The notes under the pieces are model-generated. The model was not told the origin of the DNA. It saw only the letters and a program-made list of their open reading frames with translations, and made no database searches. From contig JACRPQ010000004.1 in NCBI GenBank assembly GCA_016223135.1, forward strand, positions 992,001 through 1,056,000: a stretch of 64,000 bases of DNA. The letters are read 5' to 3'. Shown here one piece after another: positions 1 through 64,000 of the stretch. Origin of the DNA: Chloroflexota bacterium. Lineage in GTDB: Bacteria > Chloroflexota > Anaerolineae > Anaerolineales > Villigracilaceae. How positions within the stretch are numbered: position 1 is the first letter of the stretch; each line of letters starts with the position of its first letter. Position numbers and translations under genes: made by a program.

Positions 1-2
1 CG

Positions 3-998
3 GCGTCCCTTTCCGCCGCAGCCCAACAATGGAAATGGGCTGTGCTGGCGGGCATTTTGGGAAGTCTGGCAATTCTGACCAAAGTGGTGGCGGCGTTTAT
101 TGTGGCAGGCGCGGCGGCGGCGCTGACGATTCATGCCCTCGGAGTGAAGCGCGTTTGGCGGAATGCCCAAGTGTGGTTGATGGCGGTCATCATGATTGCG
201 CCGACAGCCCTTTACTATGTGACGCGTCAGGAGCGGGCTTCGGAATACGTCTCGTCGTGGACGCTTTCTCTCTCCTATCTGCTCTTGGAGCCATCCTTTT
301 ACGTGCGCTGGTTGAGTTTTTTGCAGTCCCTGATGGGGTTCACTGCCTTGGCGCTGGCTTTGACTGGCGTGTTGATTGCCCCTACCTTGCTTCGTGTCCT
401 CCTGCTGGGATTGTGGGGCGGTTATGTGGCGTATGGACTATTCCTGCCCTACCAAATGTACACCCATAGTTATTATCACATCCAGCTCGTGCCGATTATC
501 AGCCTTTCGCTGGTTCCTGTGGCGCATTTGATTGTGGAACGGCTCGCACAGCAGCCCAAATTCTGGCGGGTGGCATTTGCCGGCGTTGCCCTGGCGGCGA
601 TCGCCTTCCCTGCCTGGACCGTGCGCAGCGAACTGATCAGCAGGGATTTCCGCGACGAACCCGCCTACTGGCAGACGATTGCCGCGAATTTGCCCGCCGA
701 TGGAAAAATCATCGCGCTGACCAAGGATTATGGGTATCGCTTCATGTATTATGGCTGGCGACAAGTGACCGTATGGCCCATCAGCGGCGAGCGTAAACTT
801 GCCGCACTGCGCGGCACCGAAAAGGAATTTGAAACCTTTTTTGCCAAACGCATCGAGGGCAAAAGTTACTTCCTGATTGCTCCTCCCCGATTGTTGGACG
901 ACCAGCCCGACTTGAAACAAGCCTTACAGCAGAGATACCCGCTCATCGCACAAAACGGCGACTTTCTGCTTTTCGACCTGACTCATCCCTCCCCATAA
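3..998 (+). CDS. GT39-like membrane glycosyltransferase (5' partial)
   Basis: The reading frame is open to the left edge of the window, so the N-terminus is missing; the GTG at 42 is only an internal codon. About 330 residues are visible: several hydrophobic segments followed by a soluble C-terminal part. It ends in a region that closely matches the end of the gene at 1984-3492: both have a 'LTKDYGYRFMYYGW' / 'LTQNYGYPLVYWGW' stretch and a terminal 'FDL' strand. That paralogue looks like a dolichyl-phosphate-mannose-type (GT39/ArnT-like) integral membrane glycosyltransferase, which would use a lipid-linked sugar donor. A GT2 gene follows after 14 nt, probably in one operon. The family assignment is by overall architecture; the sugar and acceptor are unknown. 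Confidence 0.6.
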   Translation, partial: ASLSAAAQQWKWAVLAGILGSLAILTKVVAAFIVAGAAAALTIHALGVKRVWRNAQVWLMAVIMIAPTALYYVTRQERASEYVSSWTLSLSYLLLEPSFYVRWLSFLQSLMGFTALALALTGVLIAPTLLRVLLLGLWGGYVAYGLFLPYQMYTHSYYHIQLVPIISLSLVPVAHLIVERLAQQPKFWRVAFAGVALAAIAFPAWTVRSELISRDFRDEPAYWQTIAANLPADGKIIALTKDYGYRFMYYGWRQVTVWPISGERKLAALRGTEKEFETFFAKRIEGKSYFLIAPPRLLDDQPDLKQALQQRYPLIAQNGDFLLFDLTHPSP

Positions 999-1012
999 TT
1001 TCGCCGTCCCAA

Positions 1013-1972
1013 ATGACTCTCGTCTCCATCGTCACCCCCTCCTACAATCAGGCGCGCTACCTCGAGCAGACCATGCGCTCCGTCCTCGAGCAGGATTATC
1101 CGCGCATCGAGTACCTCGTCATTGACGGCGCATCCACCGACGGCTCGCTGGACATCATCCAAAAATATGCCGACCGCCTGGCGTATTGGGTCTCGGAAAA
1201 GGACAGCGGACAAGCCGACGCCATCAACAAAGGACTGGCGCGCGCAAAGGGCGAAATTGTGGCATGGCTCAACTCCGACGATTTCTACCTGCCCGGCGCA
1301 GTGACGGCGGCGGTGAAGGCATTCGAGACGCATCCAGAAGCGGGCTTAATCTATGGCGATACCGTCGCAGTGGATGAAACAGGCGAAGCCATCCACTTTC
1401 CCCGCTATGCCCAATGGACGCTCGAAGACCTGCTTACCTTTCACATCCTTGGTCAGCCGGCTGTCTTCATGCGCCGCGAGGTTTTGCTCAAGGCTGGCTT
1501 TCTCGACCCATCCTTCCACTTCCTGCTCGATCATCACCTGTGGATTCGCATGGCATCTCTTGCGCCGATGGTTTATGTCCCCGAACGCTGGGCGGCGGGA
1601 CGCTTCCACGAAACCGCCAAGAACGTGGCGCAAGCGGCAAAGTTTGGAGAGGAAGCCTTTCGCATTGTAGAGTGGGCAGAGAGCGATCGGCGTGTATCAG
1701 GCGCGTGGATGCGGGTCTGCCGTCAGTCCCGCGCTGCCGCGTACCGCATCAATGCTCGCTACCTGCTTGATGCCGGTCTAGCCCGCCAGTCGTTCCAATC
1801 GTATTTGCGGAGTCTCTTCATACATCCGCCCACTGCCCTGCTGGAATGGAAACGCATCCTGTTTGCGTTTGTGAGCCTGTTCGGGCTGGGCGCCCTGCGC
1901 CAACACTACAACCGCTGGCGCAAGGCGCGGGCGCAAAAACGCGCGCGCTCAGAACCCAAGGGGAACGGGTAA
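1013..1972 (+). CDS. family 2 glycosyltransferase
   Basis: 319 residues with a GT-A fold start: 'VSIVTPSYNQARYLEQT' at residues 4-20, a nucleotide-binding 'DGASTDGS' at 38-45 and an 'NSDD' metal-binding motif at 87-90. This is a typical inverting GT2 that transfers a sugar from a nucleotide donor to a surface glycan at the cytoplasmic face. A hydrophobic stretch follows near residues 270-295. It lies between two GT39-like membrane glycosyltransferases and is strongly similar to the GT2 at 3529-4308, so the two pairs appear to be a duplicated module. Sugar specificity cannot be read from the sequence. Confidence 0.85.
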   Translation: MTLVSIVTPSYNQARYLEQTMRSVLEQDYPRIEYLVIDGASTDGSLDIIQKYADRLAYWVSEKDSGQADAINKGLARAKGEIVAWLNSDDFYLPGAVTAAVKAFETHPEAGLIYGDTVAVDETGEAIHFPRYAQWTLEDLLTFHILGQPAVFMRREVLLKAGFLDPSFHFLLDHHLWIRMASLAPMVYVPERWAAGRFHETAKNVAQAAKFGEEAFRIVEWAESDRRVSGAWMRVCRQSRAAAYRINARYLLDAGLARQSFQSYLRSLFIHPPTALLEWKRILFAFVSLFGLGALRQHYNRWRKARAQKRARSEPKGNG

Positions 1973-1983
1973 AATCTTCAGTC

Positions 1984-3492
1984 ATGGATTCCAAATCGTT
2001 CCTCGCTCCGAACCGCTGGGCGCTGGCGTTTGTGCTGGCGCTTTTGTTCGGTTTGGCGCTCGGCATCCGCCTCACCGACCTGACCGACCTGCCGCTCGAC
2101 TTTCACCCCACCCGCCAGTTATTCTCCGCCATTAAAGCGCGCGGCATGTATTACCAGACCGCCGCCGGCATTCCCGAATGGCAGCGCGAGGCTGCTCTGC
2201 GCGCCTACACCGCCGATGCCACCCTCGAACCGCCCCTGCTGGATTCGCTCGTCGCTGCCTCCTACCGCCTCTTTGGCGAACATCTGTGGATTGCGCGGAT
2301 TTATTCCTCGCTCTTTTGGCTCATCGGTGGGATTTTCCTCTTCCTGCTCGCGCGCGAATTCCTCAGCCTGGACGAAGCGCTTCTTTCTCTGACCCTTTAC
2401 CTGTTCCTGCCCTACGGAATTTTCGCCAGCCGATCCTTTCAACCCGACCCGCTGATGGTGATGCTGATTGTGGCGGGCTGGTGGGCGGCGGTGCGCTGGA
2501 GCCGCCAGCCCGCGTGGACATGGGCGCTCGCCGCAGGGCTCGCCGGCGGATTTGCCATCTTCGTCAAATTGACGGCGGTCTTCTTTGTGGCGAGCGGGTT
2601 CGGCGGAGCAGTGTTGTCGCGGCTGTCGCTGCGGCAGGCGTTGAAGACGCCGCAGGTGTGGGGCATGGCGGCGCTGACCGCTCTGCCCGGCGCGGCGTAC
2701 ACATTCTATGGCGTGTATGTTGCCGGCTATCTAGGCTCGCAGTTCAGCGGGCGCTTCTTCCCTGAACTGCTCATCAACCCATTTTTCTACCTGCGCTGGG
2801 AGGGCAAAATCGCCCTGATTTTCGGGCATGTCGTTCTCGCGCTGACGTTGCTGGGACTGTTGTTCCTCCGCACGCGGGAGAGCCGCATCTTCCTCCTCTC
2901 GGTGTGGACGGGATACGCTCTCTTTGGCGTGATTTTCAACTATCACATCGCCAGTCACGATTATTACAGCCTGCCGCTCGTGCCGGCGGCGGCGCTCTCG
3001 CTGGGGGCTTTGGGCGGAGTGACGGTTCGGGGTCTCGCCGAACAGGCTGCGAGGTCCGTGTGGATGCGCTGGTTGGTCCGCCTGCTTCTGTTGTTTAGCG
3101 TGGTCATGACCTTCTGGGATGTCCGCATCCGCTTGCTCAGTGTGGATTATCGTCCGCAGGCGGCGTTTTGGGCGCAGGTGGGCGAGGCGCTCGGTCATCA
3201 GCCGGGGGTGATTGCGCTCACGCAGAATTACGGGTATCCGCTGGTGTATTGGGGCTGGCAAAAAGTGACGTTGTGGCCCGAGGTGCGCAGTCAGGTATTC
3301 GGCGCGCGCGCCGGCAGCCTGGCAGAACGTTTCGAACGCCTGACGAAGGGCAAGCGCTTCTTCCTTGTGACCGATTTCGAGGAACTCAACCGGCAGGCGG
3401 GGCTGGAGGAATATTTGCGCGGACATTATCCCGTTTATGCCGAGGGCGAGGGATACGTCATTTTTGATTTGAGCCGTCCGTTGAACGAGTGA
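1984..3492 (+). CDS. GT39-like integral membrane glycosyltransferase
   Basis: 502 residues from ATG 1984, which follows the upstream GT2 stop by 11 nt; a longer in-frame GTG start at 1846 would overlap that gene and is rejected. The N-terminus has a hydrophobic helix and then an acidic loop 'RLTDLTDLPLDFHPTRQ', the usual place for the catalytic acidic residue in GT39/ArnT/PMT-like enzymes. It continues with about ten further hydrophobic segments and ends in a soluble C-terminal domain ('RFFLVTDFEELNRQAG'). It probably transfers a sugar from a polyprenyl-phosphate donor outside the membrane. It is a paralogue of the truncated gene at the left edge. Confidence 0.7.
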   Translation: MDSKSFLAPNRWALAFVLALLFGLALGIRLTDLTDLPLDFHPTRQLFSAIKARGMYYQTAAGIPEWQREAALRAYTADATLEPPLLDSLVAASYRLFGEHLWIARIYSSLFWLIGGIFLFLLAREFLSLDEALLSLTLYLFLPYGIFASRSFQPDPLMVMLIVAGWWAAVRWSRQPAWTWALAAGLAGGFAIFVKLTAVFFVASGFGGAVLSRLSLRQALKTPQVWGMAALTALPGAAYTFYGVYVAGYLGSQFSGRFFPELLINPFFYLRWEGKIALIFGHVVLALTLLGLLFLRTRESRIFLLSVWTGYALFGVIFNYHIASHDYYSLPLVPAAALSLGALGGVTVRGLAEQAARSVWMRWLVRLLLLFSVVMTFWDVRIRLLSVDYRPQAAFWAQVGEALGHQPGVIALTQNYGYPLVYWGWQKVTLWPEVRSQVFGARAGSLAERFERLTKGKRFFLVTDFEELNRQAGLEEYLRGHYPVYAEGEGYVIFDLSRPLNE

Positions 3493-3510
3493 GGCGGCGG
3501 AACTTCTGCA

Positions 3511-3519
3511 TGGTATGAT
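3511..3519 (+). promoter_or_regulatory. extended -10 element TGGTATGAT
   Basis: TGG plus TATGAT (3514-3519) forms an extended -10, with 9 nt to the ATG at 3529. No convincing -35 box is seen. The spacing would put transcription initiation at or next to the start codon, giving a leaderless or nearly leaderless mRNA for the GT2 gene. Confidence 0.45.
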
Positions 3520-3528
3520 TTGAACGTT

Positions 3529-4308
3529 ATGAATCACCCTCTCGTCTCCATTGTCACCCCTTCCTTCAATCAGGCGCGCTACCTCGAAGCGACCATCCGC
3601 TCTGTGCTGGAGCAGGATTACCCCAACCTTGAATACATCATCGTGGACGGCGGCTCGACCGACGGCTCGCTGGACATTATTCGGAAATATGCCGACCGCC
3701 TTGCCTGGTGGGTCTCTGAACCCGATAACGGACAGACCGACGCCCTCAACAAGGGATTTGCGCGGGCGCGTGGCGAGATTTTTGCCTGGCTCAACTCCGA
3801 CGACACCTACGAGCCGGGCGCGGTCTCTGCGGCGGTGCGCTATTTTCAGGAACATCCCGAAGCGGGACTGGTTTATGGCGACGCGCATTTCATTGACGAA
3901 GAAGGGCGCGTCATCGGCAAATTCGCCGCCCGCCAGACCGATTACACGCGCCTGCGCCGCGGCTACGTCCACATCCCGCAGCAGGCGGCGTTCTTCCGCG
4001 CCGACTTGTGGCGCGAAGTCGGTCCACTCGACCCGTCGTTTTACTTTGCGATGGATTACGACCTGTGGGTGCGTCTCGCCGCCCGCGCTCCGCTTCACTA
4101 CACCCCGCAGATGTGGGCGAACTTCCGCCTGCACGCCAGCGGCAAGACCATCGCCGCCGATGACCGCTGCTGGCCCGAGATGATCCGCATCCACCGCAGG
4201 GATGGCGGCGGCTGGCTCTCGGTCATCGTGGCAAAATACTACATTCGAAAGGTTGTTGCGCCTTTGTTGAACTGGCGGCGCAAATTTCAGATGCGGCGGT
4301 ATCAATGA
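3529..4308 (+). CDS. family 2 glycosyltransferase (paralogue of 1013-1972)
   Basis: 259 residues from ATG 3529; a TTG nine bases earlier is in frame but less likely. It has the same GT-A signature as its paralogue: '[17 protein letters not shown]' at 6-22, 'DGGSTDGS' at 40-47 and 'NSDD' at 89-92. It is shorter because it lacks the C-terminal hydrophobic segment. It is the second member of the second GT39/GT2 pair and is expected to add a residue to a cell-surface polysaccharide. An extended -10 element directly upstream suggests it may also be transcribed on its own. Confidence 0.85.
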
Positions 4309-4378
4309 TTTCACCGTCCAGCCGCAAAACGCGTCGAGAAAATCAAAATCTTTGCAACCGAAAAAACATTCTGTCATT

Positions 4379-5224
4379 ATGAAAATGGAAATAACCTACA
4401 ACCTGTCTCCTGAATTGTTAATGAAAATGACGAGCGCTGCTTGGAAGCGCATTCGTATCGTCCATTTTCTGGATAAATATGGGTATCTAATTGCTTTCGC
4501 AGGGTCAATTATTTTTTTTCTATTATTTGTTGTTCTTGAATGGAATGCACTGGTTGGTCAATGGCTGGATTCGGCTTGTTTCACTACAGCCTTTGCACTG
4601 ATAAGCCTTGTGCTTGGGTTAGGAGTGTATCATTTTCTGCGAATCATAACTATTAGGAGTTTTCGAAAGAGCATTGCCAGGTCAATTGGAAAATGGCCAA
4701 AAACATTTTTTGGAGAATGGCAAGTAAAAGTATCGGAACAGGGAATAACATTTATTGATCCTGGTCGAGAACGATTCTATCGTTGGGAAATTTTAAGAAA
4801 TATTGAGCAAGATGATGAGTTCATTTTTGTTTACACATTTGATAATAGTGGCATAATCATTCCAAAATCAGCCTTTGTGGAACAACAGAACATAAGCGAT
4901 TTTCTCAATACACTTACACTAAATATTTTTCAAGATTCGGCAAAAGAATTGGGCGCTCGATGGGTGGAACAGAGCAAGGACATGAAATTAGATTGGGCTT
5001 TGCAAAAGTCAAATTGGTGTATAGTTTACGCGCTTTCGGCTATTGTATTTGGTCCCGTAGTCGGTGTGTTTTTTGGCGGTTTAACATTGTATCGAGTGTA
5101 TAAGACCTATCGAATTGCGGCGTCAGTGGATTGTAAGAAATGTATTCGCCGTTTGCAAATGAGTGGCGTTTTGTCTATGTTGTCAATTGTCGGATGGGTC
5201 ATGGTATGGGTATTGATGTTATAA
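4379..5224 (+). CDS. YcxB-like membrane protein in an AT-rich island
   Basis: 281 residues from ATG 4379 (ATG 4385 is an alternative). Two transmembrane segments lie near residues 37-86, then a soluble domain of roughly 110-190 with 'VKVSEQGITFIDPGRERFYRWEILRNIEQ' and 'FIFVYTFDNSGIIIPKSAF'. That pattern matches the YcxB-like C-terminal domain. Two more hydrophobic segments follow, at about 210-235 and 262-281. Codon use is plainly AT-rich compared with both neighbours. The gene interrupts a polysaccharide locus, which suggests recent acquisition. YcxB family members are membrane proteins of unknown function. Confidence 0.65.
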   Translation: MKMEITYNLSPELLMKMTSAAWKRIRIVHFLDKYGYLIAFAGSIIFFLLFVVLEWNALVGQWLDSACFTTAFALISLVLGLGVYHFLRIITIRSFRKSIARSIGKWPKTFFGEWQVKVSEQGITFIDPGRERFYRWEILRNIEQDDEFIFVYTFDNSGIIIPKSAFVEQQNISDFLNTLTLNIFQDSAKELGARWVEQSKDMKLDWALQKSNWCIVYALSAIVFGPVVGVFFGGLTLYRVYKTYRIAASVDCKKCIRRLQMSGVLSMLSIVGWVMVWVLML

Positions 5225-5355
5225 GCAATTTTCCACCCTACCCAACATTGCTTGAGCGGGCAATGGTTATGCCGCTGAGGGTATGCGCCGTACCAGCCGA
5301 GTTGAGTTTTGGGCAAAGAGGGCTTGCCCGTTCCGCTGTTGTCGCTAAAATCTGT

Positions 5356-5418
5356 CGTTAGAGAACGCCGACTACGCGGCGCTTGCCTGCAAAGACTACG
5401 CGGCGCTCGCCTGCAAAG
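5356..5418 (+). repeat. CGTTAGAGAACG motif plus two 24-bp tandem units
   Basis: CGTTAGAGAACG (5356-5367) is a small inverted repeat, CGTT-AGAG-AACG, found in several other intergenic regions of this window. It is followed by two tandem 24-bp units (5371-5394 and 5395-5418) that differ at one base. The ribosome-binding region of the Wzz-like gene starts immediately after. Confidence 0.75.
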
Positions 5419-5426
5419 GTAACTCT

Positions 5427-6140
5427 ATGAAAAACCGTCTCTTTGCTCCCCCCTCTGCCGAAGACCTGATTCAACTCCTGCAAGCCTGGCGCTTTTGGGT
5501 GTTGAGCGGGTTGATGGGCGCGCTTCTCGGCGGGCTGATCTATTTTCTCTTCCCGCCCGATTTTCGCGCCCGCGCTACTGTGGTGGTGGATTTCAACATG
5601 GAACAGGCGTGGCAGGTTGATTCTGACCGCGAACTGTTCTACTACCTCGAACGCGAAGCCCGCAAGCTCGAAGAGGTCGCCTGGGCAGACGCCACGCTTG
5701 CCAAAGTCGCCGAAGCGGGCGGCGTGACCCTCGCCGAACTGCGCGGCGGCATCCTCGAACTCAGCGAACCCGCCGACGGCGGCTGGCACTTCTACGCCAG
5801 CGACCCCGACCCTGTCCGTGCCGAACGGCTGGCAGCGCTTTGGGCAGAAGCCTTCACCGCGCAAGTCCGCGAGGGCATTCAAACCGCCGTCGCGCTCGAT
5901 GCCGCCCGCCAAGCGCTCGAAGCAAATCCAACCGACGAGGCGCTCCTCGCACACATCCGCGAACTCGAAGCGCACTCGCTTGGCATCACCCCCGAACTGC
6001 AAATCTCCCCCAAACAACTCACCGACCTCAACCCTCAGCGGCGCGTGGGGCTCGCCAACTATCTTTTCGCCGGCGCAATCATCTTCATGACGCTCAGCGC
6101 GCTGGTCATCCTCCTTTTTGGAACGGGCAGGCGTGCGTAA
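5427..6140 (+). CDS. Wzz-like polysaccharide chain-length/co-polymerase protein
   Basis: 237 residues. There is a transmembrane helix near residues 25-45 ('FWVLSGLMGALLGGLIYFLF') and a second near 206-230. Between them is an extracytoplasmic alpha-helical region, the topology of Wzz/chain-length-determinant proteins. No C-terminal kinase domain is present. It overlaps the start of the O-antigen ligase/polymerase gene, which supports a role in setting polysaccharide length or in export. A weak Shine-Dalgarno (AAAGG) lies 8-12 nt before ATG 5427. Confidence 0.65.
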   Translation: MKNRLFAPPSAEDLIQLLQAWRFWVLSGLMGALLGGLIYFLFPPDFRARATVVVDFNMEQAWQVDSDRELFYYLEREARKLEEVAWADATLAKVAEAGGVTLAELRGGILELSEPADGGWHFYASDPDPVRAERLAALWAEAFTAQVREGIQTAVALDAARQALEANPTDEALLAHIRELEAHSLGITPELQISPKQLTDLNPQRRVGLANYLFAGAIIFMTLSALVILLFGTGRRA

Positions 6141-7623
6141 ACCCACCCTCGACTCCCTCGCCCGCTTCCTCTGGGCGCTGACGCTCGTGACCCTGCCGGT
6201 CACCAGTTTCCGCTTCATGCCGTTCTTGGGCGCGGGGACGTTCGTCCGTCCGCTGGCGCTTTACCCGCTGGGACTTCTTCTCCCCATCCTGCTCTACCAA
6301 ATCTGGACGCGGCGCATCGTCCGCCCCTGGAGCGGATCGCTGACCATTCTGCTTGCCTTCACGCTGACGGCGCTCCTCGCCACCGCGTTTGGCTCGCTGC
6401 TTGCGCCCATCGAACTGCGCGGACAAACCTACTTTGACCGCGCCCTGCGCGCGTGGGTGACGCTGGTCATCGGCTTGTCCTTTTTCCTCGCCGCCCTGTG
6501 GATGAACCGTAACCAAGACGATCTCAAGTTCTCGTTGAAATGGCTGTTGGCAGGCTTTGCCCTGCACGTGGTTTGGGGCGGCGTTCAAGCGGCGGGACTG
6601 CAGCTCGGTCTGCGCCGCGAGTTGAACGAGATTCAAACCTTGTTCTCGATTCGCGGTTTGCCGCGCAACCGCCGCATTGCCGGGTTTGCCTACGAGCCGT
6701 CGTGGCTGGCAGGTCAACTGGCGGCGCTCTACCTGCCCTGGCTGTTCGCCTCTCTGCTGGCAAAGTACCGCCTGACCAAATTCAAATGGCTGGAGCCTGT
6801 ACTGCTGCTCGGCGGCTTGGTCACGCTCCTGCTCACCTACTCGCGCGGCGGGTTGTTCATCACGGCGGGTGCGGTGGCGCTCACGTTCCTCACGGCAGGA
6901 GCGGAGGTGAGGAAAGATGTGTCGGCGTGGTTTCGAGCAGGATTCCGCCAAAGCGAAGGAAAAAGCAGATGGGGAAGGATGCAGGCAGCGGCGAGTCGGA
7001 TCGTCGCTGGTCTCATCTTTTTGGGAGCAATAAGCGGAGCGGGAGCCTTCCTCGCGCAGAAGGGATATATCTCCGCGCTGTGGAATTCATCTGCCGAAAG
7101 CCTGTGGGATTACGCCATTGACGCGTATCTCGGTCCGCGGGTGGCGTATGTGGCGGCGGCGTGGGAGGCGTACCAATCGCATCCGCTCACGGGCGTGGGA
7201 TTGGGCGCGAGCGGTTTCCGCATGTACGCAAACATGCCCGATTGGGCGTTGAGCGGCGTGCCGGAGATTGCCCGCCAGTTGAGCCCCTCGTCCAATTTAT
7301 ATCCCAACCCGAAGAATTTATACGTGCGCCTGCTGACGGAGATGGGATTGCCCGGCTTTCTGCTGTATGTGACCTTTTTGTTCACTCTGCTGGCATACGC
7401 GCTCAAAAGCCTGCGCCGGGCGGAGCCGTTCTGGCGGTTCGTTGGCGCGGCGGGATTCTTCAGCGTGGTCGCGATTGCCGCGCAGGGCATCTCACAGGAT
7501 TCATTTGCCATGCCGGAGATGTGGGTGAATTTGGGCATTCTCGCCGGCGTGGTTTCGTTTGAGTTAAAATCGAAAAACAGGCTTCTTGCCGGTTCAAGTG
7601 AACAAACGCTGAATTCCCTTTGA
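6133..7623 (+). CDS. O-antigen ligase/polymerase family (Wzy_C-like) membrane protein
   Basis: About 496 residues with 10-12 hydrophobic segments. The long loop in the second half carries 'SHPLTGVGLGASGFRMYANMPDW', matching the 'xHPxxGxGxG' hallmark of the O-antigen ligase/Wzy_C domain, and an 'SRGG' motif lies further upstream. GTG 6133 overlaps the last codons of the Wzz-like gene; TTG 6118 is the other possible start. The protein is expected to polymerise or ligate undecaprenyl-linked glycan at the outer face of the membrane. It belongs to the same operon as the Wzz-like gene. Confidence 0.75.
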   Translation: MRKPTLDSLARFLWALTLVTLPVTSFRFMPFLGAGTFVRPLALYPLGLLLPILLYQIWTRRIVRPWSGSLTILLAFTLTALLATAFGSLLAPIELRGQTYFDRALRAWVTLVIGLSFFLAALWMNRNQDDLKFSLKWLLAGFALHVVWGGVQAAGLQLGLRRELNEIQTLFSIRGLPRNRRIAGFAYEPSWLAGQLAALYLPWLFASLLAKYRLTKFKWLEPVLLLGGLVTLLLTYSRGGLFITAGAVALTFLTAGAEVRKDVSAWFRAGFRQSEGKSRWGRMQAAASRIVAGLIFLGAISGAGAFLAQKGYISALWNSSAESLWDYAIDAYLGPRVAYVAAAWEAYQSHPLTGVGLGASGFRMYANMPDWALSGVPEIARQLSPSSNLYPNPKNLYVRLLTEMGLPGFLLYVTFLFTLLAYALKSLRRAEPFWRFVGAAGFFSVVAIAAQGISQDSFAMPEMWVNLGILAGVVSFELKSKNRLLAGSSEQTLNSL

Positions 7624-7815
7624 ACCACCGTGTCACGGAGACGCAGAGAAAACACATGGAAACTCCGCCTTTCGGTGTCTTCGTGGTTGGAATGACTGCA
7701 CTGAAAAAACTTTTCCTTCCGCGAAGGATACAAAGGTCACGAAGTTTTTCAAAATCACCTTGTGTTTCTGAAATTTTCCTTTTGAAGTTTCTTTGTGTAC
7801 TTTATGTTCTTCGTG
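7623..7815. repeat. CACGGAG/CACGAAG-type imperfect palindromic repeats
   Basis: The 259-bp gap between the O-antigen ligase and the sulfotransferase holds two adjacent imperfect palindromes. The first is bounded by AACCAC (7623-7628) and GTGGTT (7683-7688), with CACGGAGAC-like and GTCTTCGTGG-like arms. The second covers about 7701-7815 and ends CTTCGTGG. Similar sequences occur at 11706-11768 and 21795-21856. No convincing gene lies in the gap. Confidence 0.55.
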
Positions 7816-7882
7816 GACGACAAGCAGCCTGAAAAAATCCACAGCCTCGCTCCCTGTCTCTTGGGAGCAGGCAGGAGCAGAT

Positions 7883-8611
7883 ATGATCATACTTTCCGTT
7901 GGTATGCCGCGCGCCGGTTCGGGCTGGCATTACAATCTCATCCATGACCTCATGAAGACGGCGGGGTACACCGATGCGCGTCTCATCCGCGAGAAGTACC
8001 GCCTGCAAAGTATTCTGACGGAGGTCAACTGTAACATTGGCGTGCTTTCAGCGCGGCGCATGGCGATGGTGGCAGTGCCTGCTTTGCTGGGTAATAACTT
8101 TGTCATCAAGGCGCACGCGGGACCTTCGCTTTCCTCCCGTCTGCTTCAACGCCTGGGTTTGCTCCGCATCACCTACATTTACCGCGACCCGCGCGACGCC
8201 ATGCTTTCGGCGTATGATTACGGTCAACGCGCCCTGCAAAAGGGACGTCCCAACGCCTTTTCGCATCTTACCGATTTCGATAAGAGCCTTGCCTTTATCC
8301 TGCAGTACGTCCGCATTTGGGAGGCGTGGATGAAGGAGAAGGACGTGCTGAGCGCACGTTACGAAGACCTGCTCACGAACTACGATGCGGAAGGGGAACG
8401 TCTGCTGGGATTCCTCAAATTAGACGGGAACAGTCCCGAGGTCCGCGCAGTGATCGAGAAGTATCGTCCCGGCGCGGCGGAGGGACAGCAGGGTCTGCAT
8501 TTTTACAAAGGCAAAATTGGCAGGTTCCGCGAGGCGTACACGGCTGAACAACAGGCAATCCTGCGCGAGAAACTGGGGACGTATCTTTCCAAGATGGGCT
8601 ACGAACTTTAA
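7883..8611 (+). CDS. sulfotransferase-family protein
   Basis: 242 residues from ATG 7883, preceded by AGGAG at 7873-7877; the in-frame extension upstream runs through repeat DNA and is rejected. The 5'-phosphosulfate-binding loop is 'PRAGSGWHYN' (residues 9-18) and the 3'-phosphate-binding motif is 'RDPRDAMLSAYD' (101-112), both typical of PAPS-dependent sulfotransferases. The protein is cytoplasmic, with no signal peptide. Its position after the polysaccharide genes suggests it sulfates a glycan or lipid-linked intermediate; the acceptor is unknown. Confidence 0.75.
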   Translation: MIILSVGMPRAGSGWHYNLIHDLMKTAGYTDARLIREKYRLQSILTEVNCNIGVLSARRMAMVAVPALLGNNFVIKAHAGPSLSSRLLQRLGLLRITYIYRDPRDAMLSAYDYGQRALQKGRPNAFSHLTDFDKSLAFILQYVRIWEAWMKEKDVLSARYEDLLTNYDAEGERLLGFLKLDGNSPEVRAVIEKYRPGAAEGQQGLHFYKGKIGRFREAYTAEQQAILREKLGTYLSKMGYEL

Positions 8612-8730
8612 CTTGACTTACGCAAAACCTGAATTTAATCCGCCACTCTTCACTACTGCGCTAATTCGTTCAAAATTCGCGAAGATTGGCGCTGATTGGC
8701 GGACAAGAAGCAATTTTACATAAGTCCAGT
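8611..8730 (+). repeat. MITE-like element, family A, copy 1
   Basis: A 120-bp element that begins ACTTGACTTACG and ends CATAAGTCCAGT. It is nearly identical over its whole length to the element at 24941-25050 in inverse orientation. Terminal inverted repeats carry the core GACTTA(CGC). No coding capacity is visible. Confidence 0.8.
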
Positions 8731-8775
8731 CTAATTCATCTGCAACGCGCGTGGGATGTTCGTTTTGTTTTGGAG

Positions 8776-8781
8776 TATCAT
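8776..8781 (+). promoter_or_regulatory. -10 box TATCAT, leaderless-type spacing
   Basis: TATCAT ends 6 nt before ATG 8788 of the histidine kinase gene, and no Shine-Dalgarno fits in the gap. This predicts initiation at the start codon. The -35 region is weak. Confidence 0.4.
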
Positions 8782-8787
8782 TGTCTC

Positions 8788-10518
8788 ATGCAACGATACG
8801 AAACGCCCTATGCCGCCGACTGGCTCGCTGTCTCGCTGCGCTGGCTGATGCTGGTGACGCTTACCCTGTCGCTGGCGCTGCGCGATCAAATTGGCGACCT
8901 GCCCTTTTGGACGCTGGCGGCGCTGTTTGTGTGGAATATTGTCATGAGCGCACTGGCAGGGCTCAACATGCGCCTGCCGTATCATCGTCATATTGTGCTG
9001 GGGGTGGATTTTTTCCTCTCCACCTTGTTTTTTGTGACGCAAAGCCTCCATGCGGGCGGCGCTTCGATATGGACGGCGGCGCTGCCCATCTTTGCGGGGG
9101 CGATTTACTTTGAACTGTGGGGGGCGTTTCTTGCCGCGCTGGCGTTTGCCATCTTGCAGTTTTTTGTTTTGCGCTTCTCCGTTTCGACCGAAATCTTCTT
9201 CACGCTGGGAGCGGGCATAATCGGCGCCTTGATTGGACGCTTTGGGATGCGAAGCCTGCGCACGTCGCGTCAGGTGCGGGTGGATGCGGAAGAACGCCGC
9301 CGCCGCGCTGAGACCGAACGCCTGCGCGCCATCTATGAACTGACCTCCTCGCTGACGGCGACTCTCAGTTATAAACGCGTCCTTGACGCCGCCCTTGACC
9401 TCGGCTACAACGCCCTCAACCCCATCGTTGACCCGGACGAGGAACGCGACGAGCGGCTGGTCAGCGCTGTGTTTTTGATTCGCGGCGATGAACTGCGTGT
9501 GGGTTCGGCGCGCCGTTTTACCAACGCCGATTTGCGCGCCACCCTGCACGGCAAGGAGGGCGTCCTCAAGCGAGTGCTGGATGACGGCGAAGCGGTGTTG
9601 ATTCAAGATGTGGGCTACGACCCGGAACTGGGGCGCATCGTGGCTCTGCGCTCATGCTCCGCCGCCTATTGCCTGCCTCTGCGGAGCGGTTTCAATGTTT
9701 ATGGCGCGATGCTGTTTGCCCACCCCGACCCCGCCTATTTCACCAAAGAACGCCGCGAACTGCTCGACATCATCGGCAGGCAGTCGGTGATTGCGGTGCA
9801 AAACGCCAGCCTGTATCAGAATTTGGTTGAGGAAAAGGAGCGCATGATCGAGGTCCAGGAGGAGACGCGCAAGAAACTGGCGCGCGACCTGCACGACGGT
9901 CCCACTCAATCGGTGGCGGCGATGGCGATGCGCATCAACCTCATCCGCCGCATGATGGCGAAGAACCCGCAGGAAGCGCTGGATGAACTGCAAAAAATCG
10001 AGGAACTGGCGCACCGCACCACGAAGGAAATCCGTCACATGCTCTTCACGCTGCGCCCGCTCATTCTCGAGTCGCAGGGGTTGAACGCCGCGCTTCAGGC
10101 GATGGCGGAGAAGATGCGCGAGACCTTCTCGCAGAACGTGCTTATCAACGTGGACGAGAGTGTGCTTGAGGACATGGAGATGGGCAAGCAGGGGGTGATT
10201 TTCTACATCATCGAAGAAGCGGTCAATAACGCCCGCAAGCACGCCAGCGCGGCGCATGTGTGGGTGCGCCTGCGCCCCTTCGAGAGGGAAATTGCTCTGT
10301 TGGAAATCGAGGATGACGGCGTCGGCTTCGACGTGGCGGCGGTGAACAAATCCTACGACAAGCGCGGCAGCCTGGGCATGGTCAACCTGCGCGAACGCAC
10401 GGAATTGGTGAACGGACTGTTGAACATCGACTCCGCGCCTGGCAAGGGGACGCGGATACAGGTCTATATTCCGCTTTCCGAGGAGGCGGCAGACCGCCTG
10501 CATCACGCGAAGGGGTAG
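8788..10518 (+). CDS. NarL-type sensor histidine kinase with GAF domain
   Basis: 576 residues from ATG 8788. About five transmembrane helices occupy residues 15-160. A linker coiled coil leads into a GAF-like domain (about 190-350), then HisKA_3 with 'ARDLHDGPTQSVAAMAMRI', in which His369 is the predicted phosphoacceptor. The HATPase domain follows, with 'EEAVNNARKHA', 'EDDGVGFD' and 'GSLGMVNLRER'. This is the NarX/DesK class that normally pairs with a LuxR-type response regulator. No regulator gene lies next to it, so the partner must be elsewhere. The membrane-embedded N-terminus has no obvious extracellular sensor domain. The ligand is unknown. Confidence 0.9.
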   Translation: MQRYETPYAADWLAVSLRWLMLVTLTLSLALRDQIGDLPFWTLAALFVWNIVMSALAGLNMRLPYHRHIVLGVDFFLSTLFFVTQSLHAGGASIWTAALPIFAGAIYFELWGAFLAALAFAILQFFVLRFSVSTEIFFTLGAGIIGALIGRFGMRSLRTSRQVRVDAEERRRRAETERLRAIYELTSSLTATLSYKRVLDAALDLGYNALNPIVDPDEERDERLVSAVFLIRGDELRVGSARRFTNADLRATLHGKEGVLKRVLDDGEAVLIQDVGYDPELGRIVALRSCSAAYCLPLRSGFNVYGAMLFAHPDPAYFTKERRELLDIIGRQSVIAVQNASLYQNLVEEKERMIEVQEETRKKLARDLHDGPTQSVAAMAMRINLIRRMMAKNPQEALDELQKIEELAHRTTKEIRHMLFTLRPLILESQGLNAALQAMAEKMRETFSQNVLINVDESVLEDMEMGKQGVIFYIIEEAVNNARKHASAAHVWVRLRPFEREIALLEIEDDGVGFDVAAVNKSYDKRGSLGMVNLRERTELVNGLLNIDSAPGKGTRIQVYIPLSEEAADRLHHAKG

Positions 10519-10525
10519 GAAAAGC

Positions 10526-11032
10526 ATGAAATATTGGGTTCTGGTTCTCACAATAATGCTGGCTGCGTGTAGTGTGCTGCCAACTCAGGAACCAGTGGAA
10601 CCAGTAGCAACTGAAGCTCCAATTCCTGCTACTTCTACTCCCCAGATTATGGAAGTGACTCGCATTGTAAAAGTTGAGCAAACTGTAGTTGTTACGGCTA
10701 CCCCAAGACCTCTTCTTGCTCAAGGATGTTTTGATCGCGCGGTTACTCAAATGGATTTAAATGGTTGTGCGGCAGAGGAACGATTCCTTGCTCAAGCAGA
10801 ATTAGATGCTACAGTTTTGTTGATTAAGACAAAGTCCAACTTTTCCTTGGATGATGAGCTGGTTTTTGAAAATTTGCAAAAAGAGTGGTTGGATATTGTC
10901 GAGCGTAATTGCGATTTTTATTACGAGAAATGGGGAAGTATGGGACCAATGCAACGGTCAATGTGTATAGCGTCACGCATCAAGGAACGTATAGAAGAAC
11001 TAAAGATAGTTTACTTGACGCCCGATGGTTGA
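10526..11032 (+). CDS. LprI-like (DUF1311) lipoprotein
   Basis: 168 residues. A lipoprotein signal ends at 'LAAC' (Cys15), followed by a Pro/Thr/Glu-rich linker (16-60). The C-terminal domain has Cys pairs and the pattern 'CFDRAVTQMDLNGCAAEE...LQKEWLDIVERNCDFYYE...SMCIASRIKERIEEL', which resembles the lysozyme-inhibitor LprI N-terminal domain (DUF1311). It starts 7 nt after the histidine kinase stop, so co-transcription is likely. Base composition is more AT-rich than its neighbours. It is presumably anchored outside the membrane; lysozyme inhibition is a family precedent and is not shown here. Confidence 0.7.
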   Translation: MKYWVLVLTIMLAACSVLPTQEPVEPVATEAPIPATSTPQIMEVTRIVKVEQTVVVTATPRPLLAQGCFDRAVTQMDLNGCAAEERFLAQAELDATVLLIKTKSNFSLDDELVFENLQKEWLDIVERNCDFYYEKWGSMGPMQRSMCIASRIKERIEELKIVYLTPDG

Positions 11033-11035
11033 ACA

Positions 11036-11638
11036 TTAAGGCGCGAAAATCTTAATCAACATTCCCCTTGCTTTCATTACCGCCCGCGCCCGATGGCTGA
11101 GGCGGTTTTTTTCGTCCATGCTGAGTTCTGCCATGGTCTTTCCCAATTCGGGCAGGAGGAAGATGGGGTCGTAGCCGAATCCGCCCGTGCCGCGTTCTTC
11201 GGGGATGATTTCGCCTTCGCAGATGCCATGGGTAATTTGTAATTGGTGATTGGGCGCTGCAATGGCAATCGTGGCGTGGAAGCGGGCAGTCCACGGGCGG
11301 GGAAAGGATTGCAGTTTGCTGAGGAGGTATTTGCGCCGCTCTCCGTCTGAGAGTTTAGTGCCGTCGGGGGAACCATAGCGCGCGGAGTATAAGCCGGGCG
11401 CGCCGTCGAGGGCATCTACTTCGAGACCGGAGTCGTCGGCGAGGGAGATCAAGCCGCTGGCTTGGGCAAAGGCGAGGGCTTTTTTGGCAGCGTTTTCGGC
11501 GTAGGTGACGCCGTCTTCGACGACATCGAGGTCAAGTCCCAGTTGGGCAGGCGTGACGAGTTCAACGCCCAAGTCGGCGAGGAGTTCCTGGAATTCGGCG
11601 AGTTTGCCGGGGTTGTTTGTAGCGATGAGGAGTTTCAT
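11036..11638 (-). CDS. rdgB: XTP/dITP diphosphatase (HAM1/RdgB)
   Basis: 200 residues, the usual family length. Conserved motifs are 'ATNNPGKLAEF' at the N-terminus (residues 6-16), 'LADDSGLEVDAL' (about 66-77), 'GTGGFGYDPIF' and 'SHRARA' near the end. The enzyme hydrolyses dITP, XTP and ITP to monophosphates, which keeps non-canonical purines out of nucleic acids. It is convergent with the LprI-like gene, with only 3 nt between stops and no terminator visible there. Confidence 0.93.
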   Translation of the reverse strand: MKLLIATNNPGKLAEFQELLADLGVELVTPAQLGLDLDVVEDGVTYAENAAKKALAFAQASGLISLADDSGLEVDALDGAPGLYSARYGSPDGTKLSDGERRKYLLSKLQSFPRPWTARFHATIAIAAPNHQLQITHGICEGEIIPEERGTGGFGYDPIFLLPELGKTMAELSMDEKNRLSHRARAVMKARGMLIKIFAP

Positions 11639-11705
11639 GGTAATTGGTAAATTGGCGCCTGGTAAATTGGAAGATTGAGTTCACTGCAAAAAGGCAAAAA
11701 TCAAA

Positions 11706-11768
11706 TCACGAAGGCACGGAGATGCCGAGATAAAGATGAAAAAAAACCGTGACTCGGTGTTTCCGTGA
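11706..11768. repeat. CACGGAG-type imperfect palindrome
   Basis: Arms TCACGAAGGCACGGAG (11706-11721) and CTCGGTGTTTCCGTGA (11753-11768) are imperfect inverse complements. The repeat lies in the gap between rdgB and queG, and the same family appears at 7623 and 21795. Confidence 0.6.
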
Positions 11769-11810
11769 TGAGAATTCAAGGTTTTGCAGGAGTGTCGAGA
11801 TTGGTAATTG

Positions 11811-11850
11811 CTCATTTGCTCATTTGCCCATTTGCTCATTTGCTCATTTG
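11811..11850. repeat. five tandem copies of an 8-bp unit across the queG stop
   Basis: CTCATTTG is repeated five times (the third copy is CCCATTTG) at 11811-11818, 11819-11826, 11827-11834, 11835-11842 and 11843-11850. The queG stop codon (11836-11838, minus strand) lies inside the fourth copy. The unit length is not a multiple of three, so changes in copy number would alter the QueG C-terminus. Confidence 0.85.
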
Positions 11851-12888
11851 CCTCTTGCTGATCTGTTCGATTGCCCATTTGGCATGTTCCCGCACCAGCG
11901 GTTCTTCATCGAGGAGGGCTTGTTGCAGTGCTGGCAGGTGACGCGTATCGCCAATATTGCCGAGGACGACGGCGATGTTACGCAGGTAGCCGCGTCGCTT
12001 GGCGCGTTTGACAGGACTCCGCTTGAAGCGTTGATTGAAGGCTTGGGGTGTGAGCGCCAGTTCCTCGGTCGGGGAGGGATGCGGGGCATTCGGCTCGAAG
12101 GCAGGGTCGCCCTCAGATGCGAATCGGTTCCACGGGCAGACCATCTGGCAGATGTCGCAGCCGAATGCCCAATTCCCAATTTTTTCGCGCAATTCGAGGG
12201 GGATGTCGTCCTTGAGTTCGATGGTCAGGTAGGAGATGCAGCGGCGCGCGTCGAGCGTGCGGTCGGGCAGGATGCAGCCGGTGGGGCAGGCTTGGATGCA
12301 GCGCGTGCAGGTTCCGCAATGGTCGGTGGTGAAGGGCGGGTCGGGTTCGAGGGGCAGGTCGAGCAGGATTTCGGAGAGAAGGAAGTAGGAGCCGCGCTTG
12401 GGGTGGATGAGACAGGTGTTTTTGCCGATCCAGCCGAGACCGGCGCGCTGGGCGAGGTCGCGCTCGAGGATGGGACCGCTGTCGGTGTACCAGCGGTTCT
12501 TTATCGGACCTCCAACCTGTGCCTCGATGAATTGAACGAGTTCCTGCATCCGGGCGGGGAGGATGTCGTGGTAGTCTGCGCCTTGGGCGTAGGCGGCAAC
12601 CCTCACCCCGACCTTACCCCCGTCCCCTTTCCTGAAAGGAGAGGGGGGAAAATAAGGTGTTGCCAAAACGAGGATGGATTTGCATTCGGGGAGGATGTGA
12701 CGCGGGTCGGCGCGGCGCAGGCGGGAGCGTTCGCTGGCGAGGTAGTCCATCGCGCCGTGACGCCCCTGGGCGAGCCAGTGTTCGAATGTCTTGTAATGTG
12801 GGGGAGGTTCAGGAGTCGTCACGCCAGTCAGGACGAATCCCAACTGGCGTGCTTTGTCTTTGATGGCTTGTTTCAGGTCGTGTGTCAC
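11836..12888 (-). CDS. queG: epoxyqueuosine reductase
   Basis: 350 residues from GTG 12888, two bases after the stop of the upstream lipoprotein gene; upstream in-frame codons overlap that gene. The active-site region reads 'YTDSGPILERDLAQRAGLGWIGKNT'. Two 4Fe-4S clusters are marked by 'CGTCTRCIQACPTGC' and 'CDICQMVCPW', and a HEAT-like C-terminal segment follows ('LRNIAVVLGNIGDTRHLPALQQAL'). The cobalamin-dependent enzyme makes the last step of queuosine synthesis on tRNA. Oddities: an insertion at about residues 78-93 ('PSPFRKGDGGKVGVRV') encoded by a palindromic repeat, and an 8-bp tandem repeat across the stop codon. Confidence 0.92.
   Translation of the reverse strand: MTHDLKQAIKDKARQLGFVLTGVTTPEPPPHYKTFEHWLAQGRHGAMDYLASERSRLRRADPRHILPECKSILVLATPYFPPSPFRKGDGGKVGVRVAAYAQGADYHDILPARMQELVQFIEAQVGGPIKNRWYTDSGPILERDLAQRAGLGWIGKNTCLIHPKRGSYFLLSEILLDLPLEPDPPFTTDHCGTCTRCIQACPTGCILPDRTLDARRCISYLTIELKDDIPLELREKIGNWAFGCDICQMVCPWNRFASEGDPAFEPNAPHPSPTEELALTPQAFNQRFKRSPVKRAKRRGYLRNIAVVLGNIGDTRHLPALQQALLDEEPLVREHAKWAIEQISKRQMSK
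12612..12657. repeat. palindromic repeat inserted in frame in queG
   Basis: Nested inverted repeats: the inner pair is CCTTTC/GAAAGG around CT, and the outer ends are CCTTA (12612-12616) and TAAGG (12653-12657) next to C-runs and G-runs. The segment is preceded by CCCTCACCCC, as in the cinA copy. It encodes residues about 78-93 of QueG, between the otherwise contiguous conserved 'LVLATPYF' and 'AAYAQGADYH' blocks. Confidence 0.75.
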
Positions 12889-12890
12889 GA

Positions 12891-13511
12891 CTATTGGACG
12901 ATGATTTTGACGAAGATAATCTGCGGGAAGGTTCGTCCCTGCGGATTCTTCATCGCCCATGCGCTCACGTATTCGCCCACTTGAGTGGGGGCTTTGAATT
13001 GCACGGAGAGTTCCACTTCCTCGCCCGGCTGGACGACAACGGTTAGAGGAATAAATTGACCGGACATTTGATTGGCGTAACCGGCATAAGCGAGGGCGTA
13101 GCCCGCCCCCCAAGGGCAGGAACCGGTATTTTTGACGCGCCAGGTTTTGGTGAATTCCTGTCCGGGCGACATGGTTGTGTTGTCGGGAATGGTTACGTCT
13201 GCCACGAAGGTGAGACTGTCACAGAGGGGAACCTCGGTGCCTTGGTCGTTGGTAATGACGGCGATTACCGGCGCGGTGGCGGTGGGGGTGTCGGTGGGGA
13301 GCGGCTCAGGGGTGGCGGTGTCGGTGGGGATGGGCAGCGGGGTGGGGGTGAATGCCGCGGCGGTGAGGGTGAATCGCGCCTCCACCGTGCTGGCGGCGGA
13401 GGTACGCACGGCGGCTATGTCGGGTGTCGGTTCAGCCGGGGTGGGGGAGGCGCCGCAGGCGGAGAGGAACACTGCGGCAAGGAGCAGAAACGAAAGAGAT
13501 TTGATGTTCAT
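12891..13511 (-). CDS. lipoprotein with NBR1-type Ig-like domain
   Basis: 206 residues from ATG 13511. The lipobox 'LSAC' (Cys19) is followed by a low-complexity Thr/Pro linker (about 25-95). The C-terminal Ig-like domain (97-206) reads 'FVADVTIPDNTTMSPGQEFTKTWRVKNTGSCPWGAGYAL'. This matches the NBR1-type Ig-like domain that is common in secreted proteins of Anaerolineae. It is probably membrane-anchored on the outside, with an unknown binding role. It is third in a run of three related lipoproteins and is closely coupled to queG. Confidence 0.75.
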   Translation of the reverse strand: MNIKSLSFLLLAAVFLSACGASPTPAEPTPDIAAVRTSAASTVEARFTLTAAAFTPTPLPIPTDTATPEPLPTDTPTATAPVIAVITNDQGTEVPLCDSLTFVADVTIPDNTTMSPGQEFTKTWRVKNTGSCPWGAGYALAYAGYANQMSGQFIPLTVVVQPGEEVELSVQFKAPTQVGEYVSAWAMKNPQGRTFPQIIFVKIIVQ

Positions 13512-13522
13512 GGCGGTCACGT

Positions 13523-14263
13523 TTACTTGCATTTTTCTTTGACTTCGATGTAAACGGAGACGATGGTGCCAAAATAGTAGCCGCTGTCGCTGCGCATGCG
13601 CCAGTGACCTTCATATTTGCCGGGCGCGCAAGGGGCGGTCAGGTTGACGCCAATGTCCTTGACCGAGCCGCCGGGGACGAAGTCGCTGCTCTTTTTGAAT
13701 TCAAAGTTGTAAGGGTCGAGGTTGGGGGTGCTGCCGCCGATGTAAACGAGCGCATAGCCCTCATCCCAGGTGCAGGTGCCGGTGTTGCGGATGCGCCAGA
13801 TTTTTTGAAAGTCTTCTCCGCCTTTGAGGATGCTGCCGTCGGGGATGGTGATGTCGGCTTCGAAGGCGCTGTTATTGCAGGAATCGCCCAGCGCTTGGGT
13901 GGCGGCAGGCGAAGCCGGCGCCACTTGGGTGAAGCCGGCCAGGGGGGTGATGATGGAGCCGGGCGTGGTGTTGAAAGCAATTGTTGGGATGGCAGTCACG
14001 CCGCTGGTATCCAGCGTGGGCAGGGCAAAGGTGGGAAGCGACTGAGGGGTATCGGTTGGAACCGGCGTGTTGGTGGGAACAGCGAGCGCAGTCTGAGTAA
14101 ATTGGGCGGAGAACTGGGCGATGGTGGTGCCGACAATCGCCGTGTTAATGGCATTGATATCCACGGTGGGGGTGGGAGCCGCGCCGATATTGCAGGATGT
14201 GAGGATGAGTGCGGCGGTCAGCAGTGTGAGCAGGGTCAGCCGCGGGGTTTTGCGAAAGAACAT
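13523..14263 (-). CDS. lipoprotein with NBR1-type Ig-like domain
   Basis: 246 residues. The start is ATG 14263, because the upstream in-frame ATG at 14278 overlaps the TGGAGG ribosome-binding site. The lipobox 'LTSC' ends at Cys24, a Thr/Pro/Ala-rich linker covers about 30-125, and the Ig-like domain covers 129-246 with 'FEADITIPDGSILKGGEDFQKIWRIRNTGTCTWDEGYALVYIGG'. It lies 11 nt before the next lipoprotein gene, so the two are probably one transcript. No catalytic residues are apparent. Confidence 0.75.
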   Translation of the reverse strand: MFFRKTPRLTLLTLLTAALILTSCNIGAAPTPTVDINAINTAIVGTTIAQFSAQFTQTALAVPTNTPVPTDTPQSLPTFALPTLDTSGVTAIPTIAFNTTPGSIITPLAGFTQVAPASPAATQALGDSCNNSAFEADITIPDGSILKGGEDFQKIWRIRNTGTCTWDEGYALVYIGGSTPNLDPYNFEFKKSSDFVPGGSVKDIGVNLTAPCAPGKYEGHWRMRSDSGYYFGTIVSVYIEVKEKCK

Positions 14264-14305
14264 AAGAGTTGCCTCCATTCAAAGATTGGACAATTTTGTA
14301 TGAAT

Positions 14306-14345
14306 GGGGAACGGCGGATGATGGCGCGTTCCCCATCTCATTATA
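14306..14345 (-). promoter_or_regulatory. TATAAT promoter with leader hairpin for the Ig lipoprotein operon
   Basis: On the minus strand, TATAAT (14345-14340) lies about 76 nt upstream of ATG 14263. The predicted leader holds a GGGGAACG/CGTTCCCC hairpin (arms 14306-14313 and 14327-14334). The hairpin could also end transcription from the upstream lipoprotein gene, but it has no clear U-tract. Confidence 0.4.
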
Positions 14346-14368
14346 CTGCAAGGCGCTAAGGGGCGCCG

Positions 14369-15685
14369 CTATGGTACCGAAGTATTGGTGGGCGTTTCGG
14401 TGGGGGTCTCGGTAGGTGTCACCGGTGTCGGCGTGAAAGATGGCGTCGGCGTGAGGGTGGGAGGTAAGGTAACGGTGGGGGTCAAGGTTTGGGTGGGGGT
14501 GGCAGTGACCGTCGGGGAAAGAGTCGCGGTGGGGGTGGCAGTGGGAGGCTGGGCGCTCAGGCGGGCAATCCGCGGGGTGACCCAGAGTCCGTAGTCTTCG
14601 TGCGAAGATCCGTTGGCGAGGATGGTGAAGACGAATTTGACCTTTTGCCCGCTCAGGAAGCTCAGGTCAATGTCAATCGGGTAATATTTTCCTTCATAGA
14701 CTTCGTTCCACTGTCCGAGCGGCTGGAGCGGGTCTTTGCCAATCTGGTATTCGAGTTTGAATATCATGTTGCAGTCGTTGGCTTTGTTCAAACAGCCGAT
14801 CAGCGCCTGGAAGCGGTCTCCCGACTGGATGGCGATGGCGGAGTATTTGCCTGTGATGTAGCCATTGTTGACCATTTGCGGGTGGGTAAGCAAGCCAATG
14901 CCGCGCACTTTGCCGTCTTCCATTGGCGGGGCGTCGAGGCGGACGGCGAAGCCATCCTGCGAACCCTGGACGCCGGGGCAGGGCAGTTCTTTTGCTTTGG
15001 TGCGCCAGACGGCGTCGCATAAGTTGACTGCAAAATCATAGCCCGTGACGATGTAGCCGCCGACTTTCACATCCACGTAGATGGTTGCTTCGCCGCTGGA
15101 ACCGAAGCCGAACAGGACGCCGGAGGCGTTGCGGAGTTTCCATTCGCCCCGGTAGCGACCTTCCTTATTGGGGGCGGTCAACGGAATGGAGACATCCACG
15201 CTTCTACCCGGACCGACGCTTGCCGGCAGAGAAATGGCATTTTTCGCCCCGAATTTTTCTCCACTGACGAAGACCAGTTCGTAGGCGGTGGTCCAGGTGC
15301 AGGTGCCGATGTTTTTGATGCGCCAGGTTTTGGTGAAGGTTTGTCCGCGTCCCACGGTGGAGCCGTCGGGGTAGGTCACGTCGGCGACGAACGCCGCCGC
15401 GTCGCATTTTGTAACGACGACTGTTTGCAGCGGCGGTACGGCGGTGAAGGTGGGGAAGGGGGTGGGGCTTGTGATGGGCAGGAGCAGGGTGGGCGTGGGA
15501 GAAGGCGCCGCCGTTTGAGAGACAACCGCCTGCGTGGACATGGCGTTGAGCGTCTGCGCGGCGGCGGTGTATAAGGAGTCCACTGACGATGGCGGGGTGG
15601 AGACAGGGGTAAACAGACTGCACGCCAGCATGAAGGCGAGCGCGGCTGTCAGGATGGATAGTATGCGAAAACGGTTGAAGACCAT
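14369..15685 (-). CDS. large Ig-like lipoprotein with Thr/Pro-rich tail
   Basis: 438 residues from ATG 15685, preceded by CGGAGG; a longer in-frame start at 15739 is less likely. The lipobox 'MLAC' ends at Cys22. After a Pro/Thr linker comes an NBR1-type Ig domain (about 94-210, 'FVADVTYPDGSTVGRGQTFTKTWRIKNIGTCTW'). A second beta-rich domain follows (about 215-385), then a terminal stretch of Thr-Pro repeats (about 390-438). The tail could be a wall-spanning or glycosylated spacer. It is the first gene of the three-lipoprotein run. Confidence 0.75.
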   Translation of the reverse strand: MVFNRFRILSILTAALAFMLACSLFTPVSTPPSSVDSLYTAAAQTLNAMSTQAVVSQTAAPSPTPTLLLPITSPTPFPTFTAVPPLQTVVVTKCDAAAFVADVTYPDGSTVGRGQTFTKTWRIKNIGTCTWTTAYELVFVSGEKFGAKNAISLPASVGPGRSVDVSIPLTAPNKEGRYRGEWKLRNASGVLFGFGSSGEATIYVDVKVGGYIVTGYDFAVNLCDAVWRTKAKELPCPGVQGSQDGFAVRLDAPPMEDGKVRGIGLLTHPQMVNNGYITGKYSAIAIQSGDRFQALIGCLNKANDCNMIFKLEYQIGKDPLQPLGQWNEVYEGKYYPIDIDLSFLSGQKVKFVFTILANGSSHEDYGLWVTPRIARLSAQPPTATPTATLSPTVTATPTQTLTPTVTLPPTLTPTPSFTPTPVTPTETPTETPTNTSVP

Positions 15686-15749
15686 TCGAGCCTCCGAGGA
15701 GAATAGACCATGCCTAAAGACGCACGAGGAGGCTTGCAAGTTCCAGCAG

Positions 15750-16130
15750 TTAATCCATATCCTGGCGCAGTTCGCCGCTATCCAGAGTGTGCAGGCGCTC
15801 GGGTTGTTCGAGCAGGACGTCCACCAGGTTGAGGGGGAGGTCGCTCATGAGCGGCGCGAGCGGGATGGAAGCGGGGAGGGTGATTTTGGCAGGCTGCTGC
15901 GGAGGCTGGAGGCGGGGTTTGAACTCGTCCTCGGCGCGGCGGCGGATGATGCGGGGGTCGTCGGAGAGGTAGCCCACATATGCGCCCATCACGGAATAGA
16001 CCTCGCGTTTGGCGGTCACCCAGCCGATCCATTCGCCGTTGCGGTTGAAGAGATGAGGGAAAACGAGGAAGGCTTCTGCGCTGCCGTTGGAGGTGTAGAT
16101 GGGAATAATACGCCGTTGGTTCTGTGACAT
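15750..16130 (-). CDS. hypothetical beta-rich protein
   Basis: 126 residues, no signal peptide, no membrane segments. The N-terminal half has repeating short strands with 'NGSAEAFLVFP', 'NRNGEWIGWVTA' and 'REVYSVMGAYVGYLSDD', which resemble the blades of the small '4-fold beta flower' proteins; this is a weak impression only. The C-terminus is Pro-rich and then acidic. It lies 18 nt from the GtrA gene on the same strand. Function unknown. Confidence 0.6.
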   Translation of the reverse strand: MSQNQRRIIPIYTSNGSAEAFLVFPHLFNRNGEWIGWVTAKREVYSVMGAYVGYLSDDPRIIRRRAEDEFKPRLQPPQQPAKITLPASIPLAPLMSDLPLNLVDVLLEQPERLHTLDSGELRQDMD

Positions 16131-16148
16131 ATTCTGCCCCTTTCGTTT

Positions 16149-16601
16149 TCAGTCAACGTCGTTGTAGGTCCAATAGCGGTTGACGAAGAAATTCCACAGC
16201 ATGACGACGCCGATGGCAAAAAGCAGAGTGGCGTTTTTTGCCAGCACGTCGGCGGTTTCGTAGGAAAGGTGCGTTATGCTTTCGAACAGATTTGCCAGAG
16301 GCGGTTCGAGGTATTTGAGGATGGGAATGCGAATGCCGATGCCGATGGCATTGACGATAAAGAACATTGCCAGTTGGTGGTGGAGGGGTTTGGAGCGCGA
16401 ATCGGGATAGGTCCAATAACGGTTGCCGATGAAGTTGTTGGTTACCGCGCAGACAAATGAAATGCTCCCGCCCAGCACCAGCGGCAGGTGAAAGACCTGC
16501 GTCATCAGGTTCATCACGCCGATGTCCACCAGCGAGCCGATCGCGCCGACAATGGCGAATTTGACGAAGCGAATGTGTTCGCGTTTGCCCAGCACGATCA
16601 T
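16149..16601 (-). CDS. GtrA family membrane protein
   Basis: 150 residues from ATG 16601, which overlaps the stop codon of the upstream epimerase gene (ATGA arrangement). Four transmembrane segments are visible: '[19 protein letters not shown]', the segment around '[22 protein letters not shown]', '[16 protein letters not shown]' and '[21 protein letters not shown]'. The duplicated 'NRYWTY' motif is characteristic of GtrA-like proteins, which help move polyprenyl-linked sugars across the membrane. Coupling to a nucleotide-sugar epimerase fits a glycan-building role. Confidence 0.85.
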
Positions 16602-17557
16602 GCCAGCCCCAGTTTTTCCTTGAAGTAGGGAATGGTGCGGCGGATGCCTTCCTCGAGGCTGACCTTCGGTTCCCATTGCAGGATTTGGCGCGCGCGGGTG
16701 ATATCCGGCTGGCGCTGCTGCGGGTCGCGGACGCTGCGCGCATCGCGGACGAAGGTGATGCCGGCGCGGTTGCCCACGATGCGGTTGATGGTCTCAGCGA
16801 AGTGCAGGATGCTCATCTCGTTGGGGTTGCCGATGTTGACCGGCAGATGTTCGTTGGAATAGAGCAGTTTGACGATGCCGTCAATCAGGTCGTCCACGTA
16901 GCAGAAGGAGCGGGTCTGGCTGCCGTCGCCATACACGGTGAGGGGTTGACCGAGCAATGCCTGTTTGAGCAGGTTGGGGAGGGCGCGTCCGTCTTCGAGG
17001 TCCATGCGCGGACCGTAGGTGTTGAAGATGCGCACGATGCGGGTGTCCACGCCGTGATAGCGGTGATATGCCATCGTCAGAGATTCCGCGAAGCGTTTGG
17101 CTTCATCATAGACCGCGCGCGGGCCGACCGGGTCCACGTTGCCGGTGTAGTCTTCGCGTTGAGGGTGGACGAGCGGGTCGCCGTAAATTTCGCTGGTGGA
17201 GGCGAGCAGGAATTTGGCGTTGTGCGCCTTTGCCACACCCAGGCAGTTGTGCGTGCCGAGCGCGCCCGCCTTCATGGTTTGGATGGGCAGGTTGAAATAA
17301 CCGGCCGGCGACTGCGGGTTGGGGCTGGCGGGCGAGGCGAAATGCAGCACTGCATCCACCTTGCCTTTGACGAAGATGTAGTTCGAAACGTCGTGCCGCT
17401 GGAAGGAGAAGCGTTCGTTGCCTTGCAGGTGGGCGAGGTTTTCCGGGTTGCCGGTGATGAAATTGTCGAGCCCGAGCACTTCGTGACCTTCGGCAAGCAG
17501 GCGGTCACAAAGATGGGAGCCGAGAAACCCAGCCGCACCGGTGATTAAGATTCGCAT
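16598..17557 (-). CDS. NAD-dependent epimerase, UDP-glucuronate decarboxylase-like
   Basis: 319 residues from ATG 17557 (AAAGGA upstream). Rossmann signature '[12 protein letters not shown]' is at the N-terminus, and '[24 protein letters not shown]' is typical of UDP-xylose synthases. The catalytic Ser/Tyr/Lys set is 'STSEIYGDP' and 'YDEAK', and '[19 protein letters not shown]' follows. The best reading is UDP-glucuronate decarboxylase (UDP-xylose synthase); other extended SDR sugar epimerases remain possible. It shares an overlapping start/stop with the GtrA gene. Confidence 0.85.
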
Positions 17558-17601
17558 GGATGTTTTCCTTTTTTTATCCCTCGCCTTGGGGGGAGGGGAG
17601 T

Positions 17602-19182
17602 TTACTTCCAATCAATTCGTGTGACCAGCCCGTCGCCGGTCACCTGATATGCCTGTCCGCTGCCGCTGTCCACCAGCCAGAGGTTGCCCTGGTAGATGAC
17701 TGCGATGAAATCGCCGCTCTGCCCTTCAATGGGTCCCGGCGCCCAAACCGGGATTTGCGGCTGGAAACCGGGCGCATCTTTCGCAGGAAAAAGGGTTCGC
17801 CGATTCGATCCATCGCGGTCCATCACCACGAGACGATAGCGGCTCGTTTCGCTCTGTTCCGGAAAGATGGCTTGCAGGTAGGCAATTTGATAACGTTTTT
17901 CACCGCCGCCGGTTTGCAGGCGGGAAGAGACAGGGTAGGCAAACATGCCTGTGTTTTGGACGATTTCCACGCCGACGTTGTTGGCAAAGGAAAGCGCGCT
18001 GATTCCGAAGAACGGCGAGTCTTCTTCGTTGATGAGGCTGGGCGGCGGGGCATGGTAGGTGTAGAACAGGGTGTTGCCGTCTGCGCCCCAGGCGAGGGAG
18101 GGCAACCATGCCCAGTCGCTGCGGGTGTTGTAGGGCGTGATGTCAAGCAGTGGTTTGATGTATTTGCCGTCAATGTCCACAAGCCCGATGCCATCCGGTC
18201 GCGCATAGGCTAGACGTCCATCCGGCGAAAAGGAGTACACGCTGCCCCACCAGCCATACACGCCGCCGCTACTGGCGTCCAATATTTTTGCGTGCGCGCC
18301 GGTGGTGATGCTGTAGCGCTGGAGGTCGTTGTTTGCCTGCCAGCCGGGCGCTGCGCTGCGCGGTTCGACGGTGGAATATGCAATCGAGTTGGTGCCGGGA
18401 ATCCACTGGGCATAGTGGACGACATTGGCAATGCCGGTACTGAACGGTTTGCCGCCATTCGTGCGCACTGCCCAAAGGGTGTTGATTTCCTCCTCCGCGG
18501 GTTTGGTGGATTTGCGAGTGAAGACGAGGTAGTTGCCGTTGGGAGAGAGGAAAAAGATGCGTCCGTCCAAGTCGCCGCTGGTGACGATGGGCGTGCGGTT
18601 GGCTGTGACGGTGTCTATCAGCCAGGCGTTGCCGCCCGCCAGGTAGGCGATCTTGCCGGGGATGGGCAAGGGCGCAAACGATGTCTGTGCGCCGACCATG
18701 ACGATTTCCGGTACGCCCTCTTTGATGGTGACGATCTTGACGATGGAGCGGCTGATTTCTTCGCCGTTTTCCAACACAATACGGTAGGTAAGTTCCTGCA
18801 AGCCATTCGCGCCTTCTTGAACGAGGCGCGTCTCACCTTCGGGCAGGGTTTCGTTGCGGACGATTTGCCGCTCGAACGGGATGACTTGCTCTTCCGTCTC
18901 GAACTTCTCCTCCACCCGCGTGATGGTGACAGAGTCGCCATTCTTTAGCACGGTGTAGAGCGGCGGTTCCGCCTTGTCGAGATTGCCGATGGAAATTCCC
19001 GCCGCCTGCAATGCCTGCGAGACGGTGCTGCCGGCCGGCAAGGTGAGCGTTTGGGCGTCGCCGTCGGCGGTGAGGCGAATGGTGATGTCTTCGCCGGTGA
19101 GTTGGGGGGAGCGGCAGGCTGTCAGCGGCAGGAATGCCAGGAGAAGCAGGAGCAGGAATCGGCAGAGAGAGAAGCGGCGCAT
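17602..19182 (-). CDS. lipoprotein with DUF348, G5 and TolB-like beta-propeller regions
   Basis: 526 residues. The lipobox 'LTAC' ends at Cys23. Residues 30-88 look like a ubiquitin-like DUF348 domain, and 90-164 form a G5 domain ('[34 protein letters not shown]'). The rest (about 175-526) has WD/TolB-like beta-propeller blades ('[16 protein letters not shown]', '[16 protein letters not shown]'). G5/DUF348 modules usually bind cell-wall glycans in secreted proteins. Combining them with a propeller suggests a wall-associated binding protein. It sits 24 nt before the next lipoprotein-type gene on the same strand, so co-transcription is plausible. Confidence 0.75.
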
Positions 19183-19206
19183 TTTGTCTGGGGTATAATC
19201 CGTGCG

Positions 19207-19788
19207 CTATCGGATGCGTCCAGTCACGGTCATGATGCCGGCGGCGATGGTGATGCTTTGAATGCGCAAGCCGGTGGCGACCGGTCCCACCGCGCCGGTG
19301 TATGCCTCTTGAATCATGGCAGAGATGGCGTTGGTAAGTCCCTCAGGCGCGGGCAGGGGACCAAAATCGGCAGAGACAATTTCGATTTTCGGTTTGCCGT
19401 TTTCGTCCACGCTCACGGCAATGACGATGCCGATGTTGGCGGTGAAGATGCCCTGCTGGGTTTTGCCGAAGACCTGCATCTGTCCGTCGCGCAGGTAAAC
19501 TTGCGGATCGATGATGAGCGGCTTTTTGTCCTGCTGCAGGCTGGGGTCGCTTTGCAGGCGCTGCGCCAGGATGGAGGTGATTTGCGCTTCGGTGATTTGG
19601 ATGGTCACTTCGCCGCTGACTGCGCCCGCCTCAAAAGCGCGGCGGATTTCATCTTCCAGGCTTTTCGCCGCTTCGGTCGAGACGGGGATGACGGGTCGGT
19701 CCGAGTAATCGGGTCCGCCCACGCTGACGGTGCAGGCGAGGGAAGCCAGCACGAGTATTGCAAGGAATAACGATAATCTTTTTTTCAT
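19207..19788 (-). CDS. hypothetical lipoprotein
   Basis: 193 residues from ATG 19788. The lipobox 'LASLAC' ends at Cys19. The mature part has alternating strands and helices, with 'GEVTIQITEAQITSILAQRL', 'LRDGQMQVFGKTQQGIFTANIGIVIAVSVDENGKPKIEIVSADFGPLP' and a hydrophobic end. This layout is reminiscent of lipid-binding DUF4403/LolA-like folds but no family can be named with confidence. A minus-strand TATAAT (19825-19820) lies upstream, in the short gap divergent to scpB. Confidence 0.65.
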   Translation of the reverse strand: MKKRLSLFLAILVLASLACTVSVGGPDYSDRPVIPVSTEAAKSLEDEIRRAFEAGAVSGEVTIQITEAQITSILAQRLQSDPSLQQDKKPLIIDPQVYLRDGQMQVFGKTQQGIFTANIGIVIAVSVDENGKPKIEIVSADFGPLPAPEGLTNAISAMIQEAYTGAVGPVATGLRIQSITIAAGIMTVTGRIR

Positions 19789-19819
19789 TGGCAATCCAAC
19801 ATAAAGATTTAAGCGGAGC

Positions 19820-19825
19820 AATTAT
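19820..19825 (-). promoter_or_regulatory. -10 box TATAAT for the minus-strand lipoprotein
   Basis: The minus-strand TATAAT lies 31 nt before ATG 19788, giving a leader of roughly 25 nt. The opposite strand carries the start of scpB 4 nt away, so the two genes have tightly packed divergent control. Confidence 0.4.
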
Positions 19826-19828
19826 AGC

Positions 19829-20410
19829 ATGAGCGAATTGGAACAAACTGACGGTCAGAATTCTGAAACAGAATTGTCACTTGCCGCTCAACTGGAAGCG
19901 ATTTTGTTCGTGGCGGCAGAGGCGGTAACACCCGCTCAACTGGCGGCGGCGCTGGATGTGGCTCCTTCCGTCATCGAGCGTGGACTCAACGAATTGGACG
20001 CTTCGCTCCAGACCCGCGGCTTGCGCCTGCAGCGACATGGCGGGCGCGTACAATTGACCACTGCGCCGCAACTGGCAGGACTGATTGAACGCTTCCTCGG
20101 ACTGGAAGCAACCAGCCACCTGAGCCGCGCCGCGCTGGAGACGCTGGCAATCATCGCCTATCAGCAGCCGATTACACGTCCGCAGATTGACGCCATCCGC
20201 GGCGTGAACAGCGACAGCATGTTGAAGAGTCTGTTGAGCAAGGGGTTGATTCTCGAATCGGGGCGCGCCGAGGGACCCGGACGCCCGATCCTGTATTCGA
20301 CCACGCCGGAATTCCTCCAGCATTTCGGTTTGAATTCGATTTTGGAAATGCCGCCGCTTGCCAGACCAGAGGAAGAGTCGCCGGAGACGGGGGAATTGTT
20401 GAAAGGCTGA
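19829..20410 (+). CDS. scpB: segregation and condensation protein B
   Basis: 193 residues, the usual length. Two winged-helix regions are seen: 'LEAILFVAAEAVTPAQLAAALDV' at the N-terminus and 'LSRAALETLAIIAYQQPITRPQIDAIRGVNSDSMLKSLLSKGLI' in the middle; the latter is the most conserved ScpB segment. ScpB binds ScpA and SMC in the condensin complex that organises the chromosome. scpA is not in this window, although the two are often adjacent. A terminator hairpin follows the stop. Confidence 0.92.
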   Translation: MSELEQTDGQNSETELSLAAQLEAILFVAAEAVTPAQLAAALDVAPSVIERGLNELDASLQTRGLRLQRHGGRVQLTTAPQLAGLIERFLGLEATSHLSRAALETLAIIAYQQPITRPQIDAIRGVNSDSMLKSLLSKGLILESGRAEGPGRPILYSTTPEFLQHFGLNSILEMPPLARPEEESPETGELLKG

Positions 20411-20417
20411 TAAAGAA

Positions 20418-20448
20418 AACGGGACAGATTCGCGGCTGTCCTGTTTTT
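20418..20448 (+). terminator. intrinsic terminator after scpB
   Basis: Stem AACGGGACAG/CTGTCCTGTT (20418-20427 and 20436-20445, one G-U pair) with an 8-nt loop, running into a short T-tract. Confidence 0.75.
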
Positions 20449-20458
20449 CGTTCTAGGA

Positions 20459-20476
20459 CGACGTTAGAGAACGTCG
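20459..20476. repeat. CGTTAGAGAACG hairpin motif
   Basis: CGACGTT-AGAG-AACGTCG is a perfect 7-bp stem with AGAG loop. It extends the CGTTAGAGAACG motif seen at 5356, 25204, 38181, 38211 and (variant) 61610. Confidence 0.7.
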
Positions 20477-20536
20477 CTTATGCAGAGGCGATGATGCGGC
20501 AGATTTTGAAATAGCCTCCTCAAACTAGAACAAAAA

Positions 20537-20564
20537 CACGGGTTGGACATTCGTCCAGCCCGTG
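20537..20564 (-). terminator. intrinsic terminator after the rhodanese gene
   Basis: On the minus strand, CACGGGCTGGAC/GTCCAACCCGTG with loop GAAT is followed by TTTTTG. It lies about 20 nt beyond the rhodanese stop. Confidence 0.85.
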
Positions 20565-20585
20565 CTCAATTTAATCCGCCAAATA

Positions 20586-21056
20586 TTACGGTCCGCTGAC
20601 CGTTTCGAAGCCGGCGGCGGTCCATTGCTTGATGCCGCCAGCCATGCTGGTGACCTGCTCAAACCCCGCCGCCAGCAGGATGTCACGCCCCTGTGCGCTG
20701 CGGTTGCCGGAGCGGCACACCACCACAATCTTCTGATCTTTCGGCAGTTCGTTCACGCGCGAAGCCAGTTCGCCGAGCGGAATCAACGTCGCGCCGGGGA
20801 TGTGGCTTTCATTCCATTCCTCCGGTTGGCGCACGTCCAGGATGAACGCGCCGGCGTCGCGCAATGCGGCGGCTTCCGTCACCGATACTTCGCGCGGCAA
20901 CGCCTCGGCGGTGGCGGAACTGCCGGGTTTGAAGAGAAAGACCCCGGCGAATATGATCGCCAGAATCCCCACTCCTCCCCAGAGCAGAGCCGGGTTCAAA
21001 GCCTGCTTTTTGCTTTTCTGAGTGATATTTTTGCGGGCTGCTTTCTTGTTGCTCAT
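20586..21056 (-). CDS. membrane-anchored rhodanese-domain protein
   Basis: 156 residues from ATG 21056. The N-terminus is rich in Lys/Asn, then one membrane helix (about 23-43, 'ALLWGGVGILAIIFAGVFLF'). A single rhodanese domain (about 55-156) follows, with 'FILDVRQPEEWNESHIPGA' and the active-site loop 'CRSGNRS' (Cys114). It should carry sulfane sulfur on Cys114, with the domain probably outside the cytoplasm. It shares a strand with the DUF302 gene 13 nt upstream, so the two may be one operon in sulfur or redox handling. Confidence 0.88.
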   Translation of the reverse strand: MSNKKAARKNITQKSKKQALNPALLWGGVGILAIIFAGVFLFKPGSSATAEALPREVSVTEAAALRDAGAFILDVRQPEEWNESHIPGATLIPLGELASRVNELPKDQKIVVVCRSGNRSAQGRDILLAAGFEQVTSMAGGIKQWTAAGFETVSGP

Positions 21057-21069
21057 TTCAATTGCTCCA

Positions 21070-21477
21070 TTAGCTATTTTGCAAAGATGCGGCGACACGC
21101 TCCAGTTTTGCGCGCGCCTCCTGTGCAACCGCTTCAAGGTCGGGGCGCTGGAGGATGTCCAGCATCGCGATGGGGTCTACGATTGACACGTTCACAAGTC
21201 CTTCACTTTCCTGCGACACGGTCACATTGCACGGCAGCAACAGTCCAACCTGCGGCGCAGTGGTCAAGGCGCGGTGGGCAAGCGTCGGGTTGCATGCGCC
21301 GAGGATCTTGTACGGGCGGAAATCCGCGTCAATCTTCTTTTTTAGCGTTTCCTTCACGTTGATCTCGGTCAACACGCCGAAGCCCTCCACTTTCAGGGCG
21401 TCGGTAACGCGCTGGATGGCGGTCTCGAAATCCGTTTTCAGGTGTGCGGTAAAACCGATCTGGTTGGTCTCTGTCAT
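21070..21477 (-). CDS. DUF302 domain protein
   Basis: 135 residues, soluble. The pattern 'FETAIQRVTDALKVEGFGVLTEINVKETLKKKIDADFRPYKILGACNPTLAHRAL' and 'VGLLLPCNVTVSQ' is typical of DUF302 proteins. The family is widespread and of unknown function, and often lies beside sulfur or redox genes, as here next to a rhodanese. Cys residues in 'GACNP' and 'LPCNV' are conserved family positions. Confidence 0.88.
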   Translation of the reverse strand: MTETNQIGFTAHLKTDFETAIQRVTDALKVEGFGVLTEINVKETLKKKIDADFRPYKILGACNPTLAHRALTTAPQVGLLLPCNVTVSQESEGLVNVSIVDPIAMLDILQRPDLEAVAQEARAKLERVAASLQNS

Positions 21478-21529
21478 TGATTGATCCTTTGGGGTTTGAC
21501 TTGCCGGTCACGCCGGCGGAAGAGGCTTA

Positions 21530-21724
21530 TCAGGTAAATCCACCGCCCGATGCGAGGTATCCACAAACCGGACAGACCAACTGCAAAAGACCGTCGTAAT
21601 CCAATTTGCCCTTGCCGCATTGCGGACATTTTTGCCCAAATCGCGGCGCGCTGCAAGGCTTGGACCTTCGGACGGTTTGCGGCTTGGACGCCTTTTTCTT
21701 CGCTCGCAGAGTGGATTTTGCCAT
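21530..21724 (-). CDS. small zinc-ribbon protein
   Basis: 64 residues. The N-terminus is very Lys/Arg-rich, and the C-terminal half has 'CPQCGKGKLDYDGLLQLVCPVCGY', two CxxC knuckles expected to bind one zinc ion. It is the first gene of a short minus-strand group with the DUF302 and rhodanese genes. The basic tail suggests contact with nucleic acid or ribosomes, but this is inference. Confidence 0.6.
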   Translation of the reverse strand: MAKSTLRAKKKASKPQTVRRSKPCSAPRFGQKCPQCGKGKLDYDGLLQLVCPVCGYLASGGGFT

Positions 21725-21794
21725 AGCCTCAGTCCATTAGATGCACAAACCGCCGAAAAGTGACAGGGTGCGTTGCCCGTTAATTCCTTATTTG

Positions 21795-21856
21795 CCACTG
21801 AGACACGAAGACACAGAGTTTTTAGTTCTCTTCTCCGTGACTCCGTGTCTCCGTGG
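21795..21856. repeat. CACGGAG-type imperfect palindrome
   Basis: The ends CCAC and GTGG flank arms rich in GACACGAAGACACAGAG and CTCCGTGACTCCGTGTCTCC. The element lies in the divergent gap between the zinc-ribbon gene and the class V aminotransferase, upstream of the latter's promoter. Confidence 0.65.
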
Positions 21857-21888
21857 CTGGGATTTTCAGACTTTGACAACAAGTCCAC

Positions 21889-21894
21889 TATAAT
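21889..21894 (+). promoter_or_regulatory. TATAAT promoter, leaderless-type spacing
   Basis: A perfect TATAAT ends 7 nt before ATG 21902, with no ribosome-binding site between. A TTCAGA at 21865-21870 (18-bp spacer) is a weak -35 candidate. Confidence 0.5.
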
Positions 21895-21901
21895 CCCCCT
21901 C

Positions 21902-23053
21902 ATGCGAAACCTCAAACGAGACTTCCAACTTGACCCTTCGATTACCTTTCTCAATCACGGCTCCTTTGGCGCCACGCCCAAGCCGGTCTTCCGCGAATAC
22001 CAGCATTGGCAGCGCGAACTGGAGCGCCAGCCTGTCGAATTTCTGGGGAGACGATTCACAGGTCTCATGGCAGAGGCGCGCGCCGCGCTTGGCGCTTACC
22101 TCGGCGCTCATCCCAATAATCTCGTTTACACCCAAAACGTGACCATCTCCATCAACATCGTGGCGCGCTCGCTTGAACTCGGTCCCGGCGACGAAGTCCT
22201 CGCCAGTGACCACGAATACGGCGCAATGGATCGCACCTGGCGCTTCCTCGCCAAAGAGCGCGGCTTTCGCTACATCAACCAGCACGTCGAACTGCCGCTT
22301 ACCACTGAAGAGAAATTTGTCGAGGACTTTTGGCGGGGCGTCACAGCGCGCACGCGCGTTATCTTCCTCAGCCATATCACCTCGCCGACCGCCATCATCT
22401 TCCCCATCCAAGAAATCATTCGCCGCGCGCGCGAGGCGGGCATCCTCACCGTCATAGACGGCGCGCATGCGCCCGGACAACTGCCGCTTCACCTCGACTC
22501 CCTCGGCGCGGATTTCTACGGCGGCAACCTGCACAAATGGCTGTGCGCGCCAAAGGGCACAGGCTTCCTCTATGCCCGCCCTGAGGCACAGCCTTTGCTC
22601 AAGCCGCTGGTCGTCTCGTGGGGATATGAGTCCCAGACCCCCAGCGCCTCCACCTTCGTTGACCATCACGAATGGTGGGGTACGCGCGACATCGCCGCAT
22701 TTCTCGCTGTGCCAAAAGCCATCGAATTTCAGGCAGAGCATCACTGGGAAGAAGTGCGTCAGTCCTGCCATCAACTTGCCGCCTATGCCCAGACGCGGAT
22801 TTGCGAACTGACGGGACTCGCTCCGCTTCACCCTCAAACTGATCATTGGTTCTGCCAATTAGCCGCCGCCCCGCTCCCAGCGGATACTGACCTCCCCCTG
22901 CTCAAACAGCGCCTCTACGACGACTACCGCGTGGAAATCCCCCTGATTGACTGGAACGGATACAAATTGATCCGTGTCTCCATCCAGGGATACAATACCC
23001 GCCGCGACGTGGACACCCTCCTCCGCGCCCTCTCGGCTTTGCTCTTCGGATAA
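21902..23053 (+). CDS. class V aminotransferase, isopenicillin-N-epimerase-like
   Basis: 383 residues from ATG 21902; the reading frame continues upstream through repeat DNA and the promoter, so a longer start is rejected. The N-terminus 'FLNHGSFGATPKPV' is typical of the CefD-like subgroup. The PLP site includes 'VIDGAHAPGQLPL' (Asp and His) and 'FYGGNLHKWLCAPKG', where the Lys in 'HKW' should form the Schiff base. Substrate unknown; members include isopenicillin N epimerase and ergothioneine-type lyases. No biosynthetic partner genes are adjacent. Confidence 0.85.
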   Translation: MRNLKRDFQLDPSITFLNHGSFGATPKPVFREYQHWQRELERQPVEFLGRRFTGLMAEARAALGAYLGAHPNNLVYTQNVTISINIVARSLELGPGDEVLASDHEYGAMDRTWRFLAKERGFRYINQHVELPLTTEEKFVEDFWRGVTARTRVIFLSHITSPTAIIFPIQEIIRRAREAGILTVIDGAHAPGQLPLHLDSLGADFYGGNLHKWLCAPKGTGFLYARPEAQPLLKPLVVSWGYESQTPSASTFVDHHEWWGTRDIAAFLAVPKAIEFQAEHHWEEVRQSCHQLAAYAQTRICELTGLAPLHPQTDHWFCQLAAAPLPADTDLPLLKQRLYDDYRVEIPLIDWNGYKLIRVSIQGYNTRRDVDTLLRALSALLFG

Positions 23054-23075
23054 ATGACCGTCTTTGCTTCTTTTG

Positions 23076-23084
23076 TGGTAAAAC
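23076..23084 (+). promoter_or_regulatory. extended -10 TGGTAAAAC
   Basis: TGG followed by TAAAAC (23079-23084), with 7 nt to ATG 23092. This is a weaker match to the consensus but has the same spacing as the other leaderless-type promoters. Confidence 0.3.
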
Positions 23085-23091
23085 CATTCCC

Positions 23092-23964
23092 ATGAATATT
23101 ACCCTTGCTCTTGGCGGCGGCGGCGCAAAAGGCAACGCGCACATTGGCGTCATCCGCCGCCTCCAAAAAGAAGGCTTCCACATCAAAGCCGTTGCCGGCA
23201 CCAGTTTTGGCGGTATCGTCGCGGTTTTCTATGCGCTCGGTTACTCCCCGGACGAAATCGAAGATATGTTTGCCTCCCTCGATCAGAAACGCCTCTATGG
23301 TCACGGCGAAGGGGAGGGACCCTCTCTTCTCGGGCTGGGGGGCGCGACCAAATGGCTGAAAAGCGTCATCGGCGACCGCACCTTTGCCGACCTGAAGATT
23401 CCCTGCATCCTCACCGCCGCCGATTTGCGCTCCGGACGCGAAGTTTTGCTTTCCGATGGTTCGCTGGTGGACGCCATTCTCGCCACCATCGCCATCCCCG
23501 GCATCTTTCCTCCCAAGCGCATGGACAGTTTTGAACTGGTGGACGGCGGCGCCCTAAACCCTGTGCCGGTGGCTCCCGCCCGTTCCCTCGCTTCCAACCT
23601 GCCGGTGGTTGCCGTCGTCCTCACCACACCCCTCGGCGTCCCGGCGCGCACGTGGACCATTCCCCTGCCTGCTTACGTTCCCAACGTGATTTTGGAGCGG
23701 CTCAGCCGCCTGTCTTACACGCAAGCGCTGGATGTCTTCATCCGTTCCCTCGATATGGTCAACCGCGCCGTGACCGAATACCGCCTTGCCGTGGACAAGC
23801 CGGAAGTTATCATCCGCCCGCCGGTCACTCACATTGACGTACTCGAGCAGGTGGACGTCCGCGCGGTTGCCAAACTGGGCGAGCAAGCCGCCGAAGCCGC
23901 GCTGCCCGAAATTAAGCGCCTCTTTTCGTGGCAATATCGCCTGCGCCGCGCCATTGGCGTATGA
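23092..23964 (+). CDS. patatin-like phospholipase (RssA/NTE family)
   Basis: 290 residues. The oxyanion loop 'GGGGAKGNAHIGV' (8-20) and the nucleophile elbow 'GTSFG' (Ser38) are present, and the catalytic 'DGGAL' (Asp151) completes the Ser-Asp dyad. It is presumably a cytoplasmic lipid acyl hydrolase. A small membrane protein gene and an esterase gene follow on the same strand, suggesting a lipid or ester metabolism group. Confidence 0.9.
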   Translation: MNITLALGGGGAKGNAHIGVIRRLQKEGFHIKAVAGTSFGGIVAVFYALGYSPDEIEDMFASLDQKRLYGHGEGEGPSLLGLGGATKWLKSVIGDRTFADLKIPCILTAADLRSGREVLLSDGSLVDAILATIAIPGIFPPKRMDSFELVDGGALNPVPVAPARSLASNLPVVAVVLTTPLGVPARTWTIPLPAYVPNVILERLSRLSYTQALDVFIRSLDMVNRAVTEYRLAVDKPEVIIRPPVTHIDVLEQVDVRAVAKLGEQAAEAALPEIKRLFSWQYRLRRAIGV

Positions 23965-24021
23965 AAAAAGCCTTTCTCCTCGTCAGAAATTTCTGGAACC
24001 TCTGAACCTTCTGAAAAAACC

Positions 24022-24246
24022 ATGAGAGACTTACGCGAATATTCCAGACAAACCGGAGTACGCCTCGCCCTCGGTGCATTCATCCTGCTGTTCGTTGTGG
24101 GTGTGGGGCTGATTTACCTCATCTACGGACCCGGCGCTGCGGGCATGGGGCTTACCTGCCTGATGGCGGCGCTCTTTCCGGTCATCATCATCCTTTCCGT
24201 TTTCCTCGTCATTGATTGGATTCTCAGCCGTGCCAGACCTAAGTGA
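24022..24246 (+). CDS. small two-helix membrane protein
   Basis: 74 residues: a basic N-terminus, two transmembrane helices ('FILLFVVGVGLIYLIYG' and 'CLMAALFPVIIILSVFLVIDWIL') and a basic C-terminus. It overlaps the esterase gene start by 17 nt, so translation is probably coupled. No family recognised. Confidence 0.65.
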   Translation: MRDLREYSRQTGVRLALGAFILLFVVGVGLIYLIYGPGAAGMGLTCLMAALFPVIIILSVFLVIDWILSRARPK

Positions 24247-24889
24247 CACCTCTCTCATCGAATTCAACGGCTGGACGCTGCGGGTGCGGGAAGCCGCGGT
24301 CAAGCCCTCCCGTCTCCTGCTCCTGCTGCACGGCTACACCGGCGACGAGAACTCCATGTGGGTCTTTGCAAAAGACCTGCCCCGCCATTACTGGATGGTC
24401 GCTCCGCGCGCGCCTTACCCCTCTGAACTGCGAGGCTACTCATGGCGTCCGCTTCAGCCCGGGACCTTCGGACGTCCCAGTCTCGAGGAACTGATTCCCC
24501 AGGCTGAGGCGTTGATCCGCCTCGTGGACGCGTACCAGGCTTCGGCGGGGATTGATGCGTCCGATTTCGACGTGATGGGGTTCAGTCAGGGCGGCGCGAT
24601 GTCCAATGTGCTGGCGTTTCTGTATCCCCAGCGAGTCCGCAAGATGGGCATTTTGGCGGGCTTCGTCCCCAGTGGGCTGGATGTGTACGCCAAAACGCAT
24701 CCGCTGGAGGGGAAGCGGGTGTTCGTGACACACGGCACGCGCGATGATATGGTGCCGATTGACCGCGCCCGTGCGTCGGTTGCCGTGCTGGAACAGGCGG
24801 GCGCCAAGATTGTCTATTGCGAGGACGATGTAGGGCATAAGGTGAGCCTGAACTGCCTGCGCGCCCTGCGCTCGTATTTGGAAGATTGA
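24230..24889 (+). CDS. phospholipase/carboxylesterase (alpha/beta hydrolase)
   Basis: 219 residues from GTG 24230, inside the end of the preceding gene; TTG 24212 is an alternative. 'LLLHGYTGDE' gives the oxyanion region, 'GFSQGG' (Ser119) is the nucleophile elbow, 'GTRDDMVPIDRA' holds the acid, and the 'DVGHKVS' His completes the triad. This is the small serine esterase family of acyl-protein thioesterase type. The natural substrate is unknown. Confidence 0.85.
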   Translation: MPDLSDTSLIEFNGWTLRVREAAVKPSRLLLLLHGYTGDENSMWVFAKDLPRHYWMVAPRAPYPSELRGYSWRPLQPGTFGRPSLEELIPQAEALIRLVDAYQASAGIDASDFDVMGFSQGGAMSNVLAFLYPQRVRKMGILAGFVPSGLDVYAKTHPLEGKRVFVTHGTRDDMVPIDRARASVAVLEQAGAKIVYCEDDVGHKVSLNCLRALRSYLED

Positions 24890-24897
24890 GCCCACTG

Positions 24898-24936
24898 AAA
24901 AAACTCTCCGCAGTGACGTGGAGAGCGCAGAGTTTT
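24898..24936. terminator. bidirectional terminator-like hairpin
   Basis: AAAAACTCT (24898-24906) pairs with AGAGTTTTT (24928-24936), with CTCTCC/GGAGAG inside. A-rich and T-rich flanks on both sides make it usable in either direction. It lies 8 nt after the esterase stop. Confidence 0.65.
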
Positions 24937-24940
24937 TTCT

Positions 24941-25050
24941 TACTGGACTTACGCACAATTCTTGTCCGCTACTCTGCACCAATCTTTCGCAAATTTTGAA
25001 CGAATTAGCGCAGATTGGTGGATCAAATTCAGGTTTTGCGTAAGTCAAGT
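24941..25050 (-). repeat. MITE-like element, family A, copy 2 (inverted)
   Basis: A 110-bp element beginning ACTGGACTTACGC and ending GCGTAAGTCAAGT. Its reverse complement aligns along its whole length with the element at 8611-8730, apart from about 10 bp missing in the middle. The remaining gap to 25230 holds short hairpins, one CGTTAGAGAAC motif (25204-25214) and the ribosome-binding site of the next gene. Confidence 0.8.
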
Positions 25051-25172
25051 CTTATTATCTCTGCGTACTTTACGGCTCAGCGGTAAAATGACTTTTTTGC
25101 AGTAAAGTCAAGATTAGGATTTTCTTAATCTCGTTGACGATGGTGTAAATCACGATTATCCTCTCGACGCAC

Positions 25173-25214
25173 GCGTAAAATGCGTTCTTTACGCATTTCG
25201 CGACGTTAGAGAAC
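25173..25214. repeat. hairpin plus CGTTAGAGAAC motif
   Basis: AAATGCGT and ACGCATTT form an 8-bp stem within the segment starting at 25173, followed by CGTTAGAGAAC at 25204-25214. It lies just upstream of the L,D-transpeptidase start. Confidence 0.5.
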
Positions 25215-25230
25215 ACCGCCGAGGAAATCA

Positions 25231-26397
25231 ATGCAACGTTATCTGTCACGACGCGAATTTCTAAAACTTTCCGGTGTGGGGCTGGCTGGGTTGAGCGCAC
25301 TGGCGTGGAACCGCTTCAGGCCTTTCGATTTCGACATGCTTTCAGCGCCGAAGCGACTGCCGCAGTTTCCCAACAGTCCCATCATTGGGCGCATAGTGGA
25401 CCCCGATATTGACCTGCGAAGCAGCCCCACCAATGACCCCGGCGTGAACAACTCGATTGCCAAACTGCCCGCCGACACCCTGCTAGAGTGGAACCGCGAG
25501 GTGATTGGCAATGTAGTGGGCGGGTTGAATAATCAGCGTTACGTCGAAACGCCGCAGGGATATGTGTACGCCTCGGTATTACAACCCACGCGCAATCTGC
25601 CCAACACGCCCATCACCGAAATGCCGCCCGGCGCAAACGGCTTTTGGGCGGAGGTGACAGTGCCGTATGTGGATCTCGCCCATGAGGGCGTAGTCGCTTC
25701 GCCGTGGCTGCAAAGCCTGATTCAATATCGCTTCCCTCCGCGTCTGTATTACGGTCAGGTGGTTTGGATTGACCAAATCCGCACTGTCAATGGTTTTGTG
25801 GAGTATCGCTGGAATGAAGATGCGCCTCATGGGTATGGCTACGGTGCGTATGGCGAATTCTTTTGGGCAGACGGCGCCGCTTTCAAAATATTGAGTGAAG
25901 AAGACGTTGCGCCCATCAGTCCGGATGTGGACCCGAACGACAAGCGCATTGCTGTTGACCTTGATTTCCAAACCCTTTCCTGTTACGAAGGCAGCACGGA
26001 AGTTTATTTCTGCCGCGTTTCCAGCGGTCTCAAAGGGATTCTCGACCCCGCGAGCGGCGAAGTCAGCGACAAACTTGCCACGCCGGTGGGCAATCTGCTT
26101 ACCCATTGGAAAATTGTCTCGCTCAATATGACAGCCGGCACATTCGGCTCCGGTTATTCCACCCCCGCCGTGCCGTGGACGACCATGATCAGCGGCGAGG
26201 GAATCGCCATTCACGGCGCGTTCTGGCACAACGCCTTCGGCGAGAAACGCTCGCATGGCTGCATCAACGTCTCGCCGGAGGACGCCAAATGGATCTTCCG
26301 CTGGACGACGCCGTATGTATCCCTCGCGCAGACCGAAATGCGCGTTTCGCTTCCCGACTACGGCACCATTGTTGTCACCTCAGAACGCAACTTTTGA
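25231..26397 (+). CDS. Tat-exported L,D-transpeptidase (YkuD domain)
   Basis: 388 residues, with GAGGAAAT before ATG 25231. The N-terminus 'RREFLKLSGVGLAGLSALAW' is a twin-arginine signal. An SH3-like region follows in the first half ('GRIVDPDIDLRSSP'). The C-terminal YkuD domain has 'IHGAFWHNAFGEKRSHGCINV', with Cys344 as nucleophile. It should form or edit 3-3 cross-links, or attach proteins, in peptidoglycan. It lies upstream of ccdA, whose thiol-redox output could keep the catalytic Cys reduced; that link is inferred. Confidence 0.9.
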   Translation: MQRYLSRREFLKLSGVGLAGLSALAWNRFRPFDFDMLSAPKRLPQFPNSPIIGRIVDPDIDLRSSPTNDPGVNNSIAKLPADTLLEWNREVIGNVVGGLNNQRYVETPQGYVYASVLQPTRNLPNTPITEMPPGANGFWAEVTVPYVDLAHEGVVASPWLQSLIQYRFPPRLYYGQVVWIDQIRTVNGFVEYRWNEDAPHGYGYGAYGEFFWADGAAFKILSEEDVAPISPDVDPNDKRIAVDLDFQTLSCYEGSTEVYFCRVSSGLKGILDPASGEVSDKLATPVGNLLTHWKIVSLNMTAGTFGSGYSTPAVPWTTMISGEGIAIHGAFWHNAFGEKRSHGCINVSPEDAKWIFRWTTPYVSLAQTEMRVSLPDYGTIVVTSERNF

Positions 26398-26407
26398 TGG
26401 GAGATTT

Positions 26408-27133
26408 ATGGATATCGCAAACATAACTATTGGATTGTCTTTCCTTGCCGGGTTGGCGTCTTTCCTTTCGCCCTGCGTCTTTTCCCTTGTTCCCGCTTAT
26501 ATCGGTTATCTGGGTGGACGCGCCGCCGGCGGCGAGACCGCCGAAAACAACCGCTTTATCACCTTCACGCACGGTCTGGCGTTCGTGCTGGGTTTCAGCG
26601 TCGTCTTTGTCACGCTGGGCGTTGCCACCGCTTCACTGGGACGCGTGCTCTTTGACCTGCGCGACATCCTTGCCAAAGTGGGCGGCGTTATCGTCATCAT
26701 TTTCGGTTTGCACATGATTGGCGTCTTCCGCCTTCGCTTCCTCGAATATGATACCCGCGTCCAGCAGGCGCCGGACCGCAAATGGGGCTACCTCTCCTCG
26801 GCGCTGATGGGCGTATTCTTTTCGGCGGGATGGGCGCCCTGCGTGGGACCTGTCCTCGGCGCCATCCTGACTCTTTCCCTCAACGGCGGTTCCATCTCGA
26901 CCGGCGTGACGCTTCTTTCCGCCTATTCAGCCGGGCTCGCCATCCCATTCCTCATCGCCGCTTTGGGCGTGGGTTGGGTCACGCTCACGCTGCGCAAGTA
27001 TGGCAAGGTCATGCATTATGTGGAAGTGGGCATGGGCGTCATCCTTGTCGTTGTCGGCTTCATGCTCTTCTCCGGCATCTTCGGGCGCCTCGCCGCGGCG
27101 GGACAATTCTTCTGGATAGACTTCGGTCTTTAA
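26408..27133 (+). CDS. ccdA: cytochrome c biogenesis protein CcdA
   Basis: 241 residues from ATG 26408. Six transmembrane segments carry the paired conserved cysteines in 'SFLSPCVFSLVPAYIGYL' (Cys23) and 'GWAPCVGPVLGAIL' (Cys145). CcdA moves reducing equivalents from cytoplasmic thioredoxin to extracytoplasmic thiol proteins. It follows the L,D-transpeptidase by 10 nt and precedes a glutaredoxin-fusion gene, so a small redox cassette is suggested. Confidence 0.92.
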   Translation: MDIANITIGLSFLAGLASFLSPCVFSLVPAYIGYLGGRAAGGETAENNRFITFTHGLAFVLGFSVVFVTLGVATASLGRVLFDLRDILAKVGGVIVIIFGLHMIGVFRLRFLEYDTRVQQAPDRKWGYLSSALMGVFFSAGWAPCVGPVLGAILTLSLNGGSISTGVTLLSAYSAGLAIPFLIAALGVGWVTLTLRKYGKVMHYVEVGMGVILVVVGFMLFSGIFGRLAAAGQFFWIDFGL

Positions 27134-27181
27134 ATTGACAAAGGATGAGGTGACAGTCGCGTAAAAGCGGCTGTCGCCTTT

Positions 27182-27187
27182 TATAAT
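27182..27187 (+). promoter_or_regulatory. TATAAT promoter, leaderless-type spacing
   Basis: A perfect TATAAT ends 8 nt before ATG 27196; no ribosome-binding site lies between. Confidence 0.5.
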
Positions 27188-27195
27188 CAAACTCG

Positions 27196-28203
27196 ATGCT
27201 TACTGTTACCCTCTACACCAAACCCGAATGCCACCTGTGCGAGCAGGCAAAAGCCGACCTTCAGGCGCTTCAGGAAAAATATCCCCATCGCCTCGTCGAA
27301 ATTGACATCCACTCCGACCCGGTGCTCCTCAAGGCGTACCTCGTCGAAATCCCCGTCGTCCAAATCGGACCTTACACCCTGAAAGCTCCCTTCGACCGGC
27401 AAAAACTGGCTGTGACCCTCGGCGCGGCAAGCGACCGCCGCGGTCAACTCGACCAACTGGGCGGCGAAGCACACAAAGAGCGCGTGGCGCGCGGCGAACA
27501 AATCACCTTTGGCGACCGCGCCATATATTGGATTTCACGCCACTACCTTGCCCTGCTCAACCTGGCGATGTTGTTGTACCTTGGCTTGCCCATCCTTGCG
27601 CCGGTCTTTATGCGCGCCGGGCTGACGGCTCCCGCCAACGCCATCTACACCATCTACAAACCGCTGTGTCATCAGTTTGGCTTCCGTTCTTTCTTTCTGT
27701 TTGGCGAGCAGCCCTATTATCCGCTGGAGGAGGCGGGCATTCCGGGCGTCATCACCTTCGAAGCCGCCACCGGTCTCCAGGATTTGAGAAATCCGACCGC
27801 CTACTCCCGCTATGAAGCGCGTCAATTTACCGGCAACGAGACGATGGGCTACAAAATTGCCCTCTGTGAACGCGACCTGGCAATCTACGCCGCCATCTTC
27901 CTCTTCGGCATCCTCTATGCCGCAACCGGACGCCGCCTGAAACCCTTGCACTGGATGCTGTGGATTTTGATTGGCATGGGACCCATTGGTTTGGACGGTT
28001 TCTCGCAGCTCTTCAGCCAAATGGAATGGACCTGGCTCATGCGCATCCTGCCCTATCGTGAAAGTACGCCGCTCCTGCGCGTGTTGACCGGCGGACTCTT
28101 CGGCTTTGCCACCGCCTGGTTTGCTTATCCTGCCATCGAAGAGTCCATGGCAGAGACGCGTCAATTCTTCCTCAAAAAATTTGCTTCCGCCTCAAGGAAC
28201 TGA
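27196..28203 (+). CDS. glutaredoxin-like domain fused to DUF2085 membrane domain
   Basis: 335 residues. Residues 1-80 are a glutaredoxin/DUF836-like fold with the redox motif 'CHLC' (Cys12, Cys15). After a linker, the second part has about five membrane segments with 'YKPLCHQFGFRSFFLFG' and 'LCERDLAIYAAIFLFG', the Cys/His signatures of DUF2085. DUF2085 proteins are small membrane proteins of unknown function. The fusion suggests the membrane Cys residues undergo thiol exchange. It follows ccdA. Confidence 0.8.
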   Translation: MLTVTLYTKPECHLCEQAKADLQALQEKYPHRLVEIDIHSDPVLLKAYLVEIPVVQIGPYTLKAPFDRQKLAVTLGAASDRRGQLDQLGGEAHKERVARGEQITFGDRAIYWISRHYLALLNLAMLLYLGLPILAPVFMRAGLTAPANAIYTIYKPLCHQFGFRSFFLFGEQPYYPLEEAGIPGVITFEAATGLQDLRNPTAYSRYEARQFTGNETMGYKIALCERDLAIYAAIFLFGILYAATGRRLKPLHWMLWILIGMGPIGLDGFSQLFSQMEWTWLMRILPYRESTPLLRVLTGGLFGFATAWFAYPAIEESMAETRQFFLKKFASASRN

Positions 28204-28208
28204 TCTGC

Positions 28209-28988
28209 ATGCCCTTCGCCGCCCATAATGGACTCCGTTTTTATCAATTTGACTCCCTGCCGGTGCGCCACGCTGTTTTCACCCGTCACGGCGGCGTCAG
28301 CCCTGCCCCGTGGAACTCGCTCAACGTGGGCGGGACGGTGGGCGATGTCATCGAGCGCGTACGCCAAAACCGCCTGCTTTCCTTTGAAGCGCTTGGCTGC
28401 GACCCCGCTTCCATCTTCGACGCTTGGCAGGTGCACAGCGTCGACGCCGTCTGCGCCGACGCCCCCCGCCGCCCCGACGAACCCTACCAAAAAGCCGACA
28501 TCATCCTCACGGACAAGCCGCACGTCACCCTCTTCATGCGCTTTGCGGATTGCGTCCCTCTCCTCCTTCACGACCCGCGCAACGGCGTCGTGGGAATTGC
28601 CCATGCCGGCTGGCAAGGCACTGTCCGCGATGTGGCGGGCGCAACGGTCAGCATGATGCGGGAACGTTACGGCTCCAACCCAGCCGACCTCATCGCCTGC
28701 ATCGGTCCCTCCATCGGACCCGACCACTACGAAGTGGGGCAGGATGTCATCGCTCAGGTGCATCAAACTTTCGGCGAAGATGCCGCTCTCATGCTCCCTC
28801 AACACGGCGAGCGCATCCACTTTGACTTGTGGAGAGCAAACCAATACCTGCTCGAACGCGCCGGTCTCCACCGCATCGAACTGGCTGGCATTTGCACCGC
28901 CTGCCATACCGACGACTGGTATTCTCACCGCGCCGAAAAAGGACAAACCGGACGCTTTGGCGCGCTGATTTCGCTGGCTCAGCGCTGA
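28209..28988 (+). CDS. pgeF: purine nucleoside/peptidoglycan editing factor (YfiH, LACC1 family)
   Basis: 259 residues. The metal site is formed by 'WQVHS' (His76), 'FADCVPLLL' (Cys115) and 'AHAGWQGTV' (His132), the family signature. YfiH/LACC1 proteins act on purine nucleosides, and E. coli PgeF prevents misincorporation of Ser in UDP-MurNAc peptides. It is close to yggS, yggT and yggU, a classical neighbourhood. Confidence 0.88.
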   Translation: MPFAAHNGLRFYQFDSLPVRHAVFTRHGGVSPAPWNSLNVGGTVGDVIERVRQNRLLSFEALGCDPASIFDAWQVHSVDAVCADAPRRPDEPYQKADIILTDKPHVTLFMRFADCVPLLLHDPRNGVVGIAHAGWQGTVRDVAGATVSMMRERYGSNPADLIACIGPSIGPDHYEVGQDVIAQVHQTFGEDAALMLPQHGERIHFDLWRANQYLLERAGLHRIELAGICTACHTDDWYSHRAEKGQTGRFGALISLAQR

Positions 28989-29020
28989 ATTCCGATCTGC
29001 TCTCTCAAACCCGTGAGCAG

Positions 29021-29026
29021 TATAAT
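29021..29026 (+). promoter_or_regulatory. TATAAT promoter, leaderless-type spacing
   Basis: A perfect TATAAT ends 6 nt before ATG 29033 of yggS. No ribosome-binding site lies between. Confidence 0.5.
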
Positions 29027-29032
29027 GAAAAT

Positions 29033-29782
29033 ATGATATTGGACCTGGCTGCCTCCATCCGTGAGCGTTATCACTTTACCCTCGAACAAATCGCCTCTGC
29101 CGCCCGCCGCAGCGGACGTTCCCCCGAAGACGTGCGCCTCGTCGTGGTGACCAAATCCCAGCCGTTGGAGGTCGTGCAGGCTGCCATCGAAGCGGGGGTG
29201 CGCATTTTGGGCGAAAACTATCCCGAAGAAGGTGTCACGAAAATTCAATCTATTCCGCCGCAAAGCGGGGTAGAATGGCACATGATTGGTCACGTGCAAA
29301 GCCGTAAGGCGCGTCTCGTGGCGGAACATTTTGCACTTTTACATTCCCTCGACAGCCTCAAACTCGCCCAGCGGCTCGACCGCTTTGCCGCCGAACAAAA
29401 CCGTCTCCTTCCCGTCCTGCTCGAATTCAACGTCGGCGGCGAGGAAAGCAAATCGGGCTGGAACGCCTCGGATGAAAGCCTGTGGGACGCCTTTCTGCCC
29501 GATGTCGAAGCCATAGTGGACCTGCCTCACCTGCGCGTTCAAGGATTGATGACCATGCCTCCGCTCACAGCCGACCCCAACGACGCGCGCCGCTTCTTCC
29601 AACGCCTGAGGCGGCTTCGTGACCATCTGGCTTCCCTCTTCCCTCAGGCAGATTGGCACGAACTCTCAATGGGCACCAGCGCCGATTACCCCGTCGCAGT
29701 GGAGGAGGGCGCAACCCTCGTCAGAGTAGGAACGGCTATCGTGGGCGCACGTAAAATCAAGTCGGAGAAAGAAGCGTTGTGA
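29033..29782 (+). CDS. yggS: pyridoxal phosphate homeostasis protein (YggS/PROSC)
   Basis: 249 residues from ATG 29033; the frame stays open upstream through pgeF, but this start follows a TATAAT. 'VRLVVVTKSQPLE' carries the PLP-binding Lys41, and 'LEFNVGGEESKSG' and 'LSMGTSADYPVAVEEGATLVRVGTAIVG' are highly conserved. The protein buffers PLP. Its stop overlaps the GTG start of the yggT-like gene. Confidence 0.92.
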   Translation: MILDLAASIRERYHFTLEQIASAARRSGRSPEDVRLVVVTKSQPLEVVQAAIEAGVRILGENYPEEGVTKIQSIPPQSGVEWHMIGHVQSRKARLVAEHFALLHSLDSLKLAQRLDRFAAEQNRLLPVLLEFNVGGEESKSGWNASDESLWDAFLPDVEAIVDLPHLRVQGLMTMPPLTADPNDARRFFQRLRRLRDHLASLFPQADWHELSMGTSADYPVAVEEGATLVRVGTAIVGARKIKSEKEAL

Positions 29783-30039
29783 TACTCCTTGCTCAAATCA
29801 TCAGCACCCTTGCCAACATCTACGTTTGGATTGTGATTGCATCCATCCTGATGTCCTATTTCGTGGACCCGTATCATCCCATCCGTCAGGGTGTGGATAA
29901 TCTCGTCCGCCCCCTGCTCGATCCCATTCGCCGGGTGGTGCCGCCGGTTGGTATGTTCGATTTCAGCCCGCTGGTGCTTATCGTCCTGATTCAAGTGTTT
30001 TCCAACCTGCTTGTCCGCTTCCTGTATGCCATTTCCTGA
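29779..30039 (+). CDS. yggT: YggT family membrane protein
   Basis: 86 residues from GTG 29779, overlapping the yggS stop. Two membrane segments flank 'YFVDPYHPIRQGVDNLVRPLLDPIRRVVPPVGMFDFSPLVLIVLIQV', the hallmark of YggT. The family is thought to act in membrane homeostasis or osmotic response and usually lies beside yggS. Confidence 0.9.
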   Translation: MILLAQIISTLANIYVWIVIASILMSYFVDPYHPIRQGVDNLVRPLLDPIRRVVPPVGMFDFSPLVLIVLIQVFSNLLVRFLYAIS

Positions 30040-30047
30040 GGTGAACC

Positions 30048-30359
30048 ATGAGCGATCGAAAATTCAAACTGCACGATGGTCAGCGAGGCTCTGCTCTGGC
30101 AGTGCGTGTGACGCCGCGCGCCAGCCGCAACGAGATTGTGGAGGTGCTGGACGACGGAACTCTGCGGGTGCGTCTCTCCGCTCCGCCGGTGGACAACGAG
30201 GCGAACATTGCCCTGATTGAATTCCTTGCCGATATTCTCGGCGTTCCCAAATCACGGCTGGACATTGTGGCAGGGAAGACAGGACGCGACAAATTGATTT
30301 CGGTGGTGGGCATGGACGTGGAAACCGTCCACCAGCGCATTCTGGCGCATCTGGGATAA
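30048..30359 (+). CDS. yggU: DUF167 (YggU) family protein
   Basis: 103 residues. 'LAVRVTPRASRNEIVEV', 'LRVRLSAPPVDNEANIALIEFLADIL' and 'IVAGKTGRDKLISV' are the family's conserved blocks. Small soluble protein of unknown function, here 8 nt after yggT as in many genomes. An intrinsic terminator follows. Confidence 0.92.
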   Translation: MSDRKFKLHDGQRGSALAVRVTPRASRNEIVEVLDDGTLRVRLSAPPVDNEANIALIEFLADILGVPKSRLDIVAGKTGRDKLISVVGMDVETVHQRILAHLG

Positions 30360-30376
30360 AAGAACTGCAAATGCTT

Positions 30377-30408
30377 TTCCCGGTCCAAGCGACCGGGAAT
30401 TTTTTTTT
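30377..30408 (+). terminator. intrinsic terminator after yggU
   Basis: TTCCCGGTC (30377-30385), loop CAAGC, GACCGGGAA (30391-30399), then nine T residues. It ends the pgeF-yggS-yggT-yggU group. Confidence 0.9.
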
Positions 30409-30472
30409 GCCTCTTGTGAGATGACGGCGTCTGTGTAATAATCCCGCCAATTTATTTGCAGGAGGAGCTGCC

Positions 30473-31663
30473 ATGACTCATATTGTTGACCAGGTTTCAT
30501 TTGGGGCAATCGTCCAGGTGCGTGACCGTCTGCTCGAACAGCAGGCGCGCGGGCGCAAGGTGCTTCGTCTCGAATCAGGAGACCCATCCTTTGACATTCC
30601 CGTCCATGTGCGCGAGGCAATGGAGAAGGCTTTGCGCGACGGGCATACCCATTACACCGCATCCACCGGAATTCCCCTTTTGCGCAAAGCCATCTATCAA
30701 AAAGTGACCACCGAAAACAAGTTGACCGTCCCCAACGATGACCATGTGGTGGTGACCAACGGCGCGATGCACGGCTTGTACATTCTTTTCCGTGCCATGC
30801 TGGAAGAGGGCGACGAGGTCATCCTCCCTGACCCGATGTGGACAGAAATTGCCGAAAACATCCGTCTGGGCGGCGGCAAGCCGGTCGCTGTGCGCTTGCG
30901 CGAAGAGAACGGCTATCAGTATGACCCGGCTGAAATCGAAGCGGCGATTACCCCGCGCACCAAAGCCATCTTTGTCAATACGCCTCAAAATCCCATCGGC
31001 GTGGTCGCCTCGCGTGAAACGCTCGAAGCCATTGCTCAAATTGCCGAGCGCCACAACCTGCTGCTTGTTAGCGATGAAGCGTATGAGCATGTGCTCTACG
31101 ATGGGGCGGAGCATGTCAGCCTTGGGTCTCTGCCTGCCGCGCAGCATCGCACCATCAGCGTGTATTCCATGTCCAAGACTTATGCCATGAGCGGGCTGCG
31201 TCTCGGCTATCTGGTCGTCAACGACGCGCTGCTCCTCGAGCGCATCAAAAAACTGGTGCGCTGCACCATCAACGGCGTGAACTCGGTGACGCAATACGGG
31301 GCGGCGGCGGCGTTGAGCGGTCCGCAGGATGCGACGAAAGCCATGGCGCGGGAATACCAGAAACGGCGCGACATCCTCTTCGACGCGCTCGAAGAGGCGC
31401 CCTATCTCAAAGCCTTCAAGCCGGGCGGCGCGTTCTATCTGTGGGCGCGCATTTTGCCCGATTGGCCCGGCTACGATGGAAAGCGGGATGACTGGTCCAT
31501 GACGAACTATCTAATTGACGCGGCTGGCATCGGTTCCTCGCCCGGTTCTGCCTTTGGACCTGCGGGCAGGGACCACATCCGATTTGCCTTTTCCTGTTCG
31601 ACAGCTCAAGTGGAGGAAGCGGCGCGCCTCCTGCCGGAGGTTTTGGCAAAAGCAGGAAAATAG
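30473..31663 (+). CDS. class I/II PLP aminotransferase
   Basis: 396 residues with a strong AGGAGG 6-11 nt before ATG 30473 and a TAATAAT -10 further upstream. 'NTPQNPIGVV' is the conserved Asn-Pro motif, 'VSDEAYEHVLYDG' holds the PLP-binding Asp/Tyr, and 'SMSKTYAMSGLRLGY' carries Lys235 and the phosphate-binding Arg. It most likely transaminates aspartate or aromatic/branched amino acids. Substrate not decided. Confidence 0.9.
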   Translation: MTHIVDQVSFGAIVQVRDRLLEQQARGRKVLRLESGDPSFDIPVHVREAMEKALRDGHTHYTASTGIPLLRKAIYQKVTTENKLTVPNDDHVVVTNGAMHGLYILFRAMLEEGDEVILPDPMWTEIAENIRLGGGKPVAVRLREENGYQYDPAEIEAAITPRTKAIFVNTPQNPIGVVASRETLEAIAQIAERHNLLLVSDEAYEHVLYDGAEHVSLGSLPAAQHRTISVYSMSKTYAMSGLRLGYLVVNDALLLERIKKLVRCTINGVNSVTQYGAAAALSGPQDATKAMAREYQKRRDILFDALEEAPYLKAFKPGGAFYLWARILPDWPGYDGKRDDWSMTNYLIDAAGIGSSPGSAFGPAGRDHIRFAFSCSTAQVEEAARLLPEVLAKAGK

Positions 31664-31670
31664 TACACAA

Positions 31671-31724
31671 CGTCCCGAAGGTTTGAGCGGTTCAACCTGG
31701 TCTTTCGAGAAAACCTTCGGGATG
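31671..31724. terminator. CGTCCCGAAGG hairpin between convergent genes
   Basis: CGTCCCGAAGGTTT (31671-31684) pairs with AAACCTTCGGGATG (31711-31724), one mismatch. It lies between convergent genes and probably acts as a bidirectional terminator. The same arm sequence recurs at 61668-61722. Confidence 0.55.
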
Positions 31725-31795
31725 TTCCCCCCTTCTTTTGTCATTCATGTCGCCTTTGGTTGCCTGTATGGCGGACAGGCGGAATGAATTCCGCG

Positions 31796-34204
31796 TTACG
31801 GAACGGGGCTGTAAATTGCGCGGTAGGTGGCGTAGATTTCGTAAATGTAACGGATGTAATCGCGCGTCTCTTGAAAGCGGATGACTTCCAGGAAGAGGTC
31901 GGGATCGTCGCCTGCCAGTTCTTTCCAAGTGAGGGCGTTGCCGGGACCGGCGTTATACGCTGCCAGGCTGCCGTAAATACTTCCGCCCAGAAGCCTGCGG
32001 TTTTTATCCAGGTAATAGGTTCCAAAGCGGATACTCACATTAGGGCGGTAGAGGTCGTCATCGGTATAGAGAGGGGGCCAGTTGAGTTCTGCCGCAATCT
32101 GCGCGCCGGTGGAGGGAATGACCTGCATCAATCCGCGTGCGCCGGCGGAGGAGCGGACAAAGCCCTCGAACAGGCTTTCCTGGCGAATCACGCTGAACAT
32201 GAAGAGCGGGTCCATGCCGTAGCGTTCCTCTTCGGGCAGAATCAATTCGCGGTAATACAATCCATAGCGGATGTGATTGAAATACGCCGGCGCCGCCAGC
32301 GAGGCAGATTGAGACTCCTGCCCTGCCATCGTCAACACTTCGCGCGCGGCAAAGATGGCGGAGCGGTATAAGCCAATCTCCAGCAGATGATTTGCCAGAC
32401 GGAAACTATCGGCAGGGTTGGTCTTGACCGCCTCGCGCAATGCCTCGAATTCCTGGCGCGCTTCGTTGTACATGCCCAGTTCCCACAATTCCGTTCCACG
32501 AATGAAGCGCGGATCCTGCGCCAGTGTCCCAGGTCCGGAAAGATCCGTATCTGCTGGAAGCCCGAAGGTTAGGCGCATCCAAGCCTCGGCGTCTTTGCGT
32601 TCCTTTTCGAAATCCACCTCCAATTTCATCGAGGGAGGCGACTCGAAAGGCTGCCTTTTCAGAAGGACATCCTGTGCGCGCAGGCTGTAATAGCCGCCGG
32701 GGTCGGTCATCTGCGCTTGCTGCCAGGCTTGGATGGCAGAGGCGTTATCTCCCAGGCGTTCGTGCGTTTTGCCGATCCAGAAATAGGCGCGGGCGAGGTC
32801 GCGGGGGCGGGTGGAGAGGATCAGGTCTCTTTGGAAGGAGGCAAGCGCCCCCTTTAGGTCGCCGAGGCGGTAGCGGGCAATGCCTGCCAGAAAGAGCGCC
32901 TCCGGCACCGGCTCACTGGATGGATAATCGTTTGCCACACGTTCCCAAATTTGGGCGGCTTCTTGCAGCTTGCCGTTTCGTTCCGTGACGCGGGCGGCGT
33001 TCATCAGAAAATTGGGCGCAGAAGACGAAGTGGGGGCTGCGGCAACGAAGTCAAGGAACGTTTTTGCGCCCATATCGTATCTGCCCAGAATTGCCCATTC
33101 GAGAAATCCTTTTTGTTCCCAGGCGTCCATCCAGCGGGGGTGAGAGGGGTATGCCTTGATGAAAGCGTCGAGGGCGGCAATGGCTTCCTCTGTGCGTTTC
33201 AGCTCGCGCAGGGTGAGGGCGCGGTAGTAGGCGGCGGTTCCATCATTGACGGGGTTGGCGCGGATGTAGTTATCCAGCGCGAGCAGCGCCACATCGTATG
33301 CGCCGGCAAAGTAGTCCACGATGCCGCGATCAAGGTCGCTGACCGGGACATTGGCGTTGACGAGTTCCACCAGCGCCAGGTAGGAATAGTATGAGAGAGG
33401 GTAGTTTTCGACGGCGTGCCGATAGCGGCTGTATGCTTCCTCTGTCTGTCCAAGTTTGATGTGGGTGTTGCCGGCAAAGTAGTCCATTTGGGCGCGGACG
33501 AAGTCGTTCGTGGCGGCGTTGTAAATTTCATTGGCGAGCGCCAGGGCGCCGGCGTAGTCGCCGAAGTCGAAGCGGGCTTGGGCAATTTTGATTTGCAGCG
33601 TTACGCCGTCGTCGAGGCGTGAGGCGTTCAGGGCGGCGGTGTAGGCGTTGATGGCGGCTGTGTAGTCGCCGGCGTGATAGAGCGCATCGCCGCGATATTC
33701 CTGTACATAGCCGTCCAATACGCCCGGTATGCGGCTGAGATAGGAGTTGTACGCATCGGCGGCGGCTGTGTATTGTTCGAGTTGGAAGTATGCCTGTCCC
33801 AGCAGGAAGTAGGCGCGTGCGGCGTAGGTGGATTCGGGGTACTCATTGATGAGACGATTGAGCGTTTCGATGGCAGGTTGTGGACGTTCATCCGCCAATT
33901 CTGTGCGCCCCAAGCCCCAGAGCGCGGCGGCTTGCACTGCCTTGTCGGTTGATTCGTTGAAGGCTGAGCGATATTGCTGGCGCGCCTGGTCGAAGTCGCC
34001 GTAAAAGAGCGCGCGGTCGCCTGTTTCGATACGGACAACAGGAATCGGCGTGGGAAACGGTGTGGCGGTGGGCGTAAAGACTGGTGTTGGAGGCTTTTCA
34101 GCAGTGGCTGTTGACGTGGGAAGCGCTGTCGCAGCGGGCGCCGCCTGACATGCCACTAGAGTCAAAAGCATCCATAGTCCAAGGAATTTTGGTAGAGATT
34201 TCAT
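31796..34204 (-). CDS. TPR-containing lytic transglycosylase lipoprotein (SLT domain)
   Basis: 802 residues from ATG 34204, set by the promoter directly upstream. The signal ends 'LTLVACQAAP' (lipobox-like, Cys near 19), then a Pro/Thr linker and about 12 TPR-like helical repeats. The C-terminal SLT domain has 'RQESLFEG' (catalytic Glu676), 'GARGLMQVIPSTG', 'YYLDKNRRLLGGSIYGSLAAYNAGPGN'. This is the architecture of soluble lytic transglycosylase Slt70. It cleaves glycan strands of peptidoglycan outside the membrane, during growth or turnover. Confidence 0.92.
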   Translation of the reverse strand: MKSLPKFLGLWMLLTLVACQAAPAATALPTSTATAEKPPTPVFTPTATPFPTPIPVVRIETGDRALFYGDFDQARQQYRSAFNESTDKAVQAAALWGLGRTELADERPQPAIETLNRLINEYPESTYAARAYFLLGQAYFQLEQYTAAADAYNSYLSRIPGVLDGYVQEYRGDALYHAGDYTAAINAYTAALNASRLDDGVTLQIKIAQARFDFGDYAGALALANEIYNAATNDFVRAQMDYFAGNTHIKLGQTEEAYSRYRHAVENYPLSYYSYLALVELVNANVPVSDLDRGIVDYFAGAYDVALLALDNYIRANPVNDGTAAYYRALTLRELKRTEEAIAALDAFIKAYPSHPRWMDAWEQKGFLEWAILGRYDMGAKTFLDFVAAAPTSSSAPNFLMNAARVTERNGKLQEAAQIWERVANDYPSSEPVPEALFLAGIARYRLGDLKGALASFQRDLILSTRPRDLARAYFWIGKTHERLGDNASAIQAWQQAQMTDPGGYYSLRAQDVLLKRQPFESPPSMKLEVDFEKERKDAEAWMRLTFGLPADTDLSGPGTLAQDPRFIRGTELWELGMYNEARQEFEALREAVKTNPADSFRLANHLLEIGLYRSAIFAAREVLTMAGQESQSASLAAPAYFNHIRYGLYYRELILPEEERYGMDPLFMFSVIRQESLFEGFVRSSAGARGLMQVIPSTGAQIAAELNWPPLYTDDDLYRPNVSIRFGTYYLDKNRRLLGGSIYGSLAAYNAGPGNALTWKELAGDDPDLFLEVIRFQETRDYIRYIYEIYATYRAIYSPVP

Positions 34205-34211
34205 TCCGAGA

Positions 34212-34240
34212 CTTATACTGGAAGGAAGAGGGAGTGTCAA
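34212..34240 (-). promoter_or_regulatory. near-consensus sigma-70-type promoter (leaderless)
   Basis: On the minus strand, TTGACA (34240-34235), a 17-bp spacer, and TATAAG (34217-34212) are followed after 7 nt by the ATG of the lytic transglycosylase. Initiation at the usual distance would fall on or beside the A of the start codon. Confidence 0.75.
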
Positions 34241-34362
34241 TAGACCTTTTGCGACAATGCTTGCAATTGGACATTCTAAGGTTCTGATTTTCAATTTGGT
34301 AAGCCTAACAAGGTTGCAAGTGTTAGACAATTTGGGGGGCTTGTATTTTTTTCTGGTTTGGA

Positions 34363-34368
34363 TACAAT
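34363..34368 (+). promoter_or_regulatory. -10 box TACAAT for the Flp pilin gene
   Basis: TACAAT, with TTGTAT at 34341-34346 as a weak -35 (16-bp spacer). A hairpin (CCAGGG/CCCTGG) and an AAAGGA ribosome-binding site lie in the leader before ATG 34433. Confidence 0.4.
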
Positions 34369-34432
34369 ATAGACAATTCCAGGGGTGGTCCCTGGGAAAC
34401 CAAAAACTTTTATCCAGAAAGGAATTACAGCC

Positions 34433-34585
34433 ATGTTATTCGCCCCCAAAGAAAAAGGTCAAGGTCTGGTCGAGTATGCCATCATCCTCGCCCTCGTCGC
34501 CATCGTCGTGATTGCGGTCATGCGCTTGCTCGGACCCAAGATCGGCAACACCTTCACCAACATCAACGACGCTCTCCCCAGCTAA
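34433..34585 (+). CDS. Flp/Fap-type (type IVb) pilin
   Basis: 50 residues. 'KGQGLVEYAIILALVAIVVIAVMRLLGPKIG' fits a Flp pilin: a short basic leader, Gly-Gln-Gly before the hydrophobic helix, and Glu/Tyr early in the mature part. Cleavage by a TadV/CpaA-type peptidase is expected. Flp pilins normally work with a tad/cpa machinery, but no other tad gene is in this window. A perfect terminator follows, so it is a monocistronic unit. Confidence 0.85.
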   Translation: MLFAPKEKGQGLVEYAIILALVAIVVIAVMRLLGPKIGNTFTNINDALPS

Positions 34586-34600
34586 TTCACAGCAGCACCC

Positions 34601-34638
34601 AAACGAAAAATCCCGTCGTGAGGCGGGATTTTTCGTTT
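34601..34638 (+). terminator. strong intrinsic terminator after the pilin gene
   Basis: AAACGAAAAATCCCG (34601-34615) and CGGGATTTTTCGTTT (34624-34638) form a perfect 15-bp inverted repeat with an 8-nt loop. Confidence 0.92.
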
Positions 34639-34680
34639 ACGTTAACCTCAATTCGGAGTAAACACTCGCCTCTGAAAATT

Positions 34681-34802
34681 CTAGCCACCCGACACTTTTG
34701 TTTTGGGACGCAGATGAACGCTGATGTACGCTGATTTAGGTTGTTTTTTTCTGCGTTTAGCTGCGTTTTTCAATGTCCCATTTGAAACTGTCAGGTCGCT
34801 AG
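34681..34802 (+). repeat. CTAGCC-type palindromic element, copy 1
   Basis: A 122-bp element starting CTAGCCACCCGACAC and ending GTCAGGTCGCTAG, which are imperfect terminal inverted repeats. Inside are GGGACGCAGATGAACGCTG-like and CTGCGTTT-rich arms. A second copy lies in direct orientation at 39914-40023. Confidence 0.8.
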
Positions 34803-34813
34803 TGAAAATTTAT

Positions 34814-35026
34814 CTATGAACTTTCGTATTTGAACGAAACTTTCACTTTGGCGCGGTAGGCAACGACTTTTCCTTCGTCCAGAACCATGTCCAGTTCAAC
34901 GACTTCTGCGATGCGCAAGTCGCGCAGGCTTTGGGCGGCGCGTTCCACGGCAACGGCGGCGGCTTTTTCCCACGAGTCGGTGCTCGTGCCGACCAGTTCG
35001 ATAATTTTGTAAACGCTCTCTGCCAT
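34814..35026 (-). CDS. dodecin flavin-binding protein
   Basis: 70 residues from ATG 35026 with AAGGAGAG before it. 'VYKIIELVGTSTDSWEKAAAVAVERAAQSLRDLRIAEVVELDMVLDEGKVVAYRAKVKVSFKYE' matches the dodecin fold (beta-alpha-beta-beta). Dodecins form hollow dodecamers that bind flavins or their degradation products and act as stores or sinks. It lies 59 nt downstream of the acyl-CoA synthetase start on the opposite side of a small gap; no operon partner is evident. Confidence 0.9.
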   Translation of the reverse strand: MAESVYKIIELVGTSTDSWEKAAAVAVERAAQSLRDLRIAEVVELDMVLDEGKVVAYRAKVKVSFKYESS

Positions 35027-35085
35027 TTTTCTCTCCTTGTGTGTGGGCTTATCATCACTATACAATATTTTCATAGGCAATACAA

Positions 35086-37131
35086 CTACCGCGCTTTTAT
35101 CCGCACATCCACAGCGATTGCGCCTTTTTCCAAAACACGCAAGGGATTGATTTCGATTTCCTCTATGAGCTCGTTCTCCACTGCCAGGCGGGATAACTTG
35201 AGAAGGACATCCACCGCCGCTCCCTCGTCTGCAGGGGGGATGCTGCGAAACCCTCTGAGTTTTCGCCCCGCCCATGTTTTGCGAATCATTTCTTCCGCTT
35301 CAGCCTGAGTCAGCGGCGCCAGGGCAAACACCACATCTTTGAGTCCTTCCACTTCCACGCCGCCGGAGCCAAACATCATGAGCGGTCCGAATTGCGGATC
35401 GCGCACCATTCCCACGATGGCCTCCTGCCCTTGAGGGATTTGCTTCTGAAGATGAACGCCTTCGATCCGGGCATACGGCACGGCGGCTTTGACGCGGCTC
35501 ATCATCTGCGCGTAGGCAGCAGATAGTGAAGAGGCGTCTTTGATGTTCAACATCACACCGCCAACGTCCGATTTATGGGGAATATCCGTTGATGCGATTT
35601 TCATGACGATGGGATAGCCGATTTCATCCGCAAAGGCAATGGCTTCCTCTGCGTTGCGCGCCAGTTTGAGCACCGCAACAGGGATGTCGTACGCCGCGAG
35701 CAGTTCTTCAGGATTCGAGATGGACAGGCGGGCACGCTGCAAACGAGTCTCGTGCGTTTCCTCCGCCTTCAGAAACTGGGCGCGTTTGTACAATGCGCTC
35801 AATGCTGCGACGGCGCGTTCAGGAAAGGGATAGGTGGGAATCTTCGCGCTTTTGAATGTTTGCTTTGCCTGCTCAATCAGGGTTGAGCCTAACAATGCAA
35901 CCACGACAGGCTTATCCGATTGACCGATGGCATCCATCAATTTTTCCGCCACCTCTTCCGCTTTGAACATGGGCGGCGGCGGCAGGATGACCAGCGCTGC
36001 GTCCACGTTGGGGTCGGCGAGCAGGAGACGCAGGCAGTCGGCGTAGGTCTGCGGAGAGGCGGAGGCGAGCATGTCCACCGGGTTGTGGAGGGAGGCAGAG
36101 GGCGGGAGGATGGCAGATAACGCTTTCAGCGTGGATTCGGTCAATTGGGCAGGGACCAGGTTATTCGTCTCGAGTGAATCGGCGGCGATGACGCCGGGTC
36201 CGCCGGCGTTGGTCAGGATGGCAATCCGCTTTCCGCGCGGCAGGGGGCAGGTCTCCAATGCCCTTGCCCAGTCGAACATTTGCTCGGCGGTGTCGGCGCG
36301 CAGGACTCCGGCTTTGGCAAAGGCAGCGTCGAAGGCGGTGTCGGAGGCGGCTAAGGCTCCGGTGTGCGAAGCGGCGGCTTTTTGTCCGGCATCGAAGCGC
36401 CCGACTTTGAGGGCAATGAGCGGTTTGCGCCGACGCACGCGGCGGGCAGTTTCCACAAAGCGGCGTCCGTCTGAAACGGATTCCATATACAGCGCAATGA
36501 CCTTTGTGTGCGGGTCTTCTGCCAGCGCCGCGAGCATGTCGGTCTCGTTGACATCTGCCTGATTGCCGAGGCTGACGATTTGCGAAAAGCCGAACCCCTC
36601 GCCGCGCGCCCAGTCCACGATGGAGGCAGCGAAAGCGCCCGAATGTGAGATGAAACCAATGCCGCCTGTCGCCGGCATGGGCGGCTGGAGGAAGGTGGTG
36701 TCGAGCGGCAGATGAGTGTCAATGACGCCGATGCAGTTGGGACCAAGCAGGCGCACGCCGTGAGCGCGGGCGGCTTCCAGACATTGTTCTTCGAGCGCCG
36801 CGCCCTCCGCGCCCGTCTCGCGGAAGCCCGCAGAGACGATGATGGCGGCGCGGATGCCGCGCTTGCCGCACTGCTCAATGACTTGTGGTGTGACATGGGG
36901 CGGGACGATGAGGACGGCAAGGTCAACGGGGTCAGGCACGGCGGCAAGTTCCGTGTAGAGCGGACGTCCGAATAGCTCACCCGGCTTCTGGCTGACGAAA
37001 TGAATGGCGCCGCGGTAGCCGCTTTGGACGAGGTTGCGCGCTGCGCCGTAGCCAAGTTTTTCCGGCGATGTAGATGCGCCGACGACTACGACACCTTTGG
37101 GTTGGAAGAAAGGGAGCAGGGAGGTATCCAT
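35086..37131 (-). CDS. ADP-forming acetate/acyl-CoA ligase (fused alpha-beta)
   Basis: 681 residues from ATG 37131. The N-terminal CoA-binding domain begins 'PKGVVVVGASTSPEKLGYG', and 'FISHSGAFAASIVDWARGEGFGFSQIVSLGNQADVNE' covers the ligase region. 'AASHTGALAASDTAFDAAFAKAGV' is close to the catalytic phospho-His region. The ATP-grasp (beta) part is about residues 470-681 ('GYPIVMKIASTDIPHKSDVGGVMLNI', 'GSGGVEVEGLKDV'). Such enzymes form ATP from acyl-CoA and ADP in fermentation, or work in reverse. Acyl specificity is unknown. Confidence 0.88.
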   Translation of the reverse strand: MDTSLLPFFQPKGVVVVGASTSPEKLGYGAARNLVQSGYRGAIHFVSQKPGELFGRPLYTELAAVPDPVDLAVLIVPPHVTPQVIEQCGKRGIRAAIIVSAGFRETGAEGAALEEQCLEAARAHGVRLLGPNCIGVIDTHLPLDTTFLQPPMPATGGIGFISHSGAFAASIVDWARGEGFGFSQIVSLGNQADVNETDMLAALAEDPHTKVIALYMESVSDGRRFVETARRVRRRKPLIALKVGRFDAGQKAAASHTGALAASDTAFDAAFAKAGVLRADTAEQMFDWARALETCPLPRGKRIAILTNAGGPGVIAADSLETNNLVPAQLTESTLKALSAILPPSASLHNPVDMLASASPQTYADCLRLLLADPNVDAALVILPPPPMFKAEEVAEKLMDAIGQSDKPVVVALLGSTLIEQAKQTFKSAKIPTYPFPERAVAALSALYKRAQFLKAEETHETRLQRARLSISNPEELLAAYDIPVAVLKLARNAEEAIAFADEIGYPIVMKIASTDIPHKSDVGGVMLNIKDASSLSAAYAQMMSRVKAAVPYARIEGVHLQKQIPQGQEAIVGMVRDPQFGPLMMFGSGGVEVEGLKDVVFALAPLTQAEAEEMIRKTWAGRKLRGFRSIPPADEGAAVDVLLKLSRLAVENELIEEIEINPLRVLEKGAIAVDVRIKAR

Positions 37132-37220
37132 GCGGCGATTAAACCACACTTATCAAAAGGGAGACTGCCGCCGCTTTATGGTATTGTTTTTCGAAAACTA
37201 TGCCAATCGCGAAGGCACCG

Positions 37221-37305
37221 CACGGGGATTAACCCCCGTGCTATTCCTGCCAAGTCCGCTCAAGCGGACTAGTCCCGCCAAGGCGGGACTTTGTACGAAT
37301 AGCAC
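37221..37305. repeat. cloverleaf-like cluster of perfect inverted repeats
   Basis: CACGGGG/CCCCGTG (37221-37227 and 37234-37240) precedes an outer pair GTGCTATTC (37238-37246) and GAATAGCAC (37297-37305). The outer pair encloses two perfect hairpins: AGTCCGCT-CA-AGCGGACT (37253-37270) and AGTCCCGCC-AA-GGCGGGACT (37271-37290). No gene is apparent in this 483-bp gap (37132-37614), which also holds the element at 37410-37555. Confidence 0.85.
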
Positions 37306-37409
37306 GGACGCCTGCCCTGAGCCGACGGGCTGAGTTTATCGAAGCCCTGTCGAAGGGTTCACGTTCGTGCGGGCATGGCAGATGCCGCACTTGAAAATCG
37401 CTTTACGCG

Positions 37410-37555
37410 TTAGAGAGTGTTTTGAAATTCATTTTCCAACCACAGATGAACACAGATAAATTGGATTTAATGGTGAGTTCATCACGTTTTTCACCAAAAT
37501 CAGCATTCATCTGCGTTTATCTGTGGTGAATCTCGATTTATAAAACACTCTCTAA
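37410..37555. repeat. MITE-like element with 14-bp perfect terminal inverted repeats
   Basis: TTAGAGAGTGTTTT (37410-37423) and AAAACACTCTCTAA (37542-37555) flank 118 bp. Inside are imperfect inverse arms of the type CCACAGATGAACACAGATAAA and TTTATCTGTGG. No coding potential. Confidence 0.85.
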
Positions 37556-37577
37556 TGAAATTCTGTCCTTGCTTTGC

Positions 37578-37583
37578 TACAAT
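37578..37583 (+). promoter_or_regulatory. -10 box TACAAT
   Basis: TACAAT lies 31 nt before ATG 37615 and 22 bp beyond the repeat element at 37410-37555. A strong AAAGGAGG follows before the ATG. Confidence 0.4.
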
Positions 37584-37614
37584 GAAAACATCCTTGAGAG
37601 AAAAGGAGGTCTGT

Positions 37615-38154
37615 ATGTTCGACGCAAAACTTGTGGCAGACCTCATCACCGCTGCGCGCGGTTTGCTTGGGGTGGTGATGGTCTGGCTGGGATTCACACA
37701 AGGCAGGGAGGCGCTTCCGCTTGTCGTGATTCTCATGCTGCTTGATTGGACGGGTGACTTTGTGGATGGCGGCATCGCCAAGCGCAGCCGCCGCGCGCGC
37801 CGCACCTGGATCGGCGACAGCGACCTCTACGTTGATCTGCTGGTTTCCCTCTGCTTGGGGATTTATCTGCTGACGGCTGGATTTGTGGGACTCACCGCCG
37901 GGCTGCTCTACCTCCTCGGCTGGATGCTTGCTCTCTGGCGCTTCGGGCTGGACCATAACCTGCTCATGCTCGTCCAGGCTCCCATCTACCTTTGGCTGAT
38001 TCTGACCGCCCTGCGGCTCATTCCCGAAATGGGCAACTGGCTGGTGTTGTGGATTTTGATTGCCACTGCCATCAACTGGCGGCGGTTTTCGAAGGAGATC
38101 GTTCCCAACTTTGTCAATGGGATGATTTCCCTTTGGCGGCATCGTCATTCTTGA
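37615..38154 (+). CDS. CDP-alcohol phosphatidyltransferase-like membrane protein
   Basis: 179 residues from ATG 37615, which follows AAAGGAGG. 'LLDWTGDFVDGGIAKRSRRARRTWIGDSDLYVDLLVS' resembles the CDP-alcohol motif DGxxAR(8)GxxxDxxxD, although with substitutions, notably K for R and an altered spacing. About four or five membrane segments follow. It would transfer a phosphoalcohol head group to a lipid acceptor. Because key residues differ, a catalytically changed homologue is possible. Confidence 0.65.
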   Translation: MFDAKLVADLITAARGLLGVVMVWLGFTQGREALPLVVILMLLDWTGDFVDGGIAKRSRRARRTWIGDSDLYVDLLVSLCLGIYLLTAGFVGLTAGLLYLLGWMLALWRFGLDHNLLMLVQAPIYLWLILTALRLIPEMGNWLVLWILIATAINWRRFSKEIVPNFVNGMISLWRHRHS

Positions 38155-38160
38155 ACTAAC

Positions 38161-38252
38161 CAGGACTTACGCGTAATCAACGTTCTCTAACGTTGATGCT
38201 CCAGTCTGCGCGTTAGAGAACGCGCTCTACGCAAGGTTTTGCGTAAGTCCTG
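38161..38252. repeat. MITE-like element, family A, copy 3, with nested CGTTAGAGAACG motifs
   Basis: Perfect 12-bp terminal inverted repeats CAGGACTTACGC (38161-38172) and GCGTAAGTCCTG (38241-38252). Inside, CGTTCTCTAACG (38181-38192) and CGTTAGAGAACG (38211-38222) are inverse copies of the same motif. The right end AGGTTTTGCGTAAGTC is shared with copies 1 and 2. Confidence 0.85.
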
Positions 38253-38266
38253 ATAACGAGAAATAC

Positions 38267-39238
38267 ATGCCCGGCAAACAGGAACTTTTCGTCGAGCCGC
38301 ACAACGACGAACATCCGCATTTTTATCAATGGCTTTGGGGGATGATCAGGCGTTTGTTACGGCGAATTGGGCACGAGCGGCTGCCCAAGTTCATGAAACT
38401 TGCCGTGTCGGTGGCGGAGCCGGCGGGACGCATCACCTTTCAGCGCGAACCATTCCGCGTCCCTGCGGAGGAATGCGGCGAGTACATTGTCCTGAGCGCC
38501 AATCTTTGGCATGACTGGCCCCGCTTCAAAGATATGGAGAAGCGTCTTGAAGCGTTTGCAAGCCTGGTTGAGTCCGAGCGGGCAGACCTGCTCCTCCTGC
38601 AGGAGGTGGCGCGCACTTCCACCTTCAAAGCGGATGAATGGCTGGCAAAACGCCTGAACATGGCATACGTCTATTCACGGGCGAACGGCTCGCAAAAAAT
38701 CGGATTTGAAGAGGGGTTGGGAATATACAGCCGTTTTCCGCTCAAACGGTTTCCCTACCTGCGGCAGATGCGCCAGGCGCACAATCCCTTCTCGCGGCGC
38801 TTGGCGCTGGGCGTGGAAGTGGACATGCCGTGCGGCGAAGTTTTGGCAATCTCCGCCCACCTCGGTTTGCTGCGCAAGGAAAACGCAAAGCAACTGCGCG
38901 CCTTACAAACCTGGGCGCATCACCTTGCCGGCGGACGTTCCGCCATCATTGCCGGCGACTTCAACGCCCCCGAACACACCCGCCAAATCAAACATATCCG
39001 CGCCTACTGGATGGACACATTGCGGGAAGTGGTTCAAAACGGCGGCGCTCCCACCCATCACATCCGCTTTCCGTGGGGCGGCGCCTTTCTCAGCCATCGC
39101 CTGGATTACATCTTCCTCCAGCCCGGCAAACCCGCCTGGCGGGTGTTGGAAGTGCGGCATCTCGATGCGCCCGGATGCTCCCACTCCGACCATCTCGCTG
39201 TGCTGGCGAGACTTACGCCCGTCCCTTCCGCCGCTTGA
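38267..39238 (+). CDS. endonuclease/exonuclease/phosphatase family protein
   Basis: 323 residues. The conserved blocks are 'LSANLWHDWPRFKDM', 'LLLLQEVARTS' (catalytic Glu), 'GLGIYSRFPL', 'ISAHLGLL' (His), 'IIAGDFNAPEHT' (Asp and Asn), 'LDYIFLQPGKPAW' and 'HSDHLAVLARL' (His), all in the order of the EEP fold. The N-terminal 60 residues are unusual and partly hydrophobic. Substrate may be DNA, a sugar phosphate or a phospholipid. It starts 15 nt after the repeat element; no strong ribosome-binding site is seen. Confidence 0.85.
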   Translation: MPGKQELFVEPHNDEHPHFYQWLWGMIRRLLRRIGHERLPKFMKLAVSVAEPAGRITFQREPFRVPAEECGEYIVLSANLWHDWPRFKDMEKRLEAFASLVESERADLLLLQEVARTSTFKADEWLAKRLNMAYVYSRANGSQKIGFEEGLGIYSRFPLKRFPYLRQMRQAHNPFSRRLALGVEVDMPCGEVLAISAHLGLLRKENAKQLRALQTWAHHLAGGRSAIIAGDFNAPEHTRQIKHIRAYWMDTLREVVQNGGAPTHHIRFPWGGAFLSHRLDYIFLQPGKPAWRVLEVRHLDAPGCSHSDHLAVLARLTPVPSAA

Positions 39239-39239
39239 T

Positions 39240-39752
39240 TTACCACCTGTCCCAATGCACCACTTCTTCCAGCGGTCTGCGTCCGCCCCTCTTTGGCGGC
39301 GCGGATAACTTCTCCTCTTCCAGCGGGTACCCAAACGACAGCGCAATCCGTAAATGCCATTCGGGTGGAAAGCCCAAAATCTCACGCGCCTTCTCGAACT
39401 CATAGATCGAAGCGGGGACTGAACCGACGCCCAACTCCCACGCCGCCAACTGCATGAACGCTGCTGCCTGCCCGGCGTCGAACATCGTTTGAAACTTGGC
39501 GGTCGGGTCGGGTGTGAGGATGGCAACGCCCAGCGCCGCCCCGGCGAGATGTCCCGCCCACGTCCCGCATTCTGAAAGCGCCTTGAGAATCGCCTTATCT
39601 CGAATGGCAATGAACTGCCATGCCTGCTCGTTCTTCGACGACTGCGACCTGCGTCCCGCGTTCAGAATCGTCCGCACCACTTCTTCCGGCAGCGGCGCGT
39701 CCTTGAACTTTCTCACCGCCCTCTTCGTCCGTATGGCATCCAAAACGTTCAT
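39240..39752 (-). CDS. nitroreductase family protein
   Basis: 170 residues from ATG 39752 (AAAGGAGG upstream). 'IRTKRAVRKFKDAPLPEEVVRTILNAGRRSQSSKNEQAWQFIAI' and 'DAGQAAAFMQLAAWELGVGSVPASIYEFEKAREILGFPPEWHLRIALSFGYP' are typical of FMN-dependent nitroreductases. It is convergent with the EEP gene, with only one base between stop codons. The true substrate is unknown. Confidence 0.9.
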   Translation of the reverse strand: MNVLDAIRTKRAVRKFKDAPLPEEVVRTILNAGRRSQSSKNEQAWQFIAIRDKAILKALSECGTWAGHLAGAALGVAILTPDPTAKFQTMFDAGQAAAFMQLAAWELGVGSVPASIYEFEKAREILGFPPEWHLRIALSFGYPLEEEKLSAPPKRGGRRPLEEVVHWDRW

Positions 39753-39839
39753 CTTTTCACCTCCTTTCGGAGCCATTCTCTGGTAAGAAATGCTCTGTTG
39801 CAAACACTTCGCTCCATCCTTTTTGCTCCATTTTACCTC

Positions 39840-39880
39840 TCACCCCCAACCACTCCTATTGGGAGATGGGTTGAGGGTGA
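39840..39880. repeat. CTCACCCC-type palindrome (intergenic copy)
   Basis: TCACCCCCAACC (39840-39851) and GGTTGAGGGTGA (39869-39880) are inverse with one mismatch, and CTCC/GGAG lies inside. Related arms occur within cinA (59910-59958) and, in part, queG. The surrounding gap (39753-40066) also holds the second CTAGCC element. Confidence 0.75.
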
Positions 39881-39913
39881 TGAAAAGAAAGTGTGGACGT
39901 TGCTGCGCTTTTT

Positions 39914-40023
39914 CTAGCCACCCGGCACTTTTGTTTTGGGACGCAGATAAACGCTGATTTAAGTTTTTTTTCTGCGTTTATCTGCGTTTTTCAGCGTCCC
40001 ATTTGAAGCTATCAGGTCGCTAG
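39914..40023 (+). repeat. CTAGCC-type palindromic element, copy 2
   Basis: A 110-bp direct-orientation copy of 34681-34802 with the same ends (CTAGCCACCCGGCAC ... ATCAGGTCGCTAG). Internal arms GGGACGCAGATAAACGCTG and CAGCGTCCC are inverse complements, so the whole element can fold as a long hairpin. Confidence 0.8.
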
Positions 40024-40066
40024 CTCTTTTTTATCTTGCAACAGACAAGGGGGCTGGGAAGGCTGT

Positions 40067-41959
40067 TCAGCAAATTCTCGTAATCAAAATGACGATTGTC
40101 CGCTGACCGCTAAAACCGTTTGCATCCGTCACACGGAGAATGAGACGCGCATAAGCGCTGACCTCACAGCCGGGAAACGAAATGGTGTTGGATGGCGCCC
40201 AGGTGAGAGTCTCGCCAGAACCGATTGCGTATTCTGTGCCTCCGTTGCCGGCTGCGTCCGTCGGATAGGCAATGGACCATTTGAACTTGTAGGGTCCTTC
40301 TCCGCCGCTGGCTGAACCAGAAAGTGTGATTACTTCGTCCGGTCCAACCATTCCGCCATCCGGCGGACTATCAATGACGGCAAGGATTTGCGGCGGCGGC
40401 AGAACTTGAATTGAGACCGAAGCGCTCCCGCTCCCGCCCGCCAGGTCGGTGGCGGTTAATGTCAGCGTGCGATTGCCGGCTGTATCGAACTTCACCGACG
40501 CCCGCTCGCAGTCCGTGATGGGAAACGGGTCGCCCGACTGGTTGCTCTTCCACCGGCATTGAAGTGGACCGCCATTCGGATCGAAAACCGTGGCGCGCAA
40601 TTTGACGGTTTCGCCCTGATAAACCTGGGTGCCTTGATTCGGACTCTGGATGGATACGACGGGCGGCTGGTTCGCCCCCTCGCCGAAGCCGGCGCACGCA
40701 TTGTACAGCTCCTTCTGGTAGTGCAGCTTGATCACTTTTGCCGAGTCAATGCCGGCGAAAAGCCAGATACATCCCTCCGCTTTCCACAACAACTGTGGTT
40801 CGGAAGGCAGCCCGGAGAGACTGGCGCGCAGGCGAGGACCCGCCTCCAGGCTGGCGAACGGTCCGATTATGCCGTACAGCATGAGTTTAAATTCGCCGCC
40901 CACCGCGCCGCGCACGTCAACTTGTCCGCCGAAAACGGGCGTGGGCTTGTTGAAATCGAACGATGCCTCGCTAAGATTCTCGAAACCGCTATCGGAATTG
41001 TAGCGGAAGCCGGCGGCAAGCGTGAGCTTTTGCCCGATGGCATACTCAACCTTGGACGTGAGCGACCCGTCGCCTTGGAGATAAACGCTCAGGATCGGCG
41101 TGAACACCACCGGCACCGGTCCCATCCAAAGCGTAAAAGTGGCAAACTCGTGCCGGGCAATCTCGATTTTCTTGTTGAAACTCGTTGCGTCGCCTTTTAC
41201 AGACAACGAGGTGCTTTCGACGATGCCGACGCGGGTCATAAAATTAAGGTCGGGGATTTCAGCGCACACGCCGAAAACTTTCTCGTTGCAGGAAATGTCG
41301 AGATCCGCTTCGAGCTTCGGCTCGAGGCTGGCATTACCGACGAATCGAATTTTTCCGCCCGTGCCAAAGTCTGTGTCAATGGTGTAGGAAAGCGGCTGCG
41401 CGCGAAGCATGGGCTGTATTGGAGGAAAGTTGATCGGCGAAAGCGCTGCGTTGTGCGCTATGCTTGGCGTGTTGAAGGTCACGCCGGGCGCCAGCCAGCT
41501 GGAGCGAATATCCTCGGGGCGCAAGTCGCGCACAAAACTTAGATGTCCTTCGTGAACGGCTTCGGTCAGTTCGGCATCCTCGGTCTCGACAATTACCTTC
41601 TCTCCCTCTATTCTCACGCTGCGTACCTTTCTCAGTAAACCGTATGGTGCGGCTTCAACCGCATCTGAAACCAAGACATCGCCAGCCTTGAGCGTCTCGA
41701 GACCCGGCGCTGACCGATTAAATATGAGCGTCCCCTCGGCGGAGACGCTCTCAAGAGACCCTTGGGTCTCAGTATCCATTACTTTGGTGGTGGGAGGAAT
41801 AAGATAATCTGATGGGGTAGGCGTGGGAGGGATAAGGGTGGGAACGGGGGTGTCTGTGGAGGTCGGTGTAGGGGGTTGACTTTTCGGAAGATTGCATACC
41901 GTAGTTAACAGCAGGACGAGTATCGCGATCAGACCGGTCTTGAGGGGCGATTTATTCAT
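40067..41959 (-). CDS. secreted multi-domain protein with Ig/PKD-like repeats
   Basis: 630 residues from ATG 41959 (AAGGAGAATGT upstream). The signal segment 'IAILVLLLTTVC' may be lipobox-like (Cys22, though Val before Cys is unusual), then a Thr/Pro linker. A long beta-rich middle part has no recognised family. The C-terminus has two Ig/PKD-like modules: 'VSIQSPNQGTQVYQGETVKLRATVFDPNGGPLQCRWKSN' and 'AVIDSPPDGGMVGPDEVITLSGSASGGEGPYKFKWSIA'. Expected outside the cell. Function unknown. Confidence 0.65.
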   Translation of the reverse strand: MNKSPLKTGLIAILVLLLTTVCNLPKSQPPTPTSTDTPVPTLIPPTPTPSDYLIPPTTKVMDTETQGSLESVSAEGTLIFNRSAPGLETLKAGDVLVSDAVEAAPYGLLRKVRSVRIEGEKVIVETEDAELTEAVHEGHLSFVRDLRPEDIRSSWLAPGVTFNTPSIAHNAALSPINFPPIQPMLRAQPLSYTIDTDFGTGGKIRFVGNASLEPKLEADLDISCNEKVFGVCAEIPDLNFMTRVGIVESTSLSVKGDATSFNKKIEIARHEFATFTLWMGPVPVVFTPILSVYLQGDGSLTSKVEYAIGQKLTLAAGFRYNSDSGFENLSEASFDFNKPTPVFGGQVDVRGAVGGEFKLMLYGIIGPFASLEAGPRLRASLSGLPSEPQLLWKAEGCIWLFAGIDSAKVIKLHYQKELYNACAGFGEGANQPPVVSIQSPNQGTQVYQGETVKLRATVFDPNGGPLQCRWKSNQSGDPFPITDCERASVKFDTAGNRTLTLTATDLAGGSGSASVSIQVLPPPQILAVIDSPPDGGMVGPDEVITLSGSASGGEGPYKFKWSIAYPTDAAGNGGTEYAIGSGETLTWAPSNTISFPGCEVSAYARLILRVTDANGFSGQRTIVILITRIC

Positions 41960-42091
41960 ACATTCTCCTTTCATACCGCTAAACAGATACCTGTAAAGAG
42001 TGTTTCGGATAAAAATCATAACGTCAACAACTTGCGAATGTCAATTCAGCGCTGCCTCCCCAAAAAGTCATCCTTGTCAGTGCTCCCGCAA

Positions 42092-42188
42092 GTCACTAAC
42101 TCACCTTACACAGTTTCTTCGTAGGGCGGGTCATGTCGCCCGAAAACGCGAGATAAATCTCGCGCTACCGCGTAAGGTGAGTCACTAA
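42092..42188. mobile_element. 81-bp palindromic element with 8-bp flanking direct repeats
   Basis: GTCACTAA occurs directly on both sides (42092-42099 and 42181-42188). The element between starts CTCACCTTAC and ends GTAAGGTGA, with a 9-bp inverted repeat TCACCTTAC/GTAAGGTGA. Inside, GTAG/CTAC encloses two hairpins: GGGCG/CGCCC and CGCGAGAT-AA-ATCTCGCG (42147-42164). The direct repeat is what a target-site duplication would leave. Confidence 0.65.
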
Positions 42189-42209
42189 TCACCAATCACC
42201 ACTCCACAG

Positions 42210-42215
42210 TATAAT
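42210..42215 (+). promoter_or_regulatory. TATAAT promoter, leaderless-type spacing
   Basis: A perfect TATAAT ends 7 nt before ATG 42223; there is no ribosome-binding site in the gap. It lies 22 bp beyond the palindromic element. Confidence 0.5.
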
Positions 42216-42222
42216 TCAACCA

Positions 42223-42627
42223 ATGAATGAACCGCTCAAATTCAAACCCTTTGGCATCGCGGCATTGATACTCCTGTTTGCCGGCTGGGGCGGACTGTAT
42301 TACATCATCACACAAACGCTTCCCTACGTCTGGCCCCGCTGGGGATTTTTTGTCCTGACCCTGCTCGCGCTCACGGGCGCCTTTCTTCCCATCATCTATC
42401 TATTCCACAAACGCTTCCCCGGCGAAAAAACCGCTGACGCCAACGTTATCGTGCGGCAGGCAATCTGGTTTGGCGTCTATGGCGCCACCCTTGCCTGGCT
42501 GCAGTTGGGGCGGCTGGTCACTGTGTATGTCATCCTGGCGCTGGCGGGTGGTCTCATTGCCATTGAATACTTCATCCGCCTGCGCGAAAAATCGCGTTGG
42601 AAACCTCCCGCCCCCGAAGATGAATAG
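42223..42627 (+). CDS. four-helix membrane protein upstream of selA
   Basis: 134 residues with four hydrophobic segments ('GIAALILLFAGWGGLYYII', 'WGFFVLTLLALTGAFLPIIYLF', 'AIWFGVYGATLAWLQLG', 'VTVYVILALAGGLIAIEYFI') and a basic C-terminus. No family recognised. Its stop overlaps the selA start (ATG 42620), so translation of the two is coupled. Confidence 0.65.
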   Translation: MNEPLKFKPFGIAALILLFAGWGGLYYIITQTLPYVWPRWGFFVLTLLALTGAFLPIIYLFHKRFPGEKTADANVIVRQAIWFGVYGATLAWLQLGRLVTVYVILALAGGLIAIEYFIRLREKSRWKPPAPEDE

Positions 42628-43963
42628 CCTGCGCAGCCTCCCTTCCATCGAGCAATTATTGCAAAGCGCGACTGAACTCATCGGGACGTATGGTCGTCCG
42701 CTGACACTGGACGCGCTCCGAGAGACCCTTGCCGACATCCGCGCACGCTTCAAAACGGACCTCGAAACTGCCCTGCCCTCCACAGACCTAATCCTCGCCG
42801 AAGCCGAATCCCGCCTCGCCGCGTGGACAAAGCCGACCCTCCTGCCGGTCATCAACGCCACGGGGGTCATTCTGCACACCAACCTGGGGCGTGCGCCGCT
42901 TTCCCGCGCAGCCATCGGCGCGATGACCGAAGCCGCGGCGAACTACTCCAACCTCGAATATGACCTGTCCACAGGCAGGCGCGGTTCGCGGCTCATCCAT
43001 ACTGAGTCTGTTTTGCAAAAACTGCTGGGCGTTGAAGCCGCGCTGGTGGTCAACAACAACGCTTCTGCCGTTTTGCTGGTGTTATCGGCGCTGGCGCATC
43101 GAAAACGCGCCGTCATTGCCCGCTCGCAACTGGTCGAGATTGGCGGCGGCTTCCGCGTGCCGGATGTGATGAAGCAATCGGGCGCAAAACTCGTGGAGGT
43201 GGGAACCACCAACAAGGTGAGGCTTTCCGACTACGAGAACGAACTCGCTGACGCGGCGCTGGTCCTGCGCGCGCATCGCAGCAACTTCAAAATTATTGGC
43301 TTCACCGAGGAGCCCGATTTTGCCTCCCTTGTGGAAACTGCCCACAAAGCCGGCGTGCCTGTTGTGGACGATCTCGGCTCCGGTGCGTTGATTGACACCG
43401 CCCGCTATGGTCTCGCCCATGAACCGACCGTGCAGGAATCGCTGGCGGCGGGCGCAGATATTGTGTGCTTTTCGGGCGATAAACTGCTCGGCGGTCCGCA
43501 GGCGGGGATTATCGTGGGCAAAAAGGATTTGCTCGACAAGGTCAAGCGCCATCCGCTGGTGCGGGCGGTACGGGCAGATAAAACCTGCCTGGCGGGAGTG
43601 ACAGCGACGCTGCTGCATTACCTCAAAGACGAGGCGGAGCGGGAAATTCCGGTGGTGAGGATGATGTCGTTGACGGCGGACCGGCTGAAGGTCAGAGCAG
43701 AAGCGTGGCGGCAGGCATTGGGCGTGGGCGAGGTGGTTGAGTCCGAATCCACAGTGGGCGGAGGCAGCCTGCCGGAAGAATCTCTTCCGACTTTTGTTCT
43801 GGCGTTGAGCGTGAAGTCTCCCGATAAGTTCCTGAAGAAACTGCGTGAGGCAAATCCGCCCGTTATTGCGCGGACAGAGAACGACAAAATCCTGCTCGAT
43901 CCGCGCACGGTGTTCGAGGAGCAGGACGAAACATTGATTTCCATTTTAAGGAGCCTATTGTGA
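42620..43963 (+). CDS. selA: L-seryl-tRNA(Sec) selenium transferase
   Basis: 447 residues from ATG 42620. 'PVINATGVILHTNLGRAPLS', 'YSNLEYDLSTGRRGSR', 'VVNNNASAVLLVL', and the PLP site 'FSGDKLLGGPQAGIIVG' (Lys288) are classical SelA blocks. SelA converts Ser-tRNA(Sec) to selenocysteinyl-tRNA using selenophosphate. SelA-like proteins without Sec function exist, but the conserved N-terminal region for tRNA binding seems intact. No selB, selD or tRNA(Sec) gene is in the window. Confidence 0.9.
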   Translation: MNSLRSLPSIEQLLQSATELIGTYGRPLTLDALRETLADIRARFKTDLETALPSTDLILAEAESRLAAWTKPTLLPVINATGVILHTNLGRAPLSRAAIGAMTEAAANYSNLEYDLSTGRRGSRLIHTESVLQKLLGVEAALVVNNNASAVLLVLSALAHRKRAVIARSQLVEIGGGFRVPDVMKQSGAKLVEVGTTNKVRLSDYENELADAALVLRAHRSNFKIIGFTEEPDFASLVETAHKAGVPVVDDLGSGALIDTARYGLAHEPTVQESLAAGADIVCFSGDKLLGGPQAGIIVGKKDLLDKVKRHPLVRAVRADKTCLAGVTATLLHYLKDEAEREIPVVRMMSLTADRLKVRAEAWRQALGVGEVVESESTVGGGSLPEESLPTFVLALSVKSPDKFLKKLREANPPVIARTENDKILLDPRTVFEEQDETLISILRSLL

Positions 43964-45213
43964 AATCTGACCTTGATGCCATTATGCAAGCCAACAGCCT
44001 GGACGCTTTGATTGTCTTTGGTAATGCCGAACACAACCCGCCCATGTATTATCTGACGGGCGGCGGGCATGTGAGTCACGCCACGCTTATCAAGAAACGC
44101 GGCGAGGCGGCTGTGCTCTTTCACGGCGATATGGAGCGCGACGAAGCCGCCAAAAGCGGTTTGAAATGTGTGCCGTACAGCAGGTTCGATTATGACGAAC
44201 TGCTCAAACGGGCAAATGCAGATCATGGCTTGGCAAATGCCATGCGTCTGGAATTGATGCTCAAAGAATGCGGCGTGACCGCCGGACGTGTGGGCGTATA
44301 TGGGACCTACGATGTCGGCGCGGTCTTTGGCTTGCTTATGCGTGTGCAGAAGTTGGTGCCCGGCATCGAATTCGTCGGCGAGAGAAGCGAAGGCTCCATT
44401 TTCATGAAAGCCATGGAAACCAAAGACGAGCGCGAGGTGGAGCGTATTCGCCGCATGGGAAAAATTACGACGGAGGTCGTCGGGCTGGTGCGGGAGTATC
44501 TGACCTCCTGCGATGTCCGCGAGGATGAAGTGCTGCTCAAAGAGGATGGAACGCCGCTGACCGTGGGCGATGTCCATTCCAAGATCCGCTTGTGGATTGC
44601 AGAGCGCGGCGCGGAATTCCCCTCCGGTTTTATCTTTGCCATCGGGCGCGACGCGGGCGTGCCGCACTCCTCCGGCAACCCCAGCGACCTAATTCAACTC
44701 GGCAAGACCATCGTCTTCGACATCTATCCAGCCGAGGCGGGCGGCGGATATTACTACGACTTCACCCGCACTTGGAGTTTGGGCTATGCCGCGCCCGAAG
44801 CGCAGGAACTCTACAATCAAGTGAAGGAAATCTTCGACCGCCTGCTGGAAAACTTCGATTTGAACGTTCCCTTCAAGGAATATCACCGCATGACGTGTGA
44901 GTATTTCGAGTCGAAGGGACACAAGACGCAGTTGAACACCAAAGCCCCGCAGGAAGGTTATGTTCACAGTCTGGGGCATGGGGTGGGGCTTAACATCCAT
45001 GAACGTCCGTTCAGCGGCTTGCAGACCGGCGACGACCAGCGCTTGAAGGCAGGAGTCGTCATCACCTCCGAGCCGGGGCTGTATTATCCCGAAAAAGGTA
45101 TGGGCTTCCGCATCGAAGATACGCTCTGGGTGCGCCCGGACGGAAAGATCGAAATTCTCGCCGAATATCCCTACGATTTTGTCCTGCCGATGAAGAAGTG
45201 GCAGGGAGGATAG
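43960..45213 (+). CDS. M24 family (Xaa-Pro) peptidase
   Basis: 417 residues from GTG 43960, overlapping the selA stop, with AAGGAG just upstream. The N-terminal creatinase-like domain is followed by the pita-bread domain, with metal ligands in 'VFDIYPAEAGGGYYYDFTRTW', 'HSLGHGVGLNIHE', 'ITSEPGLYYPEKGMGFRIEDTL'. It is a cytoplasmic metallopeptidase, most likely cleaving Xaa-Pro or a related substrate. Coupling to selA may be only organisational. A terminator lies about 150 bp downstream. Confidence 0.88.
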   Translation: MKSDLDAIMQANSLDALIVFGNAEHNPPMYYLTGGGHVSHATLIKKRGEAAVLFHGDMERDEAAKSGLKCVPYSRFDYDELLKRANADHGLANAMRLELMLKECGVTAGRVGVYGTYDVGAVFGLLMRVQKLVPGIEFVGERSEGSIFMKAMETKDEREVERIRRMGKITTEVVGLVREYLTSCDVREDEVLLKEDGTPLTVGDVHSKIRLWIAERGAEFPSGFIFAIGRDAGVPHSSGNPSDLIQLGKTIVFDIYPAEAGGGYYYDFTRTWSLGYAAPEAQELYNQVKEIFDRLLENFDLNVPFKEYHRMTCEYFESKGHKTQLNTKAPQEGYVHSLGHGVGLNIHERPFSGLQTGDDQRLKAGVVITSEPGLYYPEKGMGFRIEDTLWVRPDGKIEILAEYPYDFVLPMKKWQGG

Positions 45214-45366
45214 CGCGACATTTTGTATTGTTCCCAATTGTTCTGACAAAACCAGTGCGGTATCTGCCATGCTTGCACGGGGGGTAATCGTGCGGCGTCA
45301 AGAGCAGGGGATTGTCAGGTTAAGTTAATCTGCAATATATCGTTCCGCTAGCTGGTTAGAAATAAA

Positions 45367-45398
45367 AATCGGGAAGGCATAGACTCGCCTTCCCGATT
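45367..45398. terminator. bidirectional intrinsic terminator
   Basis: AATCGGGAAGGC (45367-45378) and GCCTTCCCGATT (45387-45398), a perfect 12-bp stem with 8-nt loop. It is flanked by A-rich and T-rich sides and lies between convergent genes (M24 peptidase and LysM lipoprotein). Confidence 0.9.
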
Positions 45399-45408
45399 TT
45401 GTCGCTGG

Positions 45409-47895
45409 TTATGGCGCGTTGAAGCGCCACAATTCCCTGCCTGTACCGTCGCCTCCGTTGGCGCTGAAGTACAGCCGATTGTTGTATGCCGTCAGATAGG
45501 ATGGGAACGAATCGCCCGAGGGGTTCACATCCGCCGCGAGGCTGACGGCAGTGCCGTTGAACTTCCACAGTTCGAAGCCCTTCCCATTGCCTCCGTTGGC
45601 GCTGAAGTACAACGCGCCGTTGAAGACCGCCAGATACGAGGGCGCCGAATCGCCGGCGCCGGCGTTGATGTCAACGGCGAGGGCGGCGTTGGTTCCATCA
45701 TATTTCCAGAGTTCCGTGCCGTTCACGCCGTCGTTGGCGCTGAAGTATAGGATATCGTTCCAGACCTGCAGGTAGGCGGGGTTGGCGTTGCCCACGCCGG
45801 CGTTGATGTCAGTGACGCGGACAGGGGCGTTTGTGCCGTCATATTTCCACAGTTCCGTGCCGAAGGTGTCATTGCTGACCGCGCTGAAATACAGCACGCC
45901 TTTATATTCCGCCAGATGAGACGGGTTCGAATCGCCTGCGCCGGGGTAAATATCGGCGACGCGGGTGGCGTTGACGCCGTCCGTGCGCCAGAGTTCCGTG
46001 CCGCTTACGCCGTCGTTGGCGCTGAAGTACAAGAAGCCGTTATAGACGGTCATGTAAGAGGGGTTGGCGTTTCCTGCGCCGGGGTTGATGTCGGTCAGGC
46101 GTCCCACGGCGCTGCCGTTGAAGCGCCACAGTTCCACGCCGGCGCCATCGTTGCCGTTGGCGCTGAAATACAACGCGCCGTTGTATTCCGTCAAAAAGGA
46201 TGGGTTCGAGCCTTCGGCGCCGGCGAAAATATCCGCCACGCGGCTGGCAGAGTTGGCGGCGGCGTCATACTTCCACAACTCTGCGCCGGCATTGTCATTG
46301 CTGACTGCATTGAAATAAAGAATGCTATTGAACACCGCCAGGTGAGAGGGATTCGAGTCTGCGCTGCCGGGCTGAATATCCGCCACACGTTCAACAGCAG
46401 AGACGGGAGCGGCGAGAGTGAGCTCGAGCGTGTAGCGGCGGTCGGCGGCAGTCACGTTGACCACGTCCACATAATAACTTCCATTGGCAGGCAGCGCCCC
46501 GCTCCACGTCAACGTGGCGTTTTGAGGCTTTAGGACAATGTTCCCGTCGGCTTGTATCACCGCCAGTTCCAGCCCGCTATCGGGCGCGGTGAGGACAGCG
46601 CTGATGGTCTGCCCTTGTGCCGCGCTGAAGACATAACGTTCCTTGCCTTTTGAGGGGGTGATGGTGCCGGAGAGGGTGACTTTGGAACCGATGGTCAGGT
46701 TAAGCGGAATCGGCTCCGCTCCGCCGCTGACTGGATTTCCATCCGCCGAATTGACCGGCACGCGAACCTTGTCGCCGCCTCTCACAGTGGCGATGTTTTG
46801 ATTCGCCTCTTTCAACACATCCACGCGAGCGTTGTAGCGTTGGGCAATGCTCTCCCACGTATCGCCCGGCTGGGCTGTGATGAAGATGACGCACGGCGGA
46901 CCGTAAATTTTGCCGTTGCTGCCGATGTTCGGAACGGTGAGGACATCCACGGGCCAGATTTTGGCGGGGTCTTTCACCTGCGGGTTGGCATTACGCAGAG
47001 CGTTGAAGTCGGCGCCATAACAGCGGGCAATCTGAATCATCCATTCGCCGGGTTGAACGTCGTGTTGGATGGTGGCGCCCTTGGTCAAGCCGGAGGGAGA
47101 CGTTCCGCCCGATACGGTGGTGTTGGCGACGGTCACGCTGAACGGTTGGTTGGTGGTCGCTCCGCCGCCCATGGCTTCAATCGTAAAGGAGAGTTGCGGG
47201 AGAGCGCGGTCGCTTTCTTGAATGTTATAGACGCTCGTGCAGGAGAAGGAGGCGCCCGCCGTGAGCGTCGTATCTGCCCCGCCGCAGTTGACGGTTCCCA
47301 AGCGGTTGTCGCGCAGGGTGAATTGAGCGGGTCCCAGCGTATTTGCGCCGGTGTTTTGGATGATGTAAGAAAGTGTGATGGAAGAGACTGTGTTGTTGTA
47401 ACTCGATGGAGTAGCGGTGACGGTGAGGACGAGGACGCGGGCAAGCGTCATTGGCACGTTGGTGGTGACCGTGTTCGATGTAACGCCGCCGGCGCTGGCG
47501 GTCGCGGCGCTGGTCACCGAAGCGGCGTTCAGGTCGGCTTGGGTGATTTGATAGGAGCCGGCGCAATCCAGGCTTTCGGACGGATCGAAAGAGTCATTCA
47601 GGTTGCCGACGGTGTTGACGGCTGGGCAGGAGATGGCGGTGACTTTTGTGTCGGTCACGGTCACAGGTCCGTTGAGAGCCGTGCTGCCGGAGTTGGTCAC
47701 CGTATATCGAAAGACAATCGTCTGCCCGACGGTATTGAATGTCCCGCTTTGTGCCTGAACGGTCAACGTCAGTTTGGCTCCTTCTCCTCCTGAAAAGGCG
47801 GCTTGCTGCGTTTCGGGCGCCCCGCCGAGATTGCAGGCATACAGGAGAAATGCAAAAATTAAAACAATAGCGCCGAGGGAGAGAATTTTCTGCAT
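45409..47895 (-). CDS. LysM lipoprotein with DUF11-like and ELWxxDGT repeats
   Basis: 828 residues from ATG 47895 (AAAGGA upstream). Lipobox 'LLYAC' ends at Cys21. Two DUF11-like Ig modules (about 40-260) precede two LysM motifs (about 275-381, 'HDVQPGEWMIQIARCYGADFNALRNANP' and 'AQPGDTWESIAQRYNARVDVLKEANQN'). A PPC-type beta domain follows (about 397-495), then seven copies of a repeat with 'YFSANDGVNGTELWKYDGTNA' (ELWxxDGT). LysM should bind peptidoglycan. The repeat part resembles surface proteins of unknown function. Confidence 0.85.
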   Translation of the reverse strand: MQKILSLGAIVLIFAFLLYACNLGGAPETQQAAFSGGEGAKLTLTVQAQSGTFNTVGQTIVFRYTVTNSGSTALNGPVTVTDTKVTAISCPAVNTVGNLNDSFDPSESLDCAGSYQITQADLNAASVTSAATASAGGVTSNTVTTNVPMTLARVLVLTVTATPSSYNNTVSSITLSYIIQNTGANTLGPAQFTLRDNRLGTVNCGGADTTLTAGASFSCTSVYNIQESDRALPQLSFTIEAMGGGATTNQPFSVTVANTTVSGGTSPSGLTKGATIQHDVQPGEWMIQIARCYGADFNALRNANPQVKDPAKIWPVDVLTVPNIGSNGKIYGPPCVIFITAQPGDTWESIAQRYNARVDVLKEANQNIATVRGGDKVRVPVNSADGNPVSGGAEPIPLNLTIGSKVTLSGTITPSKGKERYVFSAAQGQTISAVLTAPDSGLELAVIQADGNIVLKPQNATLTWSGALPANGSYYVDVVNVTAADRRYTLELTLAAPVSAVERVADIQPGSADSNPSHLAVFNSILYFNAVSNDNAGAELWKYDAAANSASRVADIFAGAEGSNPSFLTEYNGALYFSANGNDGAGVELWRFNGSAVGRLTDINPGAGNANPSYMTVYNGFLYFSANDGVSGTELWRTDGVNATRVADIYPGAGDSNPSHLAEYKGVLYFSAVSNDTFGTELWKYDGTNAPVRVTDINAGVGNANPAYLQVWNDILYFSANDGVNGTELWKYDGTNAALAVDINAGAGDSAPSYLAVFNGALYFSANGGNGKGFELWKFNGTAVSLAADVNPSGDSFPSYLTAYNNRLYFSANGGDGTGRELWRFNAP

Positions 47896-47995
47896 GGTCC
47901 ACATCCTTTTCTGGCGATATTCCTCGCCGACTCGATGCTATCAGTATAGCATGAACAATAGACGAAAAATCCACTGCGGTTGGTTCCATGAGGGT

Positions 47996-48003
47996 GGTAT
48001 AAT
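47996..48003 (+). promoter_or_regulatory. extended -10 promoter of the alaS leader
   Basis: TGG then TATAAT (47998-48003; the TG begins at 47995) ends 7 nt before the leader peptide ATG at 48011. This spacing predicts a leaderless message that starts with the leader-peptide AUG. The -35 region is poor, as expected of extended -10 promoters. Confidence 0.6.
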
Positions 48004-48010
48004 GCGCCCC

Positions 48011-48088
48011 ATGTTCAAGCGAACCGACATTTTCCAAGCCGCCGCATCGGCTAGCAGCCCGCATCGGGACTGTTCTATGAGCGTGTGA
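48011..48088 (+). CDS. 25-residue leader peptide with an alanine codon cluster
   Basis: MFKRTDIFQAAASAS followed by SPHRDCSMSV; TGA at 48086. Codons 10, 11, 12 and 14 are GCC, GCC, GCA and GCT, so four of five consecutive codons are alanine, directly upstream of alaS. The -10 box lies 7 nt before the ATG. The ORF end overlaps the alternative RNA hairpins, and a terminator follows. The simplest reading is a regulatory leader peptide of a tRNA-charging attenuator. Whether it is translated is untested. Confidence 0.6.
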   Translation: MFKRTDIFQAAASASSPHRDCSMSV

Positions 48089-48146
48089 CGGCGCAGCGAA
48101 ACCGACGCCCTCCCAGTCCCGAATCTCCGCAGGTTCGGGATTTTTT
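48055..48146 (+). promoter_or_regulatory. predicted transcription attenuator of alaS
   Basis: Region 1:2 is CAGCCCG-CAT-CGGG(A)CTG (48055-48072). Region 2 (TCGGGACTG, 48064-48072) is also a perfect 9-bp complement of CAGTCCCGA (48114-48122). That segment forms the left arm of the terminator stem TCCCGAATCT-CCGC-AGGTTCGGGA (48117-48140), followed by six T residues. Region 2:3 and the terminator cannot form together. A ribosome stalled at the Ala codons would cover region 1 and favour 2:3, hence readthrough. Confidence 0.6.
48117..48146 (+). terminator. intrinsic terminator of the alaS leader
   Basis: A 10-bp stem (one G-U pair) with CCGC loop, then TTTTTT at 48141-48146. It lies 73 nt upstream of the alaS start codon. 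Confidence 0.9.
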
Positions 48147-48179
48147 CTTCTGCAACCTTCCGCTTTCTACTTTCCATCT

Positions 48180-48188
48180 TGTTATAAT
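48180..48188 (+). promoter_or_regulatory. second, extended -10 element upstream of alaS
   Basis: TGT followed by TATAAT (48183-48188) lies between the leader terminator and the alaS ribosome-binding site (TTGGAGA, 48209-48215). If active, it would give an attenuator-independent level of alaS transcription. Confidence 0.45.
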
Positions 48189-48219
48189 TCGCCCGTCATC
48201 TCAACCTCTTGGAGACCGC

Positions 48220-50985
48220 ATGACCAAAAAACTCTCAGGCAACCAGATTCGCCAGGATTTCATCAACTTTTTCGTCGAGCGCGGACACACCGCCGTGCCG
48301 TCCATGTCGCTTGTGCCGGGCGGCGACGCAACGCTTCTCTTCACAAACTCGGGCATGGTGCAGTTCAAGGACGTTTTTCTCGGCACCGACAAAAAGCCCT
48401 ACACCCGCGCCGTTGACTCGCAAAAGTGTATGCGCGTCGCCGGCAAACACAACGACCTCGAAGACGTGGGGCGCGACGACACGCATCATACCTTCTTTGA
48501 AATGCTCGGCAACTGGTCCTTTGGCGACTACTACAAAAAGGAAGCCATCGCCTGGTCTTGGGAACTGCTTACCGAGGTCTGGGGTCTCCCCAAGGACAAA
48601 CTCTACGCCACCTGTTTTGAAGACGACAAAGGCAGCATCCCGCGCGACGACGAAGCCGCCGAAATTTGGAAACAGCAGCCCGGCTTCGACCCCTCGCACG
48701 TTCTCTTCTTTGGGCGCAAGGAAAACTTCTGGCAGATGGCAGAAACCGGTCCGTGCGGTCCGTGTTCCGAAATCCACATTGACCTCGGCGAGGAACGCGA
48801 CAACCTGCGCGGCAAACCGCATCGCTGCGGCGTGAACGGCGAATGCACCCGCTTCCTCGAACTCTGGAACAACGTCTTCATCCAATACAATCTCTTTGAC
48901 GATGGCCGCCTCGAGCCCCTCCCCGCCAAACACGTGGACACCGGCATGGGCTTTGAACGCATCGTCTCCGTGCTGCAAGGCGTGGACTCCAACTACAAGA
49001 CCGACCTCTTCGCCGGTTCGCTTGCCGTCCTGCGCTCGCTCACCGGTCACAGCGAAGAGCAAATGTACGCCGATTTCACCCCCTACCGCGTCATCGCCGA
49101 CCATGCCCGCGCCGCGGCTTTCCTCATCGCCGACGGCGTCGTCCCCGGCAACGCAGGGCGCAATTATGTCACGCGCATGATCATCCGCCGCGCGGCGCGC
49201 TTCGGCGCCAAAATCGGATTGCACGAACCTTTCCTTGCCAAAGTGGCGCAGGCGGTGATTGACCAATATGGCGACTTCTACCCCGAACTGCGCAAAGCAC
49301 AGCCCGCCATTCTCGATCACCTCACGCGGGAAGAAATCCGCTTCGCACGGACCGTTGAAGCTGGCACCGCCCATTTGGAGAATCTCCTCTCGAACCTTCG
49401 CGCCTCCAATCAGACCGTCCTCGACGGACGTCAAGCCTTCGACCTCTACGCCACCTATGGGTTGCCCTTTGAAATCTCGCGCGACATCGCCCGCGAGCAG
49501 GGACTCGATGTGGACGAGAAGGGCTTCAACCAAGCCAAAGAAGAACATGCCCTCGCCTCCGGCGGCGGCAAAGCCATGGGCAAACTCGGCGGCGAAGACG
49601 CTGAATTCTTCGCCGGCATCCTCAAAGACCTGCAAGCCAAAGGCAAACTCGGTGCGCAGGGCGTGGAATACGATCCCTACACCAGCCCGCGAGTCGAAGG
49701 GGAAGTGTTGGCGCTGATTGTCAATGGACAACTGGTTGAATCTGCCTCGCTCGACGACCAGGTGGAAGTCATCCTGCCCAAGACCGGCTTCTACATCGAA
49801 GCCGGCGGTCAGGTGGATGACACGGGTTACATCCGCTCCGCCCCCCTCCGTCTCCCCCCAAATTTGGAGAATTTGGGGGGAGTGTCCCGAAGGGACGAGG
49901 GGGGATGGGAAATCGAAGTCACTGCCATGCGCCGCCCCTCGGCGGGCGTCATCGTTCATGTCGGCACGGTCATCTCCGGGCAACCCAAAGTAGGCGACAG
50001 GTGTCTCGCCGAAGTGGATATGCCCCGCCGTCATGACATCATGCGGAACCATACCGCCACACACCTGCTGCACAAAGCGCTGCACACCGTCTTGAGCGAC
50101 CAGGCAAAGCAGGCAGGCTCGCTTGTTGCGCCGGATCGCCTGCGCTTCGACTTCACCCATCCCGAAGCATTGACCGCCGAACAACTCGAGCGCGTCGAGC
50201 GGCTGGTCAACGAGGCGATTGCCGCCGACATGCCCGTCCACAAGGAAGTCAAATCGTTGGAAGAAGCAAAGAAGGAAGGCGCGATGGCGCTCTTCGGCGA
50301 AAAATACGGAGAGACCGTCCGCACGATTTCCATCCTTGAAGATGAGCAGAGCAAATATTCGTATGAACTGTGCGGCGGCACGCACCTCGAACGCACCTCC
50401 GACATTGGCATGTTCCTCATCGTCAGCGAAGGGTCGGTGGCGGCGAACGTCCGCCGTATCGAGGCAGTGACCGGGCGCGCCGCCTACGAACTCATCCAGA
50501 AGCGTTTCAAGACCCTCAAGCAGGCAGCCGCGCTCCTCAAATCCAGCCTGGATGAAGTGCCGCAGAAAGTGGAAAGCGTGCAAAGCGAAGTGGCAGAACT
50601 CAAAAAGGAACTTGCCAGCCTGCGCGCCCAGCAGGCGCTCTCCACTTTCAACCTGCTGCTTTCCAACCTTCAAACCGTGAAAGATGTACATGTGCTGGCG
50701 GCGGACTTCCCCGGCGCGGATGCCGACACCCTGCGCCTGCTCGCCGATAAATTCCGCGAGAAATATCCTCAAAACGGCGCGGCGCTGCTTGCGGCGGATT
50801 CCATCGTCATTGCGGCAGTGACCGAAGACCTCGTCAAGCGCGGGTTGAAAGCAGGCGATCTCATCGCCGGCGTCGGTGGGAAGGGAGGCGGACGCCCCCA
50901 TCTCGCGCAGGGTAGCCTGCCCAAAGGTCAGGAAAAAGAAGCGTTGTCGAAACTGCCGAAGGTCATCCAGGAGCGGCTGAAGTAA
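48220..50985 (+). CDS. alaS: alanyl-tRNA synthetase
   Basis: 921 residues from ATG 48220, preceded by TTGGAGA. The class II motifs are in 'LLFTNSGMVQFKDVFLG' and 'QKCMRVAGKHNDLEDVG'. The editing-domain zinc site is 'HTATHLLH' (His611, His615) and 'CGGTH' (Cys718, His722). The C-terminal domain ends with 'GGKGGGRPHLAQGS'. The enzyme charges tRNA(Ala). Oddities: residues about 541-562 ('PLRLPPNLENLGGVSRRDEGG') are an insertion encoded by a palindromic repeat within a conserved beta-rich region. A leader peptide and attenuator lie upstream. Confidence 0.97.
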   Translation: MTKKLSGNQIRQDFINFFVERGHTAVPSMSLVPGGDATLLFTNSGMVQFKDVFLGTDKKPYTRAVDSQKCMRVAGKHNDLEDVGRDDTHHTFFEMLGNWSFGDYYKKEAIAWSWELLTEVWGLPKDKLYATCFEDDKGSIPRDDEAAEIWKQQPGFDPSHVLFFGRKENFWQMAETGPCGPCSEIHIDLGEERDNLRGKPHRCGVNGECTRFLELWNNVFIQYNLFDDGRLEPLPAKHVDTGMGFERIVSVLQGVDSNYKTDLFAGSLAVLRSLTGHSEEQMYADFTPYRVIADHARAAAFLIADGVVPGNAGRNYVTRMIIRRAARFGAKIGLHEPFLAKVAQAVIDQYGDFYPELRKAQPAILDHLTREEIRFARTVEAGTAHLENLLSNLRASNQTVLDGRQAFDLYATYGLPFEISRDIAREQGLDVDEKGFNQAKEEHALASGGGKAMGKLGGEDAEFFAGILKDLQAKGKLGAQGVEYDPYTSPRVEGEVLALIVNGQLVESASLDDQVEVILPKTGFYIEAGGQVDDTGYIRSAPLRLPPNLENLGGVSRRDEGGWEIEVTAMRRPSAGVIVHVGTVISGQPKVGDRCLAEVDMPRRHDIMRNHTATHLLHKALHTVLSDQAKQAGSLVAPDRLRFDFTHPEALTAEQLERVERLVNEAIAADMPVHKEVKSLEEAKKEGAMALFGEKYGETVRTISILEDEQSKYSYELCGGTHLERTSDIGMFLIVSEGSVAANVRRIEAVTGRAAYELIQKRFKTLKQAAALLKSSLDEVPQKVESVQSEVAELKKELASLRAQQALSTFNLLLSNLQTVKDVHVLAADFPGADADTLRLLADKFREKYPQNGAALLAADSIVIAAVTEDLVKRGLKAGDLIAGVGGKGGGRPHLAQGSLPKGQEKEALSKLPKVIQERLK
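49841..49904. repeat. palindromic repeat inserted in frame in alaS
   Basis: Outer arms CCCCCCTC and GAGGGGGG enclose two hairpins: CTCCCCCCAAATT/AATTTGGGGGGAG (49852-49864 and 49870-49882, perfect 13 bp) and GTCCC-GAA-GGGAC (49884-49896). The 64-bp segment has a base composition and repeat structure unlike the rest of the gene. Confidence 0.75.
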
Positions 50986-51115
50986 AATCCCTCCCTCTCA
51001 TTCCATCCCATGAGCCATTCCCCCGAATGGCTCTTTTTATAGCCCAAGGCGGCGTGTCCAATTTGCGTTAAATTGGTTATAAGTAGCAAAGCATCTTTTC
51101 GACAAGGAGCCAACG

Positions 51116-51724
51116 ATGAACGCTATCCTTCTTTGGGTCTTGTTTGGGTTTCTTTGCGGGAGCATTCCCTTTGCTTATCTGATTGGCAAATACATTGTCG
51201 GGCGCGACATTCGGACGGTGGGCGACGGCAACCCCGGCGGCACCAACGTCTGGATTGCCGGCGGCTGGAAGATTGGACTGGCGACCATCCTGCTTGAAAT
51301 CCTCAAAGGCTTTGCGCCGGTTTATCTGGCGCAGCGCGCGGGACTTGTGGAATGGTCGCTCGTGCCGGTCGGATTGTCGCCTATCATCGGTCACGCTGCC
51401 CAGCCCTTTCTCGGCTGGCGCGGCGGCAAGGCGCTGGGCGCCACGGGCGGAGTCTGGCTGGCGCTGACGGGGATATGGGCATTCGTTGCGTTTGCGGTTG
51501 GCGCGCTGACCGTGGTGACTTTGCAAACCGTCCATGCCTACGCCTCCCTGGCTGGCATGATTACGCTGACCGTTTTTGTGTACTGGCGCTTTGGCGCAGA
51601 CTGGCTGAGCGCCTTCGCCCTGCTCAACACCGCCGTCATCTTTTGGACTCACCGCCGCGACTTGGGCAGTCCCTGGCAATGGCGGAACTGGGTCTTTCAC
51701 TATGTCTTTAGGAGGAGCGCGTGA
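51116..51724 (+). CDS. plsY: PlsY-type glycerol-3-phosphate acyltransferase
   Basis: 202 residues with AAGGAG before ATG 51116. The three PlsY motifs are visible: 'GSIPFAYLIGK', 'GDGNPGGTNVW' and 'IGHAAQPFLGWRGGKALGATGG'. About five to seven membrane segments are predicted. It acylates glycerol-3-phosphate using acyl-phosphate, the first step of phospholipid synthesis. The motif 2 region differs a little from the best-known PlsY, so a divergent paralogue is possible. Its stop overlaps the start of the GT2 gene. Confidence 0.85.
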   Translation: MNAILLWVLFGFLCGSIPFAYLIGKYIVGRDIRTVGDGNPGGTNVWIAGGWKIGLATILLEILKGFAPVYLAQRAGLVEWSLVPVGLSPIIGHAAQPFLGWRGGKALGATGGVWLALTGIWAFVAFAVGALTVVTLQTVHAYASLAGMITLTVFVYWRFGADWLSAFALLNTAVIFWTHRRDLGSPWQWRNWVFHYVFRRSA

Positions 51725-52878
51725 GCGTACACCTCGATTCTCAGCCGCAGGTCATTGTCGTCTTCCTCCTTTTTGGACTGCTGACCGCCCTCTCCAATTA
51801 TTTTTCCATCCGCCGCTTCGACCAGTATCCGCCTGCAAGAATTTTCCCGCGTGTGTCTGTTCTCATTCCGGCGCGCAATGAGGCTGGCAATATCGAGGCT
51901 TGCGTCCGTTCGCTGTTGGAACAGGACTATCCCGACTTCGAGGTCATCGTCCTCGACGACCATTCCGAAGACGAGACGCCTCTCATCCTCAACCGCCTCG
52001 CACGGACCTCTCAACGGCTGCGCGTTCTCGATGGGCGTCCTCTCCCCGCAGGCTGGCTGGGCAAGCATTGGGCTTGTCACCAACTGGCGCAGGCAGCGAC
52101 GGGCGAACTGCTGCTCTTCACCGACGCCGATACCCGTCACGCGCCGGACATGCTGCGCGACAGCGTTTCGGCTCTCCTCGCCGAACGCGCCGATTTGGTC
52201 ACCGCCTTCCCGCGCGAGGACGCGGTTACATGGGGCGAGAAACTCATCATTCCCGTCATCGGCTTTGGCATTTTTTCGTTCCTGCCTGTCACGCTCGTGC
52301 GCTGGCTGCGCTGGGCGGGACTGTCGGTCACCATTGGGCAATTCATGCTCTTCCGCCGCGCCGCCTTTGATGCCATCGGCGGCTATGACGCGGTTCGCAA
52401 TCACCTTGTGGACGATGTCATGCTGGGACGCCGCATCATCCAGCACGGCTTCACTTGGCGGCTGATGGACGGCACGCGGCACGTTTCCTGCCGCATGTAT
52501 CGGAGTTTTTGGGAGGCAGTGGACGGCTTTACCAAAAACACCTTTGCCTTTTTCGATTACCGCCTTTCCCTGTTTGTGATTGCCTGGGCATGGATGGCGG
52601 TTGTATTTCTGGCTCCCCCTTTTGTCGTTGCGGCTCATGCCATGAACCTGCCGCTGGAATCCTACCCGTATCCGCTGGCGTGTCTGGCGGTCATCGAGTC
52701 GCTGGCGATGTGGGGCTTAGCCTATGACCGTTTTCGCGTGCCGTTGTATTTGGTCTTCTTCTATCCCGTCAGTTTTGGTCTTTTTGTTTTGATTGCGTTT
52801 CGCTCCCTTGTTTATACCCTGCTGGGACAATCCACATGGAAGGGACGCGAACTCGCCCCTCCTGTCTGGAAGTGGTAG
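51721..52878 (+). CDS. membrane GT2 glycosyltransferase (CrtQ/HpnB-like)
   Basis: 385 residues from GTG 51721. One N-terminal membrane helix is followed by 'VSVLIPARNEAGNIEACVRSLLEQDYPDFEVIVLDDHSEDET', 'GKHWACHQLAQAATGELLLFTDADT' and 'DDVMLGRRIIQHG' (acid base). Three C-terminal helices follow. This layout is typical of processive or lipid-linked GT2 enzymes such as CrtQ-like and hopanoid-type transferases. Overlap with plsY suggests that it glycosylates a membrane lipid; this is inference. Confidence 0.82.
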   Translation: MSVHLDSQPQVIVVFLLFGLLTALSNYFSIRRFDQYPPARIFPRVSVLIPARNEAGNIEACVRSLLEQDYPDFEVIVLDDHSEDETPLILNRLARTSQRLRVLDGRPLPAGWLGKHWACHQLAQAATGELLLFTDADTRHAPDMLRDSVSALLAERADLVTAFPREDAVTWGEKLIIPVIGFGIFSFLPVTLVRWLRWAGLSVTIGQFMLFRRAAFDAIGGYDAVRNHLVDDVMLGRRIIQHGFTWRLMDGTRHVSCRMYRSFWEAVDGFTKNTFAFFDYRLSLFVIAWAWMAVVFLAPPFVVAAHAMNLPLESYPYPLACLAVIESLAMWGLAYDRFRVPLYLVFFYPVSFGLFVLIAFRSLVYTLLGQSTWKGRELAPPVWKW

Positions 52879-52924
52879 CGCTGTAGCGCTATGGTTTTCT
52901 CATTATTGCTTGACGGAAGCAATT

Positions 52925-53009
52925 TTTGTACACGGATCGCACGGATGATATGGAATTCTCCGTGAAGAACGGAAAGAAGTCCGTTCATTCCGCGAAATCC
53001 GTGTACAAA
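52925..53009. repeat. 85-bp element with 13-bp perfect terminal inverted repeats
   Basis: TTTGTACACGGAT (52925-52937) and ATCCGTGTACAAA (52997-53009). A short TAGCGCT-GT-AGCGCTA hairpin covers the preceding GT2 stop codon (52876-52891). No gene in this gap. Confidence 0.8.
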
Positions 53010-53042
53010 GAAGGCTCGCATTCAGACTTTGAGAAAGCCATA

Positions 53043-53089
53043 CTGTAGCGCAAGTCTATAGACTTGCGCTACAGCCCACGGGGTATAAT
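53043..53089 (+). promoter_or_regulatory. 32-bp perfect palindrome followed by TATAAT
   Basis: CTGTAGCGCAAGTCTA and TAGACTTGCGCTACAG (53043-53058 and 53059-53074) form a perfect palindrome 9 bp upstream of TATAAT (53084-53089). The latter lies 9 nt before ATG 53099. The palindrome covers the region where a -35 box would be. Confidence 0.55.
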
Positions 53090-53098
53090 TTTCTCCAC

Positions 53099-54580
53099 AT
53101 GAAGACCACCATCATTACCGTCGAATCGCACGACGACCTCATCTCCCTCCGCGACCGTTTGTCGTGGGCGAAGACGCCGCGCATCCTGTTGGTGCTGCCC
53201 AAGTTCGAGAAGGTCACCTTGCGGCAGGTGGATTTGAAAGTCCTGCAGCGGCACGCTGCCGCACTGGGGGCGCAGTTGGGGGTGGTCACGCGCTGGCGGC
53301 GCGTGCGGGCGGAGGCAGATGCGCTGGGGATACCGGTCTTCACGTCCACGAGAGAGGCGCAGCGGGGGCAGTGGTCTCAGCCCGTGCGGCGGGAGTGGCA
53401 GAGAAGGGCCCCAGACAAGACTCTGCGCGAGAAGCGGGAGCAGGTTCAGGTCCGGGAAGAGGCGTGGCGCGCGCATCCCGTGACGAGAATCATCGCGTTC
53501 TCCCTCGGCGTGCTGGCGGTGCTGGCGCTGGTCGCTTTGTTTTTGCCGCGCGCGCAAATTCAAGTTCAAGCGGTCATTCAACCGCAGAGCGTTGAAATCC
53601 CTGTTAGCGCGGTTCCTGCAGTGGAGCAGGTTTTCATTACCGGCGTCATCCCTGCGCGCGAGATGCGCATTGTGGTGGAAGGGACCCAGCAGGTGGCAGT
53701 GACCGGCGAAGGCACAGTGCCGCAATCGAAGGCAAAGGGCGTGGCGGTCTTTCGCAATCTCACGCAAAACGCGCTGACCATTCCGGTCGGCACGGTGGTG
53801 ACAGCCGGCGAGGTGCGTTTTGTGACGACGGAATTGGGCGTGCTGAACGCGGGCATTGGCGAGACTGTTGCGCTGCACATTGAAGCGGTGCAGGGCGGCG
53901 CGAGCGGCAACTTGCCGGCGGGCGCCATCAACGCCGCGGAAGGCAGGCTGGGGCTTTTGACGGCAGTGACCAACCCCGAACCGACCAGCGGCGGGCGTGA
54001 ACGCGCCTCTGTGCTGGCAACCGATGCCGACCGCGAGCGCGCCAGGCAGATTTTGCTGAAGACGCTGGAGACGAAGGCGCTTGCCGATCTTCGGAAACAG
54101 CTCGCTGCGGGCGATATTCCCTTTGAGCAGACTCTTGCGCTGGTTGGGATTCTTTCGGAAGTTTCGGACCCGCCGCCCGGAACAGCCGCCTCGCGATTGA
54201 CTTTGACCCTGCAGGCGGAGTATTCCCTGCGTTACGCCTCCGCCTCCGACTTGACCGAACTTGGGCTGCTCGCCCTGAACGCTTCCCTCCCCTCCGGCTT
54301 TTTCCCGGCTTCCGATTCTGTGACGTTTGACTCCCTCTCCGCTCCACGTTTGCAGGAGGACGGTTCTGTTCACTGGAAAATCCGCGCCGAGCGCGACATC
54401 GTACAGCAGGTGGATGCCGCGCAGGTGACCCGCCTGGTGATGGGGCTGGGCGTCTCTGAAGCGCAAGCCTTGTTGAGCCGAACCCTGCCTTCGCAAAGCG
54501 ACCCGAAACTGAGGCTCACTCCCTCTTGGTGGCGTTGGGTGCCGATTGTGCCGTTTCGGATTGAGGTGGTGACGCCATGA
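53099..54580 (+). CDS. membrane protein with baseplate-J-like beta-barrel domain
   Basis: 493 residues. The N-terminal 125 residues are cytoplasmic and soluble ('MKTTIITVESHDDLISLRDRLSWAKTPRILLVLP', alpha/beta). One membrane helix follows (about 127-147), then a large extracytoplasmic part. The region with 'GTVVTAGEVRFVTTELGVLNAGIGETVALHIEAVQGGASGNLPAGAI' is typical of the baseplate J/gp47-like fold used by many Chloroflexota annotations. No phage genes are near, so this is probably a domesticated fold. The gene is followed at 74 nt by ruvX. Function unknown. Confidence 0.7.
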   Translation: MKTTIITVESHDDLISLRDRLSWAKTPRILLVLPKFEKVTLRQVDLKVLQRHAAALGAQLGVVTRWRRVRAEADALGIPVFTSTREAQRGQWSQPVRREWQRRAPDKTLREKREQVQVREEAWRAHPVTRIIAFSLGVLAVLALVALFLPRAQIQVQAVIQPQSVEIPVSAVPAVEQVFITGVIPAREMRIVVEGTQQVAVTGEGTVPQSKAKGVAVFRNLTQNALTIPVGTVVTAGEVRFVTTELGVLNAGIGETVALHIEAVQGGASGNLPAGAINAAEGRLGLLTAVTNPEPTSGGRERASVLATDADRERARQILLKTLETKALADLRKQLAAGDIPFEQTLALVGILSEVSDPPPGTAASRLTLTLQAEYSLRYASASDLTELGLLALNASLPSGFFPASDSVTFDSLSAPRLQEDGSVHWKIRAERDIVQQVDAAQVTRLVMGLGVSEAQALLSRTLPSQSDPKLRLTPSWWRWVPIVPFRIEVVTP

Positions 54581-54653
54581 AAAGGATGAAGGTTGAATAT
54601 GGAAAGTGGGAAGAATCTTTGCGTTCTTCGCGCCTTCGCGGTGAAAGTGGGCT

Positions 54654-55067
54654 GTGATGCGTATTTTGGCAGTTGACCACGGCGAAAAGCGGATCGGTTT
54701 GGCGCTCAGCGACCCGACTGGGGCATTTGCCAGCCCTCTGACCGTTCTCAAGCATGTCTCCCGTCTGCTGGATGCGGCGCAGGTGGCAGCCATTGCCGCT
54801 GAAAATGACGTTGGGCTGATTATCGTCGGTCAATCGTTCGACGAGGAAGGGGAGCCAAATCTCGCCGGCAGGCGCGCCGCCAAATTCGCCGCCGCCCTGC
54901 GCGAACAAACATCCATCCCCGTCGAGTTGTTCGACGAATCGTTCTCCACGCAGGATGCGCGCTCCGCCGTTATCGAAATGGGGCTTTCACGGAAAAAGCG
55001 CGCCGGTCATCACGATGCCCTCGCGGCGGTGATGATCTTACGGTCATATCTCGAAGCCAATCGCTGA
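54654..55067 (+). CDS. ruvX: Holliday junction resolvase-like RuvX (YqgF)
   Basis: 137 residues from GTG 54654 or ATG 54657. 'RILAVDHGEKRIGLALSDPTGAFASPL' has the RNase H-like Asp, 'GLIIVGQSFDEEGE' follows, and 'LFDESFSTQDARSAV' and 'GHHDALAAVMILRSYL' hold the other acidic residues. In E. coli it matures the 16S rRNA 5' end. It is followed 45 nt later by mltG. Confidence 0.92.
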   Translation: MMRILAVDHGEKRIGLALSDPTGAFASPLTVLKHVSRLLDAAQVAAIAAENDVGLIIVGQSFDEEGEPNLAGRRAAKFAAALREQTSIPVELFDESFSTQDARSAVIEMGLSRKKRAGHHDALAAVMILRSYLEANR

Positions 55068-55112
55068 TTGCACATCAAATCGCAAATCTAAAATCCAAAA
55101 TCTCCAATCGTA

Positions 55113-56222
55113 ATGCGCAAACTTCTCCCCATTTTCATCACTACCGTCATTTTCCTCTGCGTTTGTCTTTTCCTCACCTTTGTCACCATCCCCTCACAAG
55201 CCGAACGAATCTATGGCGAGCCTGCCGAGTGGCTCACCCTCAGCCAGCGCGTACAATACGCCGCGCAATTGCTCTGGTACGACGGCTTGCTCACCCGTCC
55301 GCGCGACGCAAACGGCGCGGAACTGCCCTTCACCGTCCAGCCGGGCGAGTCGGTCAACACCATCGCCAATAACCTCGAAACACTGGGTTTCATCCGCGAC
55401 GCCGAAGCCTTCCGCGCCTACCTCATCTACGCGGGTCTCGACACTTCCATCCAGGCGGGCGAATACAAACTCAGCGCGGCGATGTCGCCCATCGAAATCG
55501 CTCATGAATTACAGGACGCCACCTCGGCGGAAGTGCGCTTCGTCGTCCTGCCCGGCTGGCGGATGGAAGAACTCGCCGCCTCACTCTCGACCTCGGGCTT
55601 GTCCATTACGCCCGGCGATTTTTTCAACGCCGTTGCCAACCCGCCGCGCGGCTACGACTTCCTCGAGGGCGCTGCTTCTGCCGAAGGCTTTCTCTTTCCC
55701 GATTCTTACATCTTCCCCCGCAGCATGACCGCCGATGAACTGGTGCGGGAACTCGTCCGTCACTTTGCCCTGCGCCTCTCCCGCGACCTGGAGCTTGCGT
55801 ACCAACACCAGGGTCTTACCGTCTATGAGGCGGTGACGCTTGCCTCCATTGTCCAGCGCGAAGCGGTGCGGACGGAAGAAGCGCCGCTGATTGCTTCCGT
55901 CTATCTCAATCGTCTGCGAATCGGCATGAAACTTGAGGCAGACCCGACCGTGCAATATGCCCTCGGCTACAACGCCATTCAAGGCACTTGGTGGACCAAT
56001 CCCCTCAGCGCGGCAGATTTGCAGTTCGACTCGCCCTTCAACACCTACGTCTATGCCGGGCTGCCGCCTGCGCCCATCTCCAACCCCGGCATGGACGCCT
56101 TGAACGCGGTCGCTTACCCCGCCGAGACGCCGTACTACTTCTTTCGCGCCCGCTGCGACGGTTCAGGCTATCACGATTTCGCGGAGACGTTCGATCAGCA
56201 TTTACAAAACGGCTGCCAATGA
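55113..56222 (+). CDS. mltG: endolytic murein transglycosylase MltG (YceG)
   Basis: 369 residues. A single N-terminal membrane helix is followed by a LysM-like region ('VQPGESVNTIANNLETLGFIRD'). The catalytic domain has 'LPGWRMEELAASL', 'ASIVQREAVRTEEAPLIASVYLNRLRIGMKLEADPTVQYALG', 'FNTYVYAGLPPAPISNPG' and 'YYFFRARCDGSGYHDFAETFDQH'. The Glu in 'QREA' is the expected catalytic residue. It cuts nascent glycan strands during cell-wall synthesis. The ruvX-mltG order is common. Confidence 0.95.
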   Translation: MRKLLPIFITTVIFLCVCLFLTFVTIPSQAERIYGEPAEWLTLSQRVQYAAQLLWYDGLLTRPRDANGAELPFTVQPGESVNTIANNLETLGFIRDAEAFRAYLIYAGLDTSIQAGEYKLSAAMSPIEIAHELQDATSAEVRFVVLPGWRMEELAASLSTSGLSITPGDFFNAVANPPRGYDFLEGAASAEGFLFPDSYIFPRSMTADELVRELVRHFALRLSRDLELAYQHQGLTVYEAVTLASIVQREAVRTEEAPLIASVYLNRLRIGMKLEADPTVQYALGYNAIQGTWWTNPLSAADLQFDSPFNTYVYAGLPPAPISNPGMDALNAVAYPAETPYYFFRARCDGSGYHDFAETFDQHLQNGCQ

Positions 56223-56257
56223 GGAATGGGGTTTAAGCCGCCGTCTCACGGACGGGA

Positions 56258-58237
56258 TTACTGCCCGCTGACGATTTCGATGTAATCATTTGTGACCACT
56301 TCGGCATCGGCGACGCCCAGCAAGGCAAGCAGTTCGGTGACGAGATGCGCCTTGTTTTGCGCGTCCTTGCGGCTCCACGTGCGGCTCTTGATTTCAATGA
56401 AATAGCCGAGCGGCGGCGTGGTGACGTTATCGAGGTTGATGTAAAACTCGGTGTCCTTGTACTTGATCAGCCAGCGCAGGCGGTCTTTCTCGATGTTCAC
56501 CTCCGAGGCAGGCTTGAAGTATTCGCGGTAGAAGCGCAGAGAGTTGGCAGCCGGCGCCAGGAAGCGGCTGCGCGAAAGAAGCACGTCGTGAGCAAACCCG
56601 CCCTCGCGCAGGACGCCGATGAGCGTGAGCCGCGCGCGCACGTTGGTCACGTTGCCCTTGTCGTCCACGAAGTCATCTTCACGGTAGCGCAAACGTCCCT
56701 GTGACGGGTCGGCGAAGTGGAAGTAGGTATCGTGCTGACGGTAGTGCCGTTCATAGATGATGACGATTTCATCCCGCATCAATGCCTGGACGATGGAATC
56801 GGGGTCGGCAATTTTGACCTTGACCTGCACCTCGAACGATTCCTCCTCCATCGAGCCGCCGAGGGCAATGAGTTTGGAAAGCACCGACTGCTCGCGTTCG
56901 AGGAGGAAGGCGTCCATCTTTTTGGCGATGTCGGCTGCCTGGGCGAGAAGTTCCTCTTCGTTGAGGGTGAGCAGTTTGCGGTCACGCATCAGCCATTTGC
57001 CGTTGACCATCACGTCGCTCACGTCGGTGGATTTGCTGGCATAGACGATTTGAGCGTAGGCATTTTCGGGCGAGCGGCGGAAGGCGGGGGAGTTGTGGAT
57101 GGGGGTGAGGTCGAGCAGGATCAGGTCGGCGCGGCGGCCGGGGGTGAGGGAGCCGGTCAAATGTCCGAGGTGAAGCGCCTGTGCGCCGAGCCGCGTGCCC
57201 ATGAGCAGAGCCTGCGAGGCGGGCAGGGAGGTCGGATCATTGGTCACGGCTTTGGCGATGAAGGCGGCGAGGCGCACTTCTTCGAACATGTCGAGGTCGT
57301 TGTTGGAGGCGGGTCCGTCTGTGCCGATGCCCACGTTGAGCCCGGTGGCGAGCATCTTGGTGACGGGGGCGAAGCCGGAGGCGAGTTTGAGGTTGGAGGA
57401 GGGGTTATGCGAGACGCCCGCGCCTGCGTGGTGGAGCGTGCGAATTTCGCCCGCGTCAATGTGGACGCAGTGCGCGGCGATGACCTTTGCCTCGAGCAGT
57501 CCCTGCTTTTTGACATAGGGGATGACGGGCATGCCCTCGTCGCGGCGCATGTTTTCGACTTCGAGCGCGGTTTCGGAGAGGTGAATGTGCAGCGGCACGT
57601 CGAATTCTTTGGCGAGTTCGGCAGTTTCGCGCAGGATCTCGGGGGTGGTGGTGTAGGGCGCGTGCGGCGCGATGGAGGGGACGATGAGCGGGTGACCTTT
57701 CCAGCGCTGGATGAAGCCGCGCGCCTGTTCCATGGCGTCTTCGTAAGATTTTGCGTCGGCGGTGGGGAATTTGAGGATGGATTGCCCACAGACGGCGCGC
57801 ATCCCTGCCTGAGCGGCGGCTTTGGCAACCTCTTCCTCGTGGAAGTACATGTCGTTGAAGGTGGTCACGCCGCTGCGGATGAGTTCGGCGCAGGCGATGG
57901 AGGTGCCAAGCGCCACAAATTCGCGCGAGACGAATTCACGCTCGACGGGCCACATGTAGCCTTGCAGCCAGACATCCAGGCGCAGGTCGTCGGCGATGCC
58001 GCGCAGGAGGGTCATGGGAACGTGCGTGTGGGCGTTGACCAGCCCGGGCATCAGCACTTTGCCGCCGCAGTCAACGATTTCTGCGGCGGTGTATGCCTTT
58101 TTGATTTCGTCCTCAGGTCCCACCGCAAGGATGCTGTCTCCTTTTACGGCGAGCGCGCCGGGGTGATATTGCGTGAGGTGTTCATCCATGGTGAGGATGT
58201 GGGCGTTGAGGAAGAGGGTATCGGCTTGTTGAGTCAT
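56258..58237 (-). CDS. MtaD-type amidohydrolase fused to a CYTH domain
   Basis: 659 residues from ATG 58237. Residues 1 to about 445 form an amidohydrolase of the 5'-methylthioadenosine/S-adenosylhomocysteine deaminase type, with 'VNAHTHVPMTLLRG', 'HAPYTTTP', 'HIHLSETALE', 'IAAHCVHID' and 'GTDGPASNNDLDM'. From about 460 a CYTH-like domain begins: 'SFEVQVKVKIADPDSIVQALMRD', 'HDTYFHFADPSQGRLRYREDD', 'ARLTLIG', 'RWLIKYKDTEFYINLDNVTTPPLGYFIEIKSRT'. CYTH domains bind organic phosphates. The combination is unusual, and its joint role is unknown. Confidence 0.85.
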   Translation of the reverse strand: MTQQADTLFLNAHILTMDEHLTQYHPGALAVKGDSILAVGPEDEIKKAYTAAEIVDCGGKVLMPGLVNAHTHVPMTLLRGIADDLRLDVWLQGYMWPVEREFVSREFVALGTSIACAELIRSGVTTFNDMYFHEEEVAKAAAQAGMRAVCGQSILKFPTADAKSYEDAMEQARGFIQRWKGHPLIVPSIAPHAPYTTTPEILRETAELAKEFDVPLHIHLSETALEVENMRRDEGMPVIPYVKKQGLLEAKVIAAHCVHIDAGEIRTLHHAGAGVSHNPSSNLKLASGFAPVTKMLATGLNVGIGTDGPASNNDLDMFEEVRLAAFIAKAVTNDPTSLPASQALLMGTRLGAQALHLGHLTGSLTPGRRADLILLDLTPIHNSPAFRRSPENAYAQIVYASKSTDVSDVMVNGKWLMRDRKLLTLNEEELLAQAADIAKKMDAFLLEREQSVLSKLIALGGSMEEESFEVQVKVKIADPDSIVQALMRDEIVIIYERHYRQHDTYFHFADPSQGRLRYREDDFVDDKGNVTNVRARLTLIGVLREGGFAHDVLLSRSRFLAPAANSLRFYREYFKPASEVNIEKDRLRWLIKYKDTEFYINLDNVTTPPLGYFIEIKSRTWSRKDAQNKAHLVTELLALLGVADAEVVTNDYIEIVSGQ

Positions 58238-58250
58238 GATTTCTCCTGTA

Positions 58251-59222
58251 TTACGGCACAAAATTCAAAAGCACCTTGAGCGCCTCGAGGTTTTGTTTGA
58301 AGTCGGTGTCTTTGTGGTTGGAAAGTTCCATATCCACCGCTGCGCCGACGCCGTTTTCCACTGCCCAGTCAGCGAGGGTGCCGGTGTATTCGCAGCCGGT
58401 GTCAATGGGGGGGTAGGGGTAGCCGGTGGCTTTGGCGAGCGCTTTTGCCAGGCGGATGGAATCCGGCTCCCACGGGTCGCCGCCGGGGAAGACGCCCAGC
58501 GCGGCGCTGTGGTAACTGATGACGGCAAGAATATCATGCGTGGAAATGAAACTCATCACGGCGCGGGTTTCGGGTTCGGAGCCGGCATAGTCGCCGCCGG
58601 TGGTGGGACGCCACACCCAGCATCCGTCGCGGTCCCAGTCGGCGGTCCAGTTGCGGGAGGGGAAGTTGCGGTTGAGGTCCACGCCGCGGTTGTTGACGCG
58701 CCCATCCACGCCATCCGAGCGGGCTTCGCCGTCGGGGTTCATGTTGCGGATGATGTGGAGGGTAACGTCGGAGGGGATGACTTCGGGATGGTCTATGATG
58801 TAGCGGATGAGTTCGTTTGCCAGCCCGATGGTGTTGCCCTCGTAGCCGCCGTGAATGCCCGCCACGATGAGGTATTGGCGTTCGCCGCTGCCGAAGGTGT
58901 AGGCGTCAATGGGACGCCCGCCGTGCGACAAGCCGATGATTTTGGATGGCTGTCCGTGGTCGAGGATGAACGGGGTGGGGGTCTCGAAGACCGGCGCGGT
59001 GACGTAGGGAGGCGGCGTGAGGGTGGGAAGGTAGTAAATGGTGGGGGGCGCGTTCAGGGTCGGCGTGGAGGACGGGAAGGTCTCCAGCGGGGCGTTGGCG
59101 GCGGAGGCGCGCTGGCTGTTCAGGTAGAGAATTCCGCCGACCAGCAGGCAGAGAGCCAGTGCGGCGTTGATGCTCCACACGGCATATACCCACGAGAGGG
59201 AGGAACGCTTTTTACGCGGCAT
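58251..59222 (-). CDS. membrane-anchored M14 family carboxypeptidase
   Basis: 323 residues from ATG 59222, which overlaps the cinA stop region by 11 nt. One N-terminal membrane helix (about 13-33) and a Pro/Thr linker come first. The zinc site includes 'VAGIHGGYEGNT' (His and Glu, with one more residue than the standard HxxE), 'DLNRNFPSRNW' for substrate binding, 'ISYHSAALG' (His), and 'AAVDMELSNHKDTDF' (catalytic Glu). It probably removes terminal residues from peptides or cell-wall peptides outside the membrane. Confidence 0.82.
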   Translation of the reverse strand: MPRKKRSSLSWVYAVWSINAALALCLLVGGILYLNSQRASAANAPLETFPSSTPTLNAPPTIYYLPTLTPPPYVTAPVFETPTPFILDHGQPSKIIGLSHGGRPIDAYTFGSGERQYLIVAGIHGGYEGNTIGLANELIRYIIDHPEVIPSDVTLHIIRNMNPDGEARSDGVDGRVNNRGVDLNRNFPSRNWTADWDRDGCWVWRPTTGGDYAGSEPETRAVMSFISTHDILAVISYHSAALGVFPGGDPWEPDSIRLAKALAKATGYPYPPIDTGCEYTGTLADWAVENGVGAAVDMELSNHKDTDFKQNLEALKVLLNFVP

Positions 59223-60384
59223 GTTCTTCCAAGGCGGCGGTGCGCAGCCAGTTGAGCGCCAGGTTGACCGACCAGTGCGGCAGGCTGCGCGGCGGTCCGC
59301 CGTAGGTGATGCGGTGGGTCTTTTCGCCGTGCGGGGTGATGAGCGCAATTTCGGCGGCGCGTTCGTTGGGGCAGAGGGCAACGCCCAGGGCGGCGTCTGC
59401 GCGGGATTCGGTTCGGGCGGCGCGCAAGGCGTCCAGCAGGCTGGCAGGTTCGAGGTCCGGGAGTGAGGCGGTGTGGGGGATTTTGCGGGCGAGCAGACCA
59501 TCCAGTCCCGATTCGATGGCGGTCAGAGTCCAGCCGCGTTTTGCCACTGCGTTGAGGGCGGCGTCTTCGAGGCGGTCTTCATCGGCTCCGAAGATATACC
59601 CGCCGAGTCGTTCCCGCACCTGCCTTTCGATGTCTGCAATCATCGCATCGGCTTCGGCTTCGCTGCGGGCTTTGGCGGCGATGCGCACGTCCACGATGCC
59701 GGTGTGCGCCGCCAGTCCCACCGTGGGGTTGCTGAGGGTTTCGAGGTCACCGATCTTTTCGTCAATCATGCCTTCGCCCAGACCGGCGCAGCGCAGGATG
59801 CGGACTTTGATGACATCGTTCAGGTTGAAGCGCTGCTGGAGGTAGGGGATGATGGATTCGTGCAGGATGTATTCCATTTCGTTGGGGACGCCGGGCAGGG
59901 AGATGACGACCCTCACCCCTGCGCCCCTCTCCCGATGGGAGAGGGGTTGGGGTGAGGGGGTCTCCACAATAAAGCACGGCGCGGTGCCGACAGGATTGGG
60001 AATGCCGATTGCTCCCTGCGGGACGTAAGCCTGCCGTTTTTGATTTTCGGAGGGTTTGCGTCCGTAGCGCGCGATGACTTCGACCACCTGCTGCCACAGG
60101 TCTGCGCGGAATTCGGTCTCTACGCCGAGGGCTTTGGCGACCGCCTCGCGGGTGGGGTCATCTACGGTGGGACCCAGCCCGCCGGTGGTGATGACGATGT
60201 CGGCGCGGCGCAGCGAGTCGCGGATGGCTTCGGCGATGCGTTCAACGTTGTCGCCGATGGTGATGGTGCGGTACAGGTCCACGCCAAGTCCACGCAGGGC
60301 GCGGGCGATGTAGCGCGTGTTGGTATCCACGATTTCGCCGAGGAGGATTTCAGTTCCGATGGTGATGATTTCTGCTGATGGCAT
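59212..60384 (-). CDS. cinA: CinA family protein (competence/damage-inducible)
   Basis: 390 residues. 'EIITIGTEILLGEIVDTNTRYIARALRGLGVDL' and 'VITTGGLGPTVDDPTREAVAKAL' are the MoCF/COG1058 domain, 'NPVGTAPCFIVE' and 'VISLPGVPNEMEYIL' continue it. The C-terminal PncC-like part is shorter and less conserved than in typical CinA. CinA proteins act on ADP-ribose and nicotinamide mononucleotide. Oddity: residues about 143-159 ('TPSPQPLSHRERGAGVR') are encoded by a palindromic repeat. Confidence 0.9.
   Translation of the reverse strand: MPSAEIITIGTEILLGEIVDTNTRYIARALRGLGVDLYRTITIGDNVERIAEAIRDSLRRADIVITTGGLGPTVDDPTREAVAKALGVETEFRADLWQQVVEVIARYGRKPSENQKRQAYVPQGAIGIPNPVGTAPCFIVETPSPQPLSHRERGAGVRVVISLPGVPNEMEYILHESIIPYLQQRFNLNDVIKVRILRCAGLGEGMIDEKIGDLETLSNPTVGLAAHTGIVDVRIAAKARSEAEADAMIADIERQVRERLGGYIFGADEDRLEDAALNAVAKRGWTLTAIESGLDGLLARKIPHTASLPDLEPASLLDALRAARTESRADAALGVALCPNERAAEIALITPHGEKTHRITYGGPPRSLPHWSVNLALNWLRTAALEEHAA
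59910..59958. repeat. CTCACCCC-type palindrome inserted in frame in cinA
   Basis: Outer arms CCCTCACCCC (59910-59919) and GGGGTGAGGG (59949-59958) are perfect. Inner arms CCCCTCTCCC (59924-59933) and GGGAGAGGGG (59937-59946) are perfect, with loop GAT. The same family is intergenic at 39840-39880. Confidence 0.85.
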
Positions 60385-60410
60385 AACACCTATCCGACTA
60401 TCAGACTCAA

Positions 60411-60438
60411 GACTCTAGACTCTAGACTCTAGACTCTA
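60411..60438. repeat. four tandem GACTCTA heptamers
   Basis: GACTCTA is repeated four times exactly at 60411-60438, then GAC. The TAG stop codon of the upstream FAD oxidoreductase gene (minus strand, 60438-60436) is inside the array, and cinA begins 26 bp further along (60384). Confidence 0.9.
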
Positions 60439-61590
60439 GACCACATTGTACTCTTTTATCAGCCTTCCCTGTTCGAAGCGCGCCAGGTCGAGCATGGAAA
60501 CATCCACCGTTGAAAAGGCGCCGTCGAGGATGAGCTCGCTCATGAGTTTGCCGGAGACAGGTCCGTGCATGAAGCCGTGTCCCGAAAACCCTGCGCAGAC
60601 GAGAAAACCCTCCACAGGAGTCTTGCCGTAAATGGGGTGGGCGTCGGGGGTCACTTCGTAAAGTCCCGCCCAGTGTGCAGCGCGGCGGGCGCGTTCGAGC
60701 AGCGGCATTCGCGCCAGGGCGGCTTCGAGGTTGGTCAATTCCCACGCCTCGTCCACGTTTTGGTTGAAGCCGGGCGTTTCGTGGGGGTTGCTCATGCCAA
60801 TCAGCAGCCCCTCGCCTTCGCGGTGAAAGTAGAGCGCTTGGGCAAAATCAATCACGAACGGAAAATCAGCAGGGATTTCTGCGAGCGGCGTGGTGGTGAA
60901 CATTTGCCGGCGGATGGGCTGGATGGGGAGGTGGACGCCCGCCATTTGACCGATTTGTCCCGCCCAGGCGCCCGCCGCGTTGATGACGGTGCGCGTCTGG
61001 ATGACGCCGCGGCTTGCTTCCACGCCTTCAACCTTTCCTCCGCTGACGCGAATCCCGGTCACTTCCACGCCGCTGAACGCGCGGACGCCCAATTTTTGCG
61101 CGGCGCCGATGTATCCCATGACGACGCTGTTGGGATCCACAAGTCCGTCCTTTTGGTGAAAGGTGCCAGCCAGGGCGTCGTCGAAACGCATGAGGGACAG
61201 CCGCCGGCGGACTTCATCGCCGTCCAGCCATTCGGTCTGCACGCCGAGGCGGCGCTGGAGGGCGACGTTGTGTTGAAAGGTTTGCACGTCCCGCTCGTCC
61301 GTCAGCACGAAGAGATAGCCGCATGGGCGGTAGTGAACGTCCTGCCCGAGTTCGTCCTTGAAACGTTCGAGCATGGGCAGGCTGGCGAGCGAGAGGCGGA
61401 TGTTGATTTCGGTGCCAAACTGGTAGCGGACTCCGCCGGCGCATTTGCCGGTGGAGCCCTGCCCGAAGAGCGGTTCTTTTTCGAGCAGGACCAGGTTGCG
61501 GGTCCCGCGCGAGGCGAGGTGCCAGGCAGCGCTGGCGCCCATCACGCCGCCGCCGATGATGACGATGTCTGCTGTGTGGGGAAAGTCCAT
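60436..61590 (-). CDS. FAD-dependent amino-acid oxidoreductase (DadA/SoxB-like)
   Basis: 384 residues. The N-terminal FAD-binding motif is 'DIVIIGGGVMGASAAWHLASRG', with 'LLEKEPLFGQGSTGKCAGGVRYQF' next, a GG-doublet pattern of the DAO family. 'TVINAAGAWAGQIGQMAG' is a second FAD contact, and the C-terminal 'HPIYGKTPVEGFLVCAGFSGHGFMHGPVSGKLMSELI' is characteristic of sarcosine/glycine-type oxidases. It probably oxidises an N-methyl or secondary amino acid. The partner subunit or electron acceptor is not visible. Confidence 0.88.
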   Translation of the reverse strand: MDFPHTADIVIIGGGVMGASAAWHLASRGTRNLVLLEKEPLFGQGSTGKCAGGVRYQFGTEINIRLSLASLPMLERFKDELGQDVHYRPCGYLFVLTDERDVQTFQHNVALQRRLGVQTEWLDGDEVRRRLSLMRFDDALAGTFHQKDGLVDPNSVVMGYIGAAQKLGVRAFSGVEVTGIRVSGGKVEGVEASRGVIQTRTVINAAGAWAGQIGQMAGVHLPIQPIRRQMFTTTPLAEIPADFPFVIDFAQALYFHREGEGLLIGMSNPHETPGFNQNVDEAWELTNLEAALARMPLLERARRAAHWAGLYEVTPDAHPIYGKTPVEGFLVCAGFSGHGFMHGPVSGKLMSELILDGAFSTVDVSMLDLARFEQGRLIKEYNVV

Positions 61591-61609
61591 GTTATTTTAG
61601 TGCCTCGGG

Positions 61610-61733
61610 CGTTAGAGAATGCTTGGTACGCTCTATTTAACCTGAATTCGGGATAAGGCTTTTGAATCGTCCCGAAGGCTTTTGACGCAGCGGGTTCGAG
61701 AGCAGAATCAGCCTTCGGGACGTTTATCCCGAA
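61610..61733. repeat. CGTTAGAGAATG motif and nested CCCGAA/TTCGGG inverted repeats
   Basis: A variant CGTTAGAGAATG (61610-61621) is followed by TTCGGGATAA/TTATCCCGAA (61647-61656 and 61724-61733). Inside that lies CGTCCCGAAGGCT/AGCCTTCGGGACG (61668-61680 and 61710-61722). All arms are perfect. The same CGTCCCGAAGG arm occurs at 31671. Confidence 0.8.
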
Positions 61734-61759
61734 CTGACGTTATTTACAATGGGTATAAA

Positions 61760-61791
61760 GAAACCCGCTTTCAGGTGAAAACGGGTTTCTG
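61760..61791 (-). terminator. intrinsic terminator after livF
   Basis: AGAAACCCG (61760-61768) pairs with CGGGTTTCT (61783-61791). On the minus strand it is followed by a short T-rich run. It lies 21 nt beyond the livF stop. Confidence 0.7.
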
Positions 61792-61811
61792 GGCGGCGCT
61801 GACTTGGGCGT

Positions 61812-62531
61812 TTATTCGATGCCCAGATAGGTCTTTTGCACCATTTCGTTCTTTTTGAGTTTTTCCGCCGAGTCGGTCAGAACGATGTTACCCGTCTGAA
61901 GGACGTAGCCGCGATGGGCGATGGAGAGCGCCATGTGGGCGTTTTGTTCGACGAGCAGGATGGTGACGCCTTCCTTGTTGAGTTTCTGGATGATGTCGAA
62001 GATGAGTTCGACGAGAACCGGGGCAAGCCCCATGGATGGCTCGTCGAGCATGAGGATACGCGGGTGCTGCATCAAGCCGCGCCCAATGGCGAGCATTTGT
62101 TGTTCACCGCCGGAGAGGGTGCCGCCGTATTGGTCCAGGCGTTCTTTCAAGCGGGGGAAGAGTTCAAAGACCCATTCCAGTCGCTGTTGTATTTTGTTGG
62201 GGTCGGTAATGGTAAAAGCGCCCATTTCCAGGTTCTCGCGCACGGTCAGTTTTGGGAAGATGCCGCGTCCTTCTGGAACATGCCCCACACCCTTGTAGAC
62301 GATCAGGTGAGGGTCGGTGTGGGTGATGTCTTCCCCTTCAAGTTTAACTGTGCCTTCGCGCGGATGCAGTAATCCGGAGATGGTGCGCAGAGTGGTGCTT
62401 TTACCGGCGCCGTTTGCGCCGATCATGGTGACGATTTCGCCTTCTTCCACATAGAGGGAGATGCCTTTTAAAGCGTGAATATGTCCATAGTAGGAATGGA
62501 CATTATCCAGTTCGAGAATCCTTTTACCCAT
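61812..62531 (-). CDS. livF: branched-chain amino acid ABC transporter ATPase LivF
   Basis: 239 residues. Walker A 'GANGAGKSTT', the signature 'LSGGEQQMLAIGRGLM', and Walker B 'ILMLDEPSMGL' are present, with 'EEGEIVTMIGANGAGKS' as in LivF. It forms the nucleotide-binding half with LivG. It is the last gene of a minus-strand liv operon, 8 nt after livG. Confidence 0.93.
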   Translation of the reverse strand: MGKRILELDNVHSYYGHIHALKGISLYVEEGEIVTMIGANGAGKSTTLRTISGLLHPREGTVKLEGEDITHTDPHLIVYKGVGHVPEGRGIFPKLTVRENLEMGAFTITDPNKIQQRLEWVFELFPRLKERLDQYGGTLSGGEQQMLAIGRGLMQHPRILMLDEPSMGLAPVLVELIFDIIQKLNKEGVTILLVEQNAHMALSIAHRGYVLQTGNIVLTDSAEKLKKNEMVQKTYLGIE

Positions 62532-62539
62532 AGTTTCTC

Positions 62540-63319
<780 letters not shown>

Positions 63320-63331
63320 ATTGTCCTCGCT

Positions 63332-64000
63332 TTAGTCGCCGCTTTCTTCGACTGCCAGTTCACGCTGTCTTCGCGCGGCCGGAATCAACCCTGCCGGGCG
63401 GAAGATCATCATCAAGATCAAAATGATCCCGAACAATAAGCGTTGATATTTGGCGGGGTCAAGTTGGGTGGAGAGATTCTTCCAGGCAAAGTTGATGATG
63501 GGGATCACCGCGTCGCTTTGGCGGAGTTGGCTCAAGTAGAGGGAAAGTCCCTGAAGCACTTGCAAGTTCAGCAATACGACCACAGCCGCGCCCAAAATCA
63601 CGCCGGGGATGCTGCCGATGCCTCCCAAAATGACCATCGTCAGCACGCCGATGGACTGCATGAAGGAGAAGGATTCCGGGCTGACAAAGGTGCGGCTGGC
63701 GGCAAACATGACGCCCATGGCGCCGGCAAACGAAGCGCCTGCGGCAAAGGCAGCCAGTTTCATGCGAACCAGCGGAATGCCCATGGCAATGGCGGCTGTT
63801 TCATCTTCGCGGATGGCTGTCCAGGCGCGTCCGATCTTGGAATCGTCAAGACGGCGGGCGACGAGGATGATGACCAGGATGATGAGCAGCGCCATCAGGT
63901 AAAACAGAACGTTGTACACATCCGAAGCTTTGACCGGGTGTCCAATGACGGGACCGAGGGTATTGTTGAACAGATCCACAACTGCTGGCGGCAGGGTGGG
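63332..64000 (-). CDS. livM: branched-chain amino acid ABC permease LivM (5' partial)
   Basis: The frame stays open to the window edge (223 codons), so the N-terminus is missing; the GTG at 63979 is likely internal. Visible are about five membrane segments and the coupling-helix block 'SKIGRAWTAIREDETAAIAMGIPLVRMKLAAFAAGASFAGAMGVMFAA', highly typical of LivM. The C-terminus 'YQRLLFGIILILMMIFRPAGLIP' also fits. It precedes livG by 12 nt. The substrate-binding protein and LivH should lie to the right of the window. Confidence 0.92.
   Translation of the reverse strand, partial: PTLPPAVVDLFNNTLGPVIGHPVKASDVYNVLFYLMALLIILVIILVARRLDDSKIGRAWTAIREDETAAIAMGIPLVRMKLAAFAAGASFAGAMGVMFAASRTFVSPESFSFMQSIGVLTMVILGGIGSIPGVILGAAVVVLLNLQVLQGLSLYLSQLRQSDAVIPIINFAWKNLSTQLDPAKYQRLLFGIILILMMIFRPAGLIPAARRQRELAVEESGD

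What the first reader, a model, noticed from the sequence alone, without database searches (positions are those of the whole stretch)
47995..48220. Candidate leader-peptide attenuator controlling alaS by alanine-tRNA supply
Seen: an extended -10, then a 25-codon ORF starting 7 nt later, with four Ala codons in five (codons 10-14). Region 2 (48064-48072) pairs either with region 1 (48055-48061) or with region 3 (48114-48122, perfect 9 bp). Region 3 is also the left arm of a strong terminator (48117-48146). This is the classical trp/his-type layout, here for an aminoacyl-tRNA synthetase. Known: in Firmicutes alaS is usually T-box controlled, and no T-box hallmarks appear here. Inferred: low Ala-tRNA stalls the ribosome on the leader, frees region 2 and allows transcription into alaS. 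The leader would also be translated from a leaderless message. A second -10 at 48183 may add an unregulated level.
Basis: partly seen in the sequence, partly recalled or inferred. Interest (0 to 1): 0.88.

Follow-up and report, generated by a model that had tools for sequence, protein, structure and literature searches.

The report
Alanine leader-peptide attenuator before alaS
Just before the gene for the enzyme that charges tRNA with alanine, this Anaerolineales bacterium has a tiny alanine-rich reading frame and a switchable stop signal that probably raise enzyme production when charged alanine-tRNA runs short; the mechanism is a classical one, found here in a bacterial group where our searches listed no report of it.

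Summary
The window has an extended -10, a 25-codon ORF 7 nt later with AAASA at codons 10-14, mutually exclusive 1:2 and 2:3 pairings, a terminator, a second -10 and alaS. A model of 13 leaders finds 48 strong places in 152 family genomes (35 outside the training set); 47 end 45-221 nt before alaS. A scan with no alanine criterion finds "-10 + short ORF + terminator" in 49 of 146 alaS upstreams (16 of 110 not chosen by the model); all 49 ORFs are Ala-rich; controls give none. Alanine is 30% of codons in frame, 5-6% in the other frames. Four genera elsewhere in the order carry Ala leaders with other terminators. The same genome has a Tyr leader before tyrS (20 of 30 tyrS loci); relatives have His leaders before hisG. 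Not shown: transcript ends, translation, induction. The window's 2:3 helix is too invariant for a covariation test, and a conserved downstream promoter means the leader modulates rather than gates alaS. In most relatives the antiterminator seems to invade the terminator loop and 3' arm. Closest precedent: AlaL at alaS in Streptomyces lividans.

The parts
47995..48003 (+). P1 extended -10 (TGGTATAAT) driving the leader
   Evidence: ATG 6-9 nt after a perfect TATAAT in 44 of 45 full family leaders (the 45th, L067, has TATACT)
48011..48088 (+). leader ORF, 25 codons + TGA, probably translated from a leaderless message
   Evidence: Ala-rich ORF in the same place in 51 leaders
48038..48052 (+). control codons 10-14 (GCC GCC GCA TCG GCT)
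48055..48061 (+). region 1 (CAGCCCG), pairs with region 2
48064..48072 (+). region 2 (TCGGGACTG), antiterminator strand
48114..48122 (+). region 3 (CAGTCCCGA), partner of region 2 and 5' arm of the terminator
48115..48146 (+). intrinsic terminator (3:4 hairpin and T run)
   Evidence: the corresponding hairpin is 100% paired in 38 relatives
48180..48188 (+). P2 extended -10 (TGTTATAAT), second promoter of alaS
   Evidence: perfect TATAAT within 75 nt of alaS in 126 of 146 upstreams
48210..48214 (+). Shine-Dalgarno-like TGGAG before alaS
   Evidence: GGAG, GAGG or AGGA in the last 18 nt of 126 of 146 upstreams
48220..50985 (+). alaS, alanyl-tRNA synthetase (921 aa)
   Evidence: TIGR00344 equivalog, 851.1 bits, cut-off 457.05; Pfam tRNA-synt_2c

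Best explanation
It is a leader-peptide transcription attenuator that senses Ala-tRNA charging and controls alaS. Transcription starts at or next to the leader's ATG (inferred from the 7-nt spacing), and a ribosome translates the leaderless leader while RNA polymerase proceeds. With ample Ala-tRNA the ribosome reaches the stop codon, covers region 2, and the 3:4 terminator forms, so most P1 transcripts end near 48146. With little Ala-tRNA the ribosome stalls on codons 10-14, covers region 1 and frees region 2, which captures region 3 before region 4 is made; transcription reads through into alaS. P2, downstream of the terminator, gives basal alaS expression. Shown by computation: the layout, its place before alaS, the conserved Ala codons, the mutually exclusive pairings. 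Inferred: leaderless translation, stalling, read-through and its size.
For: Model R1 (13 sequences) finds 48 places with E <= 2e-10 in 152 family genomes, 35 of them outside the training set; 47 of 48 end 45-221 nt before the first matched alaS residue, same strand. A scan without any Ala criterion hits 49 of 146 upstreams, all with Ala >= 15%, and 0 in both controls; leaving out the 36 upstreams fetched through the model it hits 16 of 110. Ala 29.8% in frame against 5.8 and 5.4% in the other frames. In the window, RNA ending before the 3' arm has P(2:3) 0.96-0.97 with the A site on Ala codon 10, 11, 12 or 14 and 0.37 without ribosome; at the stop codon region 2 is covered. Versions with other sequence in four genera elsewhere in the order. 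Independent Tyr leader at tyrS in the same genome and in 20 of 30 tyrS loci, His leaders in 8 of 20 hisG loci. Leaderless starts are common in the genome: 158 TATAATN{5,9}ATG sites against 16 for the reversed pattern.
Against: No RNA or protein data. In full-length equilibrium folding the terminator wins in every ribosome state (P(3:4) 0.82-0.85), so read-through must be kinetic. The low pairing at the stop codon follows largely from the assumed ribosome footprint. The window group's 2:3 helix has no informative covariation. In the six divergent leaders 5'-arm capture is not above shuffles (0 of 6 at rank <= 3 of 60). The window's leader lost 2 nt against its sister and has only 4 Ala. P2 is conserved also where the leader is absent; 77 of 152 family genomes gave no match to R1 at E <= 0.1, and none of 21 loci from other orders and classes of the phylum has such a leader.
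Confidence: 0.85

Rival explanations
1. An independent small RNA or microprotein gene with its own promoter and terminator that merely sits before alaS.
For: It is a complete promoter-ORF-terminator unit, and alaS has its own conserved promoter. The nucleotides around the stop codon are conserved while the stop codon itself moves.
Against: 47 of 48 strong copies lie directly before alaS; the peptide matches the downstream gene, as it does independently for tyrS and hisG; leaders of other sequence keep the layout and the alanines.
Confidence: 0.06
2. A riboswitch or T-box that senses alanine or tRNA-Ala directly, the ORF being incidental.
For: T-boxes are known in Chloroflexi for other genes, for example ileS and trp genes in Dehalococcoides (PMC2494555, passages; PMC3766115, passages).
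Against: No Rfam match in the window, one chance-level hit at E 4.1 in the leader, none in 37 loci around alaS, the window's own included. In-frame Ala enrichment has no role in such a device.
Confidence: 0.02
3. The family element is real, but the copy in the window no longer responds after its 2-nt deletion, and alaS is driven by P2.
For: Frame shift against sister L036, 4 instead of 7 Ala, stop codon moved downstream; P2 intact.
Against: The Ala run at codons 10-14, regions 1, 2 and 3 and the terminator are intact, and 2:3 capture is above shuffles (rank 3 of 60; 1 of 200).
Confidence: 0.07

Closest known systems
AlaL leader peptide before alaS in Streptomyces lividans TK24 (PMC8079986, passages)
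   Same: Ala-rich short leader (22 aa, 6 Ala) before alaS; [quoted passage not shown]
   Different: Actinobacteria; sequence similarity not tested here; the passages do not say that AlaL is leaderless and give no alternative pairings for it.
trp/his-type ribosome-mediated attenuators, with E. coli pheST as the aminoacyl-tRNA synthetase case (recalled)
   Same: control codons, mutually exclusive pairings, intrinsic terminator, control by stalling.
   Different: Leader without Shine-Dalgarno, ATG 7 nt after the -10; a second promoter between terminator and gene; in most relatives the antiterminator seems to pair with loop and 3' arm of the terminator.
His leader peptides in Firmicutes before hisS paralogues and his genes (PMC2965389 and PMC9413887, passages)
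   Same: leader-peptide attenuation outside Proteobacteria and Actinobacteria, a synthetase gene included.
   Different: other phylum, other amino acid.

Membership tests
ribosome-mediated (trp/his-type) transcription attenuator | short ORF with clustered codons of the amino acid handled by the downstream gene | tested here: met
ribosome-mediated (trp/his-type) transcription attenuator | intrinsic terminator between leader and gene | tested here: met
ribosome-mediated (trp/his-type) transcription attenuator | mutually exclusive 1:2, 2:3 and 3:4 pairings | tested here: met
   window; 2:3 above chance in the window (1 of 200; rank 3 of 60). Less clear in type B and in family f8
ribosome-mediated (trp/his-type) transcription attenuator | covariation supporting the alternative pairings | tested here: inconclusive
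   3:4 supported; 1:2 of type B 98.1% paired, its two-sided changes doubtful; window group 1:2 and 2:3 nearly invariant
ribosome-mediated (trp/his-type) transcription attenuator | leader translated, and read-through induced by lack of the charged tRNA | not testable with these tools
   needs transcript mapping, ribosome profiling and reporters
T-box | match to a T-box covariance model | tested here: not met
   no Rfam match at gathering thresholds; lax search
Streptomyces alaL | homology of the leader sequence | not tested
   the S. lividans DNA was not fetched

The most novel reading that the evidence does not exclude
Anaerolineales run a whole set of leaderless or nearly leaderless, amino-acid-matched leader-peptide attenuators (Ala at alaS, Tyr at tyrS, His at hisG) that have settled on unrelated terminator sequences, and the commonest alaS form uses an unusual antiterminator in which the strand next to the leader's stop codon invades the loop and 3' arm of the terminator rather than its 5' arm.
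Probability: 0.5. Interest if true: 0.68.

Novelty: new member of a known kind. Interest (0 to 1): 0.58.

Why it matters
It places amino-acid-matched leader-peptide attenuation, synthetase genes included, in Chloroflexota, where the searches made here listed no report of it and where T-boxes are the known charged-tRNA sensors (PMC3766115, passages). It suggests that the device can work from leaderless messages, gives simple predictions for genomes that have almost no genetics, and offers a natural series of terminators of differing sequence carrying the same switch.

Tried and rejected
Considered and rejected: (1) T-box. AGGGTGGTA at 47991-47999 resembles the T-box motif (motif recalled), but it overlaps the -10 and Rfam finds nothing. 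(2) Independent sRNA gene, see rivals. (3) For the 38 type-B leaders, TTGAGACTG:CAGTCCCGA as antiterminator: only 77.8% of cells paired, with an A-C mismatch in 37 of 38; GAACCTG:CAGGTTC fits better (91.4%), although its one two-sided change is within chance (73 of 500 shuffles). (4) An alaS leader outside the order: none in 21 loci from other orders and classes of the phylum.

Led nowhere: Rfam with lax threshold; duplex ranks of type B are mixed (5' arm 2-190 of 200, 3' arm 2-181 of 200); one short ORF with terminator in the window's genome (L250) has no clear amino acid match; Anaerolineae with leaderless gave one paper, not read. Lopatovskaya et al. 2010 (Mol Biol 44:128), seen only as a title in a reference list, may list further cases. 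Most papers in the search listings were not opened; those opened (PMC8079986, PMC2494555, PMC4833913, PMC9413887, PMC2965389, PMC3766115) were seen as passages only.

Bias and dropped rows: 36 of the 146 upstreams were fetched because model R1 hit them (33 with the layout), so 49 of 146 is no prevalence; among the other 110 the layout is in 12 of 30 best alaS matches, 0 of 4 and 4 of 76. L008 has a leader that the scans missed. L110 gave no alaS start; L152 was 63 nt and fell under the 200-nt limit. The 51 leaders passed a filter of at least 4 Ala; its list of failures was empty. L027, L076, L078 and the second G133 copy were left out of alignments A2 and A3 and of the 51. The tyrS and hisG scans allowed one mismatch in the -10 and list the ORF richest in the expected residue first; 19 of 20 tyrS loci with a hit had only one candidate.
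Full report
Observation. The -10 is TGGTATAAT (47995-48003), the ATG follows 7 nt after TATAAT, the ORF is MFKRTDIFQAAASASSPHRDCSMSV (48011-48088), region 2 (48064-48072) is complementary over 9 bp to region 3 (48114-48122), and alaS starts at 48220 (TIGR00344 equivalog).

Conservation. alaS was located in 61 of 61 relatives and the DNA upstream of the 30 best was read. A covariance model of 13 of these leaders, run on 152 family genomes, gave matches at E <= 0.1 in 75 of 152 and 48 places at E <= 2e-10 in 47 genomes; 35 of the 48 are outside the training set. Of the 48, 47 end 45-221 nt before the first matched alaS residue on the same strand; the exception is a second, Ala-poor copy 1.7 kb upstream in G133 (the G004 distance, 86 nt, follows). 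Two of the 48 (G004, G139) are truncated. In 44 of the 45 full leaders the ATG lies 6-9 nt after a perfect TATAAT, which implies a leaderless message (inference).

Not chosen by alanine. A scan asking only for TATAAT, 5-10 nt, ATG, an ORF of 8-45 codons and a terminator hits 49 of 146 distinct alaS upstreams; all 49 ORFs have at least 15% Ala; reverse complements give 0 of 146 and ten shuffles of all give 0. Of the 146, 36 had been fetched because of the model; among the other 110 there are 16 hits. In 51 distinct leaders Ala makes 418 of 1402 codons in frame, 78 and 73 of 1351 in the other frames; in the 18 type-B leaders of 26 codons, codon differences are synonymous more often in frame (0.254) than out of frame (0.136).

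Same layout, other sequence. In genera g17 (L077, L080), g43 (L103) and g12 (L105) of the family and g27 of family f8 (L131, L142, spacing 10 nt) the leader is again Ala-rich, for example MKTDKTLIFSNTKAAAMAAAASAGAVAGAATSESQTVA, with other terminators. The best duplex of the leader with the terminator's 5' arm ranks 17, 5, 3 and 4 of 200 shuffles in L077, L080, L103 and L105, with AGCCGGGGC against GCCCCGGC in L077, but only 46 and 20 of 200 in family f8. None of 21 loci from other orders and classes of the phylum shows such a leader.

Pairings. Type A (7 leaders, the window included): 1:2 91.8% and 2:3 90.5% of cells paired but almost invariant, so covariation is silent. Type B (38 leaders): 3:4 100% paired with two compensatory pairs (4 of 500 shuffles); 1:2, which overlaps the Ala codons, 98.1% paired (0 of 500), but its two two-sided changes appear, by eye, to come from L050, whose own helix CCATCACAG:CTGTGATGG lies in another register; GAACCTG with the terminator's CAGGTTC 91.4% paired with one two-sided change, within chance (73 of 500).

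Folding of unfinished transcripts. In the window the A site on Ala codon 10, 11, 12 or 14 gives P(2:3) of 0.96-0.97, no ribosome 0.37; at the stop codon region 2 is covered, so 2:3 cannot form. In type B the CAGGTTC of the terminator is captured by the leader with mean probability 0.88 when stalled on Ala (above 0.5 in 38 of 38), 0.03 at the stop codon and 0.36 without ribosome; shuffled leaders give 0.21, and 33 of 38 leaders rank <= 3 of 60 (these leaders share ancestry and are not independent). 5'-arm capture when stalled: type A 0.70 against 0.46 (4 of 7 at that rank, the window included), type B 0.55 against 0.41 (10 of 38), the six divergent leaders 0.70 against 0.58 (0 of 6); loop/3'-arm capture in type A 0.55 against 0.29 (3 of 7). 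So the window follows the classical 5'-arm scheme, type B rather a loop/3'-arm scheme. At full length the terminator is preferred in every state (P(3:4) 0.82-0.85), so the switch must be kinetic.

Second promoter. A perfect TATAAT lies within 75 nt of alaS in 126 of 146 upstreams, most often 32 nt before the start codon, and a Shine-Dalgarno-like motif in the last 18 nt of 126 of 146. alaS is thus probably transcribed without the leader as well; the attenuator adds a regulated part.

Independent support in the same genome. TATAATN{5,9}ATG occurs 158 times in the genome, the reversed pattern 16 times. Of 96 sites read, 15 have ORFs of at most 60 codons and 3 of these a terminator: the alaS leader, MSAVCFAYVCYYCHP directly before tyrS, and one unexplained; 16 further sites gave no short ORF. 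tyrS leaders with 2-4 Tyr codons and a perfect TATAAT 6-8 nt before the ATG occur in 20 of 30 tyrS loci, 12 of them with three or four Tyr in a row. hisG leaders with 3-7 His occur in 8 of 20 loci, mostly with an imperfect -10 and 7-10 nt spacing, and by eye also in L079, which the scan missed. TyrS and HisG were confirmed by TIGR00234 and TIGR00070. Three amino acids matched to three genes are hard to explain without ribosomes stalling on cognate codons.

Known relatives. The nearest precedent is AlaL at alaS in S. lividans (PMC8079986, passages). In 2010 leader-peptide systems were said not to have been shown outside Proteobacteria and Actinobacteria before His leaders were found in Firmicutes (PMC2965389, passages). 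A survey of Rfam motifs that includes five Chloroflexi genomes reports T-boxes there and thinks amino acid attenuators of gamma-proteobacterial origin (PMC3766115, passages). Searches with Chloroflexi or Anaerolineae and attenuation or leaderless terms listed no report of such leaders; one paper that could hold cases was not available. The mechanism is therefore known and this is a new member in a new group; the possible new trait is the loop/3'-arm antiterminator of type B.

Organism. Close named matches are Anaerolineales or Anaerolineae MAGs; JAGUZU010000022.1, an Anaerolineales MAG contig, has the length of contig G123:C143 (16,988 bases).

Noticed in passing
L187 about 1408-1515 (minus strand), genome G000 C1 about 205,050: Tyr-rich leaderless leader MSAVCFAYVCYYCHP with terminator directly before tyrS; Tyr leaders in 20 of 30 tyrS loci.
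   Followed up: partly
L079 (G131), also L297, L299, L301, L305, L307, L308, L313, L314: His-rich leaders (up to HHHHHH) with terminators before hisG; -10 to ATG spacing 7-10 nt.
   Followed up: partly
L027 about 1139-1405 and L076: In two genomes the 5' part of the alaS leader is replaced by the end of a DUF4926-type gene (Pfam PF16277 for the L027 protein; L076 by eye) whose last codons coincide with the leader's conserved tail (EPATA, stop). In L049 a similar reading-frame end lies just before the leader promoter (by eye). Suggests recombination at the shared sequence.
   Followed up: partly
L027 674-769: A partial extra copy of the alaS start (residues 1-32, 72% identical) lies upstream of the intact alaS in G004.
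   Followed up: no
L075 (G133), leader copy 1.7 kb upstream of alaS: Second leader-terminator copy with a single alanine (MQQTFTSSRPLYTRSVTA), a probable decayed duplicate.
   Followed up: no
window 48050-48060 against L036: The window's leader lacks 2 nt present in its sister genome, which shifts the frame after the Ala run and moves the stop codon.
   Followed up: partly
L250 about 56-183 (G000 C9 312,440): Short ORF MYRTALFMLNPLPSPASDHTPAWSG with a terminator and no evident amino acid match.
   Followed up: no
window 45409-47904, minus strand: Large divergent gene next to P1; its C-terminal part repeats ELW-type motifs (by eye).
   Followed up: no
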